Shown here in pieces: positions 1 to 64,000 of a stretch of DNA of 64,000 nt. Below the pieces are notes generated by a model. That model did not search any database. It was given only the letters and a program-made list of their open reading frames with translations, and was not told where the DNA came from. Both the position numbers and the translations under genes were made by a program. Source of the DNA: Hyphomicrobium sp. (GTDB lineage Bacteria > Pseudomonadota > Alphaproteobacteria > Rhizobiales > Hyphomicrobiaceae); contig NZ_JAIETU010000002.1 in NCBI RefSeq assembly GCF_019744875.1, positions 1,116,001 through 1,180,000 of the forward strand, given 5' to 3'. Position 1 is the first letter of the stretch, and each line of letters opens with the position of its first letter.

Positions 1-827
1 GCTTTCTCCCGGCGACGAAGGCCGTGCCCAAGGAAATGCTGACGGTCGTCGACAAGCCCGTGATCCAGCATGTCGTGAACGAAGCGCGCGCGGCGGGCAT
101 CGAGCATTTCATTTTCGTCACCGGACGGGGCAAGGCCTGCATCGAGGATCACTTCGACCACCAGTTCGAACTCGAGGCGACGCTTGCGGGCAAGAAGAAG
201 ACGAAGGAACTCGAAGAGCTGCTCTCGGAATTGCCGGGCGCAGGCGAGACAAGCTTCACGCGACAGCAAGCACCGCGCGGCCTCGGACACGCCGTCTGGT
301 GCGCGCGCGATCTCGTCGGCGACGAGCCGTTCGCGCTGCTGCTGCCCGACATGCTTCATCACGGCAAGACGCCGTGCCTGCAGGAGATGGTGGACGCCTA
401 CGCGCAAACCGGCGGCGGCAACTTCGTCGCCGTTTCGCCCGTGCCGGACGACCAGACGCATCAGTACGGCATCGTCGGCGTCGAAGACCGCGCGGCCAAG
501 GTGAGCCGCATCACCACCATGGTCGAGAAGCCGCCCAAGGGCACCGCGCCCTCGAACCTGCACATCACGGGCCGCTATATTCTCGAGCCCGAGATTTTCC
601 CGCTGCTGGCCAAGCAGGAGGCCGGCGCGGGCGGCGAGATCCAGCTCACCGACGCCATGATCACGCTCAGCCAATCCAAGGCAAACCCGTTCCATGCGGT
701 CCGCTTCGACGGCACCATCTACGACTGCGGGTCGAAAATCGGCTTCCTGCTGGCCAATGTCGCCTACGGCCTCGAACGCGCGGACCTCTCCGCCGAGCTG
801 CGGCGCGCGATCAAGGAAATGCTCTGA
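1..827 (+). CDS. galU: UTP--glucose-1-phosphate uridylyltransferase, 5' end cut by window
   Basis: GalU joins UTP and glucose-1-phosphate to make UDP-glucose, a cytosolic precursor for surface polysaccharides. The reading frame is open to the first base: codons before the track's GTG read FLPATKAVPKEML, the typical start of the family just after the missing GxGTR nucleotide-binding loop, so the true start lies upstream. Visible family features are VVDKPVIQHVVNEA, the VEKPPKGTAPSNL segment near residue 170, and the GGEIQLTDAM region. About 275 residues are present, so perhaps 15-20 are missing. It could feed the polysaccharide genes at 33.8-39.6 kb, though they are not adjacent. Identity is secure. 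Confidence 0.95.
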   Translation, partial: FLPATKAVPKEMLTVVDKPVIQHVVNEARAAGIEHFIFVTGRGKACIEDHFDHQFELEATLAGKKKTKELEELLSELPGAGETSFTRQQAPRGLGHAVWCARDLVGDEPFALLLPDMLHHGKTPCLQEMVDAYAQTGGGNFVAVSPVPDDQTHQYGIVGVEDRAAKVSRITTMVEKPPKGTAPSNLHITGRYILEPEIFPLLAKQEAGAGGEIQLTDAMITLSQSKANPFHAVRFDGTIYDCGSKIGFLLANVAYGLERADLSAELRRAIKEML

Positions 828-1020
828 ACCGTGATCGTTTTCGCGGGCTGGCTCCCGCCTGTGCCCTAAATCAGCCGGATTGCGCGCTCCAGAGCACGAT
901 GTTGCCGGTTTTCGGTGACATTGGGTTCAGCTAAGGTCGGGCCGCGCATTCCCAGGCCACACGACCCTCGCAGGGCGCACAACCTGGGAGCTTCATCTCG
1001 GTGCATGGCGGAGACCTGGA

Positions 1021-2079
1021 ATGGCACGAAAGCGTAACGACCCGGCCGGGGCGCCGATGCACAAGACGCTCACGCCGCCCGGCCTGTTCCTGGTCCGCAT
1101 GCTGGTGTTCCTGACGCTGGTCGCGTTCCTGGTCGCCATTCTGCACGAGCAGCTCTCGACCTCGCTGATGACCAACCCGGGCCTCAACGGCCTCATCATC
1201 GGCGTGCTCGCCATCGGCATCATCTACGCCTTCCGGCAGGTCATCCGGCTCTATCCGGAAATTCGCTTCGTCAACGCGTTCCGCATCTCGGACCCCGGCA
1301 TCGCGGGCTCGCACCAGCCGGTGCTGCTCTCGCCGATGGCAACGATGCTGCGCGACCGGACCGGGGCGCTCTCGCTCTCGACCGTTTCGATGCGCACGAT
1401 CATGGACAGCATCGGGTCGCGTCTCGACGAGGCGCGCGACACGGGCCGTTACATGGTCGGCCTGCTCGTTTTCCTCGGCCTGCTCGGCACCTTCTGGGGC
1501 CTGCTGGAAACCATCCAATCGGTGGGCGGCGTGATCGGCACGCTCAATACGGGCGGGGGCGAGTCGGTCGCGGTGTTCGACGAACTCAAGGCGGGCCTCG
1601 CCGCGCCACTCAAGGGCATGGGCACGGCGTTCTCGTCGTCGCTGCTCGGTCTTTCGGGATCGCTCGTGCTGGGCTTCCTCGAGCTGCAGGCCAGCCACGC
1701 GCACAACCGCTTCTATAACGAGCTCGAAGAATGGCTGTCGGGCATCACGGAGCTCACCCCCGGCACGTCGAGCGCCAACGAGCAGGCCAGCCGCCAGTTG
1801 CTTTCGGCCGTGTTCGAGATGCAGCGGGCTGTCGAGGACCTGTCCGAACGGCTCAAGGGCAGCGGCTCGTCGTTCCTGCCCTCGTCGCCCCCCGGCAGCG
1901 GCCTGGGCGGCGGACCGGACGAAGTGCGCGACCTCGCGCGCGGCGTGAACCAGCTCGTGAACCAGATGCGCGCCGAGCAAAAGGTGGTGCGCGAATGGGT
2001 CGATGAGCAGGCCTCGCAGCAGACCGAAGTGACGAGCGTGCTGCGCGAACTCGCGCAGAACATGCTCAAGAAGGGCTGA
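1021..2079 (+). CDS. MotA/TolQ/ExbB-like proton channel family protein
   Basis: This 352-residue inner-membrane protein resembles the MotA/TolQ/ExbB class, whose members form proton-conducting stators with a partner that reaches the cell wall. I see four hydrophobic segments at about 22-42, 54-71, 145-165 and 203-223. The third and fourth hold the typical GTFWGLLETI and SSSLLGLSGSLVLGFLEL stretches. A cytoplasmic loop lies between segments 2 and 3, and the C-terminus (240-352) is hydrophilic with helical character. GGAG lies 8 bases before the ATG. The next gene, 5 bases downstream, encodes an OmpA-domain protein, so the two form an operon and very likely a complex. No flagellar genes are near; which process the channel powers is unknown. 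Confidence 0.85.
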   Translation: MARKRNDPAGAPMHKTLTPPGLFLVRMLVFLTLVAFLVAILHEQLSTSLMTNPGLNGLIIGVLAIGIIYAFRQVIRLYPEIRFVNAFRISDPGIAGSHQPVLLSPMATMLRDRTGALSLSTVSMRTIMDSIGSRLDEARDTGRYMVGLLVFLGLLGTFWGLLETIQSVGGVIGTLNTGGGESVAVFDELKAGLAAPLKGMGTAFSSSLLGLSGSLVLGFLELQASHAHNRFYNELEEWLSGITELTPGTSSANEQASRQLLSAVFEMQRAVEDLSERLKGSGSSFLPSSPPGSGLGGGPDEVRDLARGVNQLVNQMRAEQKVVREWVDEQASQQTEVTSVLRELAQNMLKKG

Positions 2080-2084
2080 TAAGC

Positions 2085-3113
2085 ATGGCGCGCGGGCGTT
2101 CACGGCGCAGCGGCGAGTACGGCGAATTCTGGCCGGGCTACGTGGACGTTCTCTCCACGCTGCTCCTGGTCGTGACGTTCCTGATGTCGATCTTCATGGT
2201 CTCGCAGTTCTATGCGACGCAGGAAGCGAGCGGCAAGGACACCGCGCTCCAGCGGCTCAACCGGCAGATTTCGGAACTCACCAATCTCCTGTCGCTGGAA
2301 AAGGGCAAGTCGCGCTCGTCGGCCGACGAGCTCGCGGCGCTGCAATCGACGCTGGCCGACCTCAAGACCGAGCATCAAAAGCTTTCCGGCTTCGCGTTGA
2401 CGGGCGACGAAAAGGCGAAGGCCGCCGAGGGGCGCATCCAGTCGCTCTCGGCCGACCTCGAAGCGCAGAAGAACATCTCGAACGAGGCGCTGGCGAAGGT
2501 CGACCTCTTGAACCAGCAGATGCTCGCACTTCGCCGCCAGCTCGCAGCACTCAACGACGCGCTGGAAGCCTCCGAGACGAAAGACAAGGACAGCCAGGAC
2601 CGCATCAAGGATCTCGGCGCACGGCTGAACGCGGCGCTGGCGCGCCAGGTGCAGGAGCTGCAGCGCTACCGGTCCGACTTCTTCGGCCGCCTGCGTGAGC
2701 TGCTCAAGGATCGCAAGGACATTCGCGTCGTCGGCGACCGGTTCGTGTTCGAATCCGAAGTGCTGTTCCCGTCCGGGCAGGCGACGCTGACCCCCGAGGG
2801 CCTCGGCGCCATGGATCAGCTCGCCATGGCCATCGTCGATCTCGCGAAGACCATTCCGCCGGAACTGCAGTGGGCCTTGCAGGTGGACGGCCACACGGAC
2901 ATCCGCCCGATCGCAAGCTCACAGTTCCCCTCCAACTGGGAGCTGTCGACGGCGCGTGCCGTGGCGGTCGTGAAGTATCTCATCAGCCGCGGCGTGCCGG
3001 CCCAGAACCTGGTCGCAGCAGGCCATGGCGAGTTCCAGCCGCTCGAATCCGGCGTGGATGAGGTCAGCCTCAGAAAGAACCGCCGCATCGAGCTCAAGCT
3101 GACGAATAAGTAG
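2085..3113 (+). CDS. MotB-like protein with C-terminal OmpA peptidoglycan-binding domain
   Basis: The partner of the upstream MotA-like protein. It has one N-terminal membrane helix (about 17-40) with an aspartate at residue 21 (YVDVLSTLLLVVTFLM), placed like the proton-binding aspartate of MotB. A long coiled coil follows from about 55 to 190, then an OmpA-like domain from about 215 to 340 with SEVLFPSGQATL, VDGHTDIRPI and RKNRRIELKL. That domain family binds peptidoglycan. The architecture is inner-membrane helix, periplasmic coiled coil and wall anchor, as in stators. Close spacing with the upstream gene supports co-translation. It is not a flagellar MotB by context; a Tol-like or unknown envelope role is inferred. 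Confidence 0.85.
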   Translation: MARGRSRRSGEYGEFWPGYVDVLSTLLLVVTFLMSIFMVSQFYATQEASGKDTALQRLNRQISELTNLLSLEKGKSRSSADELAALQSTLADLKTEHQKLSGFALTGDEKAKAAEGRIQSLSADLEAQKNISNEALAKVDLLNQQMLALRRQLAALNDALEASETKDKDSQDRIKDLGARLNAALARQVQELQRYRSDFFGRLRELLKDRKDIRVVGDRFVFESEVLFPSGQATLTPEGLGAMDQLAMAIVDLAKTIPPELQWALQVDGHTDIRPIASSQFPSNWELSTARAVAVVKYLISRGVPAQNLVAAGHGEFQPLESGVDEVSLRKNRRIELKLTNK

Positions 3114-3149
3114 GCAGCGGGCAGTAGCGTCGCTCGGTGGCCGGTGGTG

Positions 3150-3644
3150 TCAATTGCCGGGGCGCGGGCGGGGGGAGCCGACGGGCGGATAGTCTACCGA
3201 CGAGGCGCCGAACAGTTCGGCCGGCAGGTTGTGCTGCTGGCGCCACCAGTCCCATGCCACGTCTGTCGGCCCGATGGCGACCTCGACCAGCGACCAGCCG
3301 TTGGCGCCTTGTGTGAGCAGGAACAGATTGTGCTCGGGGTCGAACATGCCCTGCGCGTTATCGTCTGCGAATTTCGTGGCACTCCAATTGATCGGCGCGC
3401 CGCCCGGCCGCTGCACCTTCACGTCGCCGTAGGCCCATGTGTCCATCACGTTGAGCGTCGTCACGACGAACTCGACGGGACCACCGATCTCGGATTCGAA
3501 GGTAGGGCGGGCCGCGTTCAGAAGGGTCGTGCGCAGCTCCGAACCTTTGGCGGGCTGCTGGATGTCACCAGCAACTGCAGGCGCTTGGCCGAGCACCGGC
3601 GCGAGCGCGAGCAGGCAAAGCGATAGGACACGGGCGAGGCGCAT
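3150..3644 (-). CDS. hypothetical secreted protein
   Basis: A 164-residue protein of unknown function. I place the start at MRLARVLSLC rather than at the track's first methionine, because it gives a normal signal peptide (MRLARVLSLCLLALAPVLGQAPAVAGD) with cleavage after about residue 26. The mature part has a tryptophan-rich region (TWAYGDVKVQRPGG, WSLVEVAIGPTDVAWDWWRQQHNLP) that looks like a compact periplasmic domain. No catalytic motif is recognisable. It is convergent with the OmpA-like gene, only 36 bases away. Confidence 0.6.
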   Translation of the reverse strand: MRLARVLSLCLLALAPVLGQAPAVAGDIQQPAKGSELRTTLLNAARPTFESEIGGPVEFVVTTLNVMDTWAYGDVKVQRPGGAPINWSATKFADDNAQGMFDPEHNLFLLTQGANGWSLVEVAIGPTDVAWDWWRQQHNLPAELFGASSVDYPPVGSPRPRPGN

Positions 3645-4081
3645 GGCGGGGCTCCCAGGAGGCGGCGCTTCACTCTGCCCGGGTTCGCGGCAGCCGTCGA
3701 CGGGGCAGGCGTGCACCGATCGAAATTATGAGCGCGATGCTGTGGGGACTATGCGCCGATGCCGGCCGCCGCGTTTTCGCGAGCCGGATGCGAGGTCATC
3801 AGCCGGGGCATCCGAGGAGAATGCCGGGCGTGGATCGACAAACCGTGGATCGATGAGCGGCGCGCGCCGTCTCAGGTGACTCTTACACGCAAGTGCATTG
3901 CAAACGTCGGCGACTTGCAAACCTACGATCCGAAATTCCGTTGTTTTTGCGAAGCGATCGTTTCGCCTTCGCACGGTTTTTGTGAAACGATATAACACCG
4001 CGATGAAAGGCGCCTACGCTTCATCAATGCCGTGCTTTGCGTCGACGCCGACCGAAGCCAATCGACATTGTGAAATCGGTC
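3645..4081. other. intergenic region without a supported gene
   Basis: About 440 bases between two minus-strand genes. The ORFs listed here on both strands (3726..3998, 3759..3995, 3898..4224) overlap one another, have arginine-rich frame-shadow composition and match nothing I recognise. A near-palindrome, cgaagcgatcgtttcg, lies around 3950-3966. It probably holds the promoter of the secreted protein gene at 3644. Confidence 0.5.
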
Positions 4082-4288
4082 TCAGATCTTGGCTACGCGT
4101 CCGGCTGGGCGGCACGACCATTTCTTGGCGAACCACTTCGGATGGCCTTCGGCCCACTTGGCGATTTCGGCAGGACTGGCCATCATGCACTGCATCGGAG
4201 TCATGCTTTCAGCCATGTACGTGAGGCTGACCTCCTTGCAGCGGGAATGATCTTCCAAGAGGCAGACCGAGACGACGAGCTCCAGCAT
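4082..4288 (-). CDS. small conserved hypothetical protein, cysteine-containing
   Basis: A 68-residue cytosolic protein. I recall similar short proteins of about this size in Hyphomicrobiales: a beginning like LELVVSVCLLEDHSRCKEVSLTY, a central TPMQCMMASPAEIAKWAEGHP, and an end with WSCRPAGRVAKI. The four cysteines (in VCL, RCK, QCM and SCR) are spaced as in those relatives as far as I remember. Function is unknown. The gene stands alone between unrelated neighbours. The antisense ORFs over the same bases look like shadows. Confidence 0.65.
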   Translation of the reverse strand: MLELVVSVCLLEDHSRCKEVSLTYMAESMTPMQCMMASPAEIAKWAEGHPKWFAKKWSCRPAGRVAKI

Positions 4289-4550
4289 TTGCGACCTCAG
4301 GCAATTTGAGTTGTCCGCTTGTGGCGGTCCGAACCCTCGAGGCGCATCGTCCCTTTTCTTTTTTTATTTGTACCAACGCTAGGCGGCGAATCAGGTTCCG
4401 CACAAGAAACAATGCTAAGCAGAATGTGCTAATGTTTTATGCTGAGTTGTTTTGGCATCTAGGGCCGCGCGCCCATCCATCTTCAAATCCCCGCGGACTT
4501 GTTTGGCTTTTTTGGGGGGCCTGCCGTTTCGATCGGATTTGCCGATCGGC

Positions 4551-5711
4551 TCATTTCTTGAGCACGGGACGAGTTGTCTCATCGGCCGAGGCGCCGGGGC
4601 CACGTTCACTGGACATCGTTTTCAGGAAGGCCACGAGGTCGGCGCGCTCGGCGTCGTCCAGCGTGAGATCTGGCACCAGGGTCGGGGCGAGCGACGGGCG
4701 TTTCACGTGACCGCCGGCATAGTGCGCTACGACGTCGAGCAGGGTCGCGAGCGAGCCGTCATGCATGTAGGGCGCGGTGTGGGCGGCCTCCCGCAGCGAT
4801 GGCGTCTTGAACTGCGGCAGTCCCTTCATCGGCCCATCGAAGGCGCCGCGTCCGAGGTCGGCTCCCGGCACTCCGACATCGTGAAAACCGTCATCGGTGG
4901 CGCGCCAGCCGCCGTGGCAGGAGATGCAGCCGCCCTTGCCGACGAAGATCTCGAAGCCGCGTTGCTCGTTTTCGCCCAGCGCGCCGTCATCGCCAGCGAC
5001 CCATCGATCGAAGCGCGTCATGGGCGAGACGAGCGAGCGCTCATATGCGGCCAACGCATCGACGATCTCCGGCTCTGCGATGTGCTTCGACGCGGGAAAG
5101 ACCGTTGCGAAGCGCGCCATCATCGCCGGGTCGTGCTCCAGGCGGCCCGCAATGGCCGGGAAATGTCCGGCCATTTCGTTTTCGGCGAGGATCGGTCCGC
5201 GCGCCTGCTCGGCGAGCGTTTGGGCCCGCCCATCCCAGAAGAAGCTCGTCGCCCAGGCCAGATTGTAGAGAGACGGCACGTTGCGGGAGAGGCCAGCTCC
5301 TGCCGGTCCCTGCCCTGTGCGCCGGCCGTCCGTGAAGGCGCGGGCGGGATCGTGGCAGCTCGCGCACGAGGTCGCCCCGCCGCCGGAAAGCCGCGTGTCG
5401 CGGAAGAGATCGTAGCCGAGCGCGATCTTGGCCGGGTCGTCCGCCGCGCCCTGGGGTGGTGCAGCGGGGCGAGCAAAGATTGCACGCCAGACGGCGGCAC
5501 GGCCCGGCGCCGGCTCGTGGGCGGCCGTGGGCGCGGCCTCCTCGGTCTCGGTCTCGGTCTCGGCCTTGGTCTGGGTCTGGGTCTTTGCCTCGGCCACGGG
5601 TGTGGGCCCGGCGTGGGTGTCCGCAGCCTCAACCCCGCGCGCCGGAAGCACGGCGAGCGCGAGCAGCGCGACACCGGCCAGCCTTTTCCAGTTCGGCGCC
5701 AAATCCATCAT
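4551..5711 (-). CDS. di-haem cytochrome c peroxidase / MauG family protein
   Basis: A periplasmic protein with a signal peptide (residues 1-29, ending GVEAAD) and two c-type haem sites, CASCH at 116-120 and CISCH at 262-266. This spacing is that of bacterial di-haem peroxidases, which reduce hydrogen peroxide with electrons from cytochrome c, or of MauG-like enzymes. Conserved blocks such as FFWDGRAQTLAEQA, FKTPSLREAAHTAPYMHDG and the final DDAERADLVAFLKTM support the family. Between the signal peptide and the catalytic part lies a low-complexity linker (TQTQTKAETETETEE) encoded by a hexanucleotide-like repeat. Two adjacent ATG codons could start it. Which of the two reactions it performs cannot be told. 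Confidence 0.88.
   Translation of the reverse strand: MMDLAPNWKRLAGVALLALAVLPARGVEAADTHAGPTPVAEAKTQTQTKAETETETEEAAPTAAHEPAPGRAAVWRAIFARPAAPPQGAADDPAKIALGYDLFRDTRLSGGGATSCASCHDPARAFTDGRRTGQGPAGAGLSRNVPSLYNLAWATSFFWDGRAQTLAEQARGPILAENEMAGHFPAIAGRLEHDPAMMARFATVFPASKHIAEPEIVDALAAYERSLVSPMTRFDRWVAGDDGALGENEQRGFEIFVGKGGCISCHGGWRATDDGFHDVGVPGADLGRGAFDGPMKGLPQFKTPSLREAAHTAPYMHDGSLATLLDVVAHYAGGHVKRPSLAPTLVPDLTLDDAERADLVAFLKTMSSERGPGASADETTRPVLKK
5540..5585. repeat. short GGTCTS-type tandem repeat inside the cytochrome peroxidase gene
   Basis: Tandem hexamers of the form ggtctc then ggtctg (ctcggtctcggtctcgg and ttggtctgggtctggg). On the minus strand they encode the alternating Thr-Gln and Thr-Glu linker. 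A six-base unit can change copy number without breaking the frame. Confidence 0.7.
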
Positions 5712-6028
5712 GGGGTCATTGTTACACGAGAAGCCTGCGGCGAGGCGTCGGCGGCGTGTCGCGGTGACGCTACCCGTCCGTGGCCATCGTAAGGCCTATT
5801 TTCGGGCCGCACTCTCGACCCACCGTGGCCCGCGCAGCACGCACGGCCGCGGAAGAAGACGGGCCGTCAAACGACGGCTTGACCCGAGGGCCAAGCTCTT
5901 TCATCCAAGATGGTATATACTGTCAAATGGGGAAGAGCCTGGGGCGGCGACGACGGCCGGTTTCATCAGGCTTTCAATAATGTTGGCTGCGGACGGATGC
6001 TCGATCCGCCGCAATGTGGGGGACGTTC

Positions 6029-6262
6029 ATGGCAATGACAGGTCGCGACGCACAAGTCGTGCAGGGTCTTCCTGTGCCCCCGGCGCGCGACGTCACCTTG
6101 GGCTGGTTCGTCAAAAGGTCGCTGCTCGGCATCGCTATCCTGCTCGTCGCGATGGGCGGACTGGCCTGGCTGACCTATGCCTCGATCGATCCGACGCTCG
6201 ATGCGGAAGCCGCGACCGCGGCTGCGCCCTCGCCGGTCAAGCCGGTTCCTGTCGGCTTCTAG
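6029..6262 (+). CDS. small single-pass membrane protein, hypothetical
   Basis: A protein of 77 residues if started at MAMTGR, where ggggg lies about 6 bases upstream; the track start 15 bases earlier has no clear ribosome site. One hydrophobic helix (SLLGIAILLVAMGGLAWLTYA) sits at about residues 32-52, followed by a short alanine/proline-rich tail ending PVKPVPVGF. No family recognised. It is followed by a mini-hairpin array that may end its transcript. Confidence 0.55.
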   Translation: MAMTGRDAQVVQGLPVPPARDVTLGWFVKRSLLGIAILLVAMGGLAWLTYASIDPTLDAEAATAAAPSPVKPVPVGF

Positions 6263-6304
6263 GACGCGCCGACAACCCTCTAGCCGTGCCATCCAGAGCC
6301 GTTG

Positions 6305-6371
6305 AGCGGTTTTCACCGCTTGCGAGTTTGGCGGTTTCCACCCGCTTTTGAGTTTGGCGGTTTCCACCGCC
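6305..6371 (+). repeat. tandem array of three mini-hairpins
   Basis: Three successive short inverted repeats: agcggttttcaccgct (6305-6320), gcggtttccacccgc (6331-6345) followed by tttt, and ggcggtttccaccgcc (6356-6371). The second and third lie in a perfect 19-base direct repeat (gagtttggcggtttccacc at 6324 and 6350, period 26). It lies between two small membrane-protein genes and may act as a terminator. Confidence 0.75.
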
Positions 6372-6425
6372 GGGGAAGCGCGCTAGCATCTCGACGATAT
6401 TTCAACGGCCTCCGGGATCCTCTCG

Positions 6426-6707
6426 ATGTCGCCTTATGATCTGGTACTCGTCGTCCTCGTGGCCGCCGGCGCATTTTACGCCGGTTATCAAGTCGGGCGC
6501 CTCAAGGCGTTGAGCGAGCGCGGCGAGCGCGAGCCGAGCTATCGGCCCGACACCGCCCAGCCGCTGCCGGGACCGAGCATCAACCGCGCGCCGTCCGATG
6601 CGGGCGGATCGTGGGCCGATGCGGGCGCGCCGCCGGGCGATCGCTCCCCGCCGCCGCGGCGCTCTTCCAAGCCACCCCCTGCCGCGGCCGGCCTCAAGTC
6701 GGAGTGA
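6426..6707 (+). CDS. small membrane protein with proline-rich tail, hypothetical
   Basis: A 93-residue protein with an N-terminal hydrophobic helix (YDLVLVVLVAAGAFYAGYQVG, residues 4-24) and a charged, proline-rich, probably disordered C-terminal part (SPPPRRSSKPPPAAAG). It resembles a single-pass membrane anchor with a cytosolic tail. No family recognised. Codon use is like that of its neighbours. It is followed by about 120 bases before rimK. Confidence 0.5.
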   Translation: MSPYDLVLVVLVAAGAFYAGYQVGRLKALSERGEREPSYRPDTAQPLPGPSINRAPSDAGGSWADAGAPPGDRSPPPRRSSKPPPAAAGLKSE

Positions 6708-6830
6708 TTTTCCGCGATCGCGCGAGGCCCGTCTTCGCGATTGCATAAATGTGCTGCATGCCTCTATCGACTAGAGGCAGGGCATCGCCCACCCTGACGA
6801 TCCCAGGCGCTCGAACAGGCCGTTTCTCCC

Positions 6831-7739
6831 ATGCGTCTCGCCATGCTGGCCCGCAACGCGGGTCTCTACTCACACCAGCGTCTCGTTGAGGCCGCGCACG
6901 CGCGCGGGCATACGCTCGACGTCATCAACACGCTGCAAGTGCACATGAACATCACGTCGAACCAGCCGGTGCTGCGGTACGGCGGCAAGGCGCTGCCGCT
7001 CTACGACGCCGTCATCCCGCGTATCGGAGCCTCGGTGACGCACTACGGCCTCGCCGTCTTGCGGCAGTTCGAGATGCAGGGCGTGTTTCCGCTCAACGAG
7101 AGCGTGGCCATCGGGCGGTCGCGCGACAAGCTGAGGGCGTTGCAGCTTCTCGCGCGCGCCGGCATCGGATTGCCTGCCACCGCCTTCGCCCACAAGCCCA
7201 AGAAAGCCGAGAGCGTCATCAGCGAGGTGGGCGGGGCGCCGGTCGTCATCAAGCTCGTGGAAGGCACGCAAGGCATGGGCGTGATCCTGGCGGAAACGGA
7301 GGCTTCGGCGAAATCGATCGTCGAAGCCTTCAGCGCCGCGAACATCAACATCCTGGTCCAGGAGTACATCGCGGAAGCAGAAGGCAGCGACGTGCGCGCG
7401 CTCGTGGTCGGCGGGCGGGTGGTCGCGGCCATGCGGCGCGTCGGGCGCGCGGGGGAATTCCGCTCCAATCTGCATCGCGGCGGGGTCGCAGAAGTGGCCC
7501 ACATCAGCGACGAGGAGCGTGACACGGCCGTGCGGGCGGCATCCGTGCTCGGGCTCAATCTCGCGGGCGTCGACATGCTCCGCTCCAATCGCGGGGCGGT
7601 GGTGATCGAGGTTAACTCGTCGCCGGGCCTCGGGGGCATCGAGCGCGCGACCGGTGCCGACGTCGCCGGCGAAATCATCCGGTTTATCGAGCAGTCGGCC
7701 GCGCATGGGCGGACGGAAACCAAGGGCATCAAGGGTTGA
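6831..7739 (+). CDS. rimK: ribosomal protein S6--L-glutamate ligase, RimK family
   Basis: An ATP-grasp ligase. In its best-studied member it adds glutamate residues to the C-terminus of ribosomal protein S6. The 302 residues match the family length. An N-terminal domain ([18 protein letters not shown]) is followed by the central ATP-grasp lid with [18 protein letters not shown] at about 138-155, the [20 protein letters not shown] segment (176-195), and the metal-binding end [15 protein letters not shown] near 255-270. ATP-grasp relatives act on other substrates, so the target is inferred. It stands alone before bpt, with a GC-rich hairpin after its stop. Confidence 0.9.
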
Positions 7740-7750
7740 ACCCCACCTCC

Positions 7751-7770
7751 GCCGCCGCAGCGGCGGGCCG
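7751..7770 (+). terminator. possible GC hairpin after rimK
   Basis: ccgccg-cag-cggcgg, a 6-base stem with a 3-base loop, about 15 bases after the rimK stop. No T-run follows, so an intrinsic terminator is only possible. Confidence 0.35.
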
Positions 7771-8011
7771 TAGCGCCGGGGACGCTTGCTCGCCGCTCCC
7801 TGATCCGGCCTTTCCCTCCACCGGTACTCCCTTGGTCGGTGGTGGCTGAGGCCGGGCTTGATCGAGGCCGGTGTGCTCGATTATCCTTTGCTTCGGTGGC
7901 TCAACGCCCGACTGCCTCCGTGCCGCGTATCCGGCCGGGCAGAACCGTTGCCGCTACCGCCGCGTTCAGGCCAGGCTCGAACACCCCGGCGGCAGGCAGG
8001 ATGAACTCCGA

Positions 8012-8770
8012 ATGACGGAACAGCAGAAGCACTTTCCCGAGTTCTACGTCACCACCCCTCAACCCTGCCCCTATCTGCCAGGACGGCAGGAGCGCAAGCT
8101 CTTCACGCATCTCACCCACGAAAAGCCGCTGGCGCTGATCGACAACCTTCTCAAGGGCGGTTTCCGGCGCAGCCAGAACATCGCCTACATGCCGTACTGC
8201 GAAGGCTGCCACGCCTGCGTCTCGGTGCGCATTCTCGTCGACGACTTCCAGCCGGCCCGCACCATGCGGCGCACAATCGAGCGCAACCGCGACCTCACGG
8301 CTCGTCGCGTCTCCGCTATCCCGACCTCCGAGCAGTTCAGCCTGTTCCGCAGCTACATCGACGCGCGCCATTCGGACGGCGGCATGGCCGACATGAGCGT
8401 GCTCGACTACGCGATGATGATCGAGGACAGCGTCGTGCGCACGTTCCTCACCGAGTATCGCGCGCGGCCCGAGAACCCGCTCGAAGAGCGCGCCGAGACC
8501 TGGCCGCTGGCGGCCGTGGCGCTCTGCGACCGGCTGTCTGACGGCATCTCGATGGTCTACAGCTTCTACGAGCCGCTCGAGGACGAGCGCAGCCTCGGCA
8601 CGTACATGATCCTCGAGCACATCGACTACGCGCGACGGCTCGGGCTGCCGTATCTCTATCTCGGTTATTGGATCGAGGGCTCACGCAAGATGAGCTACAA
8701 GACCCGCTATCAGCCTCAGGAGCACCTGGGCCCCAGCGGCTGGACGCGCATGGCGGAGCCGCGGAAGTAA
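8012..8770 (+). CDS. bpt: aspartate/glutamate leucyltransferase (bacterial arginyltransferase homologue)
   Basis: Bpt moves leucine from leucyl-tRNA to proteins with N-terminal Asp or Glu and so marks them for ClpS/ClpAP degradation (N-end rule). The start at MTEQQKHFPEFY fits the family; the track start 141 bases upstream adds unrelated residues. Seen are FYVTTPQPCPYLPGRQE, the cysteine-rich YCEGCHACVSVRI near residue 65, FRSYIDARHSDGGM, SMVYSFYEP, and the end LYLGYWIEGSRKMSYKTRYQP. Length is 252 residues. The last codons, including the stop, are the first unit of a tandem repeat that runs on into the intergenic DNA. Confidence 0.92.
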   Translation: MTEQQKHFPEFYVTTPQPCPYLPGRQERKLFTHLTHEKPLALIDNLLKGGFRRSQNIAYMPYCEGCHACVSVRILVDDFQPARTMRRTIERNRDLTARRVSAIPTSEQFSLFRSYIDARHSDGGMADMSVLDYAMMIEDSVVRTFLTEYRARPENPLEERAETWPLAAVALCDRLSDGISMVYSFYEPLEDERSLGTYMILEHIDYARRLGLPYLYLGYWIEGSRKMSYKTRYQPQEHLGPSGWTRMAEPRK

Positions 8771-8840
8771 AGAGCGGCGGAGCCGCGGAAGTAAGAGAGC
8801 GGCGGAGCCGCGGAAGTAAGAGAGCGGCGGAGCCACGGCA
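8752..8840 (+). repeat. tandem repeat of the bpt 3' end, stop codon included
   Basis: Units of 24, 25 and 25 bases, of the form ggcggagccgcggaagtaa-agagc, begin at 8752, 8776 and 8801, with a decayed fourth from 8826. The first unit encodes the last residues and the TAA of bpt. The later ones are noncoding copies, each carrying a TAA. Confidence 0.9.
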
Positions 8841-8883
8841 CCGGGCAATTTCCGGTCTGACAGAACCGCAAGAGGCTAGGTGA

Positions 8884-8973
8884 CTGGATCCTGGCCTCCG
8901 CCAGGATGACGTTGAGAATGGGCAGTCCGTCGCGACCAATATATCCGTCACCCTGACGAAGGTCAGGGCCCAG
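8884..8973. repeat. inverted pair of 28-base palindromic extragenic repeats
   Basis: Copy 1 (8884-8911) is ctggatcctggcctccgcca plus ggatgacg. Copy 2 (8946-8973) is cgtcaccctgacgaaggtca plus gggcccag. Copy 2 matches the reverse complement of copy 1 with about 7 changes, so the pair can fold into a large hairpin. Each copy also has an internal stem. Elements with this CTGGATCCTGGC...GCCAGGATGACG shape are, from memory, dispersed in many Hyphomicrobiales genomes. Confidence 0.75.
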
Positions 8974-9095
8974 TCACGCTGCAAAGTCACGTTTCAAGCT
9001 GTGCTCATTGAGCGAACGAGCGCAAAGCCGTGTGATCGGAAATTGCTCTGCGCCCGCGATCCTAAGCGGCAAGACCCTGCCCTGCGCCTACAGGC

Positions 9096-9668
9096 CTACT
9101 TTGCGAGCTCCGTGTCGAGCTTCTGGAACATGTAGGTCCATTTCGCGCCCTGCGTCTCGACCAGCACGCCCATCAGGCTGCGCAAGTCAGCCAGCATCTT
9201 GCAGTTGGGCTCGGACGCGTTCGCGCCTTCCTGGCCCATGGTCGAAATGGATGCCAGCAGCTCGTTCGACTTGTCGTCGAAGATGGTGATCTGGTCGTCC
9301 TTCACGAAGGGTGCGGCTTCCTTCAGGAACTGATCATTGTCCCAGGCGCGCTTGTCCTTGAGCTGGCGCAGCTTGGCCTGGAACGTCGGGCGGTGGGTGT
9401 TGTTAAGGTCGCGCAGCTTTTCGGCCGCTTCGTCCACGGCGCTTTCGAATTCCGACTTGGTGCACGTGCCCGGCGTGGCGGCAGGCGGCGTTCCCTCGGC
9501 CGCGGGAGCTTGTTCCTGTGCGGCGGGCGCGGCGTCCTGCGCCCAGGCGGCAACGGGTGCCGCGTTCGTCACGGCAAACGCCACCACGAGCTGCGATGCC
9601 CAGGCGGCCACTACGCCCCGCACGCGCTTACCGGCGCGGCTTCCCCGCTTGTCGTCGTCCCGCTTCAC
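9096..9668 (-). CDS. hypothetical exported protein
   Basis: A 190-residue protein started by GTG (no ATG is available before the signal region; gaaggg lies about 8 bases upstream). A basic N-terminus precedes a hydrophobic stretch (WASQLVVAFAVTNAAPVAAWAQD), indicating export. A short Ala/Pro/Glu linker follows, then a helical domain of about 120 residues with two cysteines (TCTKSEFE and PNCKMLADL), probably disulphide-linked. No family is recognised; it may be a small periplasmic binding or chaperone-like protein. It is separated from parC by about 160 bases and faces the same way. Confidence 0.6.
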   Translation of the reverse strand: MKRDDDKRGSRAGKRVRGVVAAWASQLVVAFAVTNAAPVAAWAQDAAPAAQEQAPAAEGTPPAATPGTCTKSEFESAVDEAAEKLRDLNNTHRPTFQAKLRQLKDKRAWDNDQFLKEAAPFVKDDQITIFDDKSNELLASISTMGQEGANASEPNCKMLADLRSLMGVLVETQGAKWTYMFQKLDTELAK

Positions 9669-9826
9669 ACCGTGGCCCTTCGTTGGGGCGCGTTTCTAGC
9701 AGCCGCCCCGTACGCGCGTCTAGGCAGGCAATGCCCCCTTCGACTGTCCTACCGGGGCGCTCCGCGCGGCGCAAGTTCACTCCGTCACGGACCCGGCGAA
9801 GCGTGGCTTTTCGGGATCGGGTGTCG

Positions 9827-12079
9827 TCAGCCGAAAGGCGGGCCGAACTTGTTGGACCGCGGGAATCCCTTGGGCGCGATCCGCCCGGCCTGCGAGCGCT
9901 GCCCCACCCAGTCGCGCAGGTCGCTCCACGCCAGCGTGAAGGTGCGCCCGGCCGGGTCCAGCCACGTCAAGCCTTCCTTTTTGGTGAAGACGCGCACGTC
10001 GGTCAGCACGCCGTCCTTGATGCGCTGAAGGATCGTGCCCTTGCCGCGCGTCATCTCGTTCATCTCGTCGAGCGGGAAGACCAGCATCTTGCGGTTGTCG
10101 CCCATGGTCGCGACGTGATCGCCTTCAACCGGAACGCAGACGCAGGCTTCCTCGCCCGGCCCGACGTTCAGCACCTGCTTGCCTTTGCGGGTCGACGCGA
10201 TGACCTCGTCCTCCGGCACGACGAAGCCGTAGCCGCCCGTGGTGGCGACCAGCAGCTTGCGGCCCGGCGCGTGCACGAAGCACTCGGTGAAGTCCTGGTT
10301 CTCCTCCAGATCGACGATCAGGCGCACGGGCTCGCCGTGGCCGCGGCCGCCGGGAAGCTGGCTCGCATCGAGGGTGAAGAACTTGCCGTTGGTGGCAAAC
10401 AGAATGAGCTTGTCGGTGGTCTGCGCCTTGACCGCGCGCTTCAGGCTGTCGCCCTGCTTAAATTCGAGCTTCGCGAGATCGTCCTGGTGGCCCTTCAAGG
10501 CGCGGATCCAGCCCTTGTCGGACAGGATGATGGTGATCGGCTCCTTCTCGACCAGCGCGGCCTCGAGATCCATATCGACCTCGGGGGCGTCGGCGAAGCT
10601 CGTGCGGCGGCGGCCGAGCTCGGTCTTCTTCGAATAGCGCTCGCGCGTGGCGCGCACCTCTTCCGAGATGCGCTCCCACTGCAGGTCATCCGATTTCAGG
10701 AGCTGCTTGATGTCGCGCCGTTCCTTCGAGAGCTTGTCGTGCTCGGCCTTGATCTCGACCTCTTCCAGCCGCGACAGCGATTTGAGCCGCAGGTTGAGGA
10801 TGGCTTCGGCCTGGACTTCGGAGAGGCTGAAGCGGGCGATCAGCTTCGCCTTGGGATCGTCCTCGAAGCGGACGATCCGGATCACTTCATCGATGTTGAG
10901 GTAGGCGATCAGGTAGCCGTCGAGCACCTCCAGGCGATGCTCGATCTTCTTGAGGCGATACTCCGACCGGCGGACGAGCACCTCGATGCGATGCTCCAGC
11001 CACTGGCGCAGCACGTCGCGCAGCGACAGCACGTTCGGGATCTGCCCGGCCGACAGCACGTTCATGTTGAGGCCGAAACGAACCTCCAGCTCCGTGAGCC
11101 GGAACAGGCTTTCCATGAGCAGCACGGGGTCGATGGTGCGGGTCTTGGGTTCCAGGATGAGGCGGACCTTCTCGTCCGACTCGTCGCGGATGTCGCCCAG
11201 CAGCGGCAGCTTCTTCTCCGTCATCAGCTCGGCGATCTTCTCGATCAGCTTCGCCTTCTGGACCTGATAGGGGATCTCGGAGACGACGATCTGGTAGCCG
11301 CCGCGTCCGGTGTCCTCGCGCTCCCAGCGGGCGCGCAGGCGGAAGCCGCCACGACCGGTGCGATAGGCTTCGAGGATCTGCTCGCGCGGCTCAACGAGGA
11401 CGCCGCCGGTCGGGAAGTCCGGCCCGGGGATCATCTCGACCAGCTTTTCGATGGACGCGTTCGGATGCTTGATCAGGTGCAGCAGCGCCGCGCACAGCTC
11501 GTCGGTGTTGTGGGGGGGAATGTTCGTGGCCATGCCGACGGCGATGCCGGCCGCGCCGTTTGCAAGGAGATTCGGGAAGGCCGCCGGAAGCACCGTCGGC
11601 TCCTGCTCGCGCCCGTCATAGTTGGGGCGGAAGGCGACCGTGTCTTCTTCGATGCCGTCGAGAAGCTCCGCTGCGACGCTCGTCAGGCGGGCTTCCGTGT
11701 AGCGGTCGGCGGCGGGGTTGTCGCCGTCGATATTGCCGAAGTTGCCCTGGCCATCGACCAGCGGATAGCGCACGGCGAAATCCTGGGCGAGACGGGCAAG
11801 CGCGTCGTAGATCGCCTGGTTGCCGTGCGGGTGGTAGTTGCCCATCGTCTCGCCGACGATCTTGGCGCACTTGCGGTAGCCCTTGTCAGGGTCGAGCCCC
11901 AGCTCGCGCATGGCATAGAGGATGCGCCGGTGCACCGGCTTCAGGCCGTCGCGCACGTCGGGCAGCGCGCGGTGCATGATGGTCGAGAGCGCGTACGCCA
12001 GGTAGCGCTCCTCGAGCGCATCCTTCAGCATCACGGGCTCGATCGGGCCGGGGCCCGGAAGAATCGGTTTGTCTGTCAT
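9827..12079 (-). CDS. parC: DNA topoisomerase IV subunit A
   Basis: The DNA-cleaving subunit of topoisomerase IV, which with ParE unlinks daughter chromosomes. The 750 residues open with the winged-helix and tower region; the catalytic tyrosine is Tyr127 in [11 protein letters not shown]. The quinolone region reads [15 protein letters not shown], so the position of E. coli GyrA Ser83 is Gln88 and that of Asp87 is Asp92. The C-terminal part (about 500-750) carries degenerate beta-pinwheel blades, without the GQRGGKG box of GyrA, which favours ParC. The 1155-residue ORF on the other strand over this gene is a shadow. A CAP-domain gene is divergent upstream. Confidence 0.93.
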
Positions 12080-12289
12080 GGCGTCTGGTTACGTCTCCCC
12101 GCGGCTCCCCTCAAGTGCTGGAGGGCAACAAGTTGCACCAACACACAATTTGTCTCAGCGAAAAGGCGGCCCGTTGTCCGGCCGCCCGCATGCGCGGCGT
12201 TTTCCCTAGACGGGGCCGGCCTCCCGCCTTGCCTTTGCCGCGCTCAGGCTCGATCCTCGGCCAGTATCCAATGCCGCCCGCAGAGATCC

Positions 12290-12985
12290 ATGCCCGCCGT
12301 TATCCCCGAAACTCCGGTCGTCGAAGCCGCCATCATCGAACTGACGAATACGTTCCGCGGCCGCCAGAAGCTCGGCGCGCTGACGGCCAACCCGGAACTC
12401 AGGGCGGCGGCGCGGGCCTATGCCGCCTACCTCGCCAAGTCCGGCCAGTTCTCGCACACGGCCGACGGACGGGCCGTGGGCGACCGCATCACGTCGGCCG
12501 GGTATGAATGGTGCCAGGTGGGCGAGAACCTTGCCATGAACCTCTCGAGCGCCGGGTTCGAATCGCGGGCGCTGGCGCAGAAGTCCGTCGAAGGCTGGAT
12601 CAACTCGCCGCCGCACCGGGCCAACCTCGTCGCGCCCGACATGACCGAAATCGGCGTCGGTGTGGCGCGTGCGCCGGGCAAGGACCCGAAGTTCATTTCG
12701 GTGCAACTGTTCGGCCGTCCGCAGTCGCTCCAATACGAGTTCCAGATTTCGAACACGACGCGGAACACCATCGGATATGCGTTCGGCGGCGAGACGCACG
12801 ATCTCCAGCCCTCTCATTCGATGACGCACTCGGCGTGCAATCCGGGCGAGATCTCGTTCGATACGTTCGGGGGGCGCCGGCTTTCGATGCGCTATCAGGC
12901 GCTCGACGGGCTCGTGTACATGCTGAAGCCGGACAGCGCGAACGGGCTCAAAATCGAAATCGCGCCGATCGAGCGCGTCCGCTGA
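12290..12985 (+). CDS. CAP (SCP/PR-1) domain protein
   Basis: A 231-residue protein with a CAP domain at about 10-140. Typical pieces are ELTNTFRGRQKLGALTANPELRAAARAYAAYLA, FSHTADGRAVGDRITSAGYEWCQVGENLA (with the His and Glu of the CAP cavity), and GWINSPPHRANLVAPDMTEIGVGVA. The C-terminal 85 residues form an extra beta-rich part. The start MPAVIPETPVV is an ATG inside the very long track ORF, most of which is the shadow of parC. I see no signal peptide in this frame, so location is uncertain. Bacterial CAP proteins are mostly of unknown function. Confidence 0.85.
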   Translation: MPAVIPETPVVEAAIIELTNTFRGRQKLGALTANPELRAAARAYAAYLAKSGQFSHTADGRAVGDRITSAGYEWCQVGENLAMNLSSAGFESRALAQKSVEGWINSPPHRANLVAPDMTEIGVGVARAPGKDPKFISVQLFGRPQSLQYEFQISNTTRNTIGYAFGGETHDLQPSHSMTHSACNPGEISFDTFGGRRLSMRYQALDGLVYMLKPDSANGLKIEIAPIERVR

Positions 12986-12995
12986 CGCGCCTGCG

Positions 12996-13739
12996 CTAGG
13001 CGGCCGTCCCATCCGCATTCATGCGTTTGAGCAGGGCGAGCATGCGCGCGCGCGGCTCCGGCATCGTCTCTTCGCGGCTGCCGAGCACGCGCGTTTCGAG
13101 GAAATGGCCGGTCAGCTCGAAGCTCCGTTCGACGTCGCCCGGAGCGAGCGCCGCCTTCCGGCCCGGCAGCAGGAACGGCGGCAACGCCAGCAGCTTGTCG
13201 CGGTAGGGCTCGCCGGCCGAGGCCGACACGGCACGGCCGCTTTTCGGCGAGACGTAGATCAGGTCGTCGTTGACGCCGGTCGCGGCGCATTGCGTGAGGT
13301 CGAGGCCGAACCCAAGCTCGTCGAGCAGTGCCAGCTCCCAGCGCGCAAGCAGCGCCGGCCAGACACTCGCGTCATCGAGGTAGGCGAGCACGAACAGCGT
13401 CACCTCGTAGAGATTGGGATGGGGATCGCGCTCGGGCAGCAGGCGGGCGAGCGCGCTCAGCGAGGTCAGGCCCGCAAGCGCTGCGGGATCCTCCATGGCG
13501 GCGGCCGCGTAGCCGCGGATCAGCTCGACGTTGATGTGCCCAAGGTGATCGGCGAGCCGCGCCTTCCAGCTCACGTCGACGTGGTTGCCGATCTGCAGCA
13601 CGGGGCGGGCGCGGCGCGAGCGTCCGCCATGCACGAGGCCAAGGTGGCGCCCGTGCGCGCGCGTGAAGACCTCCACGACGGCTGCGGTTTCGCCGTGCGG
13701 ACGGACAGAGAGGATAACGCCTTCATCGGACCAGTTCAT
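12996..13739 (-). CDS. recO: DNA repair protein RecO
   Basis: RecO anneals SSB-coated single strands and helps load RecA in the RecFOR pathway. The 247 residues start with the N-terminal OB fold typical of alphaproteobacterial RecO (MNWSDEGVILSVRPHGETAAVVEVFTR, then HGRHLGLVHGG) and continue into the helical domain (ARWELALLDELGFGLDLTQCAATG). The single Cys in CAATG is where zinc-binding cysteines lie in other RecO proteins, so the zinc site appears incomplete. In many relatives recO sits beside era and rnc; here pit and one small gene separate them. Confidence 0.92.
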   Translation of the reverse strand: MNWSDEGVILSVRPHGETAAVVEVFTRAHGRHLGLVHGGRSRRARPVLQIGNHVDVSWKARLADHLGHINVELIRGYAAAAMEDPAALAGLTSLSALARLLPERDPHPNLYEVTLFVLAYLDDASVWPALLARWELALLDELGFGLDLTQCAATGVNDDLIYVSPKSGRAVSASAGEPYRDKLLALPPFLLPGRKAALAPGDVERSFELTGHFLETRVLGSREETMPEPRARMLALLKRMNADGTAA

Positions 13740-13797
13740 CGGGGGAGACTACCCGATTTCAGGCGCGTGGCGTCACAATCGAGCAGGCGAAAAGGCA

Positions 13798-13827
13798 ATC
13801 GCCGCGCGGGATAGGCCGCGCGGCGAT
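13798..13827 (-). terminator. strong hairpin after the phosphate transporter gene
   Basis: A perfect 12-base stem, atcgccgcgcgg / ccgcgcggcgat, with a 6-base loop, 17 bases past the pit stop. On the minus strand it is followed by tgccttttc, a weak T-rich tract, so it probably ends pit transcription. Confidence 0.7.
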
Positions 13828-13843
13828 CGGAGCGTGTTAGAGC

Positions 13844-15448
13844 CTAGAAGACGTGCGCCAGGACCCAGTAGAGCGAGCCCGACAGCAGGATCGCGACCGG
13901 GAGCGTCAGCACCCAGGCCAGGAGCAGATTGCGAACCGTCGCCATCTGCAGGCCCGAGCCGTTGGCCGCCATGGTGCCTGCGACACCCGATGACAGCACG
14001 TGCGTCGTCGAGACCGGCAGGCCGTAGACGTCGGCGAGGCCGATGGTGCCCGCGGCAACGAGCTCCGCGGACGCGCCCTGTGCGTAGGTCATGTGCGACT
14101 TGCCGATCTTCTCGCCGACCGTGACCACGATCCGCTTCCAGCCGATCATGGTGCCGAGGCCGAGCGCGATGGCGACCGCCACCTTCACCCACAGCGGGAT
14201 GAAGCGCGTGGCGTCGTCGAGCGACGACTTGAATGCCTTGAAGGTCGCGGCCTCCTCCTTCGAGATCGCAATCGCGCTCGTGTCCTTGAGCATGAAGCGA
14301 AGCGCCTCGGAGGCGAGGTACATGTCGTTACGCGTGTTGGCGACGGCCTGGGCCGGGATCTTGGCGAACGAGCCGTACTGGTCGATGTCGAGCACGATGT
14401 GCTTGATCAGGTCGCCGACAGCGGGCAGCGCGTTGTTGTTGATCTCGTGCAGCGCGATGGCGGCCGAAACCAGCGGACGGGGATCGCCGCCGATGCGACG
14501 GCCTTCCGTCTTCTTGTCGATGATGCCAACGACGGCGGCAGCGTTGGTCTTGAAGCTGGCGACCTGGCTCGGCTCCGGCGTGCGGTTCAGAGCGTAGGCC
14601 GTCGGCACCACGCCGATCAGGATCAGCATGATGAGGCCCATGCCCTTCTGGCCGTCGTTCGAGCCGTGCATGAAGGACACGCCGGTGCACGTGGCGATCA
14701 GGATAGCGCGGATCCACAGCGGCGGCGGCTGGTTGCCCTTGGGCTGCTCGTAAAGCTCGGGGCTGCGAACCACGAAGCGGAGCGCGAGAAGCAGGAGCGC
14801 GGCGCAGACGAAGCCGAACATCGGCGACAGCAGCAGCGAGTAGCCGATATCGGTCGCCTTGTTCCAGTCGACGCCCGAAGTGCCGTCACGGCCGCGCATC
14901 AGCGCGTTGGCGATGCCGACGCCGATGATCGAGCCGATCAGCGTGTGCGACGACGACGCGGGGAGGCCAAGCCACCAGGTGCCGAGGTTCCAGATGATGG
15001 CAGCGATCAGCAGCGCGAACACCATCGCGTAGCCGGCGCCCGAGCCGACCTGCAGGATCAGCTCGACGGGAAGCAGCGAGATGATGCCAAAGGCGACGGC
15101 GCCCGTGGAGAACAGCACGCCGAGGAAGTTGAAGAAGCCCGACCAGACGACCGCGACATGGGCGGGCATCGAATGCGTGTAGATGACGGTGGCGACCGCG
15201 TTGGCCGTATCGTGGAAGCCGTTCACGAACTCGAAGCCCAGCGCGATCAGCAGCGCGACGCCGAGCAGAAGGAACGGCAGCCAGTTGATCACCTCCGTGC
15301 CGGACTGCACCACGTCGTTGTGGAGGCTGTAGGCTGCGAAGCCGAGGCCGCCCGCAAGCAGGCCCATAAACAGAATGACGGCAATCCAATTGTGCTCCGT
15401 ATCCAGCTTTGGCCGGATAACGGTATCTGGAGCCACGACGTCGACCAT
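13844..15448 (-). CDS. pit: inorganic phosphate transporter, Pit family
   Basis: A membrane carrier that takes up phosphate with protons, probably as a metal-phosphate complex. The start at MVDVVAPDTVIRP is chosen because gagggga lies 6 bases upstream. Of 534 residues, many form helices; the family repeats are visible as ALGFEFVNGFHDTANAVATVIYT near the N-terminus and GADVYGLPVSTTHVLSSGVAG-like LADVYGLPVSTTHVLSSG near the C-terminus. SSSHTLIGSIIGVG and FMHGSNDGQKGMGL are also typical. A candidate Pho box lies about 55 bases upstream, suggesting control by PhoB. It is a single gene with its own terminator. Confidence 0.93.
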   Translation of the reverse strand: MVDVVAPDTVIRPKLDTEHNWIAVILFMGLLAGGLGFAAYSLHNDVVQSGTEVINWLPFLLLGVALLIALGFEFVNGFHDTANAVATVIYTHSMPAHVAVVWSGFFNFLGVLFSTGAVAFGIISLLPVELILQVGSGAGYAMVFALLIAAIIWNLGTWWLGLPASSSHTLIGSIIGVGIANALMRGRDGTSGVDWNKATDIGYSLLLSPMFGFVCAALLLLALRFVVRSPELYEQPKGNQPPPLWIRAILIATCTGVSFMHGSNDGQKGMGLIMLILIGVVPTAYALNRTPEPSQVASFKTNAAAVVGIIDKKTEGRRIGGDPRPLVSAAIALHEINNNALPAVGDLIKHIVLDIDQYGSFAKIPAQAVANTRNDMYLASEALRFMLKDTSAIAISKEEAATFKAFKSSLDDATRFIPLWVKVAVAIALGLGTMIGWKRIVVTVGEKIGKSHMTYAQGASAELVAAGTIGLADVYGLPVSTTHVLSSGVAGTMAANGSGLQMATVRNLLLAWVLTLPVAILLSGSLYWVLAHVF

Positions 15449-15502
15449 GAAATCCCCTCGTGATGAAATCGGCGAACTACGCCGGTAAATCACCCCCGGT
15501 AC

Positions 15503-15520
15503 ATTGCAGTCGTATGACAG
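15503..15520 (-). promoter_or_regulatory. candidate Pho box upstream of pit
   Basis: On the minus strand the sequence reads CTGTCAT-ACGA-CTGCAAT. The first heptamer is a perfect PhoB half-site, the spacer is the usual 4 bases, and the second heptamer matches CTGTCAT at 5 of 7. It ends about 55 bases before the pit start. This is pattern matching only. Confidence 0.5.
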
Positions 15521-15597
15521 CCGTAACGTTGAGGGGCCGGGCGCTTAGGCGCAGCCGATGGTGCGGCGGCGGACCATCAGAGAGGCAACAAATCTTC

Positions 15598-15963
15598 TCA
15601 TACGCCGATGCGCTTGCGGCGCAGCTCGCGGCGGTCCGGGGCCTGCTCGATCGTGCAGGGGCTGGCGCGCGCCACGCATTCGTAGCCATCGCCCGGACGG
15701 GGCAGACATTTCAGCAGCTTGCCGGCCGCCAATCGCCAGCTTGCATAGGGCTCGCCGTGTTGAAGCGCCTTGGCGCGCCAGGCCGCCAGAGCCTCTTTGC
15801 GCGCTTCCTTTTCCGTCGGCGCGGCGGCAATGCCGCTCGACACGGTCTCTTCGCAGAGGCGCACGGCGGCAAACCCGGGGCGCGGCGCGGCCGTCAGCGC
15901 TGCCAACACCACGGCCAGCACGACCGCTCCCGCAAGCACACACGGGACGCGGCGCGAGGCCAT
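15598..15963 (-). CDS. hypothetical exported cysteine-containing protein
   Basis: A 121-residue protein whose true start (MASRRVPCVLAGAVV) lies 2 bases after the era stop; the longer track ORF reads into era out of frame. The N-terminus is a signal peptide or anchor (VPCVLAGAVVLAVVLAALTAAPRPGFA). The mature part has four or so cysteines (RLCEET, KLLKCLPRPGDGYECVARASPC) and helix KEARKEALAAWRAKALQHGEPYASWRLA. This AWxxxxxxxxGxxYAxWRLA...C pattern resembles small exported proteins of Hyphomicrobiales as I remember them. Function unknown. It is the last gene of the rnc-era transcript. Confidence 0.7.
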   Translation of the reverse strand: MASRRVPCVLAGAVVLAVVLAALTAAPRPGFAAVRLCEETVSSGIAAAPTEKEARKEALAAWRAKALQHGEPYASWRLAAGKLLKCLPRPGDGYECVARASPCTIEQAPDRRELRRKRIGV

Positions 15964-15965
15964 GG

Positions 15966-16907
15966 TCAGTCCTTGGGAAACTCGAGGCCCATCTCGCGGT
16001 AGCGCTCCGGGTCCTGGCCCCAGTTCTCGCGCACCTTGACGAACAGGAAGAGATGCACGGGCGCGCCGACGATTTCCGCCAGCTCCGTGCGGGAGGCCTG
16101 CGAGATCTTCTTGATCGTCTGGCCGCCCTTGCCGAGCACGATGCTCTTCTGGCTGTCGCGCTCGACGAAGATCACCTGCTCGACGCGCACCGACTTGTCG
16201 CGCAGCGTCTTCCAGGATTCCGTTTCGACGGTCATCTGGTAGGGCAGCTCGTCGTGCAGGTAGTTGTAGATCTTCTCGCGCGTGACCTCGGCGGCGAGCT
16301 GGCGCACCGGAATGTCGGACAGCTCGTCTTCCGGGTAGAGCCACGGGCCTTGCGGCACGCGCTCGGCGAGATAGCGTTTCAGCTCCGCCACGCCGTCGCC
16401 GGTCAGCGCCGCGATCATGAAGACGCGCTCGAACGGCAGCTTGGCCGTGAGCTGCTCGACGAGCGAAAACAGGCGGCCTTTGTCCTCGACGCGATCGACC
16501 TTGTTCAACACCAGGATCGGCTTCTTGGATTGTCCGGCGAGCTTGGTCAGGAGCTGCTCGACATCCTCATCGAGGCCCTTCGCGGCATCGATCAGCACCA
16601 GCACCTGATCGGCATCGGACGCGCCGGACCAGGCGCTCGCGACCATGGCTTTGTCCAAGCGGCGCTTCGGCGCGAAAATGCCCGGCGTGTCGATCAGCAC
16701 AAGCTGGCTCTTGTCCTGCATGGCGATGCCGCGGATCTGCACGCGCGTCGTCTGCACCTTGCGCGAGATGATCGTGACCTTGGCGCCAACCAGGGCGTTG
16801 ACGAGCGTCGACTTGCCGGCGTTCGGCGCGCCGATGATGGCGATCACGCCGCAGCGGCGGTCTGCATCTGTTCCCGCGCCCTGACCGCCTGCTTCTGTTT
16901 CAGCCAA
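15966..16907 (-). CDS. era: GTPase Era
   Basis: Era binds the 3' end of 16S rRNA and helps mature the small ribosomal subunit. The 313 residues contain the GTPase motifs GAPNAGKS (26-33), DTPG (73-76) and NKVD (135-138), and a C-terminal KH domain with VLGKGGQTIKKISQ. The start is a TTG that overlaps the end of rnc by 8 bases; no ATG or GTG lies between it and the P-loop, and the distance from start to P-loop fits relatives. The overlap implies translational coupling with RNase III, a common arrangement. Confidence 0.96.
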   Translation of the reverse strand: MAETEAGGQGAGTDADRRCGVIAIIGAPNAGKSTLVNALVGAKVTIISRKVQTTRVQIRGIAMQDKSQLVLIDTPGIFAPKRRLDKAMVASAWSGASDADQVLVLIDAAKGLDEDVEQLLTKLAGQSKKPILVLNKVDRVEDKGRLFSLVEQLTAKLPFERVFMIAALTGDGVAELKRYLAERVPQGPWLYPEDELSDIPVRQLAAEVTREKIYNYLHDELPYQMTVETESWKTLRDKSVRVEQVIFVERDSQKSIVLGKGGQTIKKISQASRTELAEIVGAPVHLFLFVKVRENWGQDPERYREMGLEFPKD

Positions 16908-17607
16908 TTTGGCGTTTCTCCCTCACACCTTCGCGCTCGAGCAGCGCCATGGCGGCAGCCTGTTCGGCGGATCGTTTCGATGCGCCCTCGCCGCGCGCCG
17001 GAAGGCGGCCCTTGATGTGCACTTCGGAGGTAAAGCGCGGGGCGTGGTCCGGCCCGGTGCGCTCGACCTCGATATACGTCGGCAGCGCGAGGCCCTGGCC
17101 CTGCGCCCACTCCTGGAGCGCCGATTTCGGATCGGCGGCTGCCTGGCCGAACGAGACTTCCTCGTTCTCCCACAGCCTGCGCACGGTGTCGCGCGCCTTG
17201 TTGAACCCGGCTTCGAGAAAGATCGCGCCCAGCACGGCTTCGACGGCATCGGCCAGGATCGTGGCCTTGAGCCGCCCGCCGCTGCCGGCCTCGCTGTCGG
17301 AGAGCATCAGGTAGTCGCCGAGGCCAAGCTGGCGGCCGACCTTGGCGCAGGTCTCGCCGCGCACGAGACGATTGAGATGGCGGGCTAGTTCGCCTTCGGT
17401 TGCTGCCGGATAGGTTTCCCAGAGCAGCTCGACGATCGCGAGGCCCAGCACGCGGTCGCCGACGAATTCAAGCCGCTCGTTGTCTTCCGTAACCTTCTTG
17501 GCGCCGCGCAGGCTGGCGTGCGTCAGCGCGCGGGCCAGCAGCGCTTCGTTCTTGAAGCGATAGCCGAGCTTCTTTTCGAGCTCCTTGTACTTGCGCGCCT
17601 TGAACAT
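16900..17607 (-). CDS. rnc: ribonuclease III
   Basis: RNase III cuts double-stranded RNA, including the rRNA precursor. The catalytic domain shows the signature NERLEFVGDRVLGLAI (43-58) and the second acidic pair DAVEAVLGAIFLEAG, with Asp120 and Glu123 as metal ligands. The double-stranded RNA-binding domain fills about 160-230 (PKSALQEWAQGQGLALPTY ... SKRSAEQAAAMALLE). 235 residues is a normal length. It lies 39 bases after lepB and overlaps era, so lepB, rnc and era are probably one operon. Confidence 0.96.
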   Translation of the reverse strand: MFKARKYKELEKKLGYRFKNEALLARALTHASLRGAKKVTEDNERLEFVGDRVLGLAIVELLWETYPAATEGELARHLNRLVRGETCAKVGRQLGLGDYLMLSDSEAGSGGRLKATILADAVEAVLGAIFLEAGFNKARDTVRRLWENEEVSFGQAAADPKSALQEWAQGQGLALPTYIEVERTGPDHAPRFTSEVHIKGRLPARGEGASKRSAEQAAAMALLEREGVREKRQIG

Positions 17608-17646
17608 TACGCCTGAATCCGGAAACAGGCTCGCCGCGCGAACAGG

Positions 17647-18426
17647 TCAGCGAACAAGATTGAAAAATCTGGACCAGCGAATGTCGAACGGCCACGTCCA
17701 TGGCGACAGCCACCGCATGGCCTCCGGTTCATCCACTGCAGCGGAGAAGAATATGATTTCGGCGCGGCCAATGAAATTCTCAAACGGAACATAGCCAACC
17801 GTTGCGCGGCTGTCCGACGAGTTGTCCCGGTTGTCGCCCATCATGAAGTAGTGACCGGCGGGAACCTTGAACACGTCCGTATCGTCGAACTCACCGCCCT
17901 GCTCGAGATCGAGCACGGTGTATTTGATGCCTTCGGGGAGCGTTTCCTCGTAGCGCTTGTAGACGACGTCGCGGCAATGGCGGAAATAGCGGTCGCACTC
18001 AATGTTCTTGAACTCGTCCTTGTAGACCTTCGGCACGGCGGTTCCGTTGATGTAGAGCACGCCGCTCTTCATCTGGATCTCATCGCCCGGCAGGCCGACG
18101 ACGCGCTTGATGTAGTCGATGGACTCATCTTGCGGCAGGCGGAACACGGCGACGTCGCCGCGCTTCGGTTCGGAGGCGAACACGCGGCCCGAGAAGATGT
18201 CTGGGCTAAACGGGAAGGAGAAGCGGCTGTAGCCGTACGAGAGCTTGGAGACGAACAGGTAGTCGCCGATCAGCAGCGTCGACTTCATCGACCCCGACGG
18301 AATATTGAACGGCTGATAGAAGAAGACCCGGACAACCATCGCAATGGCGAGGGCTTGCACTACGATTTTCGCGGTTTCGGCCCAGCCGGACCCCGCATCG
18401 GCCTTGGAGTTCGTGCCCAGGCTCAT
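17647..18426 (-). CDS. lepB: signal peptidase I
   Basis: LepB removes signal peptides from exported proteins at the inner membrane. One N-terminal membrane helix (about 19-37) leads to the catalytic serine Ser46 in FNIPSGSMKSTLLIGD; the general-base lysine is Lys107 in YIKRVVGLPGDEIQ. The GDNRDNSSDSR box near the C-terminal third is also present. I prefer the ATG at MSLGTNSK, with agggag about 7 bases upstream, over the GTG 18 bases earlier in the track. Length 259. First gene of the lepB-rnc-era group. Confidence 0.95.
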   Translation of the reverse strand: MSLGTNSKADAGSGWAETAKIVVQALAIAMVVRVFFYQPFNIPSGSMKSTLLIGDYLFVSKLSYGYSRFSFPFSPDIFSGRVFASEPKRGDVAVFRLPQDESIDYIKRVVGLPGDEIQMKSGVLYINGTAVPKVYKDEFKNIECDRYFRHCRDVVYKRYEETLPEGIKYTVLDLEQGGEFDDTDVFKVPAGHYFMMGDNRDNSSDSRATVGYVPFENFIGRAEIIFFSAAVDEPEAMRWLSPWTWPFDIRWSRFFNLVR

Positions 18427-18728
18427 CTCCTGCTCCCTTGCCACCCCCGGCGCGGCCGAGGAGCGACTGTCAAACTCCGCCCGCTATAGCGACTTAGCGG
18501 GCAACGTGCAAACCGGTGCGGCGCGGAGCCGCCCCCCGGAATTTCAGACACCGCACCCCAAACGCCGACCCGTATGGACTTGAAATGCCACTCCAAGGGC
18601 GCTGTGCGCCCGTGTTTGCAAACCTCGGACGGCCAGACGGCAGATTAATGACGCCAATAAACGAGGCGCCGCGTCCGGCGCGCCCGCTTTCACGCCGGCT
18701 GCTTTCACGTCAACTGCTTTCCGGGCGA
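18427..18728. other. gap between pdxJ and lepB, without acpS
   Basis: About 300 bases with no ORF I can support on the minus strand. In many alphaproteobacteria acpS (about 400 bases) lies here. It contains an imperfect short repeat, gctttcacgccggctgctttcacgtcaactgctttcc. It probably carries the lepB promoter. Confidence 0.6.
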
Positions 18729-19511
18729 TTACGCGCTGACCCGGCCCGAGACTTTCTGGCGGGCTTCGTCCATCAGGGCGCGCATCCGGCGCACGGCGCC
18801 GTGCAGGCCACCGAAGATCGCCTCGCCGATCAGGAAATGGCCGATGTTGAGTTCGACGATCTCGGGCATGCGGGCCAGCGGCGCGACCGTGTTGAAGGTC
18901 AACCCGTGGCCAGCGTGAACCTCGAGCCCCAGGGCTGCCGCTTCGGAGGCGGCGTTGGCGATGCGCGCGATCTCGGCGGCGGCACCCTTGGCGTTGTCCT
19001 CGGCGGCAAACTCACAATAGCGACCGGTGTGAAGCTCGACGATGTCGGCGCCCACGGCGGCGGAGGCGGCAATGGTGCGGCTGTCGGGTTCGACGAACAG
19101 CGACACGCGAATGCCGGCCGCCTTGAGCTCGGCGACGACGGGCACGAGTTGGCGCTGCTGGCCGACGATGTCGAGGCCGCCCTCGGTCGTGCGCTCCTCG
19201 CGCCGCTCGGGCACGAGGCAGCACGCATTCGGAACATGGCGGAGCGCGATGGCGACCATCTCTGCCGTTGCCGCCATTTCGAGGTTGAGCGGGCGGGTCA
19301 GCTCGGATTTGAGGCGGGCGATGTCCGCATCCGAGATGTGGCGGCGATCCTCACGCAAATGCGCCGTGATGCCGTCCGCACCCGCTTCGACCGCAAGGTG
19401 GGCGGCGCGCAGCGGATCGGGGTGGCGGCCGCCGCGCGCGTTGCGGATGGTGGCCACGTGATCGATGTTGACACCGAGACGGATGGGGCTGTGCGGGCGG
19501 GTCATGTCCAT
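18729..19511 (-). CDS. pdxJ: pyridoxine 5'-phosphate synthase
   Basis: PdxJ condenses 1-deoxyxylulose-5-phosphate with aminoacetone phosphate to form pyridoxine phosphate (vitamin B6). The TIM-barrel sequence begins with the very conserved [18 protein letters not shown], which holds the active-site His. [28 protein letters not shown] follows, and [17 protein letters not shown] and [16 protein letters not shown] mark the C-terminal phosphate-binding part. 260 residues is slightly longer than usual. It lies 27 bases after the rel gene, on the same strand, and is probably transcribed with it. Confidence 0.95.
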
Positions 19512-19538
19512 TCCAAATGCCGCTCAAGGACGAGATGG

Positions 19539-21794
19539 CTATTCAAACACGCGATCGACCTTGCTGACCACGGCTTTTGACTTCAGGCCGGCGATGATTT
19601 GGTTGAGATGGTTGAGATCCCAGACCTCGAGGCCGATGCGCAGCTCCGTGAAGTCGGACGCGCGCCGCAGCATCTTTAGATTGTCGATGTTGCCGCCCGA
19701 CTGGCCGATGACATTGGCGATCTCGGCCAGCGTGCCGGGCCGGTTCGGCGCGGTGACGCTGATCAGGGCCGGAAAGCGCTCGGGGTTTTCGGGGTCGACG
19801 TCCCAGGCCACGTCGATCCAGTGCTCGTGCTCGTACTCCTGGAGCTGCGGCGAGGAGATCTGGAACACGCGGATGCCTTCGCCTGGCGCGAGGACGCCGA
19901 CGATGCGGTCGCCGGGCACGGCGCCGCCGGGTTCGAACAGCACCGGCATGTCGTTCTTGACGCCGCGGATCGGGATGCCCCGCACGCGGCCGGTGGTCAG
20001 CGCCTCCGGCTCGGACGAGCTGCCGAGACGCAGCTTGCTCGTGGCCGCGCGCGTCAGTCTCAGCCAGCCCTTGGCGGATTTCGCGGGACCTTCGGGCCGG
20101 GCGGGCGTGGCTTTCGTTGCCGCGACGACTTCCGGCACGACGGCGCGCACCACGTCCTCGGTCTTGATCTCGTTGCGGGCGACGGCGGCCAGCAGATCGT
20201 CGAGGCTCTTGTGCAGAAGGCGGGGCAGCACCCTTTTTACCCGCTCGTCGGAATAGGACTCGCCGAGGCGATCGAACGCGGAAATGAGCAGGCGGCGGCC
20301 CAGCTCTGCGTACTGACGCCGGATGGCATCGCGCGCGGCGCGGCGAATGGCGGAGCGCGCGCGGCCGGTGACGGCGAGGCTTTCCCAGGCGGCCGGCGGC
20401 GTGTGCGATTTCGACGTCTGGATCTCGACCTCGTCGCCGTTGCGCAGGCGGGTGTCGATCGGCACGTGACGGCCATTGACGTAGGCGCCGACGGCGGCGT
20501 TGCCGACATCGGTGTGCACGGCATAAGCGAAGTCGAGCGGGGTGGCGCCGCGAGGAAGCGCGATGAGGCGGCCCTTGGGCGTGAAACAGAAGACCTGATC
20601 CTGGAACAGCTCGAGCTTGGTGTGCTCGAGGAACTCCTCGGGGTTCGAGCCTTCAAGCAGCGTTTCGACCAGCCGGCGCAGCCACTGGTAGGGTCCGCTC
20701 TCCTTGTCCGTGAAGACCAGCGCGCTCGAAGCGCTGCCGTTGTGCTTCTCGTTTTGCTTCTGGGCATCCTTGTAGGCCGCGTGCGCGGCGACGCCGTACT
20801 CGGCGACGCTGTGCATGGCGCGGGTGCGGATCTGCAGCTCGACGCGCTGGTGGCGCGGACCGACCACGGTCGTGTGAATGGACTGGTAGTTGTTCTGCTT
20901 CGGGGTCGAGATGTAGTCCTTGAAGCGCCCGGGCACGGTGCGCCACGTCGTGTGCGCGATGCCGAGCACGCGGTAGCAATCGTCGATGGTGTCGACGACG
21001 ACGCGGAAGGCGTAGATGTCCGAAAGCTGCTCCAGGCCAATCTGCTTGTTGGCCATCTTGCTCCAGACGGAGTAGGCCTTTTTCTCGCGACCCGACACTT
21101 CCACCGCGATGCCGACGTCGGCCAGCATCGTGTGGAGCCCGGTCGCGATCTCGTCCACGAGACCCTCGTTCTTGGCGCGCAGCTCCTCCAGCTTTTCCGT
21201 CACCGTTTTGTAGGCTTCGGGGTTCAGCCAGCGGAATGCGTGCTCCTCCAGCTCGTCGCGCAGGGCCTGCATGCCCATGCGGCCGGCGAGCGGCGCATAG
21301 ATCTCGAGCGTTTCCTCGGAGGCGCGTTTGCGGCTCTCGGGCTTCATGTGCTCGAGCGTGCGCATGTTGTGCAGGCGATCGGCGAGCTTGACGAGCAGCA
21401 CGCGGATGTCGCTCGAAATCGCGATCAGGAGCTTGCGGAAGTTCTCGGCCTGCTCCGCCTTCTTGGACATCAGGTCCAGACGCTTGATCTTGGTCAGGCC
21501 GTCGACGAGCGCGCCGATCTCCGCGCCGAACAACTGGTCGATCTCGGCGCGGGTGGCGTCGGTGTCCTCGATGACGTCGTGCAGCAGCGCGGTGACGATG
21601 GTCGCGTCATCGAGCTTGAGCTCGGTCAGGATCGCAGCTACTTCGAGGGGATGGGAAAAGTAGGGCGCGCCCGACGCGCGCTTCTGCGAGCCATGCGCAC
21701 GCATCGCATAAACGTAGGCGCGATTGAGAAGCGCCTCGTCTGCCGTCGGGTCGTATTTCTGTACTCGCTCGACGAGCTCGTACTGCCGCATCAT
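19539..21794 (-). CDS. rel: bifunctional (p)ppGpp synthetase/hydrolase, RelA/SpoT family
   Basis: This long Rel enzyme makes and degrades the starvation alarmone (p)ppGpp. An N-terminal HD hydrolase domain (about 30-160) has intact residues: HPLEVAAILTEL, LLHDVIEDT and KLADRLHNMRTL. The synthetase domain (about 240-350) has YAFRVVVDTIDDCYRVLGIAH and NNYQSIHTTVVGP. TGS (about 410-470) and C-terminal ACT (about 670-750) domains follow. I start at MMRQYELVERV; the track begins 9 bases earlier with GTG. The HD residues suggest a working hydrolase. rpoZ lies directly upstream, as in many Proteobacteria. Confidence 0.95.
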   Translation of the reverse strand: MMRQYELVERVQKYDPTADEALLNRAYVYAMRAHGSQKRASGAPYFSHPLEVAAILTELKLDDATIVTALLHDVIEDTDATRAEIDQLFGAEIGALVDGLTKIKRLDLMSKKAEQAENFRKLLIAISSDIRVLLVKLADRLHNMRTLEHMKPESRKRASEETLEIYAPLAGRMGMQALRDELEEHAFRWLNPEAYKTVTEKLEELRAKNEGLVDEIATGLHTMLADVGIAVEVSGREKKAYSVWSKMANKQIGLEQLSDIYAFRVVVDTIDDCYRVLGIAHTTWRTVPGRFKDYISTPKQNNYQSIHTTVVGPRHQRVELQIRTRAMHSVAEYGVAAHAAYKDAQKQNEKHNGSASSALVFTDKESGPYQWLRRLVETLLEGSNPEEFLEHTKLELFQDQVFCFTPKGRLIALPRGATPLDFAYAVHTDVGNAAVGAYVNGRHVPIDTRLRNGDEVEIQTSKSHTPPAAWESLAVTGRARSAIRRAARDAIRRQYAELGRRLLISAFDRLGESYSDERVKRVLPRLLHKSLDDLLAAVARNEIKTEDVVRAVVPEVVAATKATPARPEGPAKSAKGWLRLTRAATSKLRLGSSSEPEALTTGRVRGIPIRGVKNDMPVLFEPGGAVPGDRIVGVLAPGEGIRVFQISSPQLQEYEHEHWIDVAWDVDPENPERFPALISVTAPNRPGTLAEIANVIGQSGGNIDNLKMLRRASDFTELRIGLEVWDLNHLNQIIAGLKSKAVVSKVDRVFE

Positions 21795-21912
21795 GGGTCG
21801 CACATACTTCCAGCGCCGACCGCTATCGTAGATGGCGCCCCGCTTCGCTTCCAGCGCATCATCGGGCAGGGACGCAGTTCAGGCCGGCGATAGAACGCCG
21901 GCCGATCTCGTC

Positions 21913-22341
21913 TCAGCGTCCGCGCTCGCGCGGGCCGCCACTGCCGCCGTTCGAGGACGGCTCCGAGGGTGTCATGCTTTCGAGACCGCGCAGGAGCTGC
22001 TCTTCCGTCAGCACATCGACCTGATTGTCGGCGGACTGCTCGTCGCGGCCCAGGATCGGGCTGCGGCGTTCCTGCGGAAGCACGGGTGCTGCACCCGCTT
22101 CCGGCTCGTCCACTTCGACGTTCTTCTGAATCGAGTGGATGAGGGACTCGCGCATGTCCTCGGCCGGGACGGTGCGCTCGGCGATCTCGCGCAGCGCAAC
22201 CACCGGGTTCTTGTCGTTGTCGGGATCGATCGTGATCGCTGCGCCGTTGGCGATCGCCCGCGCGCGGTGGGCGGCCAGAAGCACCAGCTCAAAGCGGTTC
22301 GGGACCTTGTCGACGCAATCCTCGACTGTGACGCGTGCCAT
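21913..22341 (-). CDS. rpoZ: RNA polymerase omega subunit
   Basis: Omega helps assemble RNA polymerase and forms part of a ppGpp-binding site, which fits its place just before rel. The conserved N-terminal half reads [34 protein letters not shown], followed by [12 protein letters not shown]. The C-terminal 65 residues are an acidic, glycine/serine-rich tail ([17 protein letters not shown]) typical of alphaproteobacterial omega. 142 residues. The 118-base gap to rel has no recognisable terminator. Confidence 0.93.
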
Positions 22342-22795
22342 TCGCTCGCACCCTTCCGTGTCAATGACCTGAAGATTGAAAGACCGAAACCTACGGCTCC
22401 CGCAGCCCAGGGGCTCGGCGCACGCGTTCCATGGGGCCTAAGTGACACGAAAAACGCCAGGGGGCAAGGTCGAGGACGCTAATTATGCGTCTCGGCGGCT
22501 GCAAGGCCCGGCCTGCGACACTGGTGTCGTTAATATTAACACCCTATAAAATTCAGGCGTTTAATTTCCGCTTATGAAATTTTATATACTTTTAGTGAAA
22601 ATTGCTGTATATGCCGACTGAAATCGTTACAGGACTGAGGTGGGGCGTTTGCCGTTCCCGGAGCAAGAGTATTGGTGTACAAATTGCGACGGTTGACAGA
22701 TCAGAGCCTCGTACCAAAGTTTAGTCCTTCACTGGCCTAATTTCGGCTGCGCGCGCGGCTCTGCCCCGCTGCTAGCTCCATTAAGGAAGAAAAAA
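22342..22795. other. AT-rich intergenic region between rpoZ and the NYN gene
   Basis: Divergent promoter region of about 450 bases. The part from 22525 to 22735 is clearly richer in A and T than the rest of the window (for example ttaatattaacaccctataa). It contains the perfect 12-base palindrome gttaatattaac at 22529-22540 and a TTGACA at 22693 with no good -10 at 17 bases. No gene seen. Confidence 0.6.
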
Positions 22796-23407
22796 ATGCA
22801 TTTTTATCAAGGCGAACGTGTGGCTCTCTTTATCGACGGCGCGAATCTGTACGCGACATCGAAGGCATTGGGATTTGACGTCGACTACAAGCGCCTGCTC
22901 GCACTGTTCCGGCAGAAGGCGCAACTGGTGCGCGCGCTTTACTATACGGCGCTCTCTGAAGACCAAGAATACTCTTCTATCCGCCCACTGATTGATTGGT
23001 TGGACTACAACGGATTTACCATGGTCACCAAACCGACCAAGGAGTTCACCGACGCCCAGGGCCGCCGGAAGATCAAAGGCAACATGGACATCGAGCTGGC
23101 CGTCGACGCGATGCGCCTCTCGGACACGCTCGACCATATCGTGCTGTTCTCGGGCGATGGCGACTTCCGCGGGCTGGTTGCCGCCCTGCAGCAGAAGGGC
23201 AAGCGCGTGAGCGTCGTGTCGACGCTGCAGACGCAGCCAGCGATGGTTGCCGACGAGTTGCGCCGTCAGGCCGACCAGTTCATCGACCTCGCCGATCTGG
23301 AGCAGCTCATCGGCCGCGACTCCTCGGCGCGGGCAACGCGTGAAACGCGCCAGCGTCACAGCCCGCGCGATTTCCACGAGAGCGAAGCCTCGCAGGAAGA
23401 AGTCTAA
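22796..23407 (+). CDS. NYN-domain protein, LabA/DUF88 type
   Basis: A 203-residue member of the NYN (PIN-like) family, predicted metal-dependent RNA-cutting enzymes. The acidic metal site is visible: Asp14 and Asn17 in LFIDGANLYA, Asp98 and Asp104 in NMDIELAVDAM, and Asp121/Asp123 in FSGDGDF. The last 40 residues are charged and probably disordered. An aggaag sequence 7 bases before the ATG supports the start. It follows an AT-rich region and is read divergently from rpoZ. Related proteins occur across Hyphomicrobiales; the RNA target is unknown. Confidence 0.88.
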   Translation: MHFYQGERVALFIDGANLYATSKALGFDVDYKRLLALFRQKAQLVRALYYTALSEDQEYSSIRPLIDWLDYNGFTMVTKPTKEFTDAQGRRKIKGNMDIELAVDAMRLSDTLDHIVLFSGDGDFRGLVAALQQKGKRVSVVSTLQTQPAMVADELRRQADQFIDLADLEQLIGRDSSARATRETRQRHSPRDFHESEASQEEV

Positions 23408-23516
23408 GAACCGGCTCGGGCTCGCCTGCGCGCCAAGCGGCCAATACCGCTTGCGTTCGCGCGCGGGCCCGGTTCATGACTGCGGGATCGTTTCCTTATC
23501 AGCAGTCACGTCCGCC

Positions 23517-24212
23517 ATGGCTCTCGCGCCCGCATCCACCAAAGCACCCTTCCCTCCCGAGGCGCCGCGGCACTGCCCGCTGTGCCCGCGGCTCGTTGCC
23601 TACCGCGAGCAGGCGGCGCGTGCCGAGCCTGCCTGGTTCAACGGCGCGGTGCCCTCGTTCGGATCCTCCAACGCGCGGCTTTTGATCGTCGGGCTGGCTC
23701 CCGGACTCAAGGGCGCCAACCGCACGGGACGGCCGTTCACGGGCGACTATGCGGGTGACCTCCTCTATTCGACGCTGATCGAATTCGGTTTCGCGCGCGG
23801 CACCTATGCGGCGTCGCCCGACGACGGTCTCAAACTCGTCGACTGCATGATCACCAATGCCGTGCGCTGCGTGCCGCCCCAGAACAAGCCGCTGCCCGAA
23901 GAGATCAACACGTGTCGCGGCTATTTCACGTCGCGCCTCGGCGCGCTGCCGAACCTGAAAGCGCTTCTGGTGCTGGGGCGCGTCGCCCACGACCAGACCC
24001 TGGCGACGCTGGCGCTGCGCAAAGCGTCCCACCCGTTTCAGCACCGCGCGCGACACGACGTCGGCGGACATCGCGGGTCTGCCCCGCTTGCGATGTTCGA
24101 CAGCCTGCACTGCTCGCGGCTCAACACGAATACGAAGCGGCTGACCACGGCCATGTTCCACGACGTGTTCCGGGATGTGCGCGCCTACCTCGACGCGTTG
24201 CCGCAGTCGTGA
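23517..24212 (+). CDS. family 5 uracil-DNA glycosylase (UdgB type)
   Basis: The enzyme removes uracil and other deaminated bases from DNA. The start at MALAPASTKAPF trims 90 residues of shadow from the track ORF. Motif A is GLAPGLKGANRTGRPFTGD, which is typical of family 5 rather than family 4. Iron-sulphur ligands are likely Cys20 and Cys23 (CPLC), Cys118 and Cys133. The C-terminal motif is DSLHCSRLNTNTKRLT, with His in the place expected for base recognition. 231 residues. Preceded by 109 noncoding bases after the NYN gene, so co-transcription is possible. Confidence 0.88.
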   Translation: MALAPASTKAPFPPEAPRHCPLCPRLVAYREQAARAEPAWFNGAVPSFGSSNARLLIVGLAPGLKGANRTGRPFTGDYAGDLLYSTLIEFGFARGTYAASPDDGLKLVDCMITNAVRCVPPQNKPLPEEINTCRGYFTSRLGALPNLKALLVLGRVAHDQTLATLALRKASHPFQHRARHDVGGHRGSAPLAMFDSLHCSRLNTNTKRLTTAMFHDVFRDVRAYLDALPQS

Positions 24213-24322
24213 GCTAAAAGCCGCGCATCTCCCCCTTCACGTTTGCCGTCAGACGCTTATCATCCAGCCACCCCGCAGGAGTGACCGTCGTTCGCCCCCT
24301 GCACCGTTCGCGAGGACCGACG

Positions 24323-24739
24323 ATGGCCAGCAAGCCCGAACTCGACATTGCGCCGGAGAAGGTGGCGCACGTGATCATCAAGGCGCGCGAGTACGACGCC
24401 AAGGTGGGGGCGTGGAACGATACGGCCGAGGAAGGCGACGCGGCCGAGGATCCGAGCGCGATCCTGGAAGACTTCGCCGACGACCCGACCGCGGCGGAGA
24501 TCGTAGGCTTCATCGACGCGCTCAACGACGACGAGCAGGCCTCCCTCGTTGCGCTGGCCTGGATCGGGCGCGGCACGTTCGAACCCGAGGAACTCGACGA
24601 GGCGGTGGAGACGGCGCGCTCGGAGCAGATCAACGCCACGGCGCGCTATCTGCTCGGGTTGCCACTGCTTTCGGATTATCTCGAGGAAGGGCTCGAAAAG
24701 CTCGGCTTCTCGCCGGGCGATATCGAGAGCGATCTATAG
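24323..24739 (+). CDS. DUF3775 family protein
   Basis: A 138-residue acidic protein that I recognise as DUF3775 by LDIAPEKVAHVIIKAREYDAKV at the start, DDPTAAEIVGFIDALNDDEQASLVALAWIGRG in the middle and ATARYLLGLPLLSDYLEEGLEKLGFS at the end. The start codon follows gagga by 6 bases; the 14 extra residues in the track are not supported. Function is unknown; it is soluble, all-helical in appearance, and found mostly in alphaproteobacteria. It converges with the peroxiredoxin-like genes. Confidence 0.85.
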   Translation: MASKPELDIAPEKVAHVIIKAREYDAKVGAWNDTAEEGDAAEDPSAILEDFADDPTAAEIVGFIDALNDDEQASLVALAWIGRGTFEPEELDEAVETARSEQINATARYLLGLPLLSDYLEEGLEKLGFSPGDIESDL

Positions 24740-24779
24740 ATTCTCTCTTGTCGTGCTTCTTGTCGAAAAACCGGTGCCT

Positions 24780-25316
24780 CTAGAGATCCGCGAGCAGATC
24801 CACCGCGTGTGTGTGCGGCGGGTGGACGGGATAGATCGCTCTCTCAATCCGGCCATCGCGCGCAATGAGCGTCAGGCGCTTGAGATATGTCACGCCGCCG
24901 GTCTCGAAGGACGGCAGGCGCAGGGCATCGCGAAGCGCGCCTGACGCATCCGACAGCAACGGAAACGGCAGCGCCATGCGCGCGGCGAACTCCTGCTGAT
25001 CGGCGGGGCTCTGTCCGCTGATGCCGAGAACGCCGACGCCTGCGGCGCGGTATCTCTCGTGATGATCGCGAAAGCCTTCCGCCTCGGGCGTCGATCCATG
25101 CGCGCCGGAGATGTGATCCCAATCGGGTGGATTGGAGAGGCCCGTACGGCCGGTCCACGGATAGACGAACACGACCCAGCGGCCGGGCAACTGCGCGAGA
25201 CTGATCACGCCGCCCGACGTTTCGGAGAGCGCGATGTCGGGCAATGCGAAACCCGATACGAGGTGCGCCGCGGCGCCATCATCAACGGGTGCGGGATAGG
25301 GCCACGGCGTGCTCAT
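24780..25316 (-). CDS. peroxiredoxin-like protein without cysteines
   Basis: A 178-residue thioredoxin-fold protein of the AhpC/TSA type that contains no cysteine at all. The peroxidatic position, GCTPHAC in its neighbour, reads GSTPEAE here, so both the catalytic and the second cysteine are lost. The rest of the fold is kept: LPDIALSETSGG, VVFVYPWTGRTG, VLGISGQSPADQQEFAARMALPFPLLSD and LIARDGRIERAIYPVHPP. It overlaps the upstream paralogue by 4 bases (ATGA), so both are co-translated. It cannot act by the usual thiol mechanism; a binding or partner role is inferred. Confidence 0.82.
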   Translation of the reverse strand: MSTPWPYPAPVDDGAAAHLVSGFALPDIALSETSGGVISLAQLPGRWVVFVYPWTGRTGLSNPPDWDHISGAHGSTPEAEGFRDHHERYRAAGVGVLGISGQSPADQQEFAARMALPFPLLSDASGALRDALRLPSFETGGVTYLKRLTLIARDGRIERAIYPVHPPHTHAVDLLADL

Positions 25317-25888
25317 GCCGGATGCGCCTTCAGCCAGGCGAGCACATCGCCCGCGTTCCGATCCGGCGGAAACACGGGGTAGAACACGTGCTCAATCGCG
25401 CCATCGCGCACGATGAGCGCCAAGCGCTTGATCATCGTCTTGCCGCCCACCTCCATGGCCGGCAAGTCGAGGGCGCGTGTCAGGCTGAGGCTCGCATCGG
25501 ACAGCAGTGCAAACGGGAGGTGAAGGCGGCCCGCTGCTTCGCGCTGCTCGCTCTCCGTGTGCGTCGAGAAACCGAACACGAAGGCGGCGCCGGCCCGGCT
25601 CAGATCCTGGTGCAGATCGCGGAAGGCGCAGGCATGCGGTGTGCAACCGCGCGCGCCGGGAATTGCATCCCAGCCGTCCGGCAGCGCCCGGCCCGGCGTT
25701 CCCGTCATCGGATAGGCGAACACCACCGTGCGTCCGGCGAGCCGCGCAAGGTTGATCGCGGCGCCGCTGGTTGCCGCCAACTCCAGATCGGGAAGCGCGC
25801 GCCCGGGAAGGTGGCGCGCCGCGCCGTCGTCTTCGGGCACGGGAAGCGTCGACCAATCCACGTCGTGGAGGGCGCGATCACCCGCCAT
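25313..25888 (-). CDS. peroxiredoxin (AhpC/TSA family)
   Basis: A 191-residue peroxiredoxin-like protein. The start MAGDRALHDVDWSTLP is 5 bases after the smpB stop and follows gaggccg; the track's extra 16 residues run into smpB. The active-site segment is ARGCTPHACAFRDLHQDL, with the peroxidatic Cys followed four residues later by a second Cys that may act as the resolving one. The usual PxxxT/S-x-x-C spacing is changed by a longer loop, as in a subfamily with GCTP-x-x-C. It should reduce peroxides with a thiol donor. It overlaps its cysteine-free paralogue, and smpB is likely in the same transcript. Confidence 0.85.
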   Translation of the reverse strand: MAGDRALHDVDWSTLPVPEDDGAARHLPGRALPDLELAATSGAAINLARLAGRTVVFAYPMTGTPGRALPDGWDAIPGARGCTPHACAFRDLHQDLSRAGAAFVFGFSTHTESEQREAAGRLHLPFALLSDASLSLTRALDLPAMEVGGKTMIKRLALIVRDGAIEHVFYPVFPPDRNAGDVLAWLKAHPA

Positions 25889-25893
25889 CGGCC

Positions 25894-26373
25894 TCAGCCC
25901 TTTTCGCGCATGATGCGCGCCTTCTGGCGGTTCCAATCGCGCTTGGCGGCGGTTTCGCGCTTGTCATGCAGCTTCTTGCCTTCGGCGATCGCCAGCTTGA
26001 GCTTGGCGCGTCCGCGGGCGTTGAAATAAAGCTCCAGCGGCACGATCGTCATGCCCTTGCGCTCGACGGCCTGGAACAGCTTGGCAAGCTCGCTCTTGTG
26101 CAGCAGCAAGCGGCGCTTGCGGCGCGGCTCGTGCTGGAAAAAGCGGCCGGCATCCTGGAACTCGGGAATGTAGGCGTTGATCAGGCAGAAGCTGCCGTCG
26201 TCCTCGAACGAGGCGTAGCTCTCCGCGATGTTCGCCTGCCCCGTGCGCAAGCTCTTAACCTCGGTGCCCTTCAGCTCGATACCGGCTTCCCAGGTGTCCG
26301 TGATGAAGTACTCGTGGCGCGCTTTCCGGTTTTCGGAAATGATTTTGCGGCCGTCGTCCGTCTTGGCCGACAT
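25894..26373 (-). CDS. smpB: SsrA-binding protein SmpB
   Basis: SmpB binds tmRNA and brings it to stalled ribosomes (trans-translation). The family pattern is clear: [32 protein letters not shown], then [39 protein letters not shown] and the basic C-terminal tail [16 protein letters not shown] that enters the mRNA channel. 159 residues. It lies 21 bases downstream of dapA, a common alphaproteobacterial arrangement. I did not find the ssrA RNA itself in this window. Confidence 0.96.
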
Positions 26374-26394
26374 TGTTTTGTTATCCTGCGATCG

Positions 26395-27285
26395 CTATTC
26401 GGCCGCGACCGCGTCCAGCAGCCCCACCTTCTTCAGGACGGCATCGACGACCTTGCGCGTCTGGTCGGTGACGGGCACGAGCGGCAGGCGCATGTCCGCC
26501 GTGCACAGGCCGAGGCGCGAGGCGGCATACTTGACGGGGCCCGGATTGGTGTCGACGAACATCGCGTCGAACAGCGGCACGAGGCGGTCCTGCAGCTTGA
26601 GCGCGGTGGCGAAATCGCCCTTCATGCAGGCGTTGTGCAGGTCGGCGCAGAGACGCGGGGCGATGTTGGACGCCACCGAAATGCAGCCGTGGCCGCCCTG
26701 GGCGATGAAGCCGAGTGCCGTCACGTCGTCGCCGGAGAGCTGATTGAATTCCGGCCCCATCGCCGCGCGCTGCTGGGAGATGCGCGCGAGATTGCCCGTC
26801 GCGTCCTTCACGCCGCACACGTTCTTGAGCTGGAACACGCGCGCCATGGTCTCGACGGACATGTCGACGTTGGTGCGGCCCGGAATATTGTAGATGACGA
26901 TCGGGATGCCGACCTTGTCGTTGATGGCCTTGAAGTGCTGGTAGAGGCCTTCCTGGTTCGGCTTGTTGTAGTAGGGATTGACGATCAGGATGCCGTCCGC
27001 GCCGATGCGCTCGGCATACGTGGACAGCTCGATCGCTTCATCGGTCGAGTTCGATCCGGTGCCGGCAATGACGGGAATCCGCCCGCGTGCCGTTTCGACC
27101 GTGATCTCGATCACGCGCTTATGCTCGTCGAAGTTCAAAGTGGGGCTTTCGCCGGTCGTGCCGGTCGGCACGAGGCCGTGGGTGCCCTCCGCGATCTGCC
27201 ATTCGACGAGCTTGCGCAGAGCCTCCTCGTCAAGCTGACCGTTCCTGAATGGCGTGATGAGCGCCGTAATGGAGCCTTTGAACAT
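26395..27285 (-). CDS. dapA: 4-hydroxy-tetrahydrodipicolinate synthase
   Basis: DapA condenses pyruvate with aspartate semialdehyde, the first committed step to diaminopimelate (cell wall) and lysine. Starting at [13 protein letters not shown] gives 296 residues, the usual length. Active-site parts are GTTGES (42-47), Tyr132 in [11 protein letters not shown] and the Schiff-base Lys160 in CGVKDATGN. The start follows gagagcgga. It probably leads a transcript dapA-smpB-peroxiredoxins. Confidence 0.95.
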
Positions 27286-27708
27286 TCCGCTCTCTCGATT
27301 CTCGAATTCGCGACGGGGCATGCGCCCGTCACCGCTACTTCAGCCCATAGTCTCCCGAGGCATAATCACGCCCCGTGATAGACTGGTCCGCCAGACACGC
27401 TCTACCCTCAGACACGCCCCAACTTCAGACGTCTCCAACTTCAGACAGTCTCGGGCCCGCGGACGGTCTCGGGGCACCTTGAACGCTCGCGCCCGAGTTT
27501 GTACCCTTCCGTTGGTCGTCCGTCTCGGCCTCGCGTCTCAATTGCGGCTGGGATGGTGGACATTATGCGCTCAGACGGCAGCCTGCAAGCCGACGCGGCG
27601 CTTTGACGAACCGGCTTTTCCGGCCAAGTAAAAAGACCCTTACACGGGCCGCAACGCCTGAAAATGTGGACTATTGCGGCCGGGCATCGGCCCGCAGCGA
27701 GGATACGC
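27286..27708. other. divergent promoter region between dapA and slt
   Basis: About 420 bases. It contains direct repeats such as ccaacttcagac (twice near 27419-27445) within a run of cagac-rich sequence. The minus-strand ORF 27441..27911 overlaps the beginning of slt and has shadow composition. No gene supported. Confidence 0.5.
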
Positions 27709-29964
27709 GTGGCAGGACAATCGTTGACCGAGACCTCGGGACGCAGCAGGGGTAGACGCAGTGCTGGCGCGGCCAGCACAGGCGTGGCCAGCAGAGGCGC
27801 GCGGCGCGTCCAGCTCGTCAGCCGGCTGTTCGGCGGACTGCTGATCGCGGTCGCGCTCCTGCGCAGCCTGTCGCCGGCCGTGGCGCTCGGAGAGCTGCCG
27901 AAACCCGCCAATCCTTCGAAGAGCGAGCGCGCCTACATGGCGCGCCTGGACAAGGCGCTGGCGCCCCTCGTTTCCGCCGACGTGAGCAAAGCGGATGCCG
28001 ACGCGGTGCGCGAGGCGTTCAAGGCGCTCTCCTCGGGCGGGCAAGGCGGGGACGCGGCGGCCGCGATCAAGGCGCAGATCTCGGACCCCGTCGCGCGCAA
28101 GCTCATCGACTGGTACCGCCTGCGGCGCGGCCTCGGCACGCCCGCCGAAGTGCGCGCCTTCCTGGAGGCCAATCCCGCGTGGCCCGACCGCACGACGCTG
28201 ACCCAGCGCATGGAGGAAGCGCTTTTCACCCAGGGCGGCAGCTCGGGCGAGATCAAGAGCTTCTTCGTGGCGCGCGAGCCCGCGAGCGGCGTGGGATTTG
28301 CCGCTCTCGCCTCCGCCAATCTTGCCGAAGGCAACACGGACGAGGCGCGCCGCCTTGCCGCCGAGGCGTGGCGCGAGAAGATGATGCCGGCGAACCTCGA
28401 GCCCGGCTTCCTGCAGCGGTTCGGATCGCTGCTGACGCCGGCCGATCACAAGTGGCGCCTCGACCGGCTGCTTATGGAAGACATCCGCTGGAAAACGGAC
28501 AAGGCTGCGCGCGCGACGATCGTGCGGCGCGTCATTCCGCTGCTTCCCCCGGTCGAGCAGATCAAGGCCGAGGCGAGGCTGGCCGTGTTTCTCGGTTCGG
28601 ACGGCGCACGCAAGCGCATCGAATCGCTGGCGGCAGAAAAGGTGCCGGACTGGGGCCTTGTGTTTCATCGCATCCAGGCGCTGCGGCGCGCCGACAAGAC
28701 CGACGAAGCCGCCAAGCTTCTGCTCGGTGCGCCGACCGAGGAAGCGTTGATCGTCGCGCCGGACGAGTGGTGGACCGAGCGGCGCCAGAACGCCTATGAC
28801 GCGCTCAAGGACGGCAACCCCAAGCTCGCCTACGCGCTGGTGCGCGAGGCCGGGCCGCTCAGCGCCAACCCCGCCAAGGAACAGGCGTTCATGGCGGGTT
28901 GGATCGCCTTGCGCTTCCTCAAGGACCCGGCCGGGGCGGAACGGCACTTCCTGGCCATGAACAAGGCGGCGGACGGGCCGCTCAGCCGCGCAAAAGCGCG
29001 CTACTGGCTGGGACGGGCGGCGGACGCGCTGAACAACAAGGCGGCCGCGGCGAAGTACTACAAGCAGGCGCTGCAAGACCCGGACGCCTTCCACGCCCTG
29101 CTCGCCAGGCAGAAGCTCGAGCCGGGTCCACTCGCGATCACGACGTCGCCTCCGGCAGACCCGACCGAGGACCAGATCAGGCGCTTCATCGCGCTGGATG
29201 CGGTTCGTGCAGTCGTGATCGCCAAGCGCGCCGGACTCGACGCCAGCATCATGCGCGCCTTCATCGTGCAGCTTCGCCAGCACTTCGACGACAGCGAAGC
29301 CGAGATGGCGCTGGTGGCGCATCTGGCCGAAGCGATGGGTGATACGCAGTCGGCGGTGCGCGTCGGCAAGGCCGCCATCGCGCAGGGGCACAACCTCTAC
29401 TACTACGCCTATCCGGTGCATCCCTTCCCGGCCTACACGCCGTTGCGCAGCCCGCCGGAGACGGCGATGCTGCTCGGGCTCGCGCGCCAGGAGACGGAGT
29501 TCAACACGCTGATCGTCTCGGGCGCGGGCGCCAAGGGCCTGTTGCAGGTCATGACTGTGACCGCAAAGCACGTGTGCCGAGACTACAAGATCAAGTGCGA
29601 CATCAACCGGCTCTTGTCGGACCCATCCTATAATACGATGCTGGCGTCGGCTTACGTCGGCGACCGGATGGCGGACTTTTCGGGCTCCTACATTCTGACG
29701 CTGGCGGGCTACAATGCGGGGCCCGGCAGGGCGCGCCAGTGGATCCGCGAGTTCGGCGATCCGCGCGACCCGAAAGTGGACCCGATCGACTGGATCGAAC
29801 GCATTCCGATCCAGGAAACGCGGGAATACGTGGCCAAGGTTCTGGCCAACATCCAGATCTACCGCGCGCGCCTCGGCGAGGAGCGGGCACCGTTGCGGCT
29901 CGAAGACGATCTCAACCGCGCGCGTGTCGCGGGGGGAGCGTCGAAGTCGCGATCCGACGGATGA
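27709..29964 (+). CDS. slt: soluble lytic murein transglycosylase
   Basis: A periplasmic enzyme that cleaves peptidoglycan with formation of anhydro-muramic ends. I prefer the GTG at 27709, preceded by gagga at about 5 bases, over the track ATG, which has none. A basic leader and hydrophobic stretch (LFGGLLIAVALLRSLSPAVALG) direct export. The long middle part is the helical superhelix. The catalytic SLT domain has the acid Glu at about residue 595 (LGLARQETEFN), GAKGLLQVM, then YNTMLASAYV and LTLAGYNAGPGRARQW. 751 residues. It should work in wall turnover; start uncertain. Confidence 0.9.
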   Translation: MAGQSLTETSGRSRGRRSAGAASTGVASRGARRVQLVSRLFGGLLIAVALLRSLSPAVALGELPKPANPSKSERAYMARLDKALAPLVSADVSKADADAVREAFKALSSGGQGGDAAAAIKAQISDPVARKLIDWYRLRRGLGTPAEVRAFLEANPAWPDRTTLTQRMEEALFTQGGSSGEIKSFFVAREPASGVGFAALASANLAEGNTDEARRLAAEAWREKMMPANLEPGFLQRFGSLLTPADHKWRLDRLLMEDIRWKTDKAARATIVRRVIPLLPPVEQIKAEARLAVFLGSDGARKRIESLAAEKVPDWGLVFHRIQALRRADKTDEAAKLLLGAPTEEALIVAPDEWWTERRQNAYDALKDGNPKLAYALVREAGPLSANPAKEQAFMAGWIALRFLKDPAGAERHFLAMNKAADGPLSRAKARYWLGRAADALNNKAAAAKYYKQALQDPDAFHALLARQKLEPGPLAITTSPPADPTEDQIRRFIALDAVRAVVIAKRAGLDASIMRAFIVQLRQHFDDSEAEMALVAHLAEAMGDTQSAVRVGKAAIAQGHNLYYYAYPVHPFPAYTPLRSPPETAMLLGLARQETEFNTLIVSGAGAKGLLQVMTVTAKHVCRDYKIKCDINRLLSDPSYNTMLASAYVGDRMADFSGSYILTLAGYNAGPGRARQWIREFGDPRDPKVDPIDWIERIPIQETREYVAKVLANIQIYRARLGEERAPLRLEDDLNRARVAGGASKSRSDG

Positions 29965-30063
29965 GCAGATGACGAGTTACGCGTAGCTATGAGTCCCATG
30001 TAATGTTGTGGTCTCGCGGCGGCTGGGCGGCCAATGCGGGATCGAAAAGCCGGGGTAAGCAGC

Positions 30064-30987
30064 ATGACGAGCAGAGCGCAGTCGTATCGCGAGATCTATT
30101 TCACGACCCATGACGGGCTTCGGCTCTGCGGGCGGCACTATCCGGCCGTGTTCGGCAGCAATGGCGCGGAGCGCACGCCGCTCCTGTGCCTCGCCGGGCT
30201 TTCCCGTAACGGGCGTGATTTCCACGTTCTTGCCGAGGCGCTGTCGCAGCGGTTCGACGGCGCGCGCGATGTCTTCACGCTCGACTACCGGGGGCGCGGG
30301 CAATCCGACTCCGACAAAAACTGGCGCAACTACGCCGTGCCGCTCGAAGCGGTGGACGTGCTCGACTTCATGATCGTCGCGGGGCTCGAGCGGCCGGCCA
30401 TCATCGGCACGTCGCGCGGGGGACTGATCGCGATGGTGCTGGCGGCGCTGCGGCCGCGCGCGGTGGGGCCTGTCGTGCTGAACGACATCGGCCCGGTCAT
30501 CGAGCAGAAGGGCCTCAGCCGCATTGCCGGATACGTCGGGCGCATTCCGTTGCCCGCATCGTGGACGGACGCCGGGGCGCTCGTCGAAGACATGTGCCGG
30601 CGCGCGTTCCCCAATGTCGGCAAGGACGAGTGGGTCGCTGTCGCGCGCCAGTGGTTCAACGAGCACAAGGGGCGCCCCGCTCCCGGCTACGATCCGGCGC
30701 TCGCGAACGCGATGTCGGTGCTGGACGGGCCGATCCCGCAGTTGTGGCCTCAGTTCGAAGGCTTGCGGCGGGTGCCGGTGCTGGTGATCCGCGGCGAGAA
30801 TTCCGACATCCTGTCAGAGGAAACGGTGGAGGCGATGCACCGGCTCCACCCGCAGCTTTCGTCGTATCTCGTTCCGGGCGAAGGGCATGCTCCGCTGCTG
30901 CGCGACGCGCAAAGCATCGAGGTGGTGGCGCAGTTCCTGGCGGCCAGCGAAGCATCGCACTGGCAGCCGCGGCTGGCTTACGGCTGA
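30064..30987 (+). CDS. alpha/beta hydrolase
   Basis: A cytosolic hydrolase of 307 residues, started at MTSRAQSYREIYF (10 residues inside the track ORF). The nucleophile elbow is GTSRGG with Ser117; the acid is probably the Asp in GENSDILS and the histidine is in GEGHAPLLRD. LDYRGRGQSDSD near residue 73-84 is typical of the epoxide hydrolase/lactonase-like branch. The substrate cannot be told. It follows slt by 99 bases on the same strand but has no functional link that I can see. Confidence 0.85.
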   Translation: MTSRAQSYREIYFTTHDGLRLCGRHYPAVFGSNGAERTPLLCLAGLSRNGRDFHVLAEALSQRFDGARDVFTLDYRGRGQSDSDKNWRNYAVPLEAVDVLDFMIVAGLERPAIIGTSRGGLIAMVLAALRPRAVGPVVLNDIGPVIEQKGLSRIAGYVGRIPLPASWTDAGALVEDMCRRAFPNVGKDEWVAVARQWFNEHKGRPAPGYDPALANAMSVLDGPIPQLWPQFEGLRRVPVLVIRGENSDILSEETVEAMHRLHPQLSSYLVPGEGHAPLLRDAQSIEVVAQFLAASEASHWQPRLAYG

Positions 30988-31012
30988 GCCGGGACTGCCA
31001 GTTGAGCCTGCT

Positions 31013-32938
31013 CTAGCTGGGCAGCGCCTGCCGGCGCCGCGGCGTGAGCAGGCTTACAAAGATCAGCACGACGATCCCCACGGGCACGGCGAAGATGGCC
31101 GAGACCGCCCCGTCGATGCCGCGCCAGTTGGCAAGCCCAGGCCTTGTCGCCGTGCCGCGCGCCCAATCGTCGAGTGCGGTTCCGGCGGCGTCCTTGGCAT
31201 CTCCTTGCTCTGCCTCGCGCCAGACTTCGGTCAGGGCGTTGTATTCCTCGATCGCCGGTTCGCTGGCGTTCGAAAGGGCTGGCCACGTTTCGTAGAAGGC
31301 GGCCGGAAACGCCTTTGTCCCAGCCTCATAGTAAAGCGCGAGCCCGGCTCCGGCGACGATGGCGGCGGCTGCGCCGAATGCCGTGGCGCGCCGCCAGGAG
31401 AGGCCGATCGCGACCGCCGGAAAGAGGCCGGCCGCGGCCAGCGAGAGAGACCCGACAACGGCTGTCGTGAGCAGCTCTTTGTCGATCGTCGAGATGGCTG
31501 CGGCGATGGCCGAGACCGCGCTCGCGATCACCACAAGCGCGATCCTTCGCCAACTGGGCCCCTCGAGGCGTGCGACCACCGTGGCGCGGAGCGAAAGCAG
31601 GGTGCGCATCAGAGTCATCACCATCACCAGCACTGCCGAGCCGAGGCCGAGCAGGATCAGCGGCAGCACAACACGCGGCGCACCGGTCATTTCGGGCAAT
31701 GCGAGCAGTAGTCCGGCGGGCTCGATGGCGAGGGCCGCCTGCGAGAGCGTCAGATCCGCATTGCCCTGCGCCCGGGCGGCCGCCGGAATGACGACCGATT
31801 GGTAGAGATCCCAGGCTGACGCGCCCGGCTCCGTCGCCAGCGTTCGCGCGGCCCCGAACACGACCTCCCGCGTTTCAGGATCAAGGGCTGCCCATTGCGT
31901 CCTCGCCGCTTCGTTCAAAAGCAAACCGGAAACGGATGACGCGGTGTCGGCCCCGGTCCAAACAGCGAAGGCCGCACTCTCAAGCAGGTCGACGGAAGTG
32001 CCGTGAATGCGCGCGAGGCCGGCGTGCATCGGCGCCTCCAGCCACGGCGGAAGCTTCGAAAGCGGCGTGGCGCTTGTCAGCGCTCCGTAGATCTCGAGCT
32101 TGGCGTATGCGGCGAGCGCGGGCGCGGAGAGCAGAACCACCATCACGAGCAGCGCCGTCCACGCTCCGGCGAGGCGTGCGGCCGCGGGTTTGCGCGCCGA
32201 CGCGACGGAGGCGAGAAGCGGCGGAAAGACAGCGACGCCCAGCGCCAGCGTTATGATCAGCGCGACCATATCGAGCGGGGTCATTTTCAGAAACGCTGAA
32301 ACATGGCCGCTGAACGTGTCGAAGTCGACGAGGCCCGCGCCCAGGAGCTTTTCTTCCAGCGTGGCGATCTCGGAGAACGTGCGGCCGTAGTCGGTCAGGG
32401 GGAAGCCTGCGCCGTGGGCCTTGTAAGCCAGCAGCGCGAGCGGGATGAGCAGGCTTGCGGAAAGGAGAACGAATGCGATCGCCGCAACGGCGCGAAAAAG
32501 ACGGTCTCCGAGCAGCAGCGCGCCGAGCACTCCCAGCGCCAGCATCGCGACAATGGCGCTGGAGCCCGGGACTTCCAAAGCGTTTGCCATCGCGTCCACG
32601 AGCGCGAATTCCGCGACAAGAAGCGAGAGAACCACCAGAACGACAACAGCGGCGGCGAGACGCGCGACCGTAACGCCGAACCTCATGGCAAGCGCTTCGG
32701 TGGCGCTCGCAGCGCCGCTCGCGGCCAGCTTGGGCGCCACCCAGACGCCCCCCAGCACGATGCCGGCGAGGAGGCCGATGCAATAGGCGAGATGATCGAA
32801 ACCGGCGACGTAGATCAATCCGGGCAGGGCTGCGATCAGCGCGACGGGCATGGCCTGCGCGGCCGCCGCGAGGCCGGACACCAAGGGAAACGCTACGGGA
32901 GGCGCGGCGGATGTTTGCGTCACGGATGCTTGCGTCAC
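31013..32938 (-). CDS. sodium:solute symporter, large subunit (SSS family)
   Basis: A 641-residue membrane protein with more than a dozen hydrophobic segments, resembling the solute:sodium symporters of the VC_2705 type that pair with a small subunit. Recognisable pieces are LPGLIYVAGFDHLAYCIGLLAGIVLGG, ATEALAMRFGVTVARL, FLKMTPLDMVALIITLALGVAVFPPLLAS. The start is a GTG whose bases overlap the stop of the small subunit (GTGA), so translation is coupled; the track's first 91 residues are a shadow. The beginning of the gene carries a small duplication (gtgacgcaagcatcc gtgacgcaa), giving two in-frame GTG codons. The substrate, perhaps a carboxylate, is unknown. Confidence 0.8.
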   Translation of the reverse strand: MTQASVTQTSAAPPVAFPLVSGLAAAAQAMPVALIAALPGLIYVAGFDHLAYCIGLLAGIVLGGVWVAPKLAASGAASATEALAMRFGVTVARLAAAVVVLVVLSLLVAEFALVDAMANALEVPGSSAIVAMLALGVLGALLLGDRLFRAVAAIAFVLLSASLLIPLALLAYKAHGAGFPLTDYGRTFSEIATLEEKLLGAGLVDFDTFSGHVSAFLKMTPLDMVALIITLALGVAVFPPLLASVASARKPAAARLAGAWTALLVMVVLLSAPALAAYAKLEIYGALTSATPLSKLPPWLEAPMHAGLARIHGTSVDLLESAAFAVWTGADTASSVSGLLLNEAARTQWAALDPETREVVFGAARTLATEPGASAWDLYQSVVIPAAARAQGNADLTLSQAALAIEPAGLLLALPEMTGAPRVVLPLILLGLGSAVLVMVMTLMRTLLSLRATVVARLEGPSWRRIALVVIASAVSAIAAAISTIDKELLTTAVVGSLSLAAAGLFPAVAIGLSWRRATAFGAAAAIVAGAGLALYYEAGTKAFPAAFYETWPALSNASEPAIEEYNALTEVWREAEQGDAKDAAGTALDDWARGTATRPGLANWRGIDGAVSAIFAVPVGIVVLIFVSLLTPRRRQALPS

Positions 32939-33360
32939 GGGCCCGGCTCCTCGGCGTCGATGCGGTTCTGGCGACCGGCCCACACGAAGGCCAGCACGAC
33001 CAAGCCGATCAGCACGCCCTGTGCCGCGAGATAGTAGCCGAGCGGGAAGCCCTCGATCCGCACCAGGTTCAAGAGGTCCGCCGCGAGCGGCAAGCCGATG
33101 GCGAGACCCACTGCCACGATCAGTGCCGTGGCCGTTAACCGGCCGGACCGTAAACCATGTCGGTGTGCCGTGCCGCGCTTGAGCGCGCGGCGCGTGAGGC
33201 CGGCTGCGCACAGCAAGGCTCCCAGCGCCGCTACCAGCGCCACGCCGCCGTACCCCAGCAGGGGCAGAAGATCGACGATGCCGAGGGCGGCCGAGGCCGT
33301 GCCCATGGCAACCACAATGGCGCCCGCGATCAGCAGCGCGCCCAATCCGAGTTCAATCAC
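32935..33360 (-). CDS. sodium:solute symporter small subunit, extended form
   Basis: A 141-residue membrane protein. Its C-terminal part, with TATALIVAVGLAIGLPLAADLLN and then FPLGYYLAAQGVLIGLVVLAFVWAGRQNRIDA, matches the two-helix small subunit (DUF4212 type) of split SSS symporters. Here about 70 residues with two further hydrophobic segments (ALLIAGAIVVAMGTASAALG, GGVALVAALGALLCAAGL) precede it. The start is GTG, with ggag 7 bases upstream. It overlaps the large-subunit gene by 4 bases. The two should form one transporter. Confidence 0.75.
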   Translation of the reverse strand: MIELGLGALLIAGAIVVAMGTASAALGIVDLLPLLGYGGVALVAALGALLCAAGLTRRALKRGTAHRHGLRSGRLTATALIVAVGLAIGLPLAADLLNLVRIEGFPLGYYLAAQGVLIGLVVLAFVWAGRQNRIDAEEPGP

Positions 33361-33783
33361 CCACCTACTCCCTCGCCTCGTCCGGCCCCACTATCGACGC
33401 CGTCCGCGCCATTCCGCAATCCCTTCCTGCGGCCTCGAATGGACCCAAAGCTCTCTGCTTTCAGGCCAATTTGAGACCGAGGGCGCAGGCGTCGGTCCGG
33501 CGCGCTGGCGTCAGGCGTCGCGTTCGCGCCCGAGCGGTCGCTCACACCGGCTGCATTCATGTTTCCTCTCATGAATTTATGAGTTTATGAGCTGGCGCGA
33601 CTGGAACTTTGCCAGTATTAGCGGTGTGCGCCGCTGCGGCTTTCGATAGCGCCGTCCGTTTCGCAAAGCTGTCTCGCCGCACTGCCTTATTTCGATTTGA
33701 GATCTCCGAAAGCGGTCAGGATCCGGACCCGCCTTTGTCCCTTCTGCGGACCGGAGACTTCGCCTAGCCGCCAGGGTAGCCCG
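33361..33783. other. divergent intergenic region before the polysaccharide block
   Basis: About 420 bases between the symporter small subunit and the wbpB-like gene. The ORFs here are frame shadows. There is a small repeat (catgaatttatgagtttatgagc) near 33570. It should hold promoters for both directions, but I see no convincing -35/-10 pair. Confidence 0.5.
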
Positions 33784-34833
33784 ATGACGCCGATCACCGA
33801 CAGAAAGATACGCTTCGCCCTCGCAGGGTGTGGGCGCATCTCGCACAATCACATCGGCGCCATCAAAGCCCATGCCGACCGCTGCGAGCTCGTCGCCGTC
33901 TGCGATCCCGCCGCACCCGCCCTTCGTGCCGCCGCAGAGCAGACACAGGCCACGCCCTACAGCGACTATGCGCAGATGCTCGCCAGCGCGAACGCGGACT
34001 GCGTCGTCATCACCACGCCGAGCGGGTTGCACCCGCAGCAAGCCATCCAGGCCGCACAAGCGGGCTTCCACGTCGTGACCGAAAAGCCCATGGCGACGCG
34101 CTGGAAAGACGGCCTCGCCATGGTCGATGCGTGCGACGCGGCGGGCGTGCACCTGTTCGTCGTCAAGCAGAACCGCCACAACGCCACGCTGAAGCTTCTC
34201 AAGCGGGCCATCGAACAGCGCCGGTTCGGGCGCATCTACTCCGTGTCGGTCAACGTGTTCTGGTCGCGGCCGCAGGAATACTACGACAGCGCCAAATGGC
34301 GCGGCACGTGGGAGTTCGACGGCGGCGCCTTCATGAACCAGGCAAGCCACTACATCGACCTGCTCGAATGGCTGATCGGCCCCGTGGAAAGCGTGGCGGC
34401 GTTCACGGGAACGCTGGCGCGCGACATCGAGGTCGAAGACACCGGCGTTGCGGCGCTGCGCTGGCGGAGCGGTGCCGTCGGCACGCTCAACGTGACGATG
34501 CTGACCTATCCGAAAAATCTCGAGGGCAGCATCACGATCCTCGGCGAGACCGGCACGGTTCGCATCGGCGGGCGGGCCGCCAACGAAATCCAGCATTGGG
34601 AGTTCGCCGACAAGGCCCCCGAGGACGACAGCATTACCCAGGCCAGCTACGAGACGACGAGCGTGTACGGCCACGGGCATCCGCTCTACTACAACAACGT
34701 CATCAACTGCCTGCGCGGCGAGGCCGAGCCCGAGACGGATGGGCGCGAAGGGCTCAAGTCGCTCGAGCTTCTGATCGCGATGTATCTTTCCGCGCGGGAT
34801 GGGCGGCGCGTGTCTCTGCCTCTGGAGTATTGA
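33784..34833 (+). CDS. Gfo/Idh/MocA dehydrogenase, WbpB/WlbA-like
   Basis: A NAD-dependent sugar oxidoreductase of 349 residues. The start [15 protein letters not shown] lies 29 residues inside the track ORF. A Rossmann loop ([14 protein letters not shown]), the catalytic lysine Lys101 in TEKPMATRW and His189 in [16 protein letters not shown] match UDP-N-acetyl-glucuronate 3-dehydrogenases such as WbpB, which oxidise C3 of UDP-GlcNAcA. The following genes encode the acetyltransferase and aminotransferase of the same route, with only 5 bases to the next, which supports the assignment. Other sugar substrates of the family remain possible. Confidence 0.85.
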
Positions 34834-34838
34834 GCCCC

Positions 34839-35423
34839 GTGTCCTTTTCCGTGCATCCGACCGCGATCGTGGACGACGGCGCTCAAATCGGCGACGGCAC
34901 GCGGATCTGGCACTGGGTGCACGTCTCGGGCGGCGCCGTCATCGGCCGCGAATGCTCGCTCGGCCAGAACGTGTTCGTCGGCAACCGCGTGACGATCGGC
35001 AACAACGTCAAGATCCAGAACAACGTGTCGGTCTACGACAACGTCACGATCGAGGACGACGTGTTCTGCGGGCCGAGCATGGTGTTCACGAACGTCTACA
35101 ATCCGCGCTCCCACGTGTCGCGCAAGAGCGAGTACCGAGACACCCGCGTCAGGCGCGGGGCAACTCTCGGCGCGAACTCGACGATCGTATGCGGCGTCAC
35201 GATCGGTGCTTACGCATTCGTCGGCGCCGGGTCCGTGATCAACCGCGACGTTCCCGACTATGCGCTGATGGTCGGGGTGCCGGGCGAGCGCATCGGCTGG
35301 ATGAGCGAGCACGGCGAGCGGCTGGACCTGCCCGCTTCGGGCGACGGGGAGGAGGCTGCGTGTCCGGCGACGGGGCGCCGATATATTCTCCGCAACGACA
35401 TCTGCCAACCGGCGCCCGACTGA
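34839..35423 (+). CDS. UDP-sugar N-acetyltransferase, WbpD-like
   Basis: A 194-residue left-handed beta-helix acetyltransferase. WbpD-type enzymes acetylate the 3-amino group of UDP-2-acetamido-3-amino-glucuronate. The GTG start ([18 protein letters not shown]) is 5 bases after the upstream stop; the large track ORF in this frame is otherwise a shadow. Hexapeptide repeats run through [23 protein letters not shown] and [29 protein letters not shown], with the family's [10 protein letters not shown] loop and a final [14 protein letters not shown]. Length fits. Its order between the WbpB-like and WbpE-like genes makes the role likely. Confidence 0.88.
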
Positions 35424-35518
35424 ACGATCCAGCAAAAGCCGATTGTTTCTTCATCCAATTTCTCGATCACACTATTTCCAAATCACATCGGTCCAGCCCT
35501 TCCGCAGCAACGAGCGCC

Positions 35519-36688
35519 ATGCAGTTCATCGATCTCAAGACCCAGCAAGCCGCCATCAAGCCCGAGATCGACCGGCGCATTGCAGACGTTCTCGCCCACG
35601 GCCAGTACATCATGGGGCCGGAAATCGTGGAGCTCGAAGCTGCACTGTCGGCGTTCGTGGGCACCAGGCATTGCGTCACGATGGCGAGCGGTACCGAGGC
35701 GCTGCTGATTGCCTTGATGGCACTCGGCGTCGGGCCCGGCGACGAGGTGATCACGACGCCGTTCACGTTCGTGGCCACGGCCGAGGTGATCGCCCTGCTC
35801 GGCGCAACACCCGTGTTCGCGGACATCGAGCCGGACACCCTGAACATCGATGCCGCTCTGATCGAGGCGCTGATCACGCCGCGCACGAAGGCGATCATGC
35901 CTGTGAGCCTCTACGGCCAAGTGGCGGATCTCGACGCGATCAACGCTGTCGCCGCGCGCCATGGCAATATTCCCGTCATCGAGGACGCAGCGCAGAGCTT
36001 CGGGGCAACGCTCGACGGGCGGCAGAGCTGCGGGCTGAGCACGATCGGTTGCACGAGCTTCTTTCCCTCGAAACCGCTCGGCTGCTACGGCGACGGCGGC
36101 GCGTTCTTCACGAACGACGACGCGCTGGCGCAGGCGGCGCGCGAGATCCGCATCCACGGCCAGAGCAAGCGCTACGTGCATACGCGCATCGGCGTGGGCG
36201 GGCGCATGGATACGCTGCAGTGTGCCATCGTGCTCGCGAAGCTGACGCGTTTTTCGTGGGAAGTATCGCGCCGCGAGGCCATTGGGGCCCGCTACACGCG
36301 CGAAATCCTTGCCCATGTCCCGGGCGCGCTTCCGCTGACGGCCGGTGATTGGCGCGAGCCGGCCCGCGCAGTGCGGAGCCTTGCCGTCAAGCCCGGGCGG
36401 ACAAGCGTGCACGCCCAGTACACGATCGCCGTGCCGGATCGCGAGCGGGTGCAGGCAGCGCTCCAGGGTGCGGGAATTCCGACCGCCGTGCACTATCCGC
36501 TCCCTCTCAACAAGCAACCGGCCTACCGCGACCTCTGCGCGGACCGGGAGACGCCCGTTTCCGACTGGGCGGCGCGCCACGTCCTGAGCCTGCCGATGGG
36601 CCCGGACCTCAGCGACTCTGATATGGATCGCGTGGTTGACGCCCTCTGCGGCGCGATGGGCGGGATCCGCAAGAGCGGCACTACGTAG
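35519..36688 (+). CDS. DegT/DnrJ/EryC1 aminotransferase, WbpE-like
   Basis: A PLP enzyme of 389 residues that should transfer an amino group, usually from glutamate, to C3 of the keto-sugar made by the dehydrogenase. The start MQFIDLKTQQAAIKPEI is the usual beginning of WbpE-type proteins. Family parts: MASGTEALLIALMALGVGPGDEV, PFTFVATAEVIALLGA, EDAAQSFGA, and the PLP-binding Lys185 in TSFFPSKPLGCYGDGG. YPLPLNKQPAY near the C-terminus is also typical. Preceded by 95 bases after the acetyltransferase gene. Confidence 0.9.
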   Translation: MQFIDLKTQQAAIKPEIDRRIADVLAHGQYIMGPEIVELEAALSAFVGTRHCVTMASGTEALLIALMALGVGPGDEVITTPFTFVATAEVIALLGATPVFADIEPDTLNIDAALIEALITPRTKAIMPVSLYGQVADLDAINAVAARHGNIPVIEDAAQSFGATLDGRQSCGLSTIGCTSFFPSKPLGCYGDGGAFFTNDDALAQAAREIRIHGQSKRYVHTRIGVGGRMDTLQCAIVLAKLTRFSWEVSRREAIGARYTREILAHVPGALPLTAGDWREPARAVRSLAVKPGRTSVHAQYTIAVPDRERVQAALQGAGIPTAVHYPLPLNKQPAYRDLCADRETPVSDWAARHVLSLPMGPDLSDSDMDRVVDALCGAMGGIRKSGTT

Positions 36689-36789
36689 CGGGCAAAAACT
36701 GTGCAGATTCCCCGTGCTTTACCGTTTCTCTAAACTGCTATAACCATCACGGCACCCATCGGAAATCGCAACCTCTGGTGAATAGATTA

Positions 36790-38190
36790 ATGGCGCAAGT
36801 TTCCGAACCGACCGATGAAGTTTCGATTGCCGATATTCTTTCACGGATTTGGCGCGGTCGGGGATGGATTTTCTTTTGCGCCGCGATAGCCACGGCAATT
36901 GCGGCCATTTACATCACGGCATCGGCGGTCCGAGTAAACCGCCCGGTCGTGTATTTCATCGACCTCAACGGTATCACGAACGAGCGCTATCCGGGCGGAG
37001 CGAGATTCTCGCCGCAGAACATCGTGGCACCGGAAGTTCTCTCGGAGGTGCGCCGGCGCTTCCAGATCGATCCCAAGATCAAGATGCGCGCGGCCTTCAC
37101 GGCCGCATACGGATCGCCGATCATCGCGGGAATGCAGCGGTACTACCAGCGCCGGCTCGAGGCGCGCAATCTGACGCAGACCGACCTCACCGCGATCAAC
37201 ACCGAATACCAGAACGAGCTGCGCGCGGCGATCCAGTCGTCGGTTCAGATCGATATCAACCACTCCCTGATGGGTCTCGACACGGCTGCCGGCATGGCCA
37301 TTGCGCGCGCGCTGCCAGAGATCTGGACGGAGGTCTATTCGACGCGCTTCAACATCTTCGCCAATGACGGCGTCACGCCGGTCTCTATCCCGCCGGCGGA
37401 TGAGAAAATGGGCTCGGTCGCGAGCGTCCTCGTTGTCGATGCGGCGCTGGACACCATGCGAAAGGGCCTGAAGGCGCTCGCCGAAGACAACCGCTTCTCG
37501 GGGCTGATGAGCGAACAGGGTGTCTCGGTCGCGACCCTGGCCGAGCGTCTCAGCACGTTCGACAGCATTTACTTCGGCACCATCAAAGCCGTCGCGTTCC
37601 AGGCCAAGGATGGCGTGGGCATCGCGTACACAACCGTGACCCGCCAGAGGCTCGCCGAGCTGATGCGGAACGTTGCGCAGTACGACGCGGCCCTCGACAA
37701 GTTGCTGAGGCCGCGCCAGTCGGTGCCTTCCACCGAGGGCGCGGGCGCGTTCTCCAAGGATGCGCTGCAGCTCGGTGAATCTGGCATTGCGGAAATTCTG
37801 CAACTGGCGGAACGCGCCTCGTCCAACGAGTTCATTCACGAGACCCTAAAAAAGCGCCAGGACACGGCTTTCGAAGCCTCGGCGCTGCAAAAGGAACTCG
37901 ACATCGTCACGAGCGAACAAGCGATCGCCGATCTCGGCATCCCGCGCGAGCAGGCAACCACAGCGCTGAAGGAGTTGGTGAAGCAGTACGACGACCTCCT
38001 GGCGCGCGCCGACGCAAGCCTGCGCACGCAATTCAGGTCGCTCTACACCCCGAGCGCGGGGCCGTTCGTTCCCGGATCTTTCCTGCCGGGTTATGCCGTT
38101 CCCGCTCTCTTCGCCGCGGGGGCGACCGGAGGCCTGCTCGGCGTCCTCTTCGCGTTGTTTGCGAGACGGCGCGGCAGCAGCGCAGCCTGA
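36790..38190 (+). CDS. Wzz-like polysaccharide chain-length protein
   Basis: An inner-membrane protein of 466 residues with a membrane helix near each end (about 25-45 and 435-458) and a large periplasmic part with a coiled-coil stretch (about 340-410), the layout of Wzz/Wzc-type polysaccharide co-polymerases. No kinase domain follows, so it is the Wzz or PCP-1-like form. The sequence is diverged: I see no clear proline-glycine motif before the second helix beyond GPFVPGSFLPGYAVPA. The ATG at 36790 is taken over the GTG 12 bases earlier, without a strong ribosome site for either. Downstream of the WbpBDE-like genes. Confidence 0.7.
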   Translation: MAQVSEPTDEVSIADILSRIWRGRGWIFFCAAIATAIAAIYITASAVRVNRPVVYFIDLNGITNERYPGGARFSPQNIVAPEVLSEVRRRFQIDPKIKMRAAFTAAYGSPIIAGMQRYYQRRLEARNLTQTDLTAINTEYQNELRAAIQSSVQIDINHSLMGLDTAAGMAIARALPEIWTEVYSTRFNIFANDGVTPVSIPPADEKMGSVASVLVVDAALDTMRKGLKALAEDNRFSGLMSEQGVSVATLAERLSTFDSIYFGTIKAVAFQAKDGVGIAYTTVTRQRLAELMRNVAQYDAALDKLLRPRQSVPSTEGAGAFSKDALQLGESGIAEILQLAERASSNEFIHETLKKRQDTAFEASALQKELDIVTSEQAIADLGIPREQATTALKELVKQYDDLLARADASLRTQFRSLYTPSAGPFVPGSFLPGYAVPALFAAGATGGLLGVLFALFARRRGSSAA

Positions 38191-38284
38191 GGGATACGAA
38201 GTCTGACGTGACGCGAAGACTGCGCAGGCGCGGCCTCGCGATCCTCTGGGGCGAGACCACGCCTCGCGGGAAAGCCCTTGAAAG

Positions 38285-39583
38285 CTACGCTTTGACGACG
38301 TTCTCGTAGACGTCCCGGTACTTGCCGCGCGTGTCGATGACGAGGCGCGCGCTCTTCTGGATCATGTCGTAGTCGAAGTCGGAGTGATCGGTCAGGAGCA
38401 CGACGCAGTCGTACGAGGCGATCTGCTTGGGATCGAGCGGCACCGACTTTAGGTCGAAGCGATGCTCACGCATCTTGGGGAACACGGGCACGTTCGGGTC
38501 GGCATACTCGACGATGGCGCCGCGACTGCGCAGGATTTCCATCACCATCACGGAGGGCGACTCGCGCATGTCGTCGACGTCGCGCTTGTAGGCGATGCCG
38601 AGAGCCAGGATTCGGCTGGCCTTGAGCGACTTCTCGCGATCGTTCAGAGCGTCGGCGATCTTGGTCACCACCCACTCCGGCATGGCGCGATTGATTTCAC
38701 CGGCGAGCTCGATGAAGTGCGTGCTCAGTCCGTACTCGCGCGCCTTCCAGGTCAGGTAGAAGGGATCGATCGGGATGCAATGTCCGCCGAGGCCGGGGCC
38801 GGGATAATACGCGGTAAAGCCGAAGGGCTTGGTCGCGGCGGCATCGATGACCTCGAAAATGTCGATACCCATCCGGTCGGCAATCACCTTCATCTCGTTG
38901 ACGAGGCCGATGTTGACCGATCGGTGGATGTTCTCCAGGAGCTTGGTGAGTTCTGCGACCTGCGTCGAGGATACGGGGACGACCCGATCGACCGCGGCGC
39001 CGTAAAGAAGCTCGCCAAGCTCGCGGCAAACGGGGGTCGTGCCGCCGACGATCTTCGGAATGGAGCGCGTCGAGAAGTTGGGATTGCCGGGATCCTCGCG
39101 CTCGGGCGAGAAAATCAGGAAGTAGTCCTCGCCGATGTTGAAACCGCGGCTGACAATATAGGGCTGAAGCACCTCGGCGGTCGTGCCCGGATACGTGGTG
39201 CTCTCGAGCGAGAGGATCTGCCCCTTGCGAAGGTGCGGCGTGATCGTATCCATCGTGCCGGTGATGAACGACAGGTCGGGCTCGCGATGCTTGCTGAGCG
39301 GCGTCGGCACGCAGATGACGATCGCGTCAACATCGGCGATCCTGGAGAAGTCGGCCGTCGCCTCGAAACCGTTGCCCACCATAGCGGAAATGTCGGCGCC
39401 GGTGATGTGCTTGATCGGGCTCTTGCCGGCATTCAATGCAGCGACGCGATCGTGATCGATATCGAAGCCCAGAATTGGAAAGCCCACTTCGCTGAACCGC
39501 AGCGCCAGCGGGATGCCGACGTATCCCAAACCGAGAATGCCGATGACAGCCTTCTTGGCGGCTAGCTTCTCGCGAAGTTGCAT
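38285..39583 (-). CDS. UDP-N-acetylglucosamine 6-dehydrogenase, WbpA-like
   Basis: A nucleotide-sugar dehydrogenase of 432 residues that should oxidise UDP-GlcNAc twice to UDP-GlcNAcA. The start [23 protein letters not shown] drops 23 residues of the track ORF. NAD loop GLGYVG (18-23), [27 protein letters not shown] and the catalytic Cys269 in [15 protein letters not shown] are all present and typical of the WbpA/TviB branch. It lies on the opposite strand, convergent with the Wzz-like gene, and would supply the substrate for the WbpB-like enzyme. Confidence 0.9.
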
Positions 39584-39888
39584 CTGGTGCGTCCTGATCA
39601 GGTGGGAGACGAATGCGGTGCGGCTATATTTGCATTTCTGACTTTTCCGCAACCGAAAACTTGGCGGGCGAAAGCCGCGGAAAATCGTAAATGCGACGCG
39701 ATCGCCCCCGCTCCAGGCGGCCGCCCGTGCCCACCATTAGACCGTAAGGGCCGCCATGGAAATAGCCGCGAAATTGTCACGAGGCGGCCGGCAAACCCGA
39801 CAGAATGACGCAGCCGGAAAGCCGGCGCTTTGGGGCACCGATTTGGTGGGCAATGCCGGAGATTTCGCGCCGTCGAAACCGGGCCGGA

Positions 39889-41379
39889 TCAGGCCACTGG
39901 CTTTTCGGCCCGCGTGATGCGCTCGATGAGGCTGGCGCGGCGGACGGGCTTGCGGACGTCGCCGTCTGCTGCGGCTGTATCGGGCGAAGCGACTTTGGAT
40001 GCGGCAGCCCCGTTCGTCACCTCCGACACGCCGTCGAGCGCGCGCAGGAAGCCGCTCACGCGCTGATCCTCGCCCTCGCGGCGCATGCCGGTTTCTTCCG
40101 GACGCGGCGGGCGCGGCGCGTTGATGCGTTCGACCAGGGGCTGCTTGGGGCGGATGTTCGCTTCGCGGCGCGCGCCCGAGGTCGGCAGGGTGCCGGCGCC
40201 GAGGCGGCGCATCTCGTCCATGAAATGAGCAGCCTGGCGCGCCAGCTTTTCATTGGCCGCGGCGATCTCGGCGCGCAGGCGCTGGATGGTGCCGGACTGC
40301 TCTTCGGCCTGAGCCTGCAACGCGCTGACGCGCGCGCGCATCGCGACTTTGCTTTCCTTCATGGTGCGGTCGTCGACGTCTTCCGCTTCATAAGTGGCAA
40401 GCGCGGCCCGCAGGCGCGCCGCCTCGGCGGCGAGGTCTTCGTTGACGGTTTTGAGGGTGCGGATCTCGGTCTCGCGCGCGGCCTGGCCGGCGTTGCCCGC
40501 CTCTGCCATGCCTCGCGCCGAGCGCAGCGCGTTCTCCGCGTCCACGAGATCCTTGCGCAGGCGATTGATCTCCGCCGCGGCTTCCATGCTCTCGGCCGCC
40601 TTTTCGCCCGAAGCCGGCGACGGCTGCGCAGACAGTCCCCCGGCGGACGCGGACACGGCGTCCCCCTGCTCGATGCGCGCGGCGGACTTTGAGAGGGTGC
40701 CCTGCAGCTTGCTGATCACGGACGCCTGCTCGCGCGTCTTGGTGCGCAGGGCCTCGATCTCGGACCGCAGCGCCACTTCGCCGTCGAAGCGGGGGTCGGC
40801 GAGGGTTTCGCGGTTGCGCGCGGCGCGGGCCGCGAGCGTCGCATTCAAGCGGTGAATTTCGTCGCGCTGCTGGGCGTTGATCTGCGTGGCCTCATCCAGC
40901 GCCTGCGACTGGCGGCCCGATGTCTGCGTCAGGTTGCCGATCTCGCGATCGCGCTGTGTGAGCAGCTTCTTTGTCTCGTTCAGGCGATACTCGACCTTGG
41001 GCATGCGGTCGGCGATGGTCTGCTCAAGGACGCGGCGCGCGTTCTCGTGCTCCTCGAGCGCTGAGCGGAGCCGTCCCACCTCGCCTTCGAGATCGCTGAT
41101 GCTGGCGTCGCGGCGGCTGAGCTCCACGCGCTGGCGGGCGGCCGAGTACGTCGCCCGCTCCACCTTCTGCTCGAGCTTATGGATGGTCAGCGCATAGGTC
41201 GCGCGCAGGCGGTCCTTGTCGGCGGCAATCTCCATCGACGTCAAAGGCATCGTGGCGTGGAGTTGCTCGGTGGCGAGGCGCGCGGACCGGCGGCCATAGA
41301 GAGGCGCCAGCAGAAAGCCGATGAGGCCTGCCGAAAAGAATCCGAGCGCAACCAGCATGGCCGACTGGATCGTAATCAC
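39889..41379 (-). CDS. membrane-anchored coiled-coil protein, hypothetical
   Basis: A 496-residue protein with one N-terminal membrane helix (SAMLVALGFFSAGLIGFLLAPLYG) followed by about 350 residues of heptad-rich coiled coil and a charged C-terminal tail (RRASLIERITRAEKPVA). I start at a GTG (VITIQSAML), preceded by agaggga at about 7 bases; the upstream track residues (RNVVVRDVVRDGG) are repeat-derived. The type, with LLAPLYGRRSARLA after the helix, is familiar from Hyphomicrobiales as a hypothetical protein. It may organise the envelope or division, which is inference only. Confidence 0.75.
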   Translation of the reverse strand: MITIQSAMLVALGFFSAGLIGFLLAPLYGRRSARLATEQLHATMPLTSMEIAADKDRLRATYALTIHKLEQKVERATYSAARQRVELSRRDASISDLEGEVGRLRSALEEHENARRVLEQTIADRMPKVEYRLNETKKLLTQRDREIGNLTQTSGRQSQALDEATQINAQQRDEIHRLNATLAARAARNRETLADPRFDGEVALRSEIEALRTKTREQASVISKLQGTLSKSAARIEQGDAVSASAGGLSAQPSPASGEKAAESMEAAAEINRLRKDLVDAENALRSARGMAEAGNAGQAARETEIRTLKTVNEDLAAEAARLRAALATYEAEDVDDRTMKESKVAMRARVSALQAQAEEQSGTIQRLRAEIAAANEKLARQAAHFMDEMRRLGAGTLPTSGARREANIRPKQPLVERINAPRPPRPEETGMRREGEDQRVSGFLRALDGVSEVTNGAAASKVASPDTAAADGDVRKPVRRASLIERITRAEKPVA

Positions 41380-41587
41380 CAGCGCATCCCTCTGGCCATT
41401 CCTTTCATCTCGACCGCCACCGTCTCGAACGACATCTCGAACGACAACATTTCGTACGCCAGCATCCCGTGCGCCAACCGTTGCTCCACGTCGCCACAAC
41501 GAAGCTGCGGCGACTGGCGCTCAGCGACTAAAGCCGCCCGCGATATCCGGCGCAAGTCCGATACGCCAGCGCGGGTTCATCCGTTCA

Positions 41588-42598
41588 CTATAAAGGATTC
41601 CATGTCGGCGCACGGGTATACTTCAAGTACCCGACATTGGCGCCGAGGCGCAGTCCAACGCCGGAACGAATGACCGCGAGCGTGACGTCGTTCAACTTCT
41701 GGAACTGCACGGAGACGCCGCCCACCAAATATGCAGCGCCCTGCACGCCTCCGAATCTCTCATAAATTTCCGAGGGATCGCGAAGGTTGTAGACAAGGAC
41801 CATCGTTTTCGAGCCTTCCGCGCCGGCGTCGTAGCCAACGGTCGGACCCTGCCAGAAGACCTTGTGCTCCCCGGCGTCCTTCGTGAACAGGCGCCCTTCG
41901 CCATAGCGCAACCCCACCACGAAGGCGCCACCGGCGTCTTCGCCAAGGATGTATCCGTTCGGGCGGCCCTGGCTCTTGAAGGCGTATTCCACGGCCTCTG
42001 CCAGACCCTTGCTGATGGCGCCGAAGAAGCCGTGTCCGGCCTGGATGATCTCGTTCTGCGAATAGTGCTTTTCGTCGGACGGCGGCGGGCCGCCCTGGCT
42101 GTAGCCGGGCGCGCCTTCACCCGGCGGCGGAGCATAAGGCTCGCCGTATCCGCCCGGATCGGATTGCGGGGGGGCATTGCCGTAGGCTTCATTCTGGCGG
42201 GCGCGGGTCGGCGAATACGTGTCGTTTCCGGCCGCATAGGGATCGGGCCGGCGCTGCTCTCCGCCATAGCCGCCTCCGCCACCACCGGAATTCGGCGAAT
42301 AGGCGTCGTTCTGGCGTGAGCCGTAGGTGTCGCGCGGGGCGCCCCTGTCGCCGTACTGGTCGCCGTTCTGGCGATAGCCGCCGCCGGAATCGCCGCGCGG
42401 CACATAGGCGTCGTTGGCGGGAGGCTGAGCGCGGCCGCCGTAGCCGCCGTTGTCATATGACCCGTTTGACCCGTTGTCATACGAATCCGGCGCGCGCCAA
42501 GGGCCGTCCTGGGCCATCGCAGGGGCTGCGACTGCGAACACTATCAGCGCCGATCCGGCAGATGCGAACCAGCGGCGAAGGCAGACAAACGTTGTCAT
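41588..42598 (-). CDS. eipA: EipA-like DUF1134 envelope protein with glycine/tyrosine/asparagine-rich region
   Basis: A periplasmic protein of 336 residues. A signal peptide ends at about residue 29 (AVAAPAMAQD). The C-terminal DUF1134 domain (about 178-336) has HYSQNEIIQAGHGFFGAISKGLAEAVEYAF, NGYILGEDAGGAFVVGLRYGEG and VFWQGPTVGYDAGAEGSK. In Brucella the same domain is EipA, needed for envelope integrity. Between signal and domain lie some 145 residues of low complexity (SYDNGGYGGRAQPP, SGGGGGGYGGEQRR), far longer than the linker I expect. The gene has no close partner on its strand. Confidence 0.88.
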   Translation of the reverse strand: MTTFVCLRRWFASAGSALIVFAVAAPAMAQDGPWRAPDSYDNGSNGSYDNGGYGGRAQPPANDAYVPRGDSGGGYRQNGDQYGDRGAPRDTYGSRQNDAYSPNSGGGGGGYGGEQRRPDPYAAGNDTYSPTRARQNEAYGNAPPQSDPGGYGEPYAPPPGEGAPGYSQGGPPPSDEKHYSQNEIIQAGHGFFGAISKGLAEAVEYAFKSQGRPNGYILGEDAGGAFVVGLRYGEGRLFTKDAGEHKVFWQGPTVGYDAGAEGSKTMVLVYNLRDPSEIYERFGGVQGAAYLVGGVSVQFQKLNDVTLAVIRSGVGLRLGANVGYLKYTRAPTWNPL

Positions 42599-42776
42599 GG
42601 GTTATCGAAATCCTTGGATCTCGCAGACAGGCGGAGACGCGCGCGCTGCGCGGTGAAACGAACCGAACCCGACCGCGATTCTTTCCTTAAAGTGTTACCA
42701 AAGTGTGGCTAGATCGCACGCCGTGCGGACACGGATCGACAGCCGGACACGACAAGCCTCACGGGCTAAAAGCTTT

Positions 42777-43619
42777 TCAGCGATCTGAAATTGCTTTGGT
42801 GCGCGCGGCGATCGGATCGCGTCCCCAGGCTACGAAGTGCGGATTGCCGTAACCGCCTTCGGCCTTGCCGTATGAGAGGCGCTTGCCGGATAGATCCGTC
42901 ACGCTTCCGCCTGCCGCCTCCAGAATGGCCTGGCCCGCTGCCGTATCCCATTCGCGGGTCGGGCCGAGGCGGACATAGAAGTCCGCGTCGCCCCGCGCGA
43001 TCCGGCAGAACTTGAGAGAAGATCCGGACCGCTTGACCTCGCCGATGGTGTAGCCGGTGAGGAACGCCTCGGTCTCGGCCGTGCGATGCGAACGGCTTTC
43101 GAGGACGGTCAGTGACTCCGGGTTCGGCTGGCGCGTGCGCAGGTCGCGCAGCGGCAGCGAAGAGAGTGTGGCGTTGGGCTCGTCGAGGGGAACGTGCGCC
43201 TCGACGGCACGGCCCTCTCCGAGGGTGACGTACAAATCTCCCAAGGCCGGTGCGTAGATCATGCCAAACACCGGCGCGCTATCGACCACCAAACCGACGT
43301 TGACGGTGAACTCGCCGACGCGGTTCACATACTCCCGCGTTCCATCGAGCGGATCGACCAGAAAGAACGAGCGGCTCTTGGCCGGGGCCGCACCGAGCGC
43401 CATGCTCTCCTCGGCAATGACGGGCACGCCACGGGCGGCGTTCCACAGGCCCTCCAGGAGCAGAGCTTCCGATTCGCGGTCGGCCACGGTGACGGGCGAC
43501 GAATCCGGCTTCGTCTCGACGGCGACGCCGCACTGGTAGTAGCGCATCTGCGCTTGCCCGGCCGCGAGCACGACGGGAAGGAGGCTTTCGGCCAGCGCGG
43601 GAAAGTCGAACGCCCTCAT
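42777..43619 (-). CDS. cysQ: 3'(2'),5'-bisphosphate nucleotidase CysQ
   Basis: CysQ hydrolyses 3'-phosphoadenosine-5'-phosphate, a by-product of sulphate assimilation, to AMP. The metal-binding motifs of the inositol monophosphatase superfamily are present: AEES near residue 70, DPLDGTREYVN at about 89-99 and EWDTAAGQAILEAAGG at about 222-237. 280 residues. The gene is divergent from chpT across about 260 bases. In many bacteria it stands alone, as here. Confidence 0.9.
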   Translation of the reverse strand: MRAFDFPALAESLLPVVLAAGQAQMRYYQCGVAVETKPDSSPVTVADRESEALLLEGLWNAARGVPVIAEESMALGAAPAKSRSFFLVDPLDGTREYVNRVGEFTVNVGLVVDSAPVFGMIYAPALGDLYVTLGEGRAVEAHVPLDEPNATLSSLPLRDLRTRQPNPESLTVLESRSHRTAETEAFLTGYTIGEVKRSGSSLKFCRIARGDADFYVRLGPTREWDTAAGQAILEAAGGSVTDLSGKRLSYGKAEGGYGNPHFVAWGRDPIAARTKAISDR

Positions 43620-43877
43620 CGGACAGCGCCCCGATTCGTTTCCTGTAACCCCATCCGGCGCGCCCGCCGCGATCCTGCGTGTCCGTCAAGACTCATATGC
43701 CGCTCAATGTCCGCCGTGCGAATCGTCATTGCCGGATCGGGCTTTGCAGATCCACCGGGCGCCGTGTATCAGAACACACAAGCCCGGACGCGCCCTCGAT
43801 CCTGCGCGCGGCCGGCCCCGGAAGGGCCGAACCACGACACGAGACTACATGCAGATCGATCGCCAGGGGGTTTTTCT

Positions 43878-44516
43878 ATGACTGATCGCGTTCATCCCAC
43901 CGATCTCGAGCTTGCTGCCCTCATTTCGAGCAAGATCTGCCATGACGTCATCGGCCCGGTGGGGGCAATCTACAACGGTCTGGAAATCCTGAGCGAGGAT
44001 GACGACGCCGAGGCGCAGGCCTATGCGCTCAGCGTCATCCGGAACGTGACGGAGCAGGCATCGGCCCGCCTGCAGTTCGCGCGATTCGCGTTCGGCGCCG
44101 CCGGATCGGCCGGATCGCTCATCGACCTCGGCACCGCCGAGCAGATTTCCCGGGGGTTCCTCGGCGCCGGCAAGCACAAGCTCGTCTGGCAGGGCCTCGG
44201 CGGCCATATGTCCAAGGACAAGGTCAAGTTGCTTCTCAACCTCATCGCCGTCGCCATCACCGCGCTCCCGCGCGGCGGCGAGATCGCCGTGCTGATGTCC
44301 GGCACCAACGAGAGCCCGAACTTCGTGCTGCGCTGCCAGGGCACGAGCGCGCGCCCGCCGATGCACCTCGGGGAGTTCATTTCCGGCGAAGGCGTGCCCC
44401 CCTTGGATGCGATGACCATCCAGAGCTACTACACGTGGCGGCTGGCGCAGACGGCAGGCATGACGCTGTCGATCGTCAAGGACGGGCAGGACATCCTACT
44501 GTCCGCCCTCGGTTAA
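43878..44516 (+). CDS. chpT: histidine phosphotransferase ChpT
   Basis: ChpT passes phosphate from the kinase CckA to the regulators CtrA and CpdR and so drives the alphaproteobacterial cell cycle. The start MTDRVHPTDLELAAL has aggggg upstream; the track ORF reads on from the cysQ shadow. The phosphorylated histidine is His22 in SSKICHDVIGPVGAIYNGLE. The C-terminal half is a degenerate ATPase-like domain (LLLNLIAVAITALPRGGEIAV), as known for the family. 212 residues. A single-domain response regulator follows 232 bases downstream. Confidence 0.92.
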   Translation: MTDRVHPTDLELAALISSKICHDVIGPVGAIYNGLEILSEDDDAEAQAYALSVIRNVTEQASARLQFARFAFGAAGSAGSLIDLGTAEQISRGFLGAGKHKLVWQGLGGHMSKDKVKLLLNLIAVAITALPRGGEIAVLMSGTNESPNFVLRCQGTSARPPMHLGEFISGEGVPPLDAMTIQSYYTWRLAQTAGMTLSIVKDGQDILLSALG

Positions 44517-44748
44517 CTTCTAAGCGCGCGCCCCCAGCGCGCGGAACATCCCCCGTGGGGAGTGGAAAATACGCATCCGCACAAGGGTGATAGTGCACCC
44601 TTAGGGGTCAGCCGCGACCACGCAAAGACTGCATTCGAGCGGCTTCCTCAACCAGTCATTAACTCCTTTACATCACAAATGACTTGGTCCGCGCGCGACG
44701 CGGATGGATCGCCTTCCCGCAGGGGAAGAGCGCGCGCTCGAGGCTCTG

Positions 44749-45210
44749 ATGAAGCGCTGTCTCATCGCCGATCATTCCGAGGTTGTCCGCAAAGTCGCGC
44801 GGCACTACCTCGAATCGTTGTCGTGCGAGGTGGTAGAAGCCCGGAACGCCGACGAAGCGCTGCATGTGATCAGCACCCAGAACATTGCGGCCGTGCTGCT
44901 GGACTGGCGGCTGCCGGGCAAGACGACCGTCGAATTCCTCTCGGCGCTTCGCTTCTCCGGCATCGAGCATCGCCCGCTCGTGATCTACATCACGACCGAG
45001 AACGATCCGGCCGATATCCGCAAAGCCTTCGCGGCCGGCGCACATACCTACCTCCTGAAGCCGTTCGACCGCGAATCGTTCACGGAGACGATGCGGAACG
45101 CCGCGCTCGCCCCCATCACGGTCGGCGGGCCGTCGCCCACAGCCGGCGGGTCCGGATACGGGCATAGCGACGTGCACATGCCCGCATCCGCATCCTCGAT
45201 GCGGCCCTAA
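44749..45210 (+). CDS. single-domain response regulator, diverged
   Basis: A 153-residue receiver protein started at MKRCLIADHSEVVRKVARHYLE. The phosphorylation site is Asp52 (VLLDWRLPG), with Thr82/Thr83 in YITTEND and Lys104 in YLLKPFD. The acidic pair that normally reads DD is Asp8-His9 (IADHSEV), so one metal ligand is replaced. A 35-residue tail rich in Ser, Gly and Pro follows the domain. Proteins with the MKRCLIVDDSxVIRKVARxxLE beginning are common near chpT in Hyphomicrobiales. It may be an output or modulator of the ChpT relay; that link is inferred. Confidence 0.85.
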   Translation: MKRCLIADHSEVVRKVARHYLESLSCEVVEARNADEALHVISTQNIAAVLLDWRLPGKTTVEFLSALRFSGIEHRPLVIYITTENDPADIRKAFAAGAHTYLLKPFDRESFTETMRNAALAPITVGGPSPTAGGSGYGHSDVHMPASASSMRP

Positions 45211-45330
45211 CAGGGCACGCCCGGATCGTTCCGGCCCCTCGTCCCGCGCCTCCTCGTTCTTCCTGAGACTGGCCTCGCGCCTTGCCGCTTGCTAAAGCGT
45301 CCCTTCCGCGATCTCCGGTGAGGACATCTT

Positions 45331-45954
45331 TTGCTGCGAGTCGAGCACCTCAGAATTGGACAGCTTCCGCCGCTGTCGTTCGCCGTCACGGGTGGAGAAT
45401 GCCTGGCCATCGAGGGGCCATCCGGCTCCGGCAAGACGCGCATCCTGCGGGCCATCGCCGACCTCGACCCGAACGAGGGACATCTCTTCATCGACGGACA
45501 TGAGCGTGGCGAGGTGGCGGCCACGGACTGGCGCAAGCTGGCCCGCTATGTTGCCGCCGAACCCGGCTGGTGGGCGGATACGCCCCGCGCTACGCTGCCC
45601 ACCACGGCCGCGGCCCAAGCCCGCGCGGCGCGGCTCATTTCGGCGCTCGGCCTCGACCAGGAGGTTCTCGACCGCCCCGTCAGCCTGCTTTCGACCGGCG
45701 AGCGCCAGCGGATCGCGCTGGTGCGCGCGCTCATCGACGAGCCCAAGGTGCTGCTGCTCGACGAACCGACAGGGCCGCTCGATGTCGCCTCGAGCGCGCT
45801 CGTCGAGGAGCTGATCCGCTTTCAACTGCTGGCCGGACGATGCGTGCTGATCGCCAGCCACGACGCGGCGCTGGTCGGACGCCTCGCCCACGCGCGGCTC
45901 CAGCTCGGCCCCCTCAAACGCTCGACAAGCGGCGGAAAGGGCGCACAGCCATGA
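45331..45954 (+). CDS. fetA: ABC exporter ATP-binding subunit, FetA/YbbL-like
   Basis: The ATPase of a FetAB-type transporter, linked in E. coli to iron export and peroxide tolerance. The 207 residues hold Walker A GPSGSGKT (29-36), a signature LSTGE (120-124) and Walker B LLLDEPTGPLD (141-151). The Q-loop reads YVAAEPGWWADTP, with no glutamine where one is expected. The start is TTG with gagga about 6 bases upstream. It overlaps the permease gene by 4 bases (ATGA). Confidence 0.85.
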   Translation: MLRVEHLRIGQLPPLSFAVTGGECLAIEGPSGSGKTRILRAIADLDPNEGHLFIDGHERGEVAATDWRKLARYVAAEPGWWADTPRATLPTTAAAQARAARLISALGLDQEVLDRPVSLLSTGERQRIALVRALIDEPKVLLLDEPTGPLDVASSALVEELIRFQLLAGRCVLIASHDAALVGRLAHARLQLGPLKRSTSGGKGAQP

Positions 45955-46748
45955 CGTACATCGATCTCGGATTTTCCGATCTTGCGATCGCCGCGCTGCT
46001 GCTGATCGCCAACGGTGCGGTGTCGATCTGGTTCCGTCTCGGACTCGAGCGCACGATCGCCATCTCGGCCGTTCGCATGATCGTGCAGCTCGCTGTGGTC
46101 GCGCTGGCGTTGAAATGGATCTTCGCGCTCGACAATCCTGTCTGGACCGTTCTGTTCGCGCTCTTCATGGCGGGCGCCGCCGGATACGAAGTCATAGCTC
46201 GGCAGGAGCGGCGCGTCGGCGGCATGGCGGTGCTGGCGCTTGGCGCGGGCGCGCCGTTCGCGGCCGGGCTCATCGCTACGATTTTCGCGATGGTCGCGGT
46301 TATCGGGCCCGACCCCTGGTATGCGCCGCGCTATGTATTGCCGATCTTCGGCATGATGCTCGGCAATGCGTTGACCGGAACGAGCCTCGTGCTCGACACC
46401 ATGAGCACGTCGGCCGTGCGCGACCGGCTCGCCATCGAGGCGCGGCTGGCGCTCGGGGCAAGCCGTTACGAGGCGCTGCGGCCGAGCTTGCGCCGCGCGC
46501 TCACCACCGGATCGATGCCGATCCTCACCGCCATGGCCGCCACGGGCATCGTCTCGCTGCCCGGCATGATGACGGGACAGATCCTGGCCGGGGTCGATCC
46601 CGTCTCGGCGGCCAAGTATCAGGTGATGATCCTGATGCTCATCGCCGGTTCTACCGGGCTCGCCGTAGTCGCGGCGGGGATCGGCTCCGTGATGCTGCTG
46701 ACCGACGAGCGCCACCGCCTCAGGCTCGACCGGCTGTCCTCGCCCTAG
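45951..46748 (+). CDS. fetB: ABC exporter permease subunit, FetB/YbbM-like (UPF0014)
   Basis: An inner-membrane protein of 265 residues with about seven hydrophobic helices. It shows the UPF0014/FetB pattern: RTIAISAVRMIVQLAVVALALKWIF near the start, VLPIFGMMLGNALTGTSLVLDTM in the middle, and IEARLALGASRYEALRPSLRRAL plus TGIVSLPGMMTGQILAGVDPVSAAKYQVMIL at the end. The Glu/Leu-Gly-Ala-Ser segment is the coupling helix that contacts the ATPase. Coupled to fetA by a 4-base overlap. Iron export is known for E. coli FetAB; substrate here is inferred. Confidence 0.9.
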   Translation: MTYIDLGFSDLAIAALLLIANGAVSIWFRLGLERTIAISAVRMIVQLAVVALALKWIFALDNPVWTVLFALFMAGAAGYEVIARQERRVGGMAVLALGAGAPFAAGLIATIFAMVAVIGPDPWYAPRYVLPIFGMMLGNALTGTSLVLDTMSTSAVRDRLAIEARLALGASRYEALRPSLRRALTTGSMPILTAMAATGIVSLPGMMTGQILAGVDPVSAAKYQVMILMLIAGSTGLAVVAAGIGSVMLLTDERHRLRLDRLSSP

Positions 46749-46776
46749 GTTTCAATAAGAGCCGCACCACCGCCAA

Positions 46777-46824
46777 GAAAAACGCCCGCCACGGCGGCTC
46801 GCAGGAGCTTTCGTGGGCGGGCGT
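46777..46824 (-). terminator. rho-independent terminator of the alanine-rich protein gene
   Basis: On the minus strand acgcccgcccacg pairs with cgtggcgggcgt (12 pairs, one bulge) across an 18-base loop, followed by tttttc. It lies about 45 bases past the stop of the minus-strand gene at 46869, and 34 bases past fetB on the other strand. Confidence 0.75.
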
Positions 46825-46868
46825 AATCGTTCCAGGCCGTCGCGCAGAGCGCTCGACGCCTTGAAGAG

Positions 46869-47822
46869 TTAGGGCGTCGGCGTCACGGGCGCGACAGGAG
46901 CGGTGGTTGCCGTCGACGAAGACGTCGAAGATGCGTCAGGCGTCGTTGCCGTCGCGGCAGGTGCGCTCTCGGTGGGCGGCGTCGACGGCGCGGCTGCGGC
47001 CGGTGCGGCTGGTGCTGCCTGCGCCTGGGCGGTCAGTGCGGCGGCGGCACGCTCGGCGGCATCGGCTGCGCGCTCTGCGGCAGCGGCGGCGCGTTCGGCG
47101 GCAGCAGCGGCCGATTCTGCGGCGGCGGCGGCAGCATTGTTAGCCGGTGCATTCGCGGATGCATCGGGCTCGACCTTCGCGGGCTCAGCCGTCGTTGCGC
47201 CTGCGGCGGTTGCGGTCGCTGCGGCAGCAGCGGGCGCGACAGGGATGGTGCCGGTCTCGACAGCCGTCGGCTGTTCGGCGGGCTTGGTCTCAGCGGCCTT
47301 CTGCTCGGTCGCGTCAGACTCGCTCGGCGCGGCGGCGGTGTCCTCGGACTTCTTCTCGGACGAAGACTTCTCAGAAGAAGAGCCGGTCGAGGCCGTCTCC
47401 TTCGCCTTCTCGTCGGAGGGCTTGGCTTCCTTTGCGGCGTCGGAAGGCTTGCTCGTCGAAGCGGTCTCTTCCTTCTTGGCGGCGGGCTTCTTGGGCGCCT
47501 TCGCGTCCTGAACCTTGTTGATGTCCGGTCCCCAGCACACGGTCGCGTTGGCGGTGCAGGTGTGCTCGTCGACGACGATCAGGTTCAAGTAGAGCTCGCA
47601 GTCGACATCCTTCTTGCCGACCGTGTACTTCTCGATGCCCTGCTCCGCCGCCCACGTGGCGATGTGCTTGTCGAGCAGATCCTTGGCGTCGCGCGTCGGG
47701 CCATCCTTGCCGTAGTCATTGACGGTGAAGCCCATGCGTTTGCATCCCGCGATGGCCGGATTTGCCAAAGCGAGAGCGCCCGTCAGTGCAGTTGCGAGGG
47801 CGAACCTGGACACGAAACCCAT
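46869..47822 (-). CDS. exported protein with cysteine domain and alanine-rich heptad-repeat tail
   Basis: A 317-residue protein of unknown function. ATG at 47822 has ggag 7 bases upstream (the track starts one codon earlier at TTG). The signal peptide ends about residue 26 (ALANPAIAG). A small domain follows to about residue 100, with cysteines in GCKRMGF, DVDCELYLNLIVVDEHTCTANATVCW. The rest is low complexity: a Lys/Ser/Glu/Thr-rich part, then Ala-rich heptads (ESAAAAAERAAAAAERAADA) and a Thr/Ala/Pro end. The heptads suggest a coiled coil or rod. Its cysteine domain resembles the small exported protein at 48099. Confidence 0.8.
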   Translation of the reverse strand: MGFVSRFALATALTGALALANPAIAGCKRMGFTVNDYGKDGPTRDAKDLLDKHIATWAAEQGIEKYTVGKKDVDCELYLNLIVVDEHTCTANATVCWGPDINKVQDAKAPKKPAAKKEETASTSKPSDAAKEAKPSDEKAKETASTGSSSEKSSSEKKSEDTAAAPSESDATEQKAAETKPAEQPTAVETGTIPVAPAAAAATATAAGATTAEPAKVEPDASANAPANNAAAAAAESAAAAAERAAAAAERAADAAERAAAALTAQAQAAPAAPAAAAPSTPPTESAPAATATTPDASSTSSSTATTAPVAPVTPTP

Positions 47823-48039
47823 CAAGTTTCTCCGTAACGGCCGAATTTCATTTGGTGTTCACGCTGCTATAGCCGTGTCCTTCGAGCATGCCTAGAGCGC
47901 TTGGCGACATTATGCGCAGCTTTACTAACGGGCCGAAATAAATCCCGAAGTGGTTTTCCCCTCCGCGCGAAGAGTAATTTACCCTTCACTATCCTCACAC
48001 AAAGCGGCGCAGTTCGCGCCAATCCTCGTTGTTTCCATG

Positions 48040-48074
48040 AAAAATGCCGCGCCTCCGGTGTGGGGGCGCGGCAT
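48040..48074 (-). terminator. rho-independent terminator of the small exported protein gene
   Basis: Perfect 10-base stem atgccgcgcc / ggcgcggcat with an 11-base loop, followed on the minus strand by tttttc. It lies 25 bases after the stop at 48099. Confidence 0.85.
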
Positions 48075-48098
48075 CATTACGTCGGGTTTGCCTGACGC

Positions 48099-48425
48099 TT
48101 AGAGCTTGCAGATTGTGGCGGAACCGCGGCAGGTCCAGCCCCACGAGCCGCCCTGCTTGCAGCTGTAGCTGCGGGCGCCGTAGGTGTAGCCCGGCAGATT
48201 CGCGGCCGCGCCGACCTTGTTGTTGGAGCCCATCCACGCAGCCCAGGCACCCCAATCGACGGCCTGGAGAAGAGCTTCATCGACCTGCAGCTTCGCATCC
48301 TGCTGGCTTCCGGCTTCACCGACGGCGCCCTTGCGGACGCACTCTTTGGCCTCAGCGACGGTTGCAGTGAACGCGAAGCCCGCGACGGCTGCGAGCGCCA
48401 TCGTCGAACGCACAGCTTTGAGCAT
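48099..48425 (-). CDS. small exported cysteine-containing protein, hypothetical
   Basis: A 108-residue protein with a signal peptide ending at about residue 26 (GFAFTATVAEAKEC). The mature part has four cysteines (KECVRKG, YSCKQG, TCRGSATICKL) and several tryptophans. Its pattern of CxRxG, then xxDAK, then a final TCxGxATxC matches the cysteine domain of the neighbouring 46869 protein in order and spacing, so the two may be paralogues. Function unknown. It has its own intrinsic terminator. Confidence 0.75.
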   Translation of the reverse strand: MLKAVRSTMALAAVAGFAFTATVAEAKECVRKGAVGEAGSQQDAKLQVDEALLQAVDWGAWAAWMGSNNKVGAAANLPGYTYGARSYSCKQGGSWGWTCRGSATICKL

Positions 48426-48610
48426 TGATCTTCTCCCTAAGAATGAACGCAGCAGTTCGTGCGTTTAATTGGCAGAACCGCGGGGACTCTGCCCCAACTA
48501 CTGCGCCCCGCCTATCCGTCATGCACAGGAAAGCACGCGGAACCGATGGTTTTCCGCGGTCTCGTTGCACGGAGACAACGCGGCCGAACCGCGTGCCAGA
48601 ATTCGGCGAC

Positions 48611-48826
48611 TCAATTGGCCCGTTGAAGATCCACGGCCTTCGGCCCCTTGCCGTGCTTGTCCGGTTCCGTATCGAAGGAAATGCGCGCGCCCTCCGCCAG
48701 CGCACCCATGCCGGACCTCTCGATTGCCGTGACGTGCACGAACACGTCGTTCCCCCCGCTGTCCGGCTTGATGAAGCCATAGCCTTTTTGATCGTTGTAA
48801 AATTTAACAGTTCCAACCTGGCGCAT
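48611..48826 (-). CDS. cold-shock domain protein
   Basis: A 71-residue CspA-type nucleic-acid-binding protein. The start MRQVGTVKFYNDQKGYGFI is 83 residues inside the track ORF and has ggag 7 bases upstream. RNP-1 is KGYGFIKP and RNP-2 is DVFVHV; ISFDTEPDKHGKGPKAVDLQ ends the barrel. Such proteins melt RNA structure in the cold or in stationary phase. The 340 bases upstream may include a long leader, as in other csp genes. Confidence 0.93.
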   Translation of the reverse strand: MRQVGTVKFYNDQKGYGFIKPDSGGNDVFVHVTAIERSGMGALAEGARISFDTEPDKHGKGPKAVDLQRAN

Positions 48827-49167
48827 CTCACGTCTCCACAGCCCGCGTCGGTTCTTGGAGACCGGCAGAAGCGCGGGCAATGCTTCAGCCGGGCGAACCG
48901 GCCTCACCTTCGATGGGAGATCGAAACTTTCGAACGCGCGATCTTGCGCGCTCTCGGATTCACTCGGGCTGTTGTAGTCACTCGAATGACGTCCACTCGA
49001 ACCTCGGCCTTCCTGCGCGAGCGTGCCCGCACAGTGTTCTTGGTTTTGATGCGTCTTTCGAAGACGAACACGCATCGCCGGGAGCTTCGAAGTATTCCGA
49101 AAAGATGCGGGGCACGCAACCCTCGCGGCGCGACGTTCAAACGTAATCCTGCGATCTCACGAGGATG
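48827..49167 (-). other. upstream region of the cold-shock gene
   Basis: About 340 bases between rlmJ and the csp start on the minus strand. Longer ORFs here do not look coding. It is less GC-rich than the genes around it (for example ttcttggttttgatgcgtc) and may contain the promoter and a structured 5' leader. No motif could be fixed by eye. Confidence 0.4.
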
Positions 49168-50025
49168 TTACGCGACGCGCTCGCCGGTGAGCCATGTCAT
49201 GCGGCTTTCCGCACCTTTCGCGCGCGCGAGTGTCTGCACGAAATACGGAAGTAGACGGGCGAGCTTCTCTTCGAGAGTGTACGGAGGATTTAAAACGAGA
49301 AGCCCCGTGCCCGACAACTCTCCTTCGAGATGCGGGGAGCGCACGTAGAGCTCCACCGAGAGCAGCTTCGGCAATCCCAGCGCGGCGGCGTCGCGTTGAA
49401 AGGCGCGTACGGCGCGCGTGTCCTTGACGGGATACCAGATGATGATGGTGCCGGTGGCGAACCGCCGATGCGCGGCGGAAAGACCTTCCAGCAGGCGGCG
49501 GAATTCGCCGGGCTCCTCGAACGGCGGATCGATCAGCACGACGCCGCGGCGTTCCTTCGGCGGCAACAGGGCTTTCAGTGCGGCCCAGCCGTCGATCGTC
49601 ATGACCTTGGCAGCGGGATCCTTTGCGAACAGCGCGGCCAGCGCTTCCGCATCTTCCGGATGAGCCTCGTTCGCGACGAGCCGATCGCCGCGGCGCATCA
49701 GCCGGCGCGCGAGTAGCGGGCTGCCAGGATAGGCGTTCAGCGCGCCGCCCTCGTTCAACTCGCGCAGCACGCCGAGATACGGAGCGAGGATCTCGGCCAC
49801 TTGAGCCGGCGGCTCGCTGGCCAGGATGCGGCCGATGCCGTCGCGCCATTCGCCCGTCTTCTGCGCTTCGACGCTCGTGAGATCGTAGAGGCCGATGCCG
49901 GCGTGCGTGTCGACGACGCGGAACGGCTGCGGCTTGAGCTTCAGGTGCTCGATGACGAGCGCGAGCACGGCATGCTTCAGGACGTCGGCGAAATTTCCAG
50001 CGTGATAGATGTGTCGATAGTTCAT
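49168..50025 (-). CDS. rlmJ: 23S rRNA (adenine(2030)-N6)-methyltransferase RlmJ
   Basis: RlmJ methylates adenine 2030 of 23S rRNA with S-adenosylmethionine. The start MNYRHIYHAGNFADVLKHAVL is the characteristic beginning; 25 residues of the track ORF are dropped. FRVVDTHAGIGLYDL is the cofactor motif and DPPFEEP (166-172) the catalytic motif IV of N6-adenine methylases. The end has GTGLLVLNPPYTLEEKLARLLPYF. 285 residues, normal length. Its upstream neighbour bactofilin lies on the same strand, 114 bases away. Confidence 0.93.
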   Translation of the reverse strand: MNYRHIYHAGNFADVLKHAVLALVIEHLKLKPQPFRVVDTHAGIGLYDLTSVEAQKTGEWRDGIGRILASEPPAQVAEILAPYLGVLRELNEGGALNAYPGSPLLARRLMRRGDRLVANEAHPEDAEALAALFAKDPAAKVMTIDGWAALKALLPPKERRGVVLIDPPFEEPGEFRRLLEGLSAAHRRFATGTIIIWYPVKDTRAVRAFQRDAAALGLPKLLSVELYVRSPHLEGELSGTGLLVLNPPYTLEEKLARLLPYFVQTLARAKGAESRMTWLTGERVA

Positions 50026-50139
50026 GCCATGCCCCAAAACGATCCGGGGACGCCACGGCTTCGAAGCCGCGCCATCCCCGGCGCTTGGTAGCACATTCAT
50101 GGGCGCGCGCGAGCGGCCGGCGCCGTCGCGCGCGATACC

Positions 50140-50694
50140 TCAGCCAGCGAGCGGCGGCTGATAGGTCTGCGTGGCGTAGGGTTGGGGGGCCGAGGACTGA
50201 CCTGCGGCTTCCGATCCGGGGCTGCGTTCGAGCTGCGGGGCGATTTCAGCCGGATCGCGCACGCGGCGCGAACGGCCGTCGAACACCGCACCCTGCTCGA
50301 TCGACAGCAGGTGGCTGTGGATGTCGCCGTCGACCTCGGCACCGGCGTGAAGAACGACGTGCGTGCCCATGATGGCGCCGGATACGCGGCCGAACACATC
50401 GACCGTCTCGGCCGCGATCGCGCCGTTGATGACGGCTTCCTTGCCGACTTCGAGCTGGCGGCTGTGCAGATCGGCCTGGATGTTGCCGAGAACCTTGAGG
50501 GAGCCTTTGCAGCGGATCGTGATCGTCTGGCCTTCGATCGAGAGATCGTTGCCGATGACGGACTGCGTATCGGACCCGGCGGACGCGACTGCATGCAGGT
50601 GCTGCTTCTCGACGCCGATGTTGCGATCAAGGCGACGGAGCTGCGGTGCGGGGGCTTCGACTGGAACGGGCTCGGGCTTGCGATTGAAAACCAT
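50140..50694 (-). CDS. bactofilin
   Basis: A 184-residue polymer-forming cytoskeletal protein. The central bactofilin domain (about 45-140) shows the repeating beta-helix pattern: SVIGNDLSIEGQTITIRCKGSLKVLGNIQADLHSRQLEVGKEAVINGAIAAETVDVFGRVSGAI. Both ends are proline-rich and disordered, as usual. Bactofilins assemble into filaments without nucleotide and help place wall-synthesis enzymes; in stalked alphaproteobacteria they affect the stalk. The exact role here is not known. Confidence 0.9.
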   Translation of the reverse strand: MVFNRKPEPVPVEAPAPQLRRLDRNIGVEKQHLHAVASAGSDTQSVIGNDLSIEGQTITIRCKGSLKVLGNIQADLHSRQLEVGKEAVINGAIAAETVDVFGRVSGAIMGTHVVLHAGAEVDGDIHSHLLSIEQGAVFDGRSRRVRDPAEIAPQLERSPGSEAAGQSSAPQPYATQTYQPPLAG

Positions 50695-50930
50695 TACTCA
50701 TCTCCTTGACGCTAACCATAATCCGCACACGCCTTCCATGCGTTGGGAGTTGGTCGAAAACATGTCCAAAGTTTTGCTCCGAGCGAGTTGATCGATCGCG
50801 CACGACTTCTATCGCGCACTTCTCAGATGGTTGCAGGACGCGGGTTGCAGCCCGCCGCGCGAGGTCTCATGTCTTGTCTGAGGTGAACGACAACTGCAGA
50901 CGATCGACGCCCAAGATCGCTGGAGACACC

Positions 50931-51677
50931 ATGAGCGCAAACGACGATAAGACGCTCGCCACGCACGCTTCCACCATTGCGGCGACGCCGGCATGCGGCG
51001 CAGAAATCCCTGCGCCAGACGCTGATTTTTCAGCGCGCGAGGCGATGGTGATCGCGATCGGTCAGTGCTTCGCGAGGTATGCCCACATGCCAGAAGCGGG
51101 CTCGCTTTCACCTCGCGTGCGCGATGCGATGCTCGCGGTACCCCGCCACCTGTTCGTTCCTGAGCAAGACCGGGCGCGCGCCTATCTCAACGTTCCCGTC
51201 CCGATCGGCTACGGCCAGACCATCTCGCAGCCGTTCATCGTCGCGCTCATGACCGAGCTGCTGCATCTGGCGCCCGACGCGCGGGTGCTCGAAATCGGAA
51301 CCGGCTGCGGATATCAGACGGCTATCCTCTCGCGGCTCGCGCAACATGTGTTCTCGATGGAAATCGTCGCGCCGCTCGCCGAACGGGCAGCGCGCACATT
51401 TTCCGATCTCGGACTTTCGAACGTGACCACGCGCATCGGCGACGGTCATCGCGGCTGGCCGGACGAGGCCCCCTTCGACGCCATCCTCGTCGCCGCCGCT
51501 CCGGCCCGGGTGCCCGAGGCCCTGGTGCGCCAATTGCGGCCGGGCGGGCGCCTTGCCCTGCCGGTCGGGGAAAGCGCGCAGCAACTCATTGTTGTCGAAA
51601 TGCGGAGCGATCAATCGTCCGTGCAGAGGGAAATTATTCCCGTATGCTTTGTTCCGCTTACGTCCGAGGACGTTTAG
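50931..51677 (+). CDS. pcm: protein-L-isoaspartate O-methyltransferase
   Basis: Pcm methylates isoaspartyl residues in aged proteins so that they can be repaired. The start MSANDDKTLATHA is chosen over the track start 225 bases upstream. The family region begins near residue 60: SPRVRDAMLAVPRHLFVPE, PIGYGQTISQPFIVALMTELL, then the cofactor motif VLEIGTGCGYQTAILSRLA and LRPGGRLALPVG. The N-terminal 45 residues are extra and of no known fold. 248 residues. Divergent from the bactofilin gene. Confidence 0.9.
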   Translation: MSANDDKTLATHASTIAATPACGAEIPAPDADFSAREAMVIAIGQCFARYAHMPEAGSLSPRVRDAMLAVPRHLFVPEQDRARAYLNVPVPIGYGQTISQPFIVALMTELLHLAPDARVLEIGTGCGYQTAILSRLAQHVFSMEIVAPLAERAARTFSDLGLSNVTTRIGDGHRGWPDEAPFDAILVAAAPARVPEALVRQLRPGGRLALPVGESAQQLIVVEMRSDQSSVQREIIPVCFVPLTSEDV

Positions 51678-51785
51678 CAAATACCCAAGGGCAATTGCCA
51701 TGACCACCAAAGCCGGGCTTGCGCGGCGATGGCTTCAGCTTCAAATTTCGAGCGCTCTCAGCTGATCCGATGGAGACGACGGGAA

Positions 51786-52001
51786 ATGGACGACCTGGAC
51801 CGGTTCGAACCGGAGCTACATACCTTCAGCGGAACGGTACGCCTGTGGGCAACGAGCACAGCCGAGGTGATTACGGACAGTGGGCTAGTGCTGTTTCTCG
51901 ATACGCGCGGGCAACCGCCGATGCCGGTCGGCTCACGCGTCAAGATCGACACGCGGAAGTACCGCCCCTGTCATTTCGTCACGAAGGTGACACCGGTTTA
52001 A
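51786..52001 (+). CDS. small hypothetical protein
   Basis: A 71-residue protein if started at MDDLDRFEPELHTFSG, where ggag lies about 10 bases upstream; the track start adds 19 basic residues. The pattern of alternating hydrophobic residues (FSGTVRLWATSTAEVITDSGLVLFLDTRG, VGSRVKIDTRKYRPCHFVTKV) suggests a small beta-barrel. No family recognised. It follows pcm on the same strand and converges with the helicase gene. Confidence 0.5.
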   Translation: MDDLDRFEPELHTFSGTVRLWATSTAEVITDSGLVLFLDTRGQPPMPVGSRVKIDTRKYRPCHFVTKVTPV

Positions 52002-52053
52002 ATGGTGGGAGCATGAGGAGCTACGGCGTGAGGGTTGGGCGCGGCCGAGCGGG

Positions 52054-54597
52054 CTAGATGCGCGCGACGAAGCTGTCGACGACCCGTTTGCGGCCGGCGT
52101 GATCGAACTCGATCGTGAGCTTGTTGCCGTCGACGTCGGTGACGGTGCCGGGGCCAAACTTCTGATGGCGGACGCGCGCGCCTACCGTGTAGCCGGCCCC
52201 CTTCGCCGCCGATGATGCGATCAGCTCGCCCTCGATGGTGATCGGCGGCCGCATGGGCCGCATACCCGCCTGCTTCTGGCGGTCCGCATCGCGCGACCAG
52301 TTGGCGGATTTTGCTTCTTCATGCGATTTGGCGCGCTGCCAGCCGGGCGTGTCGTAGCTCGCCCCGAAGCGCGGTGATGCGTCGTCAAAGCGGCTCTTGC
52401 CATACGGCGCCCGGCCAAAGCCGCCCTGCTCGAACGGATTGCCGAAATTCTGATAGGCGCCGCCGAACGGGCTCTTCGTTTCAATGACCTCGGTATCGCC
52501 TTCCGGCAGATCGTCCACGAAACGCGACGGAATGGCGGACTGATAGAGGCCGCGTGTGCGCCGGTTCTGCGCAAACGACACCTTGGCCAGCTTGCGGGCC
52601 CGCGTGATGCCGACGTAGGCGAGGCGGCGCTCCTCTTCGAGGCCCTTCTCGCCGCTTTCGTCGAGCGAGCGCTGATGGGGAAACAGCCCCTCCTCCCACC
52701 CGGGAAGAAAGACCGTGTTGAACTCGAGGCCCTTGGCGGCGTGCAGCGTCATGAGGCTGACGCGGTCGCCGTCGTCGCCCTGCTCGGTGTCCATGACGAG
52801 GCTGACGTGCTCGAGGAAGCTCTCCAGCGTCTCGAACTGGTGCATGAAGCGCACAAGTTCTTTCAGGTTCTCGAGCCGCGACTGGGCTTGCGGGCTCTTG
52901 TCGCTCTGCCAGTGCGCGGTGTAGCCGCTCTCGTCCAAGATGAGCTCGGCCAGCTCGGTGTGCTTCATGCCGTCGGAGAGGCCGCGCCAGCGCTCGAAGG
53001 CGTGCACGAGGTCGGACAGCGATTTGCGCGCCTTGCCGGCGAGTTCTTCGGTCTCGATGATCTCGCGGGCGGCGCGGAACAGCGGCACGGCGCGGGCGCG
53101 GGCCAGGGCGTGGATGCGCTCGACGCTGGTGTCACCGAGGCCGCGCTTCGGGACGTTGATGATGCGCTCGAACTTGAGGTCGTTCGACGGATTGTGCGTC
53201 ACTTCCAGATAGGCCAGCGCGTCCTTCACCTCGGCGCGCTCATAGAAGCGCGGGCCGCCGATGACGCGATAGGGCAGACCGGTCGTGACGAAGCGGTCTT
53301 CGAAGGCGCGCATCTGGAACGAGGCGCGCACGAGGATCGCGATTTCGTTCAGCCGCTGGCCAGCCGCGCGCTGCTCCTCGATGGTGCGCACGATGGAGCG
53401 CGCCTCCTCCTCGTCGTCCCAGACGCCCATGACGGTGACTTTGTCGCCGCGCTCGCCGTCGGTGAAGAGTGTCTTGCCGAGACGGCCCTTATTGGCCGCG
53501 ATGAGGCCCGAGGCCGCCGAGAGAATGTGTCCCGTCGAGCGGTAGTTGCGCTCCAGGCGAATGATCCTGGCGCCGGGGAAGTCGGTCTCGAAACGCAGGA
53601 TGTTGTCCACCTCGGCGCCGCGCCAGCCGTAGATCGACTGATCGTCGTCGCCGACGCAGCAGACATTCGGAGAGCCTTGGGCGAGCAGGCGCAGCCAGAG
53701 GTACTGGACGACGTTGGTGTCCTGGTACTCGTCGACCAGGATGTAGCGGAAGCGGCGATGGTAGTCGGCGAGGATATCCGGGTGCTCCAAGAACAACCGG
53801 AGCGTTTCGAGCAGGAGATCGCCGAAGTCGGCCGCGTTGAGTTCCTTCAGGCGCTTCTGGTAGGCGGCATAGAGATGCGCGCCCTTGCCGCCGGCGAAGC
53901 CGAAGCTCTCTCCGGCGGGCACTTTCGCGGGCGTGAGGCCGCGGTTTTTCCAACTGTCGATGAGGCCCGCGAGCTGGCGCGCCGGCCAGCGGTCCTTGTC
54001 CAGTCCCTCTGCGTCGATCACCTGCTTGATGAGGCGGAGCTGATCGTCGGTGTCGAGGATGGTGAAACCGGATTTCAGGTCGACCAGCTCGGCGTGACGG
54101 CGCAGGATCTTGACGCCGATGGAGTGGAACGTGCCGAGCCACGGCATGGCCTCGACAGCGCCGCCGACAAGCGTGCCGATGCGCGTCTTCATCTCGCGCG
54201 CGGCCTTGTTCGTGAACGTGACGGCGAGGATCTGGCTGCCGTAGGCGCGGCCGGTCGCCAGGATGTGGGCGATGCGCGTCGTCAGAACGCGGGTTTTGCC
54301 GGTGCCTGCGCCCGCGAGAACCAGCACGGGGCCGTCGAGGGCTTCGACCGCGGCGCGCTGCTCGGGATTGAGGCCGTTGAGGTAAGGCGGCATGGCGCTC
54401 GCGCGGGCGCGCTCGGAGATGGAGCGGCGTTCGGGCGGGGCATCGTTGAATGCGTCGTGGCTCTGCTCGGCGTCGCTCCCATGGGCGCGCTCCAGCCCCT
54501 GCGCACGCGGGGCCGCCGCGTTCGGAGCCATCGGCAGATCGAACGGCGGGAGATCGCCGTCCCCGTCCTGGGCGGCTCGTTTATCGTTTTGCGACAT
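52054..54597 (-). CDS. uvrD: UvrD/PcrA-type DNA helicase
   Basis: A superfamily 1A 3'-5' helicase used in nucleotide-excision and mismatch repair. I start at MSQNDKRAAQDGDG, giving 847 residues. The first 70 residues are disordered. LNGLNPEQRAAVEALDGPVLVLAGAGTGKT holds the Q motif and Walker A (96-102). Later motifs include AVTFTNKAAREM, VDEYQDTN, GDDDQSIYGWRGA, RNYRSTGHIL, LMTLHAAKGLEF and VGITRARK. The end has the PcrA-type C-terminal module VGARVRHQKFGPGTVTDVDGNKLTI. Confidence 0.94.
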   Translation of the reverse strand: MSQNDKRAAQDGDGDLPPFDLPMAPNAAAPRAQGLERAHGSDAEQSHDAFNDAPPERRSISERARASAMPPYLNGLNPEQRAAVEALDGPVLVLAGAGTGKTRVLTTRIAHILATGRAYGSQILAVTFTNKAAREMKTRIGTLVGGAVEAMPWLGTFHSIGVKILRRHAELVDLKSGFTILDTDDQLRLIKQVIDAEGLDKDRWPARQLAGLIDSWKNRGLTPAKVPAGESFGFAGGKGAHLYAAYQKRLKELNAADFGDLLLETLRLFLEHPDILADYHRRFRYILVDEYQDTNVVQYLWLRLLAQGSPNVCCVGDDDQSIYGWRGAEVDNILRFETDFPGARIIRLERNYRSTGHILSAASGLIAANKGRLGKTLFTDGERGDKVTVMGVWDDEEEARSIVRTIEEQRAAGQRLNEIAILVRASFQMRAFEDRFVTTGLPYRVIGGPRFYERAEVKDALAYLEVTHNPSNDLKFERIINVPKRGLGDTSVERIHALARARAVPLFRAAREIIETEELAGKARKSLSDLVHAFERWRGLSDGMKHTELAELILDESGYTAHWQSDKSPQAQSRLENLKELVRFMHQFETLESFLEHVSLVMDTEQGDDGDRVSLMTLHAAKGLEFNTVFLPGWEEGLFPHQRSLDESGEKGLEEERRLAYVGITRARKLAKVSFAQNRRTRGLYQSAIPSRFVDDLPEGDTEVIETKSPFGGAYQNFGNPFEQGGFGRAPYGKSRFDDASPRFGASYDTPGWQRAKSHEEAKSANWSRDADRQKQAGMRPMRPPITIEGELIASSAAKGAGYTVGARVRHQKFGPGTVTDVDGNKLTIEFDHAGRKRVVDSFVARI

Positions 54598-54946
54598 CGG
54601 GTTCGATCTATAGCACCCAGCAGTGGGCGGCAACGGGGCGGGCAAAAGTGCCCACATGACAAAAATATAGGACGGCTTTTTGCGTTGGCCACCTAACTCC
54701 CGTGTGCCCACAGGAAAATGCCCCAATTGGGGGTCACACTTGTGGTCACTGTTGGGCTATGGTGACGCGGCGGCGTCGCCGGTTGCACACGGCGTTGCCA
54801 GAGCGGTCTGCTGTCGACCGCGCCGGGGGGCAAGCAGGTCTGTTGCGCGGTTCAGCCGCGCCGTGGCGTGCTGGCTGGCGGCGCGCGGCTGCGGCCCGCG
54901 TCTTCGCGATCGCAGTTCCAATGGATCTTGAGCAGACAAGACGCGG
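54598..54946. other. divergent region between uvrD and the AsmA gene
   Basis: About 350 bases. It carries ccaattgg and a direct repeat ggtcac-N6-ggtcac at 54732-54749, with an inverted ggtgac at 54761, which could be an operator but is not assignable. No gene supported; the ORFs here are shadows. Confidence 0.45.
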
Positions 54947-57900
54947 ATGAACAACGCTCTCCTCTATCTCGGCGGCATTCTGATCACCGCGTTGGCGGTT
55001 CTTTTCGCCGTGCCGCGCTTCATCGACTGGAACAGCTATCGCGGCGTCTTCGAAGAAGAGGCTTCGCGCGTGTTGGGCCGCGAGGTGCGCGTGGGCGGCG
55101 CCGTCAACGTGCGCCTGCTGCCGGCGCCGTTCGTCAGCTTCGAGAAGCTCCGCATCGCCGATCTCGGCGCCGACGGCGGCAACTCCATCATCCGGGTCGA
55201 GAGCTTCACGATGTGGCTTTCCGTGCCGCCGCTTCTGCGCGGCGTGCTGGAAGCCCATCGCGTCGAGCTGGGCCGGCCCGTCGTCAGCCTGTCCACCAAC
55301 GAGCAGGGAAGCGGCAACTGGCGGACGCTGGCCTTCTCGCCCGACGCGGTCCGTTTCGTGCCCAAAGACGTGGCGCTGCAGTCGGTGCAGGTCCATGACG
55401 GGGCGGTCATCATCAGCGGCCCGCAGCGCAACGAGCTGGCGCGCCTGGACGACGTCAACGGCGAGTTGACGGCCGAGGCTCTCGAAGGCCCATTCAAATT
55501 CCGCGGCAGCGCCAACTGGGGCGGCACACTGCGCCACATCAAGCTCGCGACGTCGAAGATGGATACCGACGGCGTGCTGCGCTTCAAGACCGCCATCGAC
55601 GTTCCCGCGACCTCCAACAGCTACGTGTTCGACGGACGGCTGAGCGACATCAAGGAAAAGCCGACTCTGGACGGTGACCTGACGGCGAAATTCGCCCTGG
55701 GACATGGGCCGAAGCCAGCGCCCGTCACCGCGGCCGATCCTGTTGTTGAGCCGGAGCCTGCGGCGGGCGCGCAAACCGGGCCGGCTTCGCCCAACGTCGC
55801 CGCTCCGCCGGCTGTCGTATCTGAGGCACAAAAGGGTGCAGCTCCGGCCGCGAACGGCTCGCGCGGCTTCGATCTCAAGGCCAAGCTGACGGGATCGACA
55901 ACGGCGGTGGCACTCAAGGACATCGCCGTCTCGCTCGATGCCGGCGCGACACCGCAGCTCATCACGGGCGAAGCGGTGTTCGACTGGGCGCAACGCATGC
56001 GCGTGGACCTCTCGCTCGCCTCACGCTGGCTCGACCTCGACCAGATCTCGCCGCCGGGCGAGGCAAAGGTTCCGCTCGAAGCCGGGCGCGGCTACTTCGA
56101 GGCACTCGCCGCGGCCCTGCCGCAGGAGGCGGACACCAACGCACGGCTGGAATTCGATCAACTGACGCTCGGCGGCGAGCCGATCAGCAACGTGCGCCTT
56201 GCGGCGTCGCGCGCCGGGGGGCCGCTGGAGCTGAAGGGCGTGCGCGCCGACCTGCCGGGCGGCGTGCGGCTCGAGCTCGACGGCATCCTGACGCCGTCCG
56301 GCAAGGTGCCGCGCCTCGACGGCTCGCTGTTCGTTTCCGGCAAAAGCCTGCTGCGCTTTCTCGCCTGGGGATTCGCCAATCCCACGCTCGCCGCAGACCG
56401 CAACGACGGGGCGTTCTCGCTCGATGGGCAGTTCGCGCTCGGAGACGGCACACTGGCGCTGTCGAATGCGGCGTTCGAGTTCGCCGATACGCCGCTCGCG
56501 GGCGATCTCAAGATCGATCTCGGAGAGCAGAAAAAACTCGTCATGACCGTCGAAGGGCCGCGCATCGACGTTGCGCAGATCGGGCCCGGGCTGATCGGCC
56601 TCAACGTGATGCGCGGGCTCTTGCTCGGCACCGACGCGCCCGCCGCAGACCCTGCGGGCGCCGCTCCCGACACCGCCGTCACGAAACTGCTCGATCCCAA
56701 GACGGCCGATCTCTCGCTCGACCTCAAGGTTGCCGAGCTGGTCGACGGCAGCCGGATCCTGAAAGACGTCGACACCAGCATCCGGCTGGAGCGCGGAACG
56801 CTTTCGATCCCGCGCCTCAAGTTCTCGACCCCGCAGGGGCTCACGGTCGAAGCCGATGGCGAAGCGCGTGACGTGCCTGCGCATCCCAAGGGGGCCATTC
56901 ACGGGCTCGTATCCGCGCCCAACCCGGAGGCGGCGCGCGCGTTCCTGACGCTGCTCGACGTCGATCCCGACTGGACGGCCGACCTCGACCGTGTCGCGGC
57001 CCTCGCGCCCTTCCGCGTGGCGGGCACCTTGCAGCTCGCCGGTGCGCCGACCGACGGCAGCACGCTTTCGCTCGACGGTACGGTCGGCGGCGGGCGCGTG
57101 AACGCCACGGTGCGGCTGGACGGCGACCGCAGCAAATGGCGATCCGCGCCGCTCGACGCGCAGATGTCGCTCGAGAGCCAGGACATCGCGCGCGTGATCG
57201 CGACCTTGTTCGGCGCCAAGCCGGTCGCGACGGAGCCCGCTCCGCCGACACCGGCCGCTGCTGCAGGCCAGCCTCCCGCCGTTCAGGTTGGGCGGGCGAT
57301 CCTCAAGGCGACCGGCGTGCCGGCCGACGGATTGCTCACGCTCGTCGACGCGACCGGCAACGGTCTTTCGCTCGGCTATCGCGGAAAGCTGCGGTTGCCC
57401 GCGCCGGGTCAGTCCACCGCAGATGGCCACCTGCAGGTTTCCGCCGCCGATGCCCGCACGGTGCTGGCGCTCAGCGGGCTCGCGAACTCGGACCGGATGG
57501 CAGCCGGCGCCCTGAATGGCGCGGTCCACATCCAGCGCAACCCGGGCAAGCTGGTGCTGACCAGCGACACGCTGACGATCGGCAGCGGCATTCTATCCGG
57601 CGAAGTCTCGCTGAGCTCCAAGGACGGCGGGCCGCAGACGATCGACGCCAAGATCACCACCAACAAGACAACGATAGCTTCGCTGCTGTGGCCGGTGCTC
57701 GGCAAGTCGACCGATGCCGACATCCTCAATTCCATTACCCCCGCGCCGGCACCGGCGCCGCGCGCCAACGCGCGCCAGCAGCAGGCGGAAGCGCAGGCAG
57801 CCCCCCCGACCATCGTCTGGCCGGAGCAGACGTTCGACCTCGCACCGCTCGACAAGCTTTCGGGCACGGTGGATCTCAAGATCGGGGCGCTGGAGATCGA

Positions 57901-59065
57901 ACCGGGGCTTACGGTTCGCAACGCGCGCCTCCTGGCGACCCTCGCACCCGGCGCGCTCAACGTGACGAAGCTCACGGGCGAGGCGGTGGGCGGGCGGATG
58001 CTCTCTCATCTCGACATCGCGAAGGCGGCGGCAGGGGTCGAAGTGTCCGGCGCTCTCCGGATCGACATCGACAGCAAGCCGCTCGAACCCAGCACCAATG
58101 GGGCCGACGACGCTCTGCCGCCGGGCGACGCCGCCGCGTTCGGCGTGACGTTCTCCGGCCGGGCGCTCAGCCCCGCCGCCGTCCTCTCGACCCTGACCGG
58201 AAAGGGCGAGATCACGATCGGCGATGCGACGCTGACCGGCAACTCTCCGGCCGCGGTCTCGATGGTGGCGCGGTCGGCGCTGACGGGCCAGGGACCCAAT
58301 AGCGGCGCAGCACTTTCCGATGCCATTCGCGAGGCGCTGAAGAGCGGCGAGGTCAAGCTCGGCAAAATCACCATCCCGGTCCTGATCGGCGACGGCGCGC
58401 TCAAGCTCGAACGGGTGCGCATTGAGATGAAGGACGGCCGATCTACGTTTGCGACCGCCGTCGAACTCGCGACCATGAAAATCGACAGCGAATGGCAGAT
58501 CGAGCCAAAGCTCGACGGCGCGCTCGCGGCCTCGCCTGAGCGCGCGGTGCTGCCGCCCGTTACTGTCGTGTATTCCGGCAAGCTCAGCCAGTTTGCGGAT
58601 CTCGTCCCGACCGTGTCAGCGGGCAGCCTCGAGCGGGAGCTTGTGGTGCGCAAGATGGAGATGGACGTCGGTGAGCTCGAACGGCTGCGCAAGCTCGACG
58701 AGCAGCGCGCACGCGAAGATGCCGCGCGCCGCAAAGCCCAGGAGGAAGAGCAGGCGCGGATCGAAGCCGAGCGGCGCAAGGCGCTCGAAGCCGATCAGGA
58801 ACGCACGGCACCGCCCCCGGCGCCGCAGAACGGCCTGGCGCCCGACGGCGCGCCACCCGGAGATGCGCCCGCGCCGGGAGCCGATCCGACTGGGGCCGAC
58901 ATCACCGACGATACGCTCGCCCGCCCGCCGCAGGACGCACGGCCCGCAGGCGACCTCGAAGCTGCCGCGCCGCCACCGCAGGCAGCGCCCTCGCCCGCCA
59001 CGCAGCGGCCGCGCCGCAAGCGGCCCGTGGACGATGCGTGGCAACCGTTCCAGCAGCTCAATTGA
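54947..59065 (+). CDS. AsmA family protein
   Basis: A large envelope protein of 1372 residues with one N-terminal membrane helix (LYLGGILITALAVLFAVPRFIDW) and a long periplasmic part. AsmA-type proteins resemble lipid-bridging proteins and affect outer-membrane lipid balance. The N-terminal AsmA domain is marked by NSYRGVFEEEASRVLGREVRVGGAVNVRLLPAPFVSFEKLRIAD. The C-terminal AsmA_2-like part lies around 1040-1230 (SLSGRALSPAAV-like FSGRALSPAAVLSTLTGKGEITIGDATLTG). The last 130 residues form a charged helix (EQRAREDAARRKAQEEEQAR) and a proline-rich end. Convergent with the RHH gene. Confidence 0.9.
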   Translation: MNNALLYLGGILITALAVLFAVPRFIDWNSYRGVFEEEASRVLGREVRVGGAVNVRLLPAPFVSFEKLRIADLGADGGNSIIRVESFTMWLSVPPLLRGVLEAHRVELGRPVVSLSTNEQGSGNWRTLAFSPDAVRFVPKDVALQSVQVHDGAVIISGPQRNELARLDDVNGELTAEALEGPFKFRGSANWGGTLRHIKLATSKMDTDGVLRFKTAIDVPATSNSYVFDGRLSDIKEKPTLDGDLTAKFALGHGPKPAPVTAADPVVEPEPAAGAQTGPASPNVAAPPAVVSEAQKGAAPAANGSRGFDLKAKLTGSTTAVALKDIAVSLDAGATPQLITGEAVFDWAQRMRVDLSLASRWLDLDQISPPGEAKVPLEAGRGYFEALAAALPQEADTNARLEFDQLTLGGEPISNVRLAASRAGGPLELKGVRADLPGGVRLELDGILTPSGKVPRLDGSLFVSGKSLLRFLAWGFANPTLAADRNDGAFSLDGQFALGDGTLALSNAAFEFADTPLAGDLKIDLGEQKKLVMTVEGPRIDVAQIGPGLIGLNVMRGLLLGTDAPAADPAGAAPDTAVTKLLDPKTADLSLDLKVAELVDGSRILKDVDTSIRLERGTLSIPRLKFSTPQGLTVEADGEARDVPAHPKGAIHGLVSAPNPEAARAFLTLLDVDPDWTADLDRVAALAPFRVAGTLQLAGAPTDGSTLSLDGTVGGGRVNATVRLDGDRSKWRSAPLDAQMSLESQDIARVIATLFGAKPVATEPAPPTPAAAAGQPPAVQVGRAILKATGVPADGLLTLVDATGNGLSLGYRGKLRLPAPGQSTADGHLQVSAADARTVLALSGLANSDRMAAGALNGAVHIQRNPGKLVLTSDTLTIGSGILSGEVSLSSKDGGPQTIDAKITTNKTTIASLLWPVLGKSTDADILNSITPAPAPAPRANARQQQAEAQAAPPTIVWPEQTFDLAPLDKLSGTVDLKIGALEIEPGLTVRNARLLATLAPGALNVTKLTGEAVGGRMLSHLDIAKAAAGVEVSGALRIDIDSKPLEPSTNGADDALPPGDAAAFGVTFSGRALSPAAVLSTLTGKGEITIGDATLTGNSPAAVSMVARSALTGQGPNSGAALSDAIREALKSGEVKLGKITIPVLIGDGALKLERVRIEMKDGRSTFATAVELATMKIDSEWQIEPKLDGALAASPERAVLPPVTVVYSGKLSQFADLVPTVSAGSLERELVVRKMEMDVGELERLRKLDEQRAREDAARRKAQEEEQARIEAERRKALEADQERTAPPPAPQNGLAPDGAPPGDAPAPGADPTGADITDDTLARPPQDARPAGDLEAAAPPPQAAPSPATQRPRRKRPVDDAWQPFQQLN

Positions 59066-59071
59066 CGTCAG

Positions 59072-59320
59072 TCAGTCGCGATTGCCGCCGTCGTAGCTCG
59101 TGACGGCGGCGGCGGCGCGCACATCGTGCAGGATCCAGACACGCACGGCGCTGGACAGGCCCGCCGCGCCGCGCGTCTCGTCGATGCGCGCGATGAGGGC
59201 GGCCAGCGAAATGCGCTCACGCGCCGCGGCATCCTTCAAGGCCTCCCAGAAGGCATGCTCGAGAGAGATCGACGTCCGGTGGCCGCGAATGGAGAACGAG
59301 CGCTTGACCGGGCGGGTCAT
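59072..59320 (-). CDS. ribbon-helix-helix domain protein
   Basis: An 82-residue protein of the RHH_4 type. The N-terminal part KRSFSIRGHRTSISLEHAFWEALKDAAARERISLAALIARID contains the beta strand and two helices that bind DNA in this fold, and GLSSAVRVWILHDV follows as in the family. Its start overlaps the stop of the DUF4169 gene by 4 bases, a pairing I recall from many alphaproteobacteria. It probably acts as a small transcription factor, with unknown targets. Confidence 0.85.
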   Translation of the reverse strand: MTRPVKRSFSIRGHRTSISLEHAFWEALKDAAARERISLAALIARIDETRGAAGLSSAVRVWILHDVRAAAAVTSYDGGNRD

Positions 59321-59538
59321 GCCTCATCGTCTCCGGGCGGAGGATTTTCGCCGCTGTTGCCCGTTGCGCGCTTGTGAGCCTCGAGGCGGCGGAGCGTCAG
59401 ATCCTTGCTCGCTTCGGCCTGCTGGCGCTCGGCCTTCGTGCGCCCGAACTTGACGCGATTTTCCCCAGCCTGCTTTTCCTTGGCCACGCGATCGCGCGCC
59501 TTGCGGGCCTTGCGGAGGTTGATGAGGTCGGCGGACAT
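59317..59538 (-). CDS. DUF4169 family protein
   Basis: A 73-residue, strongly charged protein that I recognise as DUF4169: MSADLINLRKARKARDRVAKEKQAGENRVKFGRTKAERQ, then SKDLTLRRLEAHKR. It starts 46 residues inside the track ORF. It looks fully helical or disordered and basic, so RNA or DNA contact is possible but unproven. Co-translated with the RHH gene through an ATGA overlap. Confidence 0.85.
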   Translation of the reverse strand: MSADLINLRKARKARDRVAKEKQAGENRVKFGRTKAERQQAEASKDLTLRRLEAHKRATGNSGENPPPGDDEA

Positions 59539-59668
59539 GGGGAAAAATCCAACAGAGCGCTGAAAGATTAGCACGGATTCGCCGCTCCGGGACGCAACGC
59601 TGATGCGCTGCCCGCGACTGGAAGTGACGGATGACGCTCCATATATACGGCCCGGCAGTCTGCTACAT

Positions 59669-59708
59669 CCCCGCACGAAACCCTCTCACCCCGCACGAAA
59701 CCCTCTCA
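59669..59708 (+). repeat. perfect 20-base tandem duplication before the aldo/keto reductase gene
   Basis: ccccgcacgaaaccctctca occurs twice in direct succession (59669-59688 and 59689-59708). It ends 10 bases before the start codon, just ahead of the agg-agc ribosome site. Confidence 0.9.
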
Positions 59709-59718
59709 GGAGCATCCC

Positions 59719-60744
59719 ATGGAATATCGTCACCTCGGCGCGTCGGGCCTCAAGGTCCCTGCGCTCAGTTTTGGAGCCGGGACGTTTGGCGGCAAGGGCG
59801 AGTTTTTCAGCGCCTGGGGCACGACGGACGTCAAAGAGGCCACGCGGCTCATCGACGTCTGCCTCGATGCGGGGCTGACCATGTTCGATACCGCCGACAT
59901 CTATTCGAACGGCGAGTCCGAGACGGTGCTCGGCGGCGCCATCAAGGGGCGCCGCGACAAGGTGCTGATCTCGACCAAGGCCACGTTCCGCTTCGGCGAT
60001 GATCCCAACGACGTGGGCTCGTCGCGCTTCCACCTCATCCGCACCATCGATGCCTCCCTGAAGCGCCTCGGCACCGACTACATCGATCTCTTTCAGTTGC
60101 ACGGTTTCGACGCCAAGACACCCGTCGAGGAGACCCTCTCCACGCTCGACGATCTCGTGCGGGCCGGCAAGATCCGCTACCTCGGCGTTTCCAATTTCTC
60201 GGGCTGGCATCTCATGAAGTCGCTCTCGGCCGCGGATCGCCACGGCTATTCGCGCTATGTCGCCAACCAAGCCTACTATTCGCTCATCGGCCGCGACTAC
60301 GAATGGGAGCTGATGCCGCTCGGTCTCGACCAGGGCATCGGCGCCATGGTGTGGAGCCCGCTCGGCTGGGGCCGTCTCACCGGCAAAATCCGGCGTGGAC
60401 AGCCGCTTCCCAAAACGAGCCGGCTCCATGCGACGGCGGATGCCGGGCCGCCCGTGTCGGACGACTACGTCTATAAGGTGGTCGACGCGCTGGACGAGGT
60501 CGCGGCCGAAACCGGCAAGACCGTGCCGCAGATCGCGCTCAACTGGCTGCTGCAGAGGCCGACCGTCTCGTCCGTCATCATCGGCGCGCGCAACGAGGAG
60601 CAACTGAAGCAGAACCTCGGTGCGGTCGGCTGGGCGCTCACCAAGGAGCAAGTGGCCAAGCTCGATGCGGCGAGCGACGTGACGCTCGCCTATCCCTACT
60701 GGCACCAGCGCTTCTTCACGGAGCGCAACCCCGCGCCGGTGTAA
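59719..60744 (+). CDS. aldo/keto reductase
   Basis: A NADPH-dependent oxidoreductase with a TIM barrel, 341 residues. Catalytic tetrad: Asp in MFDTADIYSNGESE, Tyr five residues later, Lys in VLISTKATFRFGD and His in DLFQLHGFDAKTPVEE. The cofactor end is SSVIIGARNEEQLKQNLGAVGW. This is the AKR group with the RYLGVSNFSGWHLMKSL segment, broad in substrate. A perfect 20-base duplication lies in its leader. It is convergent with fumC and ends at a strong hairpin. Confidence 0.92.
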   Translation: MEYRHLGASGLKVPALSFGAGTFGGKGEFFSAWGTTDVKEATRLIDVCLDAGLTMFDTADIYSNGESETVLGGAIKGRRDKVLISTKATFRFGDDPNDVGSSRFHLIRTIDASLKRLGTDYIDLFQLHGFDAKTPVEETLSTLDDLVRAGKIRYLGVSNFSGWHLMKSLSAADRHGYSRYVANQAYYSLIGRDYEWELMPLGLDQGIGAMVWSPLGWGRLTGKIRRGQPLPKTSRLHATADAGPPVSDDYVYKVVDALDEVAAETGKTVPQIALNWLLQRPTVSSVIIGARNEEQLKQNLGAVGWALTKEQVAKLDAASDVTLAYPYWHQRFFTERNPAPV

Positions 60745-60761
60745 CGAACGGCACGCGGCGG

Positions 60762-60792
60762 CTGTCATGCGGCGCTCATCGCCGCATGACAG
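60762..60792. terminator. bidirectional terminator between aldo/keto reductase and fumC
   Basis: Perfect 13-base stem ctgtcatgcggcg / cgccgcatgacag with a 5-base loop (ctcat), between two convergent genes (18 bases past one stop, about 50 from the other). There is no long T-run on either side, so it may need other factors. Confidence 0.75.
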
Positions 60793-60842
60793 TTGCGCAT
60801 TTTCGCGTGCGCATTTCGGGCCGGGGCCCGTCGCTGCCCAGG

Positions 60843-62258
60843 CTACTCGGGTCCGATCATTTTCTCCGGACGCACGATCTCGTCGAACTCTGCGTCGCTG
60901 ACGTAGCCGCCGCCCACGGCCTCCTCGCGCAGCGTCGTGCCCTTCTTGTGCGCGGTCTTGGCGATCTTGGCCGCGTTGTCGTAGCCGATCTTCGGGGCCA
61001 GCGCCGTCACGAGCATCAACGAGCGGTCGAGACCGGCCTTGATGTTGTCCTCGCGCGGCTCAATGCCGATGACGCAGTTGTCGGTGAAGGACATGGCCGC
61101 GTCTGCCATCAGGCGCACGGACTGCAGGAAGTTGTAGGCCATCACCGGGTTGAAGACGTTGAGCTCGAAGTGGCCCTGGCTTCCGGCAAACGTGAGCGCG
61201 GCGTTGTTGCCGAAGATCTGCACGCAGACCTGGGTCATCGCCTCGCACTGGGTCGGGTTGACCTTGCCCGGCATGATGGACGATCCGGGCTCATTTTCCG
61301 GAAGAGACAGCTCGCCGAGACCGGAGCGGGGGCCCGAGCCCAGGAAGCGGATGTCGTTTGCGATCTTGAACAGCGACGCCGCCACCGTGTTGATGGCGCC
61401 GTGCGAGAATACCATGGCGTCGTGAGCGGCAAGCGCCTCGAACTTGTTCGGCGCCGACGTGAAGGGAAGCTGCGTGATGGCGGCGATGCGCTCGGCCACC
61501 ATCTCGGCAAAGCCCTTCGGCGCGTTGAGGCCGGTGCCGACCGCGGTGCCGCCCTGGGCAAGCTGCATGAGCGCAGGCAGCGTCTGCTCGATGCGATGGA
61601 TGCCGTTCTCGATCTGCTGCGTGTAGCCGGAGAACTCTTGGCCGAGCGTCAGCGGCGTTGCGTCCTGCGTATGCGTGCGGCCGATCTTGATGATGCGCGC
61701 CCAGGCGTGGGACTTGTCGTTCAGCGCGTTGCGCAGGTACTGCAGCGCGGGCAGCAGGCGGTGATGGATTTCCTCCGCGCAGGCGATGTGCATGGCGGTC
61801 GGATACGTATCGTTCGACGATTGCGCCATGTTGACGTGATCGTTCGGATGGACCGGCTTCTTCGAGCCCATGACGCCGCCCAGCATCTCGATGGCGCGGT
61901 TCGAGATCACCTCGTTGGCATTCATGTTCGATTGCGTGCCGGAGCCCGTCTGCCAGACGACGAGCGGGAAGTGCGCATCGAGCTTGCCCTCGATCACCTC
62001 CTGCGCCGCCCGCACGACCGCCTGGCCGATGCCCTCATCGAGCTTGCCCAGCGCCATGTTCGCCTCTGCCGCGGCGCGCTTGACGATGCCGAGAGCGCGA
62101 ACGACCGGAGCAGGCTGCTTCTCCCAGCCGATCTTGAAGTTGCCGAGGCTCCGCTGAGCCTGGGCGCCCCAGTACTTGTCCGAGGCAACGTGGATTTCGC
62201 CGAACGTGTCGGTTTCGATCCGGGTGGCGGGAGACGACGAGGTCGATCTGGCGGTCAT
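60843..62258 (-). CDS. fumC: class II fumarate hydratase
   Basis: FumC interconverts fumarate and malate in the TCA cycle, without an iron-sulphur cluster. 471 residues. Family blocks: [60 protein letters not shown] and the mobile active-site loop [16 protein letters not shown], with the catalytic Ser in SSIMPGK. The start [20 protein letters not shown] is the first available and agrees with relatives. Divergent from the EAL gene across 194 bases. Confidence 0.96.
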
Positions 62259-62452
62259 GGCAGGATTCCGGTGTGACTATGCGATCGGCCGTTGCCATAC
62301 CATGTTGCACGCGCGCCCACCAAGGCTGATGGACTTACGAGCAATAGGCCGCAATTTTGGGCTTTCTGGCCGACTGACCCCGATATTTTAACGACCTCCG
62401 GGCATGCTGTCCTTTGGTCCTCTGGGGGGGACCGTTTGTCGCCTGGGGCACC

Positions 62453-64000
62453 ATGCCTTCACCTTCGCTGGTTAACATTTTCTTGCGCGAACGATATTTC
62501 CGCCTCGTCGGGGGCGGGATCTGGCTTGCCATCACGCTTGTCCTCATCGCGGTGAGCGCGGTGATCTGGCGCGCGCATCTCACGAACTCGTTGCAGACGG
62601 AGGTCCAGCACACGCTCGGCAGCCTCGAAAAGCTGCATGGGAACGTCATGTCGGCCTTCGCCGAACTGCGAAAATCGGCGACGTCGGAGCCTTGCTCGCC
62701 GCAGTTCATACGCGAGCTGCAGCGCGTCGCGTTCGTGCCTGACGGCCTCAACGAATTCATTTATGCGCCCGGCGGCCGCGTGACCTGCTCGACCAGCCTG
62801 CGAGAACGTGCGGCGGCGCCAGAATGGCTCGGATTGCCCGATGTTGCCGGCATCGCGCACGGCGAGATGTCGATGTGGATCGGCAAGCGCCTCGATGCAA
62901 TCGGCCGCCCCGACATGTACGGGCACATCGTCTACCAGGAACCGTTTGCGATCGTTGTGCCCCTGCAATTGCTCGCTGCACGCGACATCGAGGGCACGCA
63001 GCAGCAGTTCGTCATTTCCTCGTCCTCCGTGCATCACCTCGCCGGCAAGCGCGGCCTTTATCGGGCTTCCGTTGCGGGCCCGGGATCGCTTTCCGACATC
63101 CGCAAGGTCGCCTGCGGAACCAACCATCCCTACTGCTTCGCGATGGTCGACAATCTTCCCGGCCACCTGACGGCGATGCCTGAAATCGTCGCGTTGGTCA
63201 TCGCTCTCCTAGGCTTCTACGCCATCGCGCCCGCCGCATACGTGCGCCGGCTGATCGAAGACTACTGGTCGTTCGAAGCGCGCTTCCTGCGCACACTCGA
63301 CAGCAATTCCGTCGTCTGTTCCTACCAGCCCATTCTCGACATCAGGACCGGAAAGATCTCCGGATGCGAAGTGCTGGCGCGCTGGCGCGACCTCGACGGG
63401 TCTGTCGTCTCGCCGGATACGTTCATCGATATTGTCGCGAAATCCGGCAGGACGCTCGACTTCACGAAAATGATCGCGGATCGCGCCTATCACGAGCTGT
63501 CGACGGCGCTCGGAGCAGACACGCGTCTGCAGGTGAACTTCAATATTTTTCCGCGCGACCTCGACTGCCAGAAGCTGTCTGAGGTCTTCAACGCGTTCGA
63601 ACGGGACCGCGATCGGTTCACGGTCGCAATCGAAATCACGGAGAGCGATTCACTCGACGTGAATCACGCCCAAGCCGAGATCGAAACACTGGCCCGCAAG
63701 GGGATCCGGACCTACGTCGACGACTTCGGAAACGGCTATTCCAACCTCCACAGGATCGCCACCTTGGCCGTTCACGGAGTCAAGCTCGACCGGTCGTTCG
63801 CGATGGCGCCCGACGACAGCATGATGGCGCGGATGATGGTGCTGGCGATCGACATGATGGCATCGTCGGGCCGCGAGATCGTCGTCGAAGGCGTGGAGAC
63901 GCAGGAGCGTCTCGATCTCCTGGCCGGCACGAACCGCGTGGCTTACGCGCAGGGCTACCTGATTTCCCGGCCGCTCGCGATCGACGCCTTCGCGGACTTC
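62453..64000 (+). CDS. cyclic di-GMP phosphodiesterase, CSS-motif and EAL domains, 3' end cut
   Basis: The track misses this gene because its frame runs off the window. From MPSPSLVNIFLRERY, 516 codons are open. It has an N-terminal membrane helix (about 20-40), a periplasmic CSS-motif domain with cysteines (EPCSPQF, VTCSTSL), a second helix near 240-262 and an EAL domain from about 285. Catalytic residues look intact: Glu306 in CEVLARW, QVNFNIFP, IEITESDS, DDFGNGYSN, LDRSFA and EGVET. CSS-EAL enzymes degrade c-di-GMP, with the activity responding to periplasmic redox or ligands. The C-terminal end lies outside the window. Confidence 0.92.
   Translation, partial: MPSPSLVNIFLRERYFRLVGGGIWLAITLVLIAVSAVIWRAHLTNSLQTEVQHTLGSLEKLHGNVMSAFAELRKSATSEPCSPQFIRELQRVAFVPDGLNEFIYAPGGRVTCSTSLRERAAAPEWLGLPDVAGIAHGEMSMWIGKRLDAIGRPDMYGHIVYQEPFAIVVPLQLLAARDIEGTQQQFVISSSSVHHLAGKRGLYRASVAGPGSLSDIRKVACGTNHPYCFAMVDNLPGHLTAMPEIVALVIALLGFYAIAPAAYVRRLIEDYWSFEARFLRTLDSNSVVCSYQPILDIRTGKISGCEVLARWRDLDGSVVSPDTFIDIVAKSGRTLDFTKMIADRAYHELSTALGADTRLQVNFNIFPRDLDCQKLSEVFNAFERDRDRFTVAIEITESDSLDVNHAQAEIETLARKGIRTYVDDFGNGYSNLHRIATLAVHGVKLDRSFAMAPDDSMMARMMVLAIDMMASSGREIVVEGVETQERLDLLAGTNRVAYAQGYLISRPLAIDAFADF

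Follow-up and report, generated by a model that had tools for sequence, protein, structure and literature searches.

A Cys-less peroxiredoxin-family protein under purifying selection in Hyphomicrobiaceae, often encoded without its Cys-containing paralogue

Peroxiredoxins are defined by one cysteine. The protein analyzed here, PrxS, has a serine in its place, and the described proteins that it most resembles are those of the PrxQ/BCP group (E. coli Bcp, X. campestris PrxQ with PDB entries 3gkm and 5io2, and B. ambifaria 5enu), with which it shares the fold (Foldseek E ~ 5e-12, TM 0.70/0.78) and, in the case of 5enu, detectable sequence similarity (E = 1e-10). Like these proteins, PrxS retains the catalytic Arg, and the residue at its peroxidatic position lies at the same point of the helix; unlike them, it has neither the peroxidatic nor the resolving Cys, carries an insertion of ~15 residues before the active-site helix that is common to its Cys paralogue, and has the class-specific residues His73, Ser75, Glu80 and His170. 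The same substitution, with retention of the fold, is found in laboratory Cys-to-Ser mutants (XcPrxQ C48S, 5io2; ApPrx C50S, 3a2w; PRDX5 C47S, 1urm), whereas the change in PrxS is natural, ancient and fixed, and is accompanied by Arg-to-His and Cys-to-Glu changes. We found no relevant paper on a Cys-less peroxiredoxin clade or a peroxiredoxin pseudoenzyme in the open literature, using phrases that were partly narrow and with subscription journals outside the search.

The gene lies in a window of 64,000 nt of Hyphomicrobium sp. DNA (contig NZ_JAIETU010000002.1), to which all coordinates below refer unless another contig or locus is named. The names prxC and prxS are working names coined for this analysis, and the names of the neighboring genes were read from their sequences rather than obtained by family search. 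The features are as follows.

24780..25316, minus strand: prxS, Cys-less peroxiredoxin-like protein of 178 aa with GAHGSTPEAE (ORF and translation)
24876..24878, minus strand: prxS Arg147 codon, matching the PrxQ catalytic Arg in the alignment (5enu)
25077..25079, minus strand: prxS Glu80 codon, resolving Cys position; Glu is the commonest residue here in the Cys-less clade
25092..25094, minus strand: prxS Ser75 codon TCG, in place of the peroxidatic Cys; the active-site helix of the model begins here
25098..25100, minus strand: prxS His73 codon CAT, class-specific, the Cys clade having Arg at this position
25313..25316, minus strand: ATGA overlap of the prxC stop and prxS start, 4 bases (sequence)
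25313..25888, minus strand: prxC, Cys-containing PrxQ-like paralogue of 191 aa with GARGCTPHAC (ORF and translation)
25628..25630, minus strand: prxC Cys87 codon TGC, putative resolving Cys of a C-x4-C motif, invariant in A3
25643..25645, minus strand: prxC Cys82 codon TGC, peroxidatic position, invariant in A3
25894..26373, minus strand: smpB, ORF immediately upstream of prxC
26395..27321, minus strand: dapA, upstream of smpB, in conserved synteny

The initial annotation had described two adjacent, similar genes with a 4-base overlap, the first encoding GCTPHAC and the second GSTPEAE and no Cys at all, and the coordinates, overlap and motifs all proved correct for the window proteins; both genes are on the minus strand, and the overlap reads ATGA. 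The overlap makes translational coupling of prxC and prxS likely. In pairwise comparison PrxC and PrxS share 54% identity across 170 residues (E = 2e-54). Besides the insertion, PrxS has in common with the Cys paralogues (PrxC and the "PGARGCTPQSC" redoxins found in Alphaproteobacteria and some further Proteobacteria) the WD pair, Ser100/Gln102, Arg113, Ser122-Asp123 and Arg147; the Cys paralogues differ in having C/C and Arg where PrxS has S/E and His, and in their wider taxonomic spread.

Both proteins scored above the curated Pfam cut-offs for AhpC-TSA and Redoxin (PrxS, 55 bits against 26 and 40 bits against 26.6, respectively; PrxC, 69 bits for Redoxin), and the top Foldseek matches of PrxS were all peroxiredoxins, placing it in the superfamily by homology and fold. 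It is not a PrxQ/BCP equivalog, as its scores were 48.6 bits against a cut-off of 260 for NCBIfam PrxQ and 35.7 against 140 for PRK09437, and it lacks the C-x4-C motif, the resolving position being Glu. PrxC, which keeps C-x4-C, also missed these two cut-offs (44 and 41 bits). A contiguous PxxxTxxC is absent from both proteins because the ~15-residue insertion interrupts the motif, which reads YPWTG(insertion)GAHGS in PrxS and YPMTG(insertion)GARGC in PrxC. With this broken motif and the missed PrxQ cut-offs, PrxC is best regarded as a putative peroxidase. In PrxS the catalytic Arg of peroxiredoxins is present as Arg147, and Ser75 stands at the N-terminus of the active-site helix, where a thiol peroxidase requires the peroxidatic Cys. 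Judged from its sequence, then, PrxS is a peroxiredoxin-family protein by homology and not a peroxiredoxin enzyme by its defining residue. The AlphaFold2 model of PrxS has the PrxQ fold (pLDDT 96, pTM 0.92; pLDDT 89 for PrxC), with an active-site helix (H75-84) that starts exactly at Ser75, and its best PDB matches were PrxQ/BCP proteins including XcPrxQ and the C48S mutant.

A search of 60 relatives revealed the Cys-less protein throughout the family, every motif reading GAHGSTP. We compared 87 distinct intact Cys-less sequences with 50 Cys-containing ones. The peroxidatic position is Ser in 87/87 of the former and Cys in 100% of the latter; the residue two positions before it is His in 87/87 versus Arg in 94%; the resolving position is Glu in 87%, Gln in 7% and Leu in 5%, versus Cys in 98%. 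Arg at the position of Arg147 is shared by both (99% and 96%), while conservation of His170, Phe137, Gly140 and Tyr144 is particular to the Cys-less clade. No Cys occurs at the peroxidatic or resolving position in any of the 87 Cys-less homologues, nor did we find a conserved alternative Cys among them, any column holding Cys in at most 8. Complete absence of Cys, seen in 44 of the 87, is thus a property of the window protein and not of the whole family. One contig scan had used patterns containing GAHGSTP, and we therefore re-measured conservation on a motif-independent set (45 Cys-less and 39 Cys sequences obtained from whole-protein or profile searches only). The class differences (H73/S75/E80 versus R/C/C) hold in this set, in which His73, Gly74, Ser75, Thr76 and Pro77 are all 100% conserved in the Cys-less sequences, and Gly71 and Ala72 98%. 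Among the Cys-form sequences, one (L121, G232:C102:6278-6778) combines the peroxidatic Cys with a Tyr in the resolving position (GCTPQNY), and may be a 1-Cys variant.

Pairwise dN/dS between close relatives (YN00) was 0.03-0.29 for the Cys-less sequences and 0.07-0.14 for the Cys clade. In the Cys-less sequences, 13 of the 24 invariant columns fall within 31 of the 178 residues (52-82, the loop and helix start; p = 8e-6). Mean entropy in this region of the motif-independent set was 0.57 bits, versus 1.55 elsewhere; the corresponding values for the Cys clade were 0.81 and 1.41 bits, although its taxonomically wider sample inflates entropy somewhat. This former active-site region is the best conserved stretch of the protein and is, if anything, constrained more tightly than in the Cys clade. 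In the PrxS clade, loss of the catalytic residue is fixed and combined with purifying selection, as in a pseudoenzyme.

In the unrooted tree, one branch separates Cys from Cys-less sequences (one change, SH-aLRT 96), and rooting with PrxQ placed the Cys-less sequences as a single clade nested within the Cys form with a support of 96, in a quick tree whose branch details are soft. These sequence trees indicate that the Cys-less subfamily is monophyletic and was derived once from a Cys-containing form. Recent tandem duplication or gene conversion was considered and ruled out, the Cys and Cys-less clades being separate. Among Alphaproteobacteria the Cys form has a wide but patchy distribution, and a few other Proteobacteria have it as well; all Cys-less sequences seen came from Hyphomicrobiaceae, f204 (Methyloceanibacter, Methyloligella) or a few unplaced bins. 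Three deeply diverged Cys-less homologues (L104, L106 and L108; 37-44% identity to the window PrxS) carry Leu at the resolving site, are still found immediately after smpB, and could help to root the subfamily. A GAHGSTPQSE copy at the base of the Cys-less clade (L093:6001-6510), from a bin labelled Burkholderiaceae (FW021_bin.27) and without dapA or smpB nearby, may reflect a mis-binned contig or horizontal transfer.

The order dapA-smpB-[prxC]-prxS-(DUF3775-like)-uracil-DNA-glycosylase-like was observed in nearly all loci, with or without prxC, and smpB adjoins prxC or prxS in nearly all of them. This conserved slot spans Hyphomicrobiaceae and Methyloceanibacter/Methyloligella, and other families of the same order have only prxC in it, after smpB (L028, L120, L172, L174). 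The simplest history would be an smpB-prxC locus, followed by duplication and then by repeated loss of prxC with prxS kept. In one family genome without prxS, a Cys-form homologue has a single in-frame TAG (G022:C22:150985-151509), possibly a prxC that is on its way to being lost. Beyond the housekeeping genes dapA and smpB, the DUF3775-like ORF and the glycosylase-like ORF, the neighbors offered no functional clue; synteny is uninformative on the function of PrxS because the neighbors are housekeeping genes and the slot is ancestral to prxC.

The presence of the two genes was scored over whole genomes in 93 members of the family (E <= 1e-20), separating prxS from prxC by profile score across an empty gap from 246 to 207 bits, a split consistent with the residues of those loci that were read. 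We found prxS in 68 genomes and prxC in 31, with both in 24, prxS only in 44 and prxC only in 7. One explanation of the Cys-less copy, that it is a decaying duplicate without function, would be in keeping with one homologue in metagenome bin AP_23 (L105:1879-2404), whose halves, at 1879-2133 and 2150-2404, are in different frames beside an intact prxC, a split due either to sequencing error or to rare real inactivation. Set against this single case are dN/dS values of around 0.1, the invariant HGSTP of 87 distinct and intact homologues, and a single old origin; dN/dS together with conservation rules out a recent, unconstrained decay product, and we give the decay explanation in general practically no credence. 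The proposal in the initial annotation of a pseudoenzyme rather than a decaying gene was thus borne out: dN/dS is far from 1, homologues occur family-wide rather than being absent from relatives, and the Cys-to-Ser change, with His two residues before it, and for the most part the Cys-to-Glu change are conserved in other genomes. Its further suggestion, that PrxS is kept beside the active paralogue as a heteromer partner or regulator, fared less well. All but one of the 24 genomes with both genes have them adjacent, prxC preceding prxS, often with start and stop overlapping or a few bases apart (in the remaining genome they are near the ends of two contigs), and across the 24 paired loci the aligned ends are 0-66 nt apart on the same strand and in the same order, as a partner or regulator of PrxC would predict. 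However, 44 of the 68 prxS genomes have no prxC, including the single-contig genomes G469, G470, G473 and G487; in the Methyloceanibacter-type f204 genomes both genes are present and unlinked; and the adjacent-partner state changed 12 times on the Cys-less tree, with at least 9 changes forced by supported branches. An obligate heteromer or prxC-specific regulator is therefore disfavored, and we regard a partner or regulator role as improbable, while an accessory interaction is possible where both proteins exist. Since prxS is usually kept where prxC has been lost, PrxS probably has an independent function and is not a broken or helper copy.

We favor, with a probability of roughly 0.55, the explanation that PrxS is a neofunctionalized pseudo-peroxiredoxin in which the conserved pocket serves for binding that involves no thiol chemistry. 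An ancestral smpB-prxC locus gave rise, once, to a second copy, which has lost both redox Cys residues (C to S and C to E/Q) and fixed Arg to His two residues before the peroxidatic site. Strong purifying selection acts on this copy, its fold, active-site loop and catalytic Arg are preserved, and it persists where the Cys copy is absent. Peroxide reduction by thiol chemistry would have been lost. The predicted pocket, whose positions come from the alignment and secondary structure, would consist of Ser75 at the helix N-terminus, Arg147, His73, Tyr52/Thr55, Trp66-Asp67 and Ser100/Gln102, and could bind a small ligand (a hydroperoxide, an oxyanion or a metabolite) or a peptide, so that PrxS, with no need of prxC, may be a sensor, a buffer or an adaptor. 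Peroxide is one candidate ligand because an engineered Cys-to-Ser peroxiredoxin can hold it, according to the title of PDB entry 3a2w (ApPrx C50S, peroxide-bound form). The ligand sensor role raised in the initial annotation comes close to this favored explanation; binding or sensing of a ligand is possible. A new enzyme or a protein-protein surface would leave the pocket just as conserved. Peroxiredoxin family members have redox-independent holdase functions, and PrxS, in a likely operon with the ribosome-rescue factor gene smpB, could be an adaptor, chaperone or structural protein that uses the fold as a dimerization or protein-binding surface, the old pocket being conserved for folding. We consider this unlikely, given that a purely structural role predicts relaxed conservation near the former Cys, where the loop is tighter than in the Cys clade, and that the position next to smpB goes back to the Cys copy. 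Among the more novel alternatives, the strongest is a new enzyme with non-redox catalysis, in which Ser75 with His73 or His170 would be catalytic and Arg147 would bind an oxyanion. The complete invariance of Ser75 and His73 and the constraint gained, not only lost, in the Cys-less clade at His170, Phe137, Gly140 and Tyr144 would fit such an enzyme; on the other hand, Foldseek and HMM searches returned peroxiredoxins only, Ser is an isosteric replacement of Cys, and we know of no Ser/His enzyme with a peroxiredoxin fold, all of which makes this alternative rather doubtful. Only tentatively would we go as far as to propose that the peroxiredoxin active site has become a non-redox site of another kind, catalytic or sensory (Ser75/His73/Arg147 with His170), and that its function matters enough for Hyphomicrobiaceae to have retained the Cys-less copy through repeated losses of the original peroxidase.

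An ancient natural clade that replaced its Cys and outlived the active paralogue many times would be a clean case of neofunctionalization, and the PrxS clade may serve as a test of what a peroxiredoxin pocket can do without thiol chemistry. Most of the Cys-less genes are presumably annotated just as peroxiredoxin or redoxin, and the antioxidant capacity ascribed to these methylotrophs may consequently be overstated.
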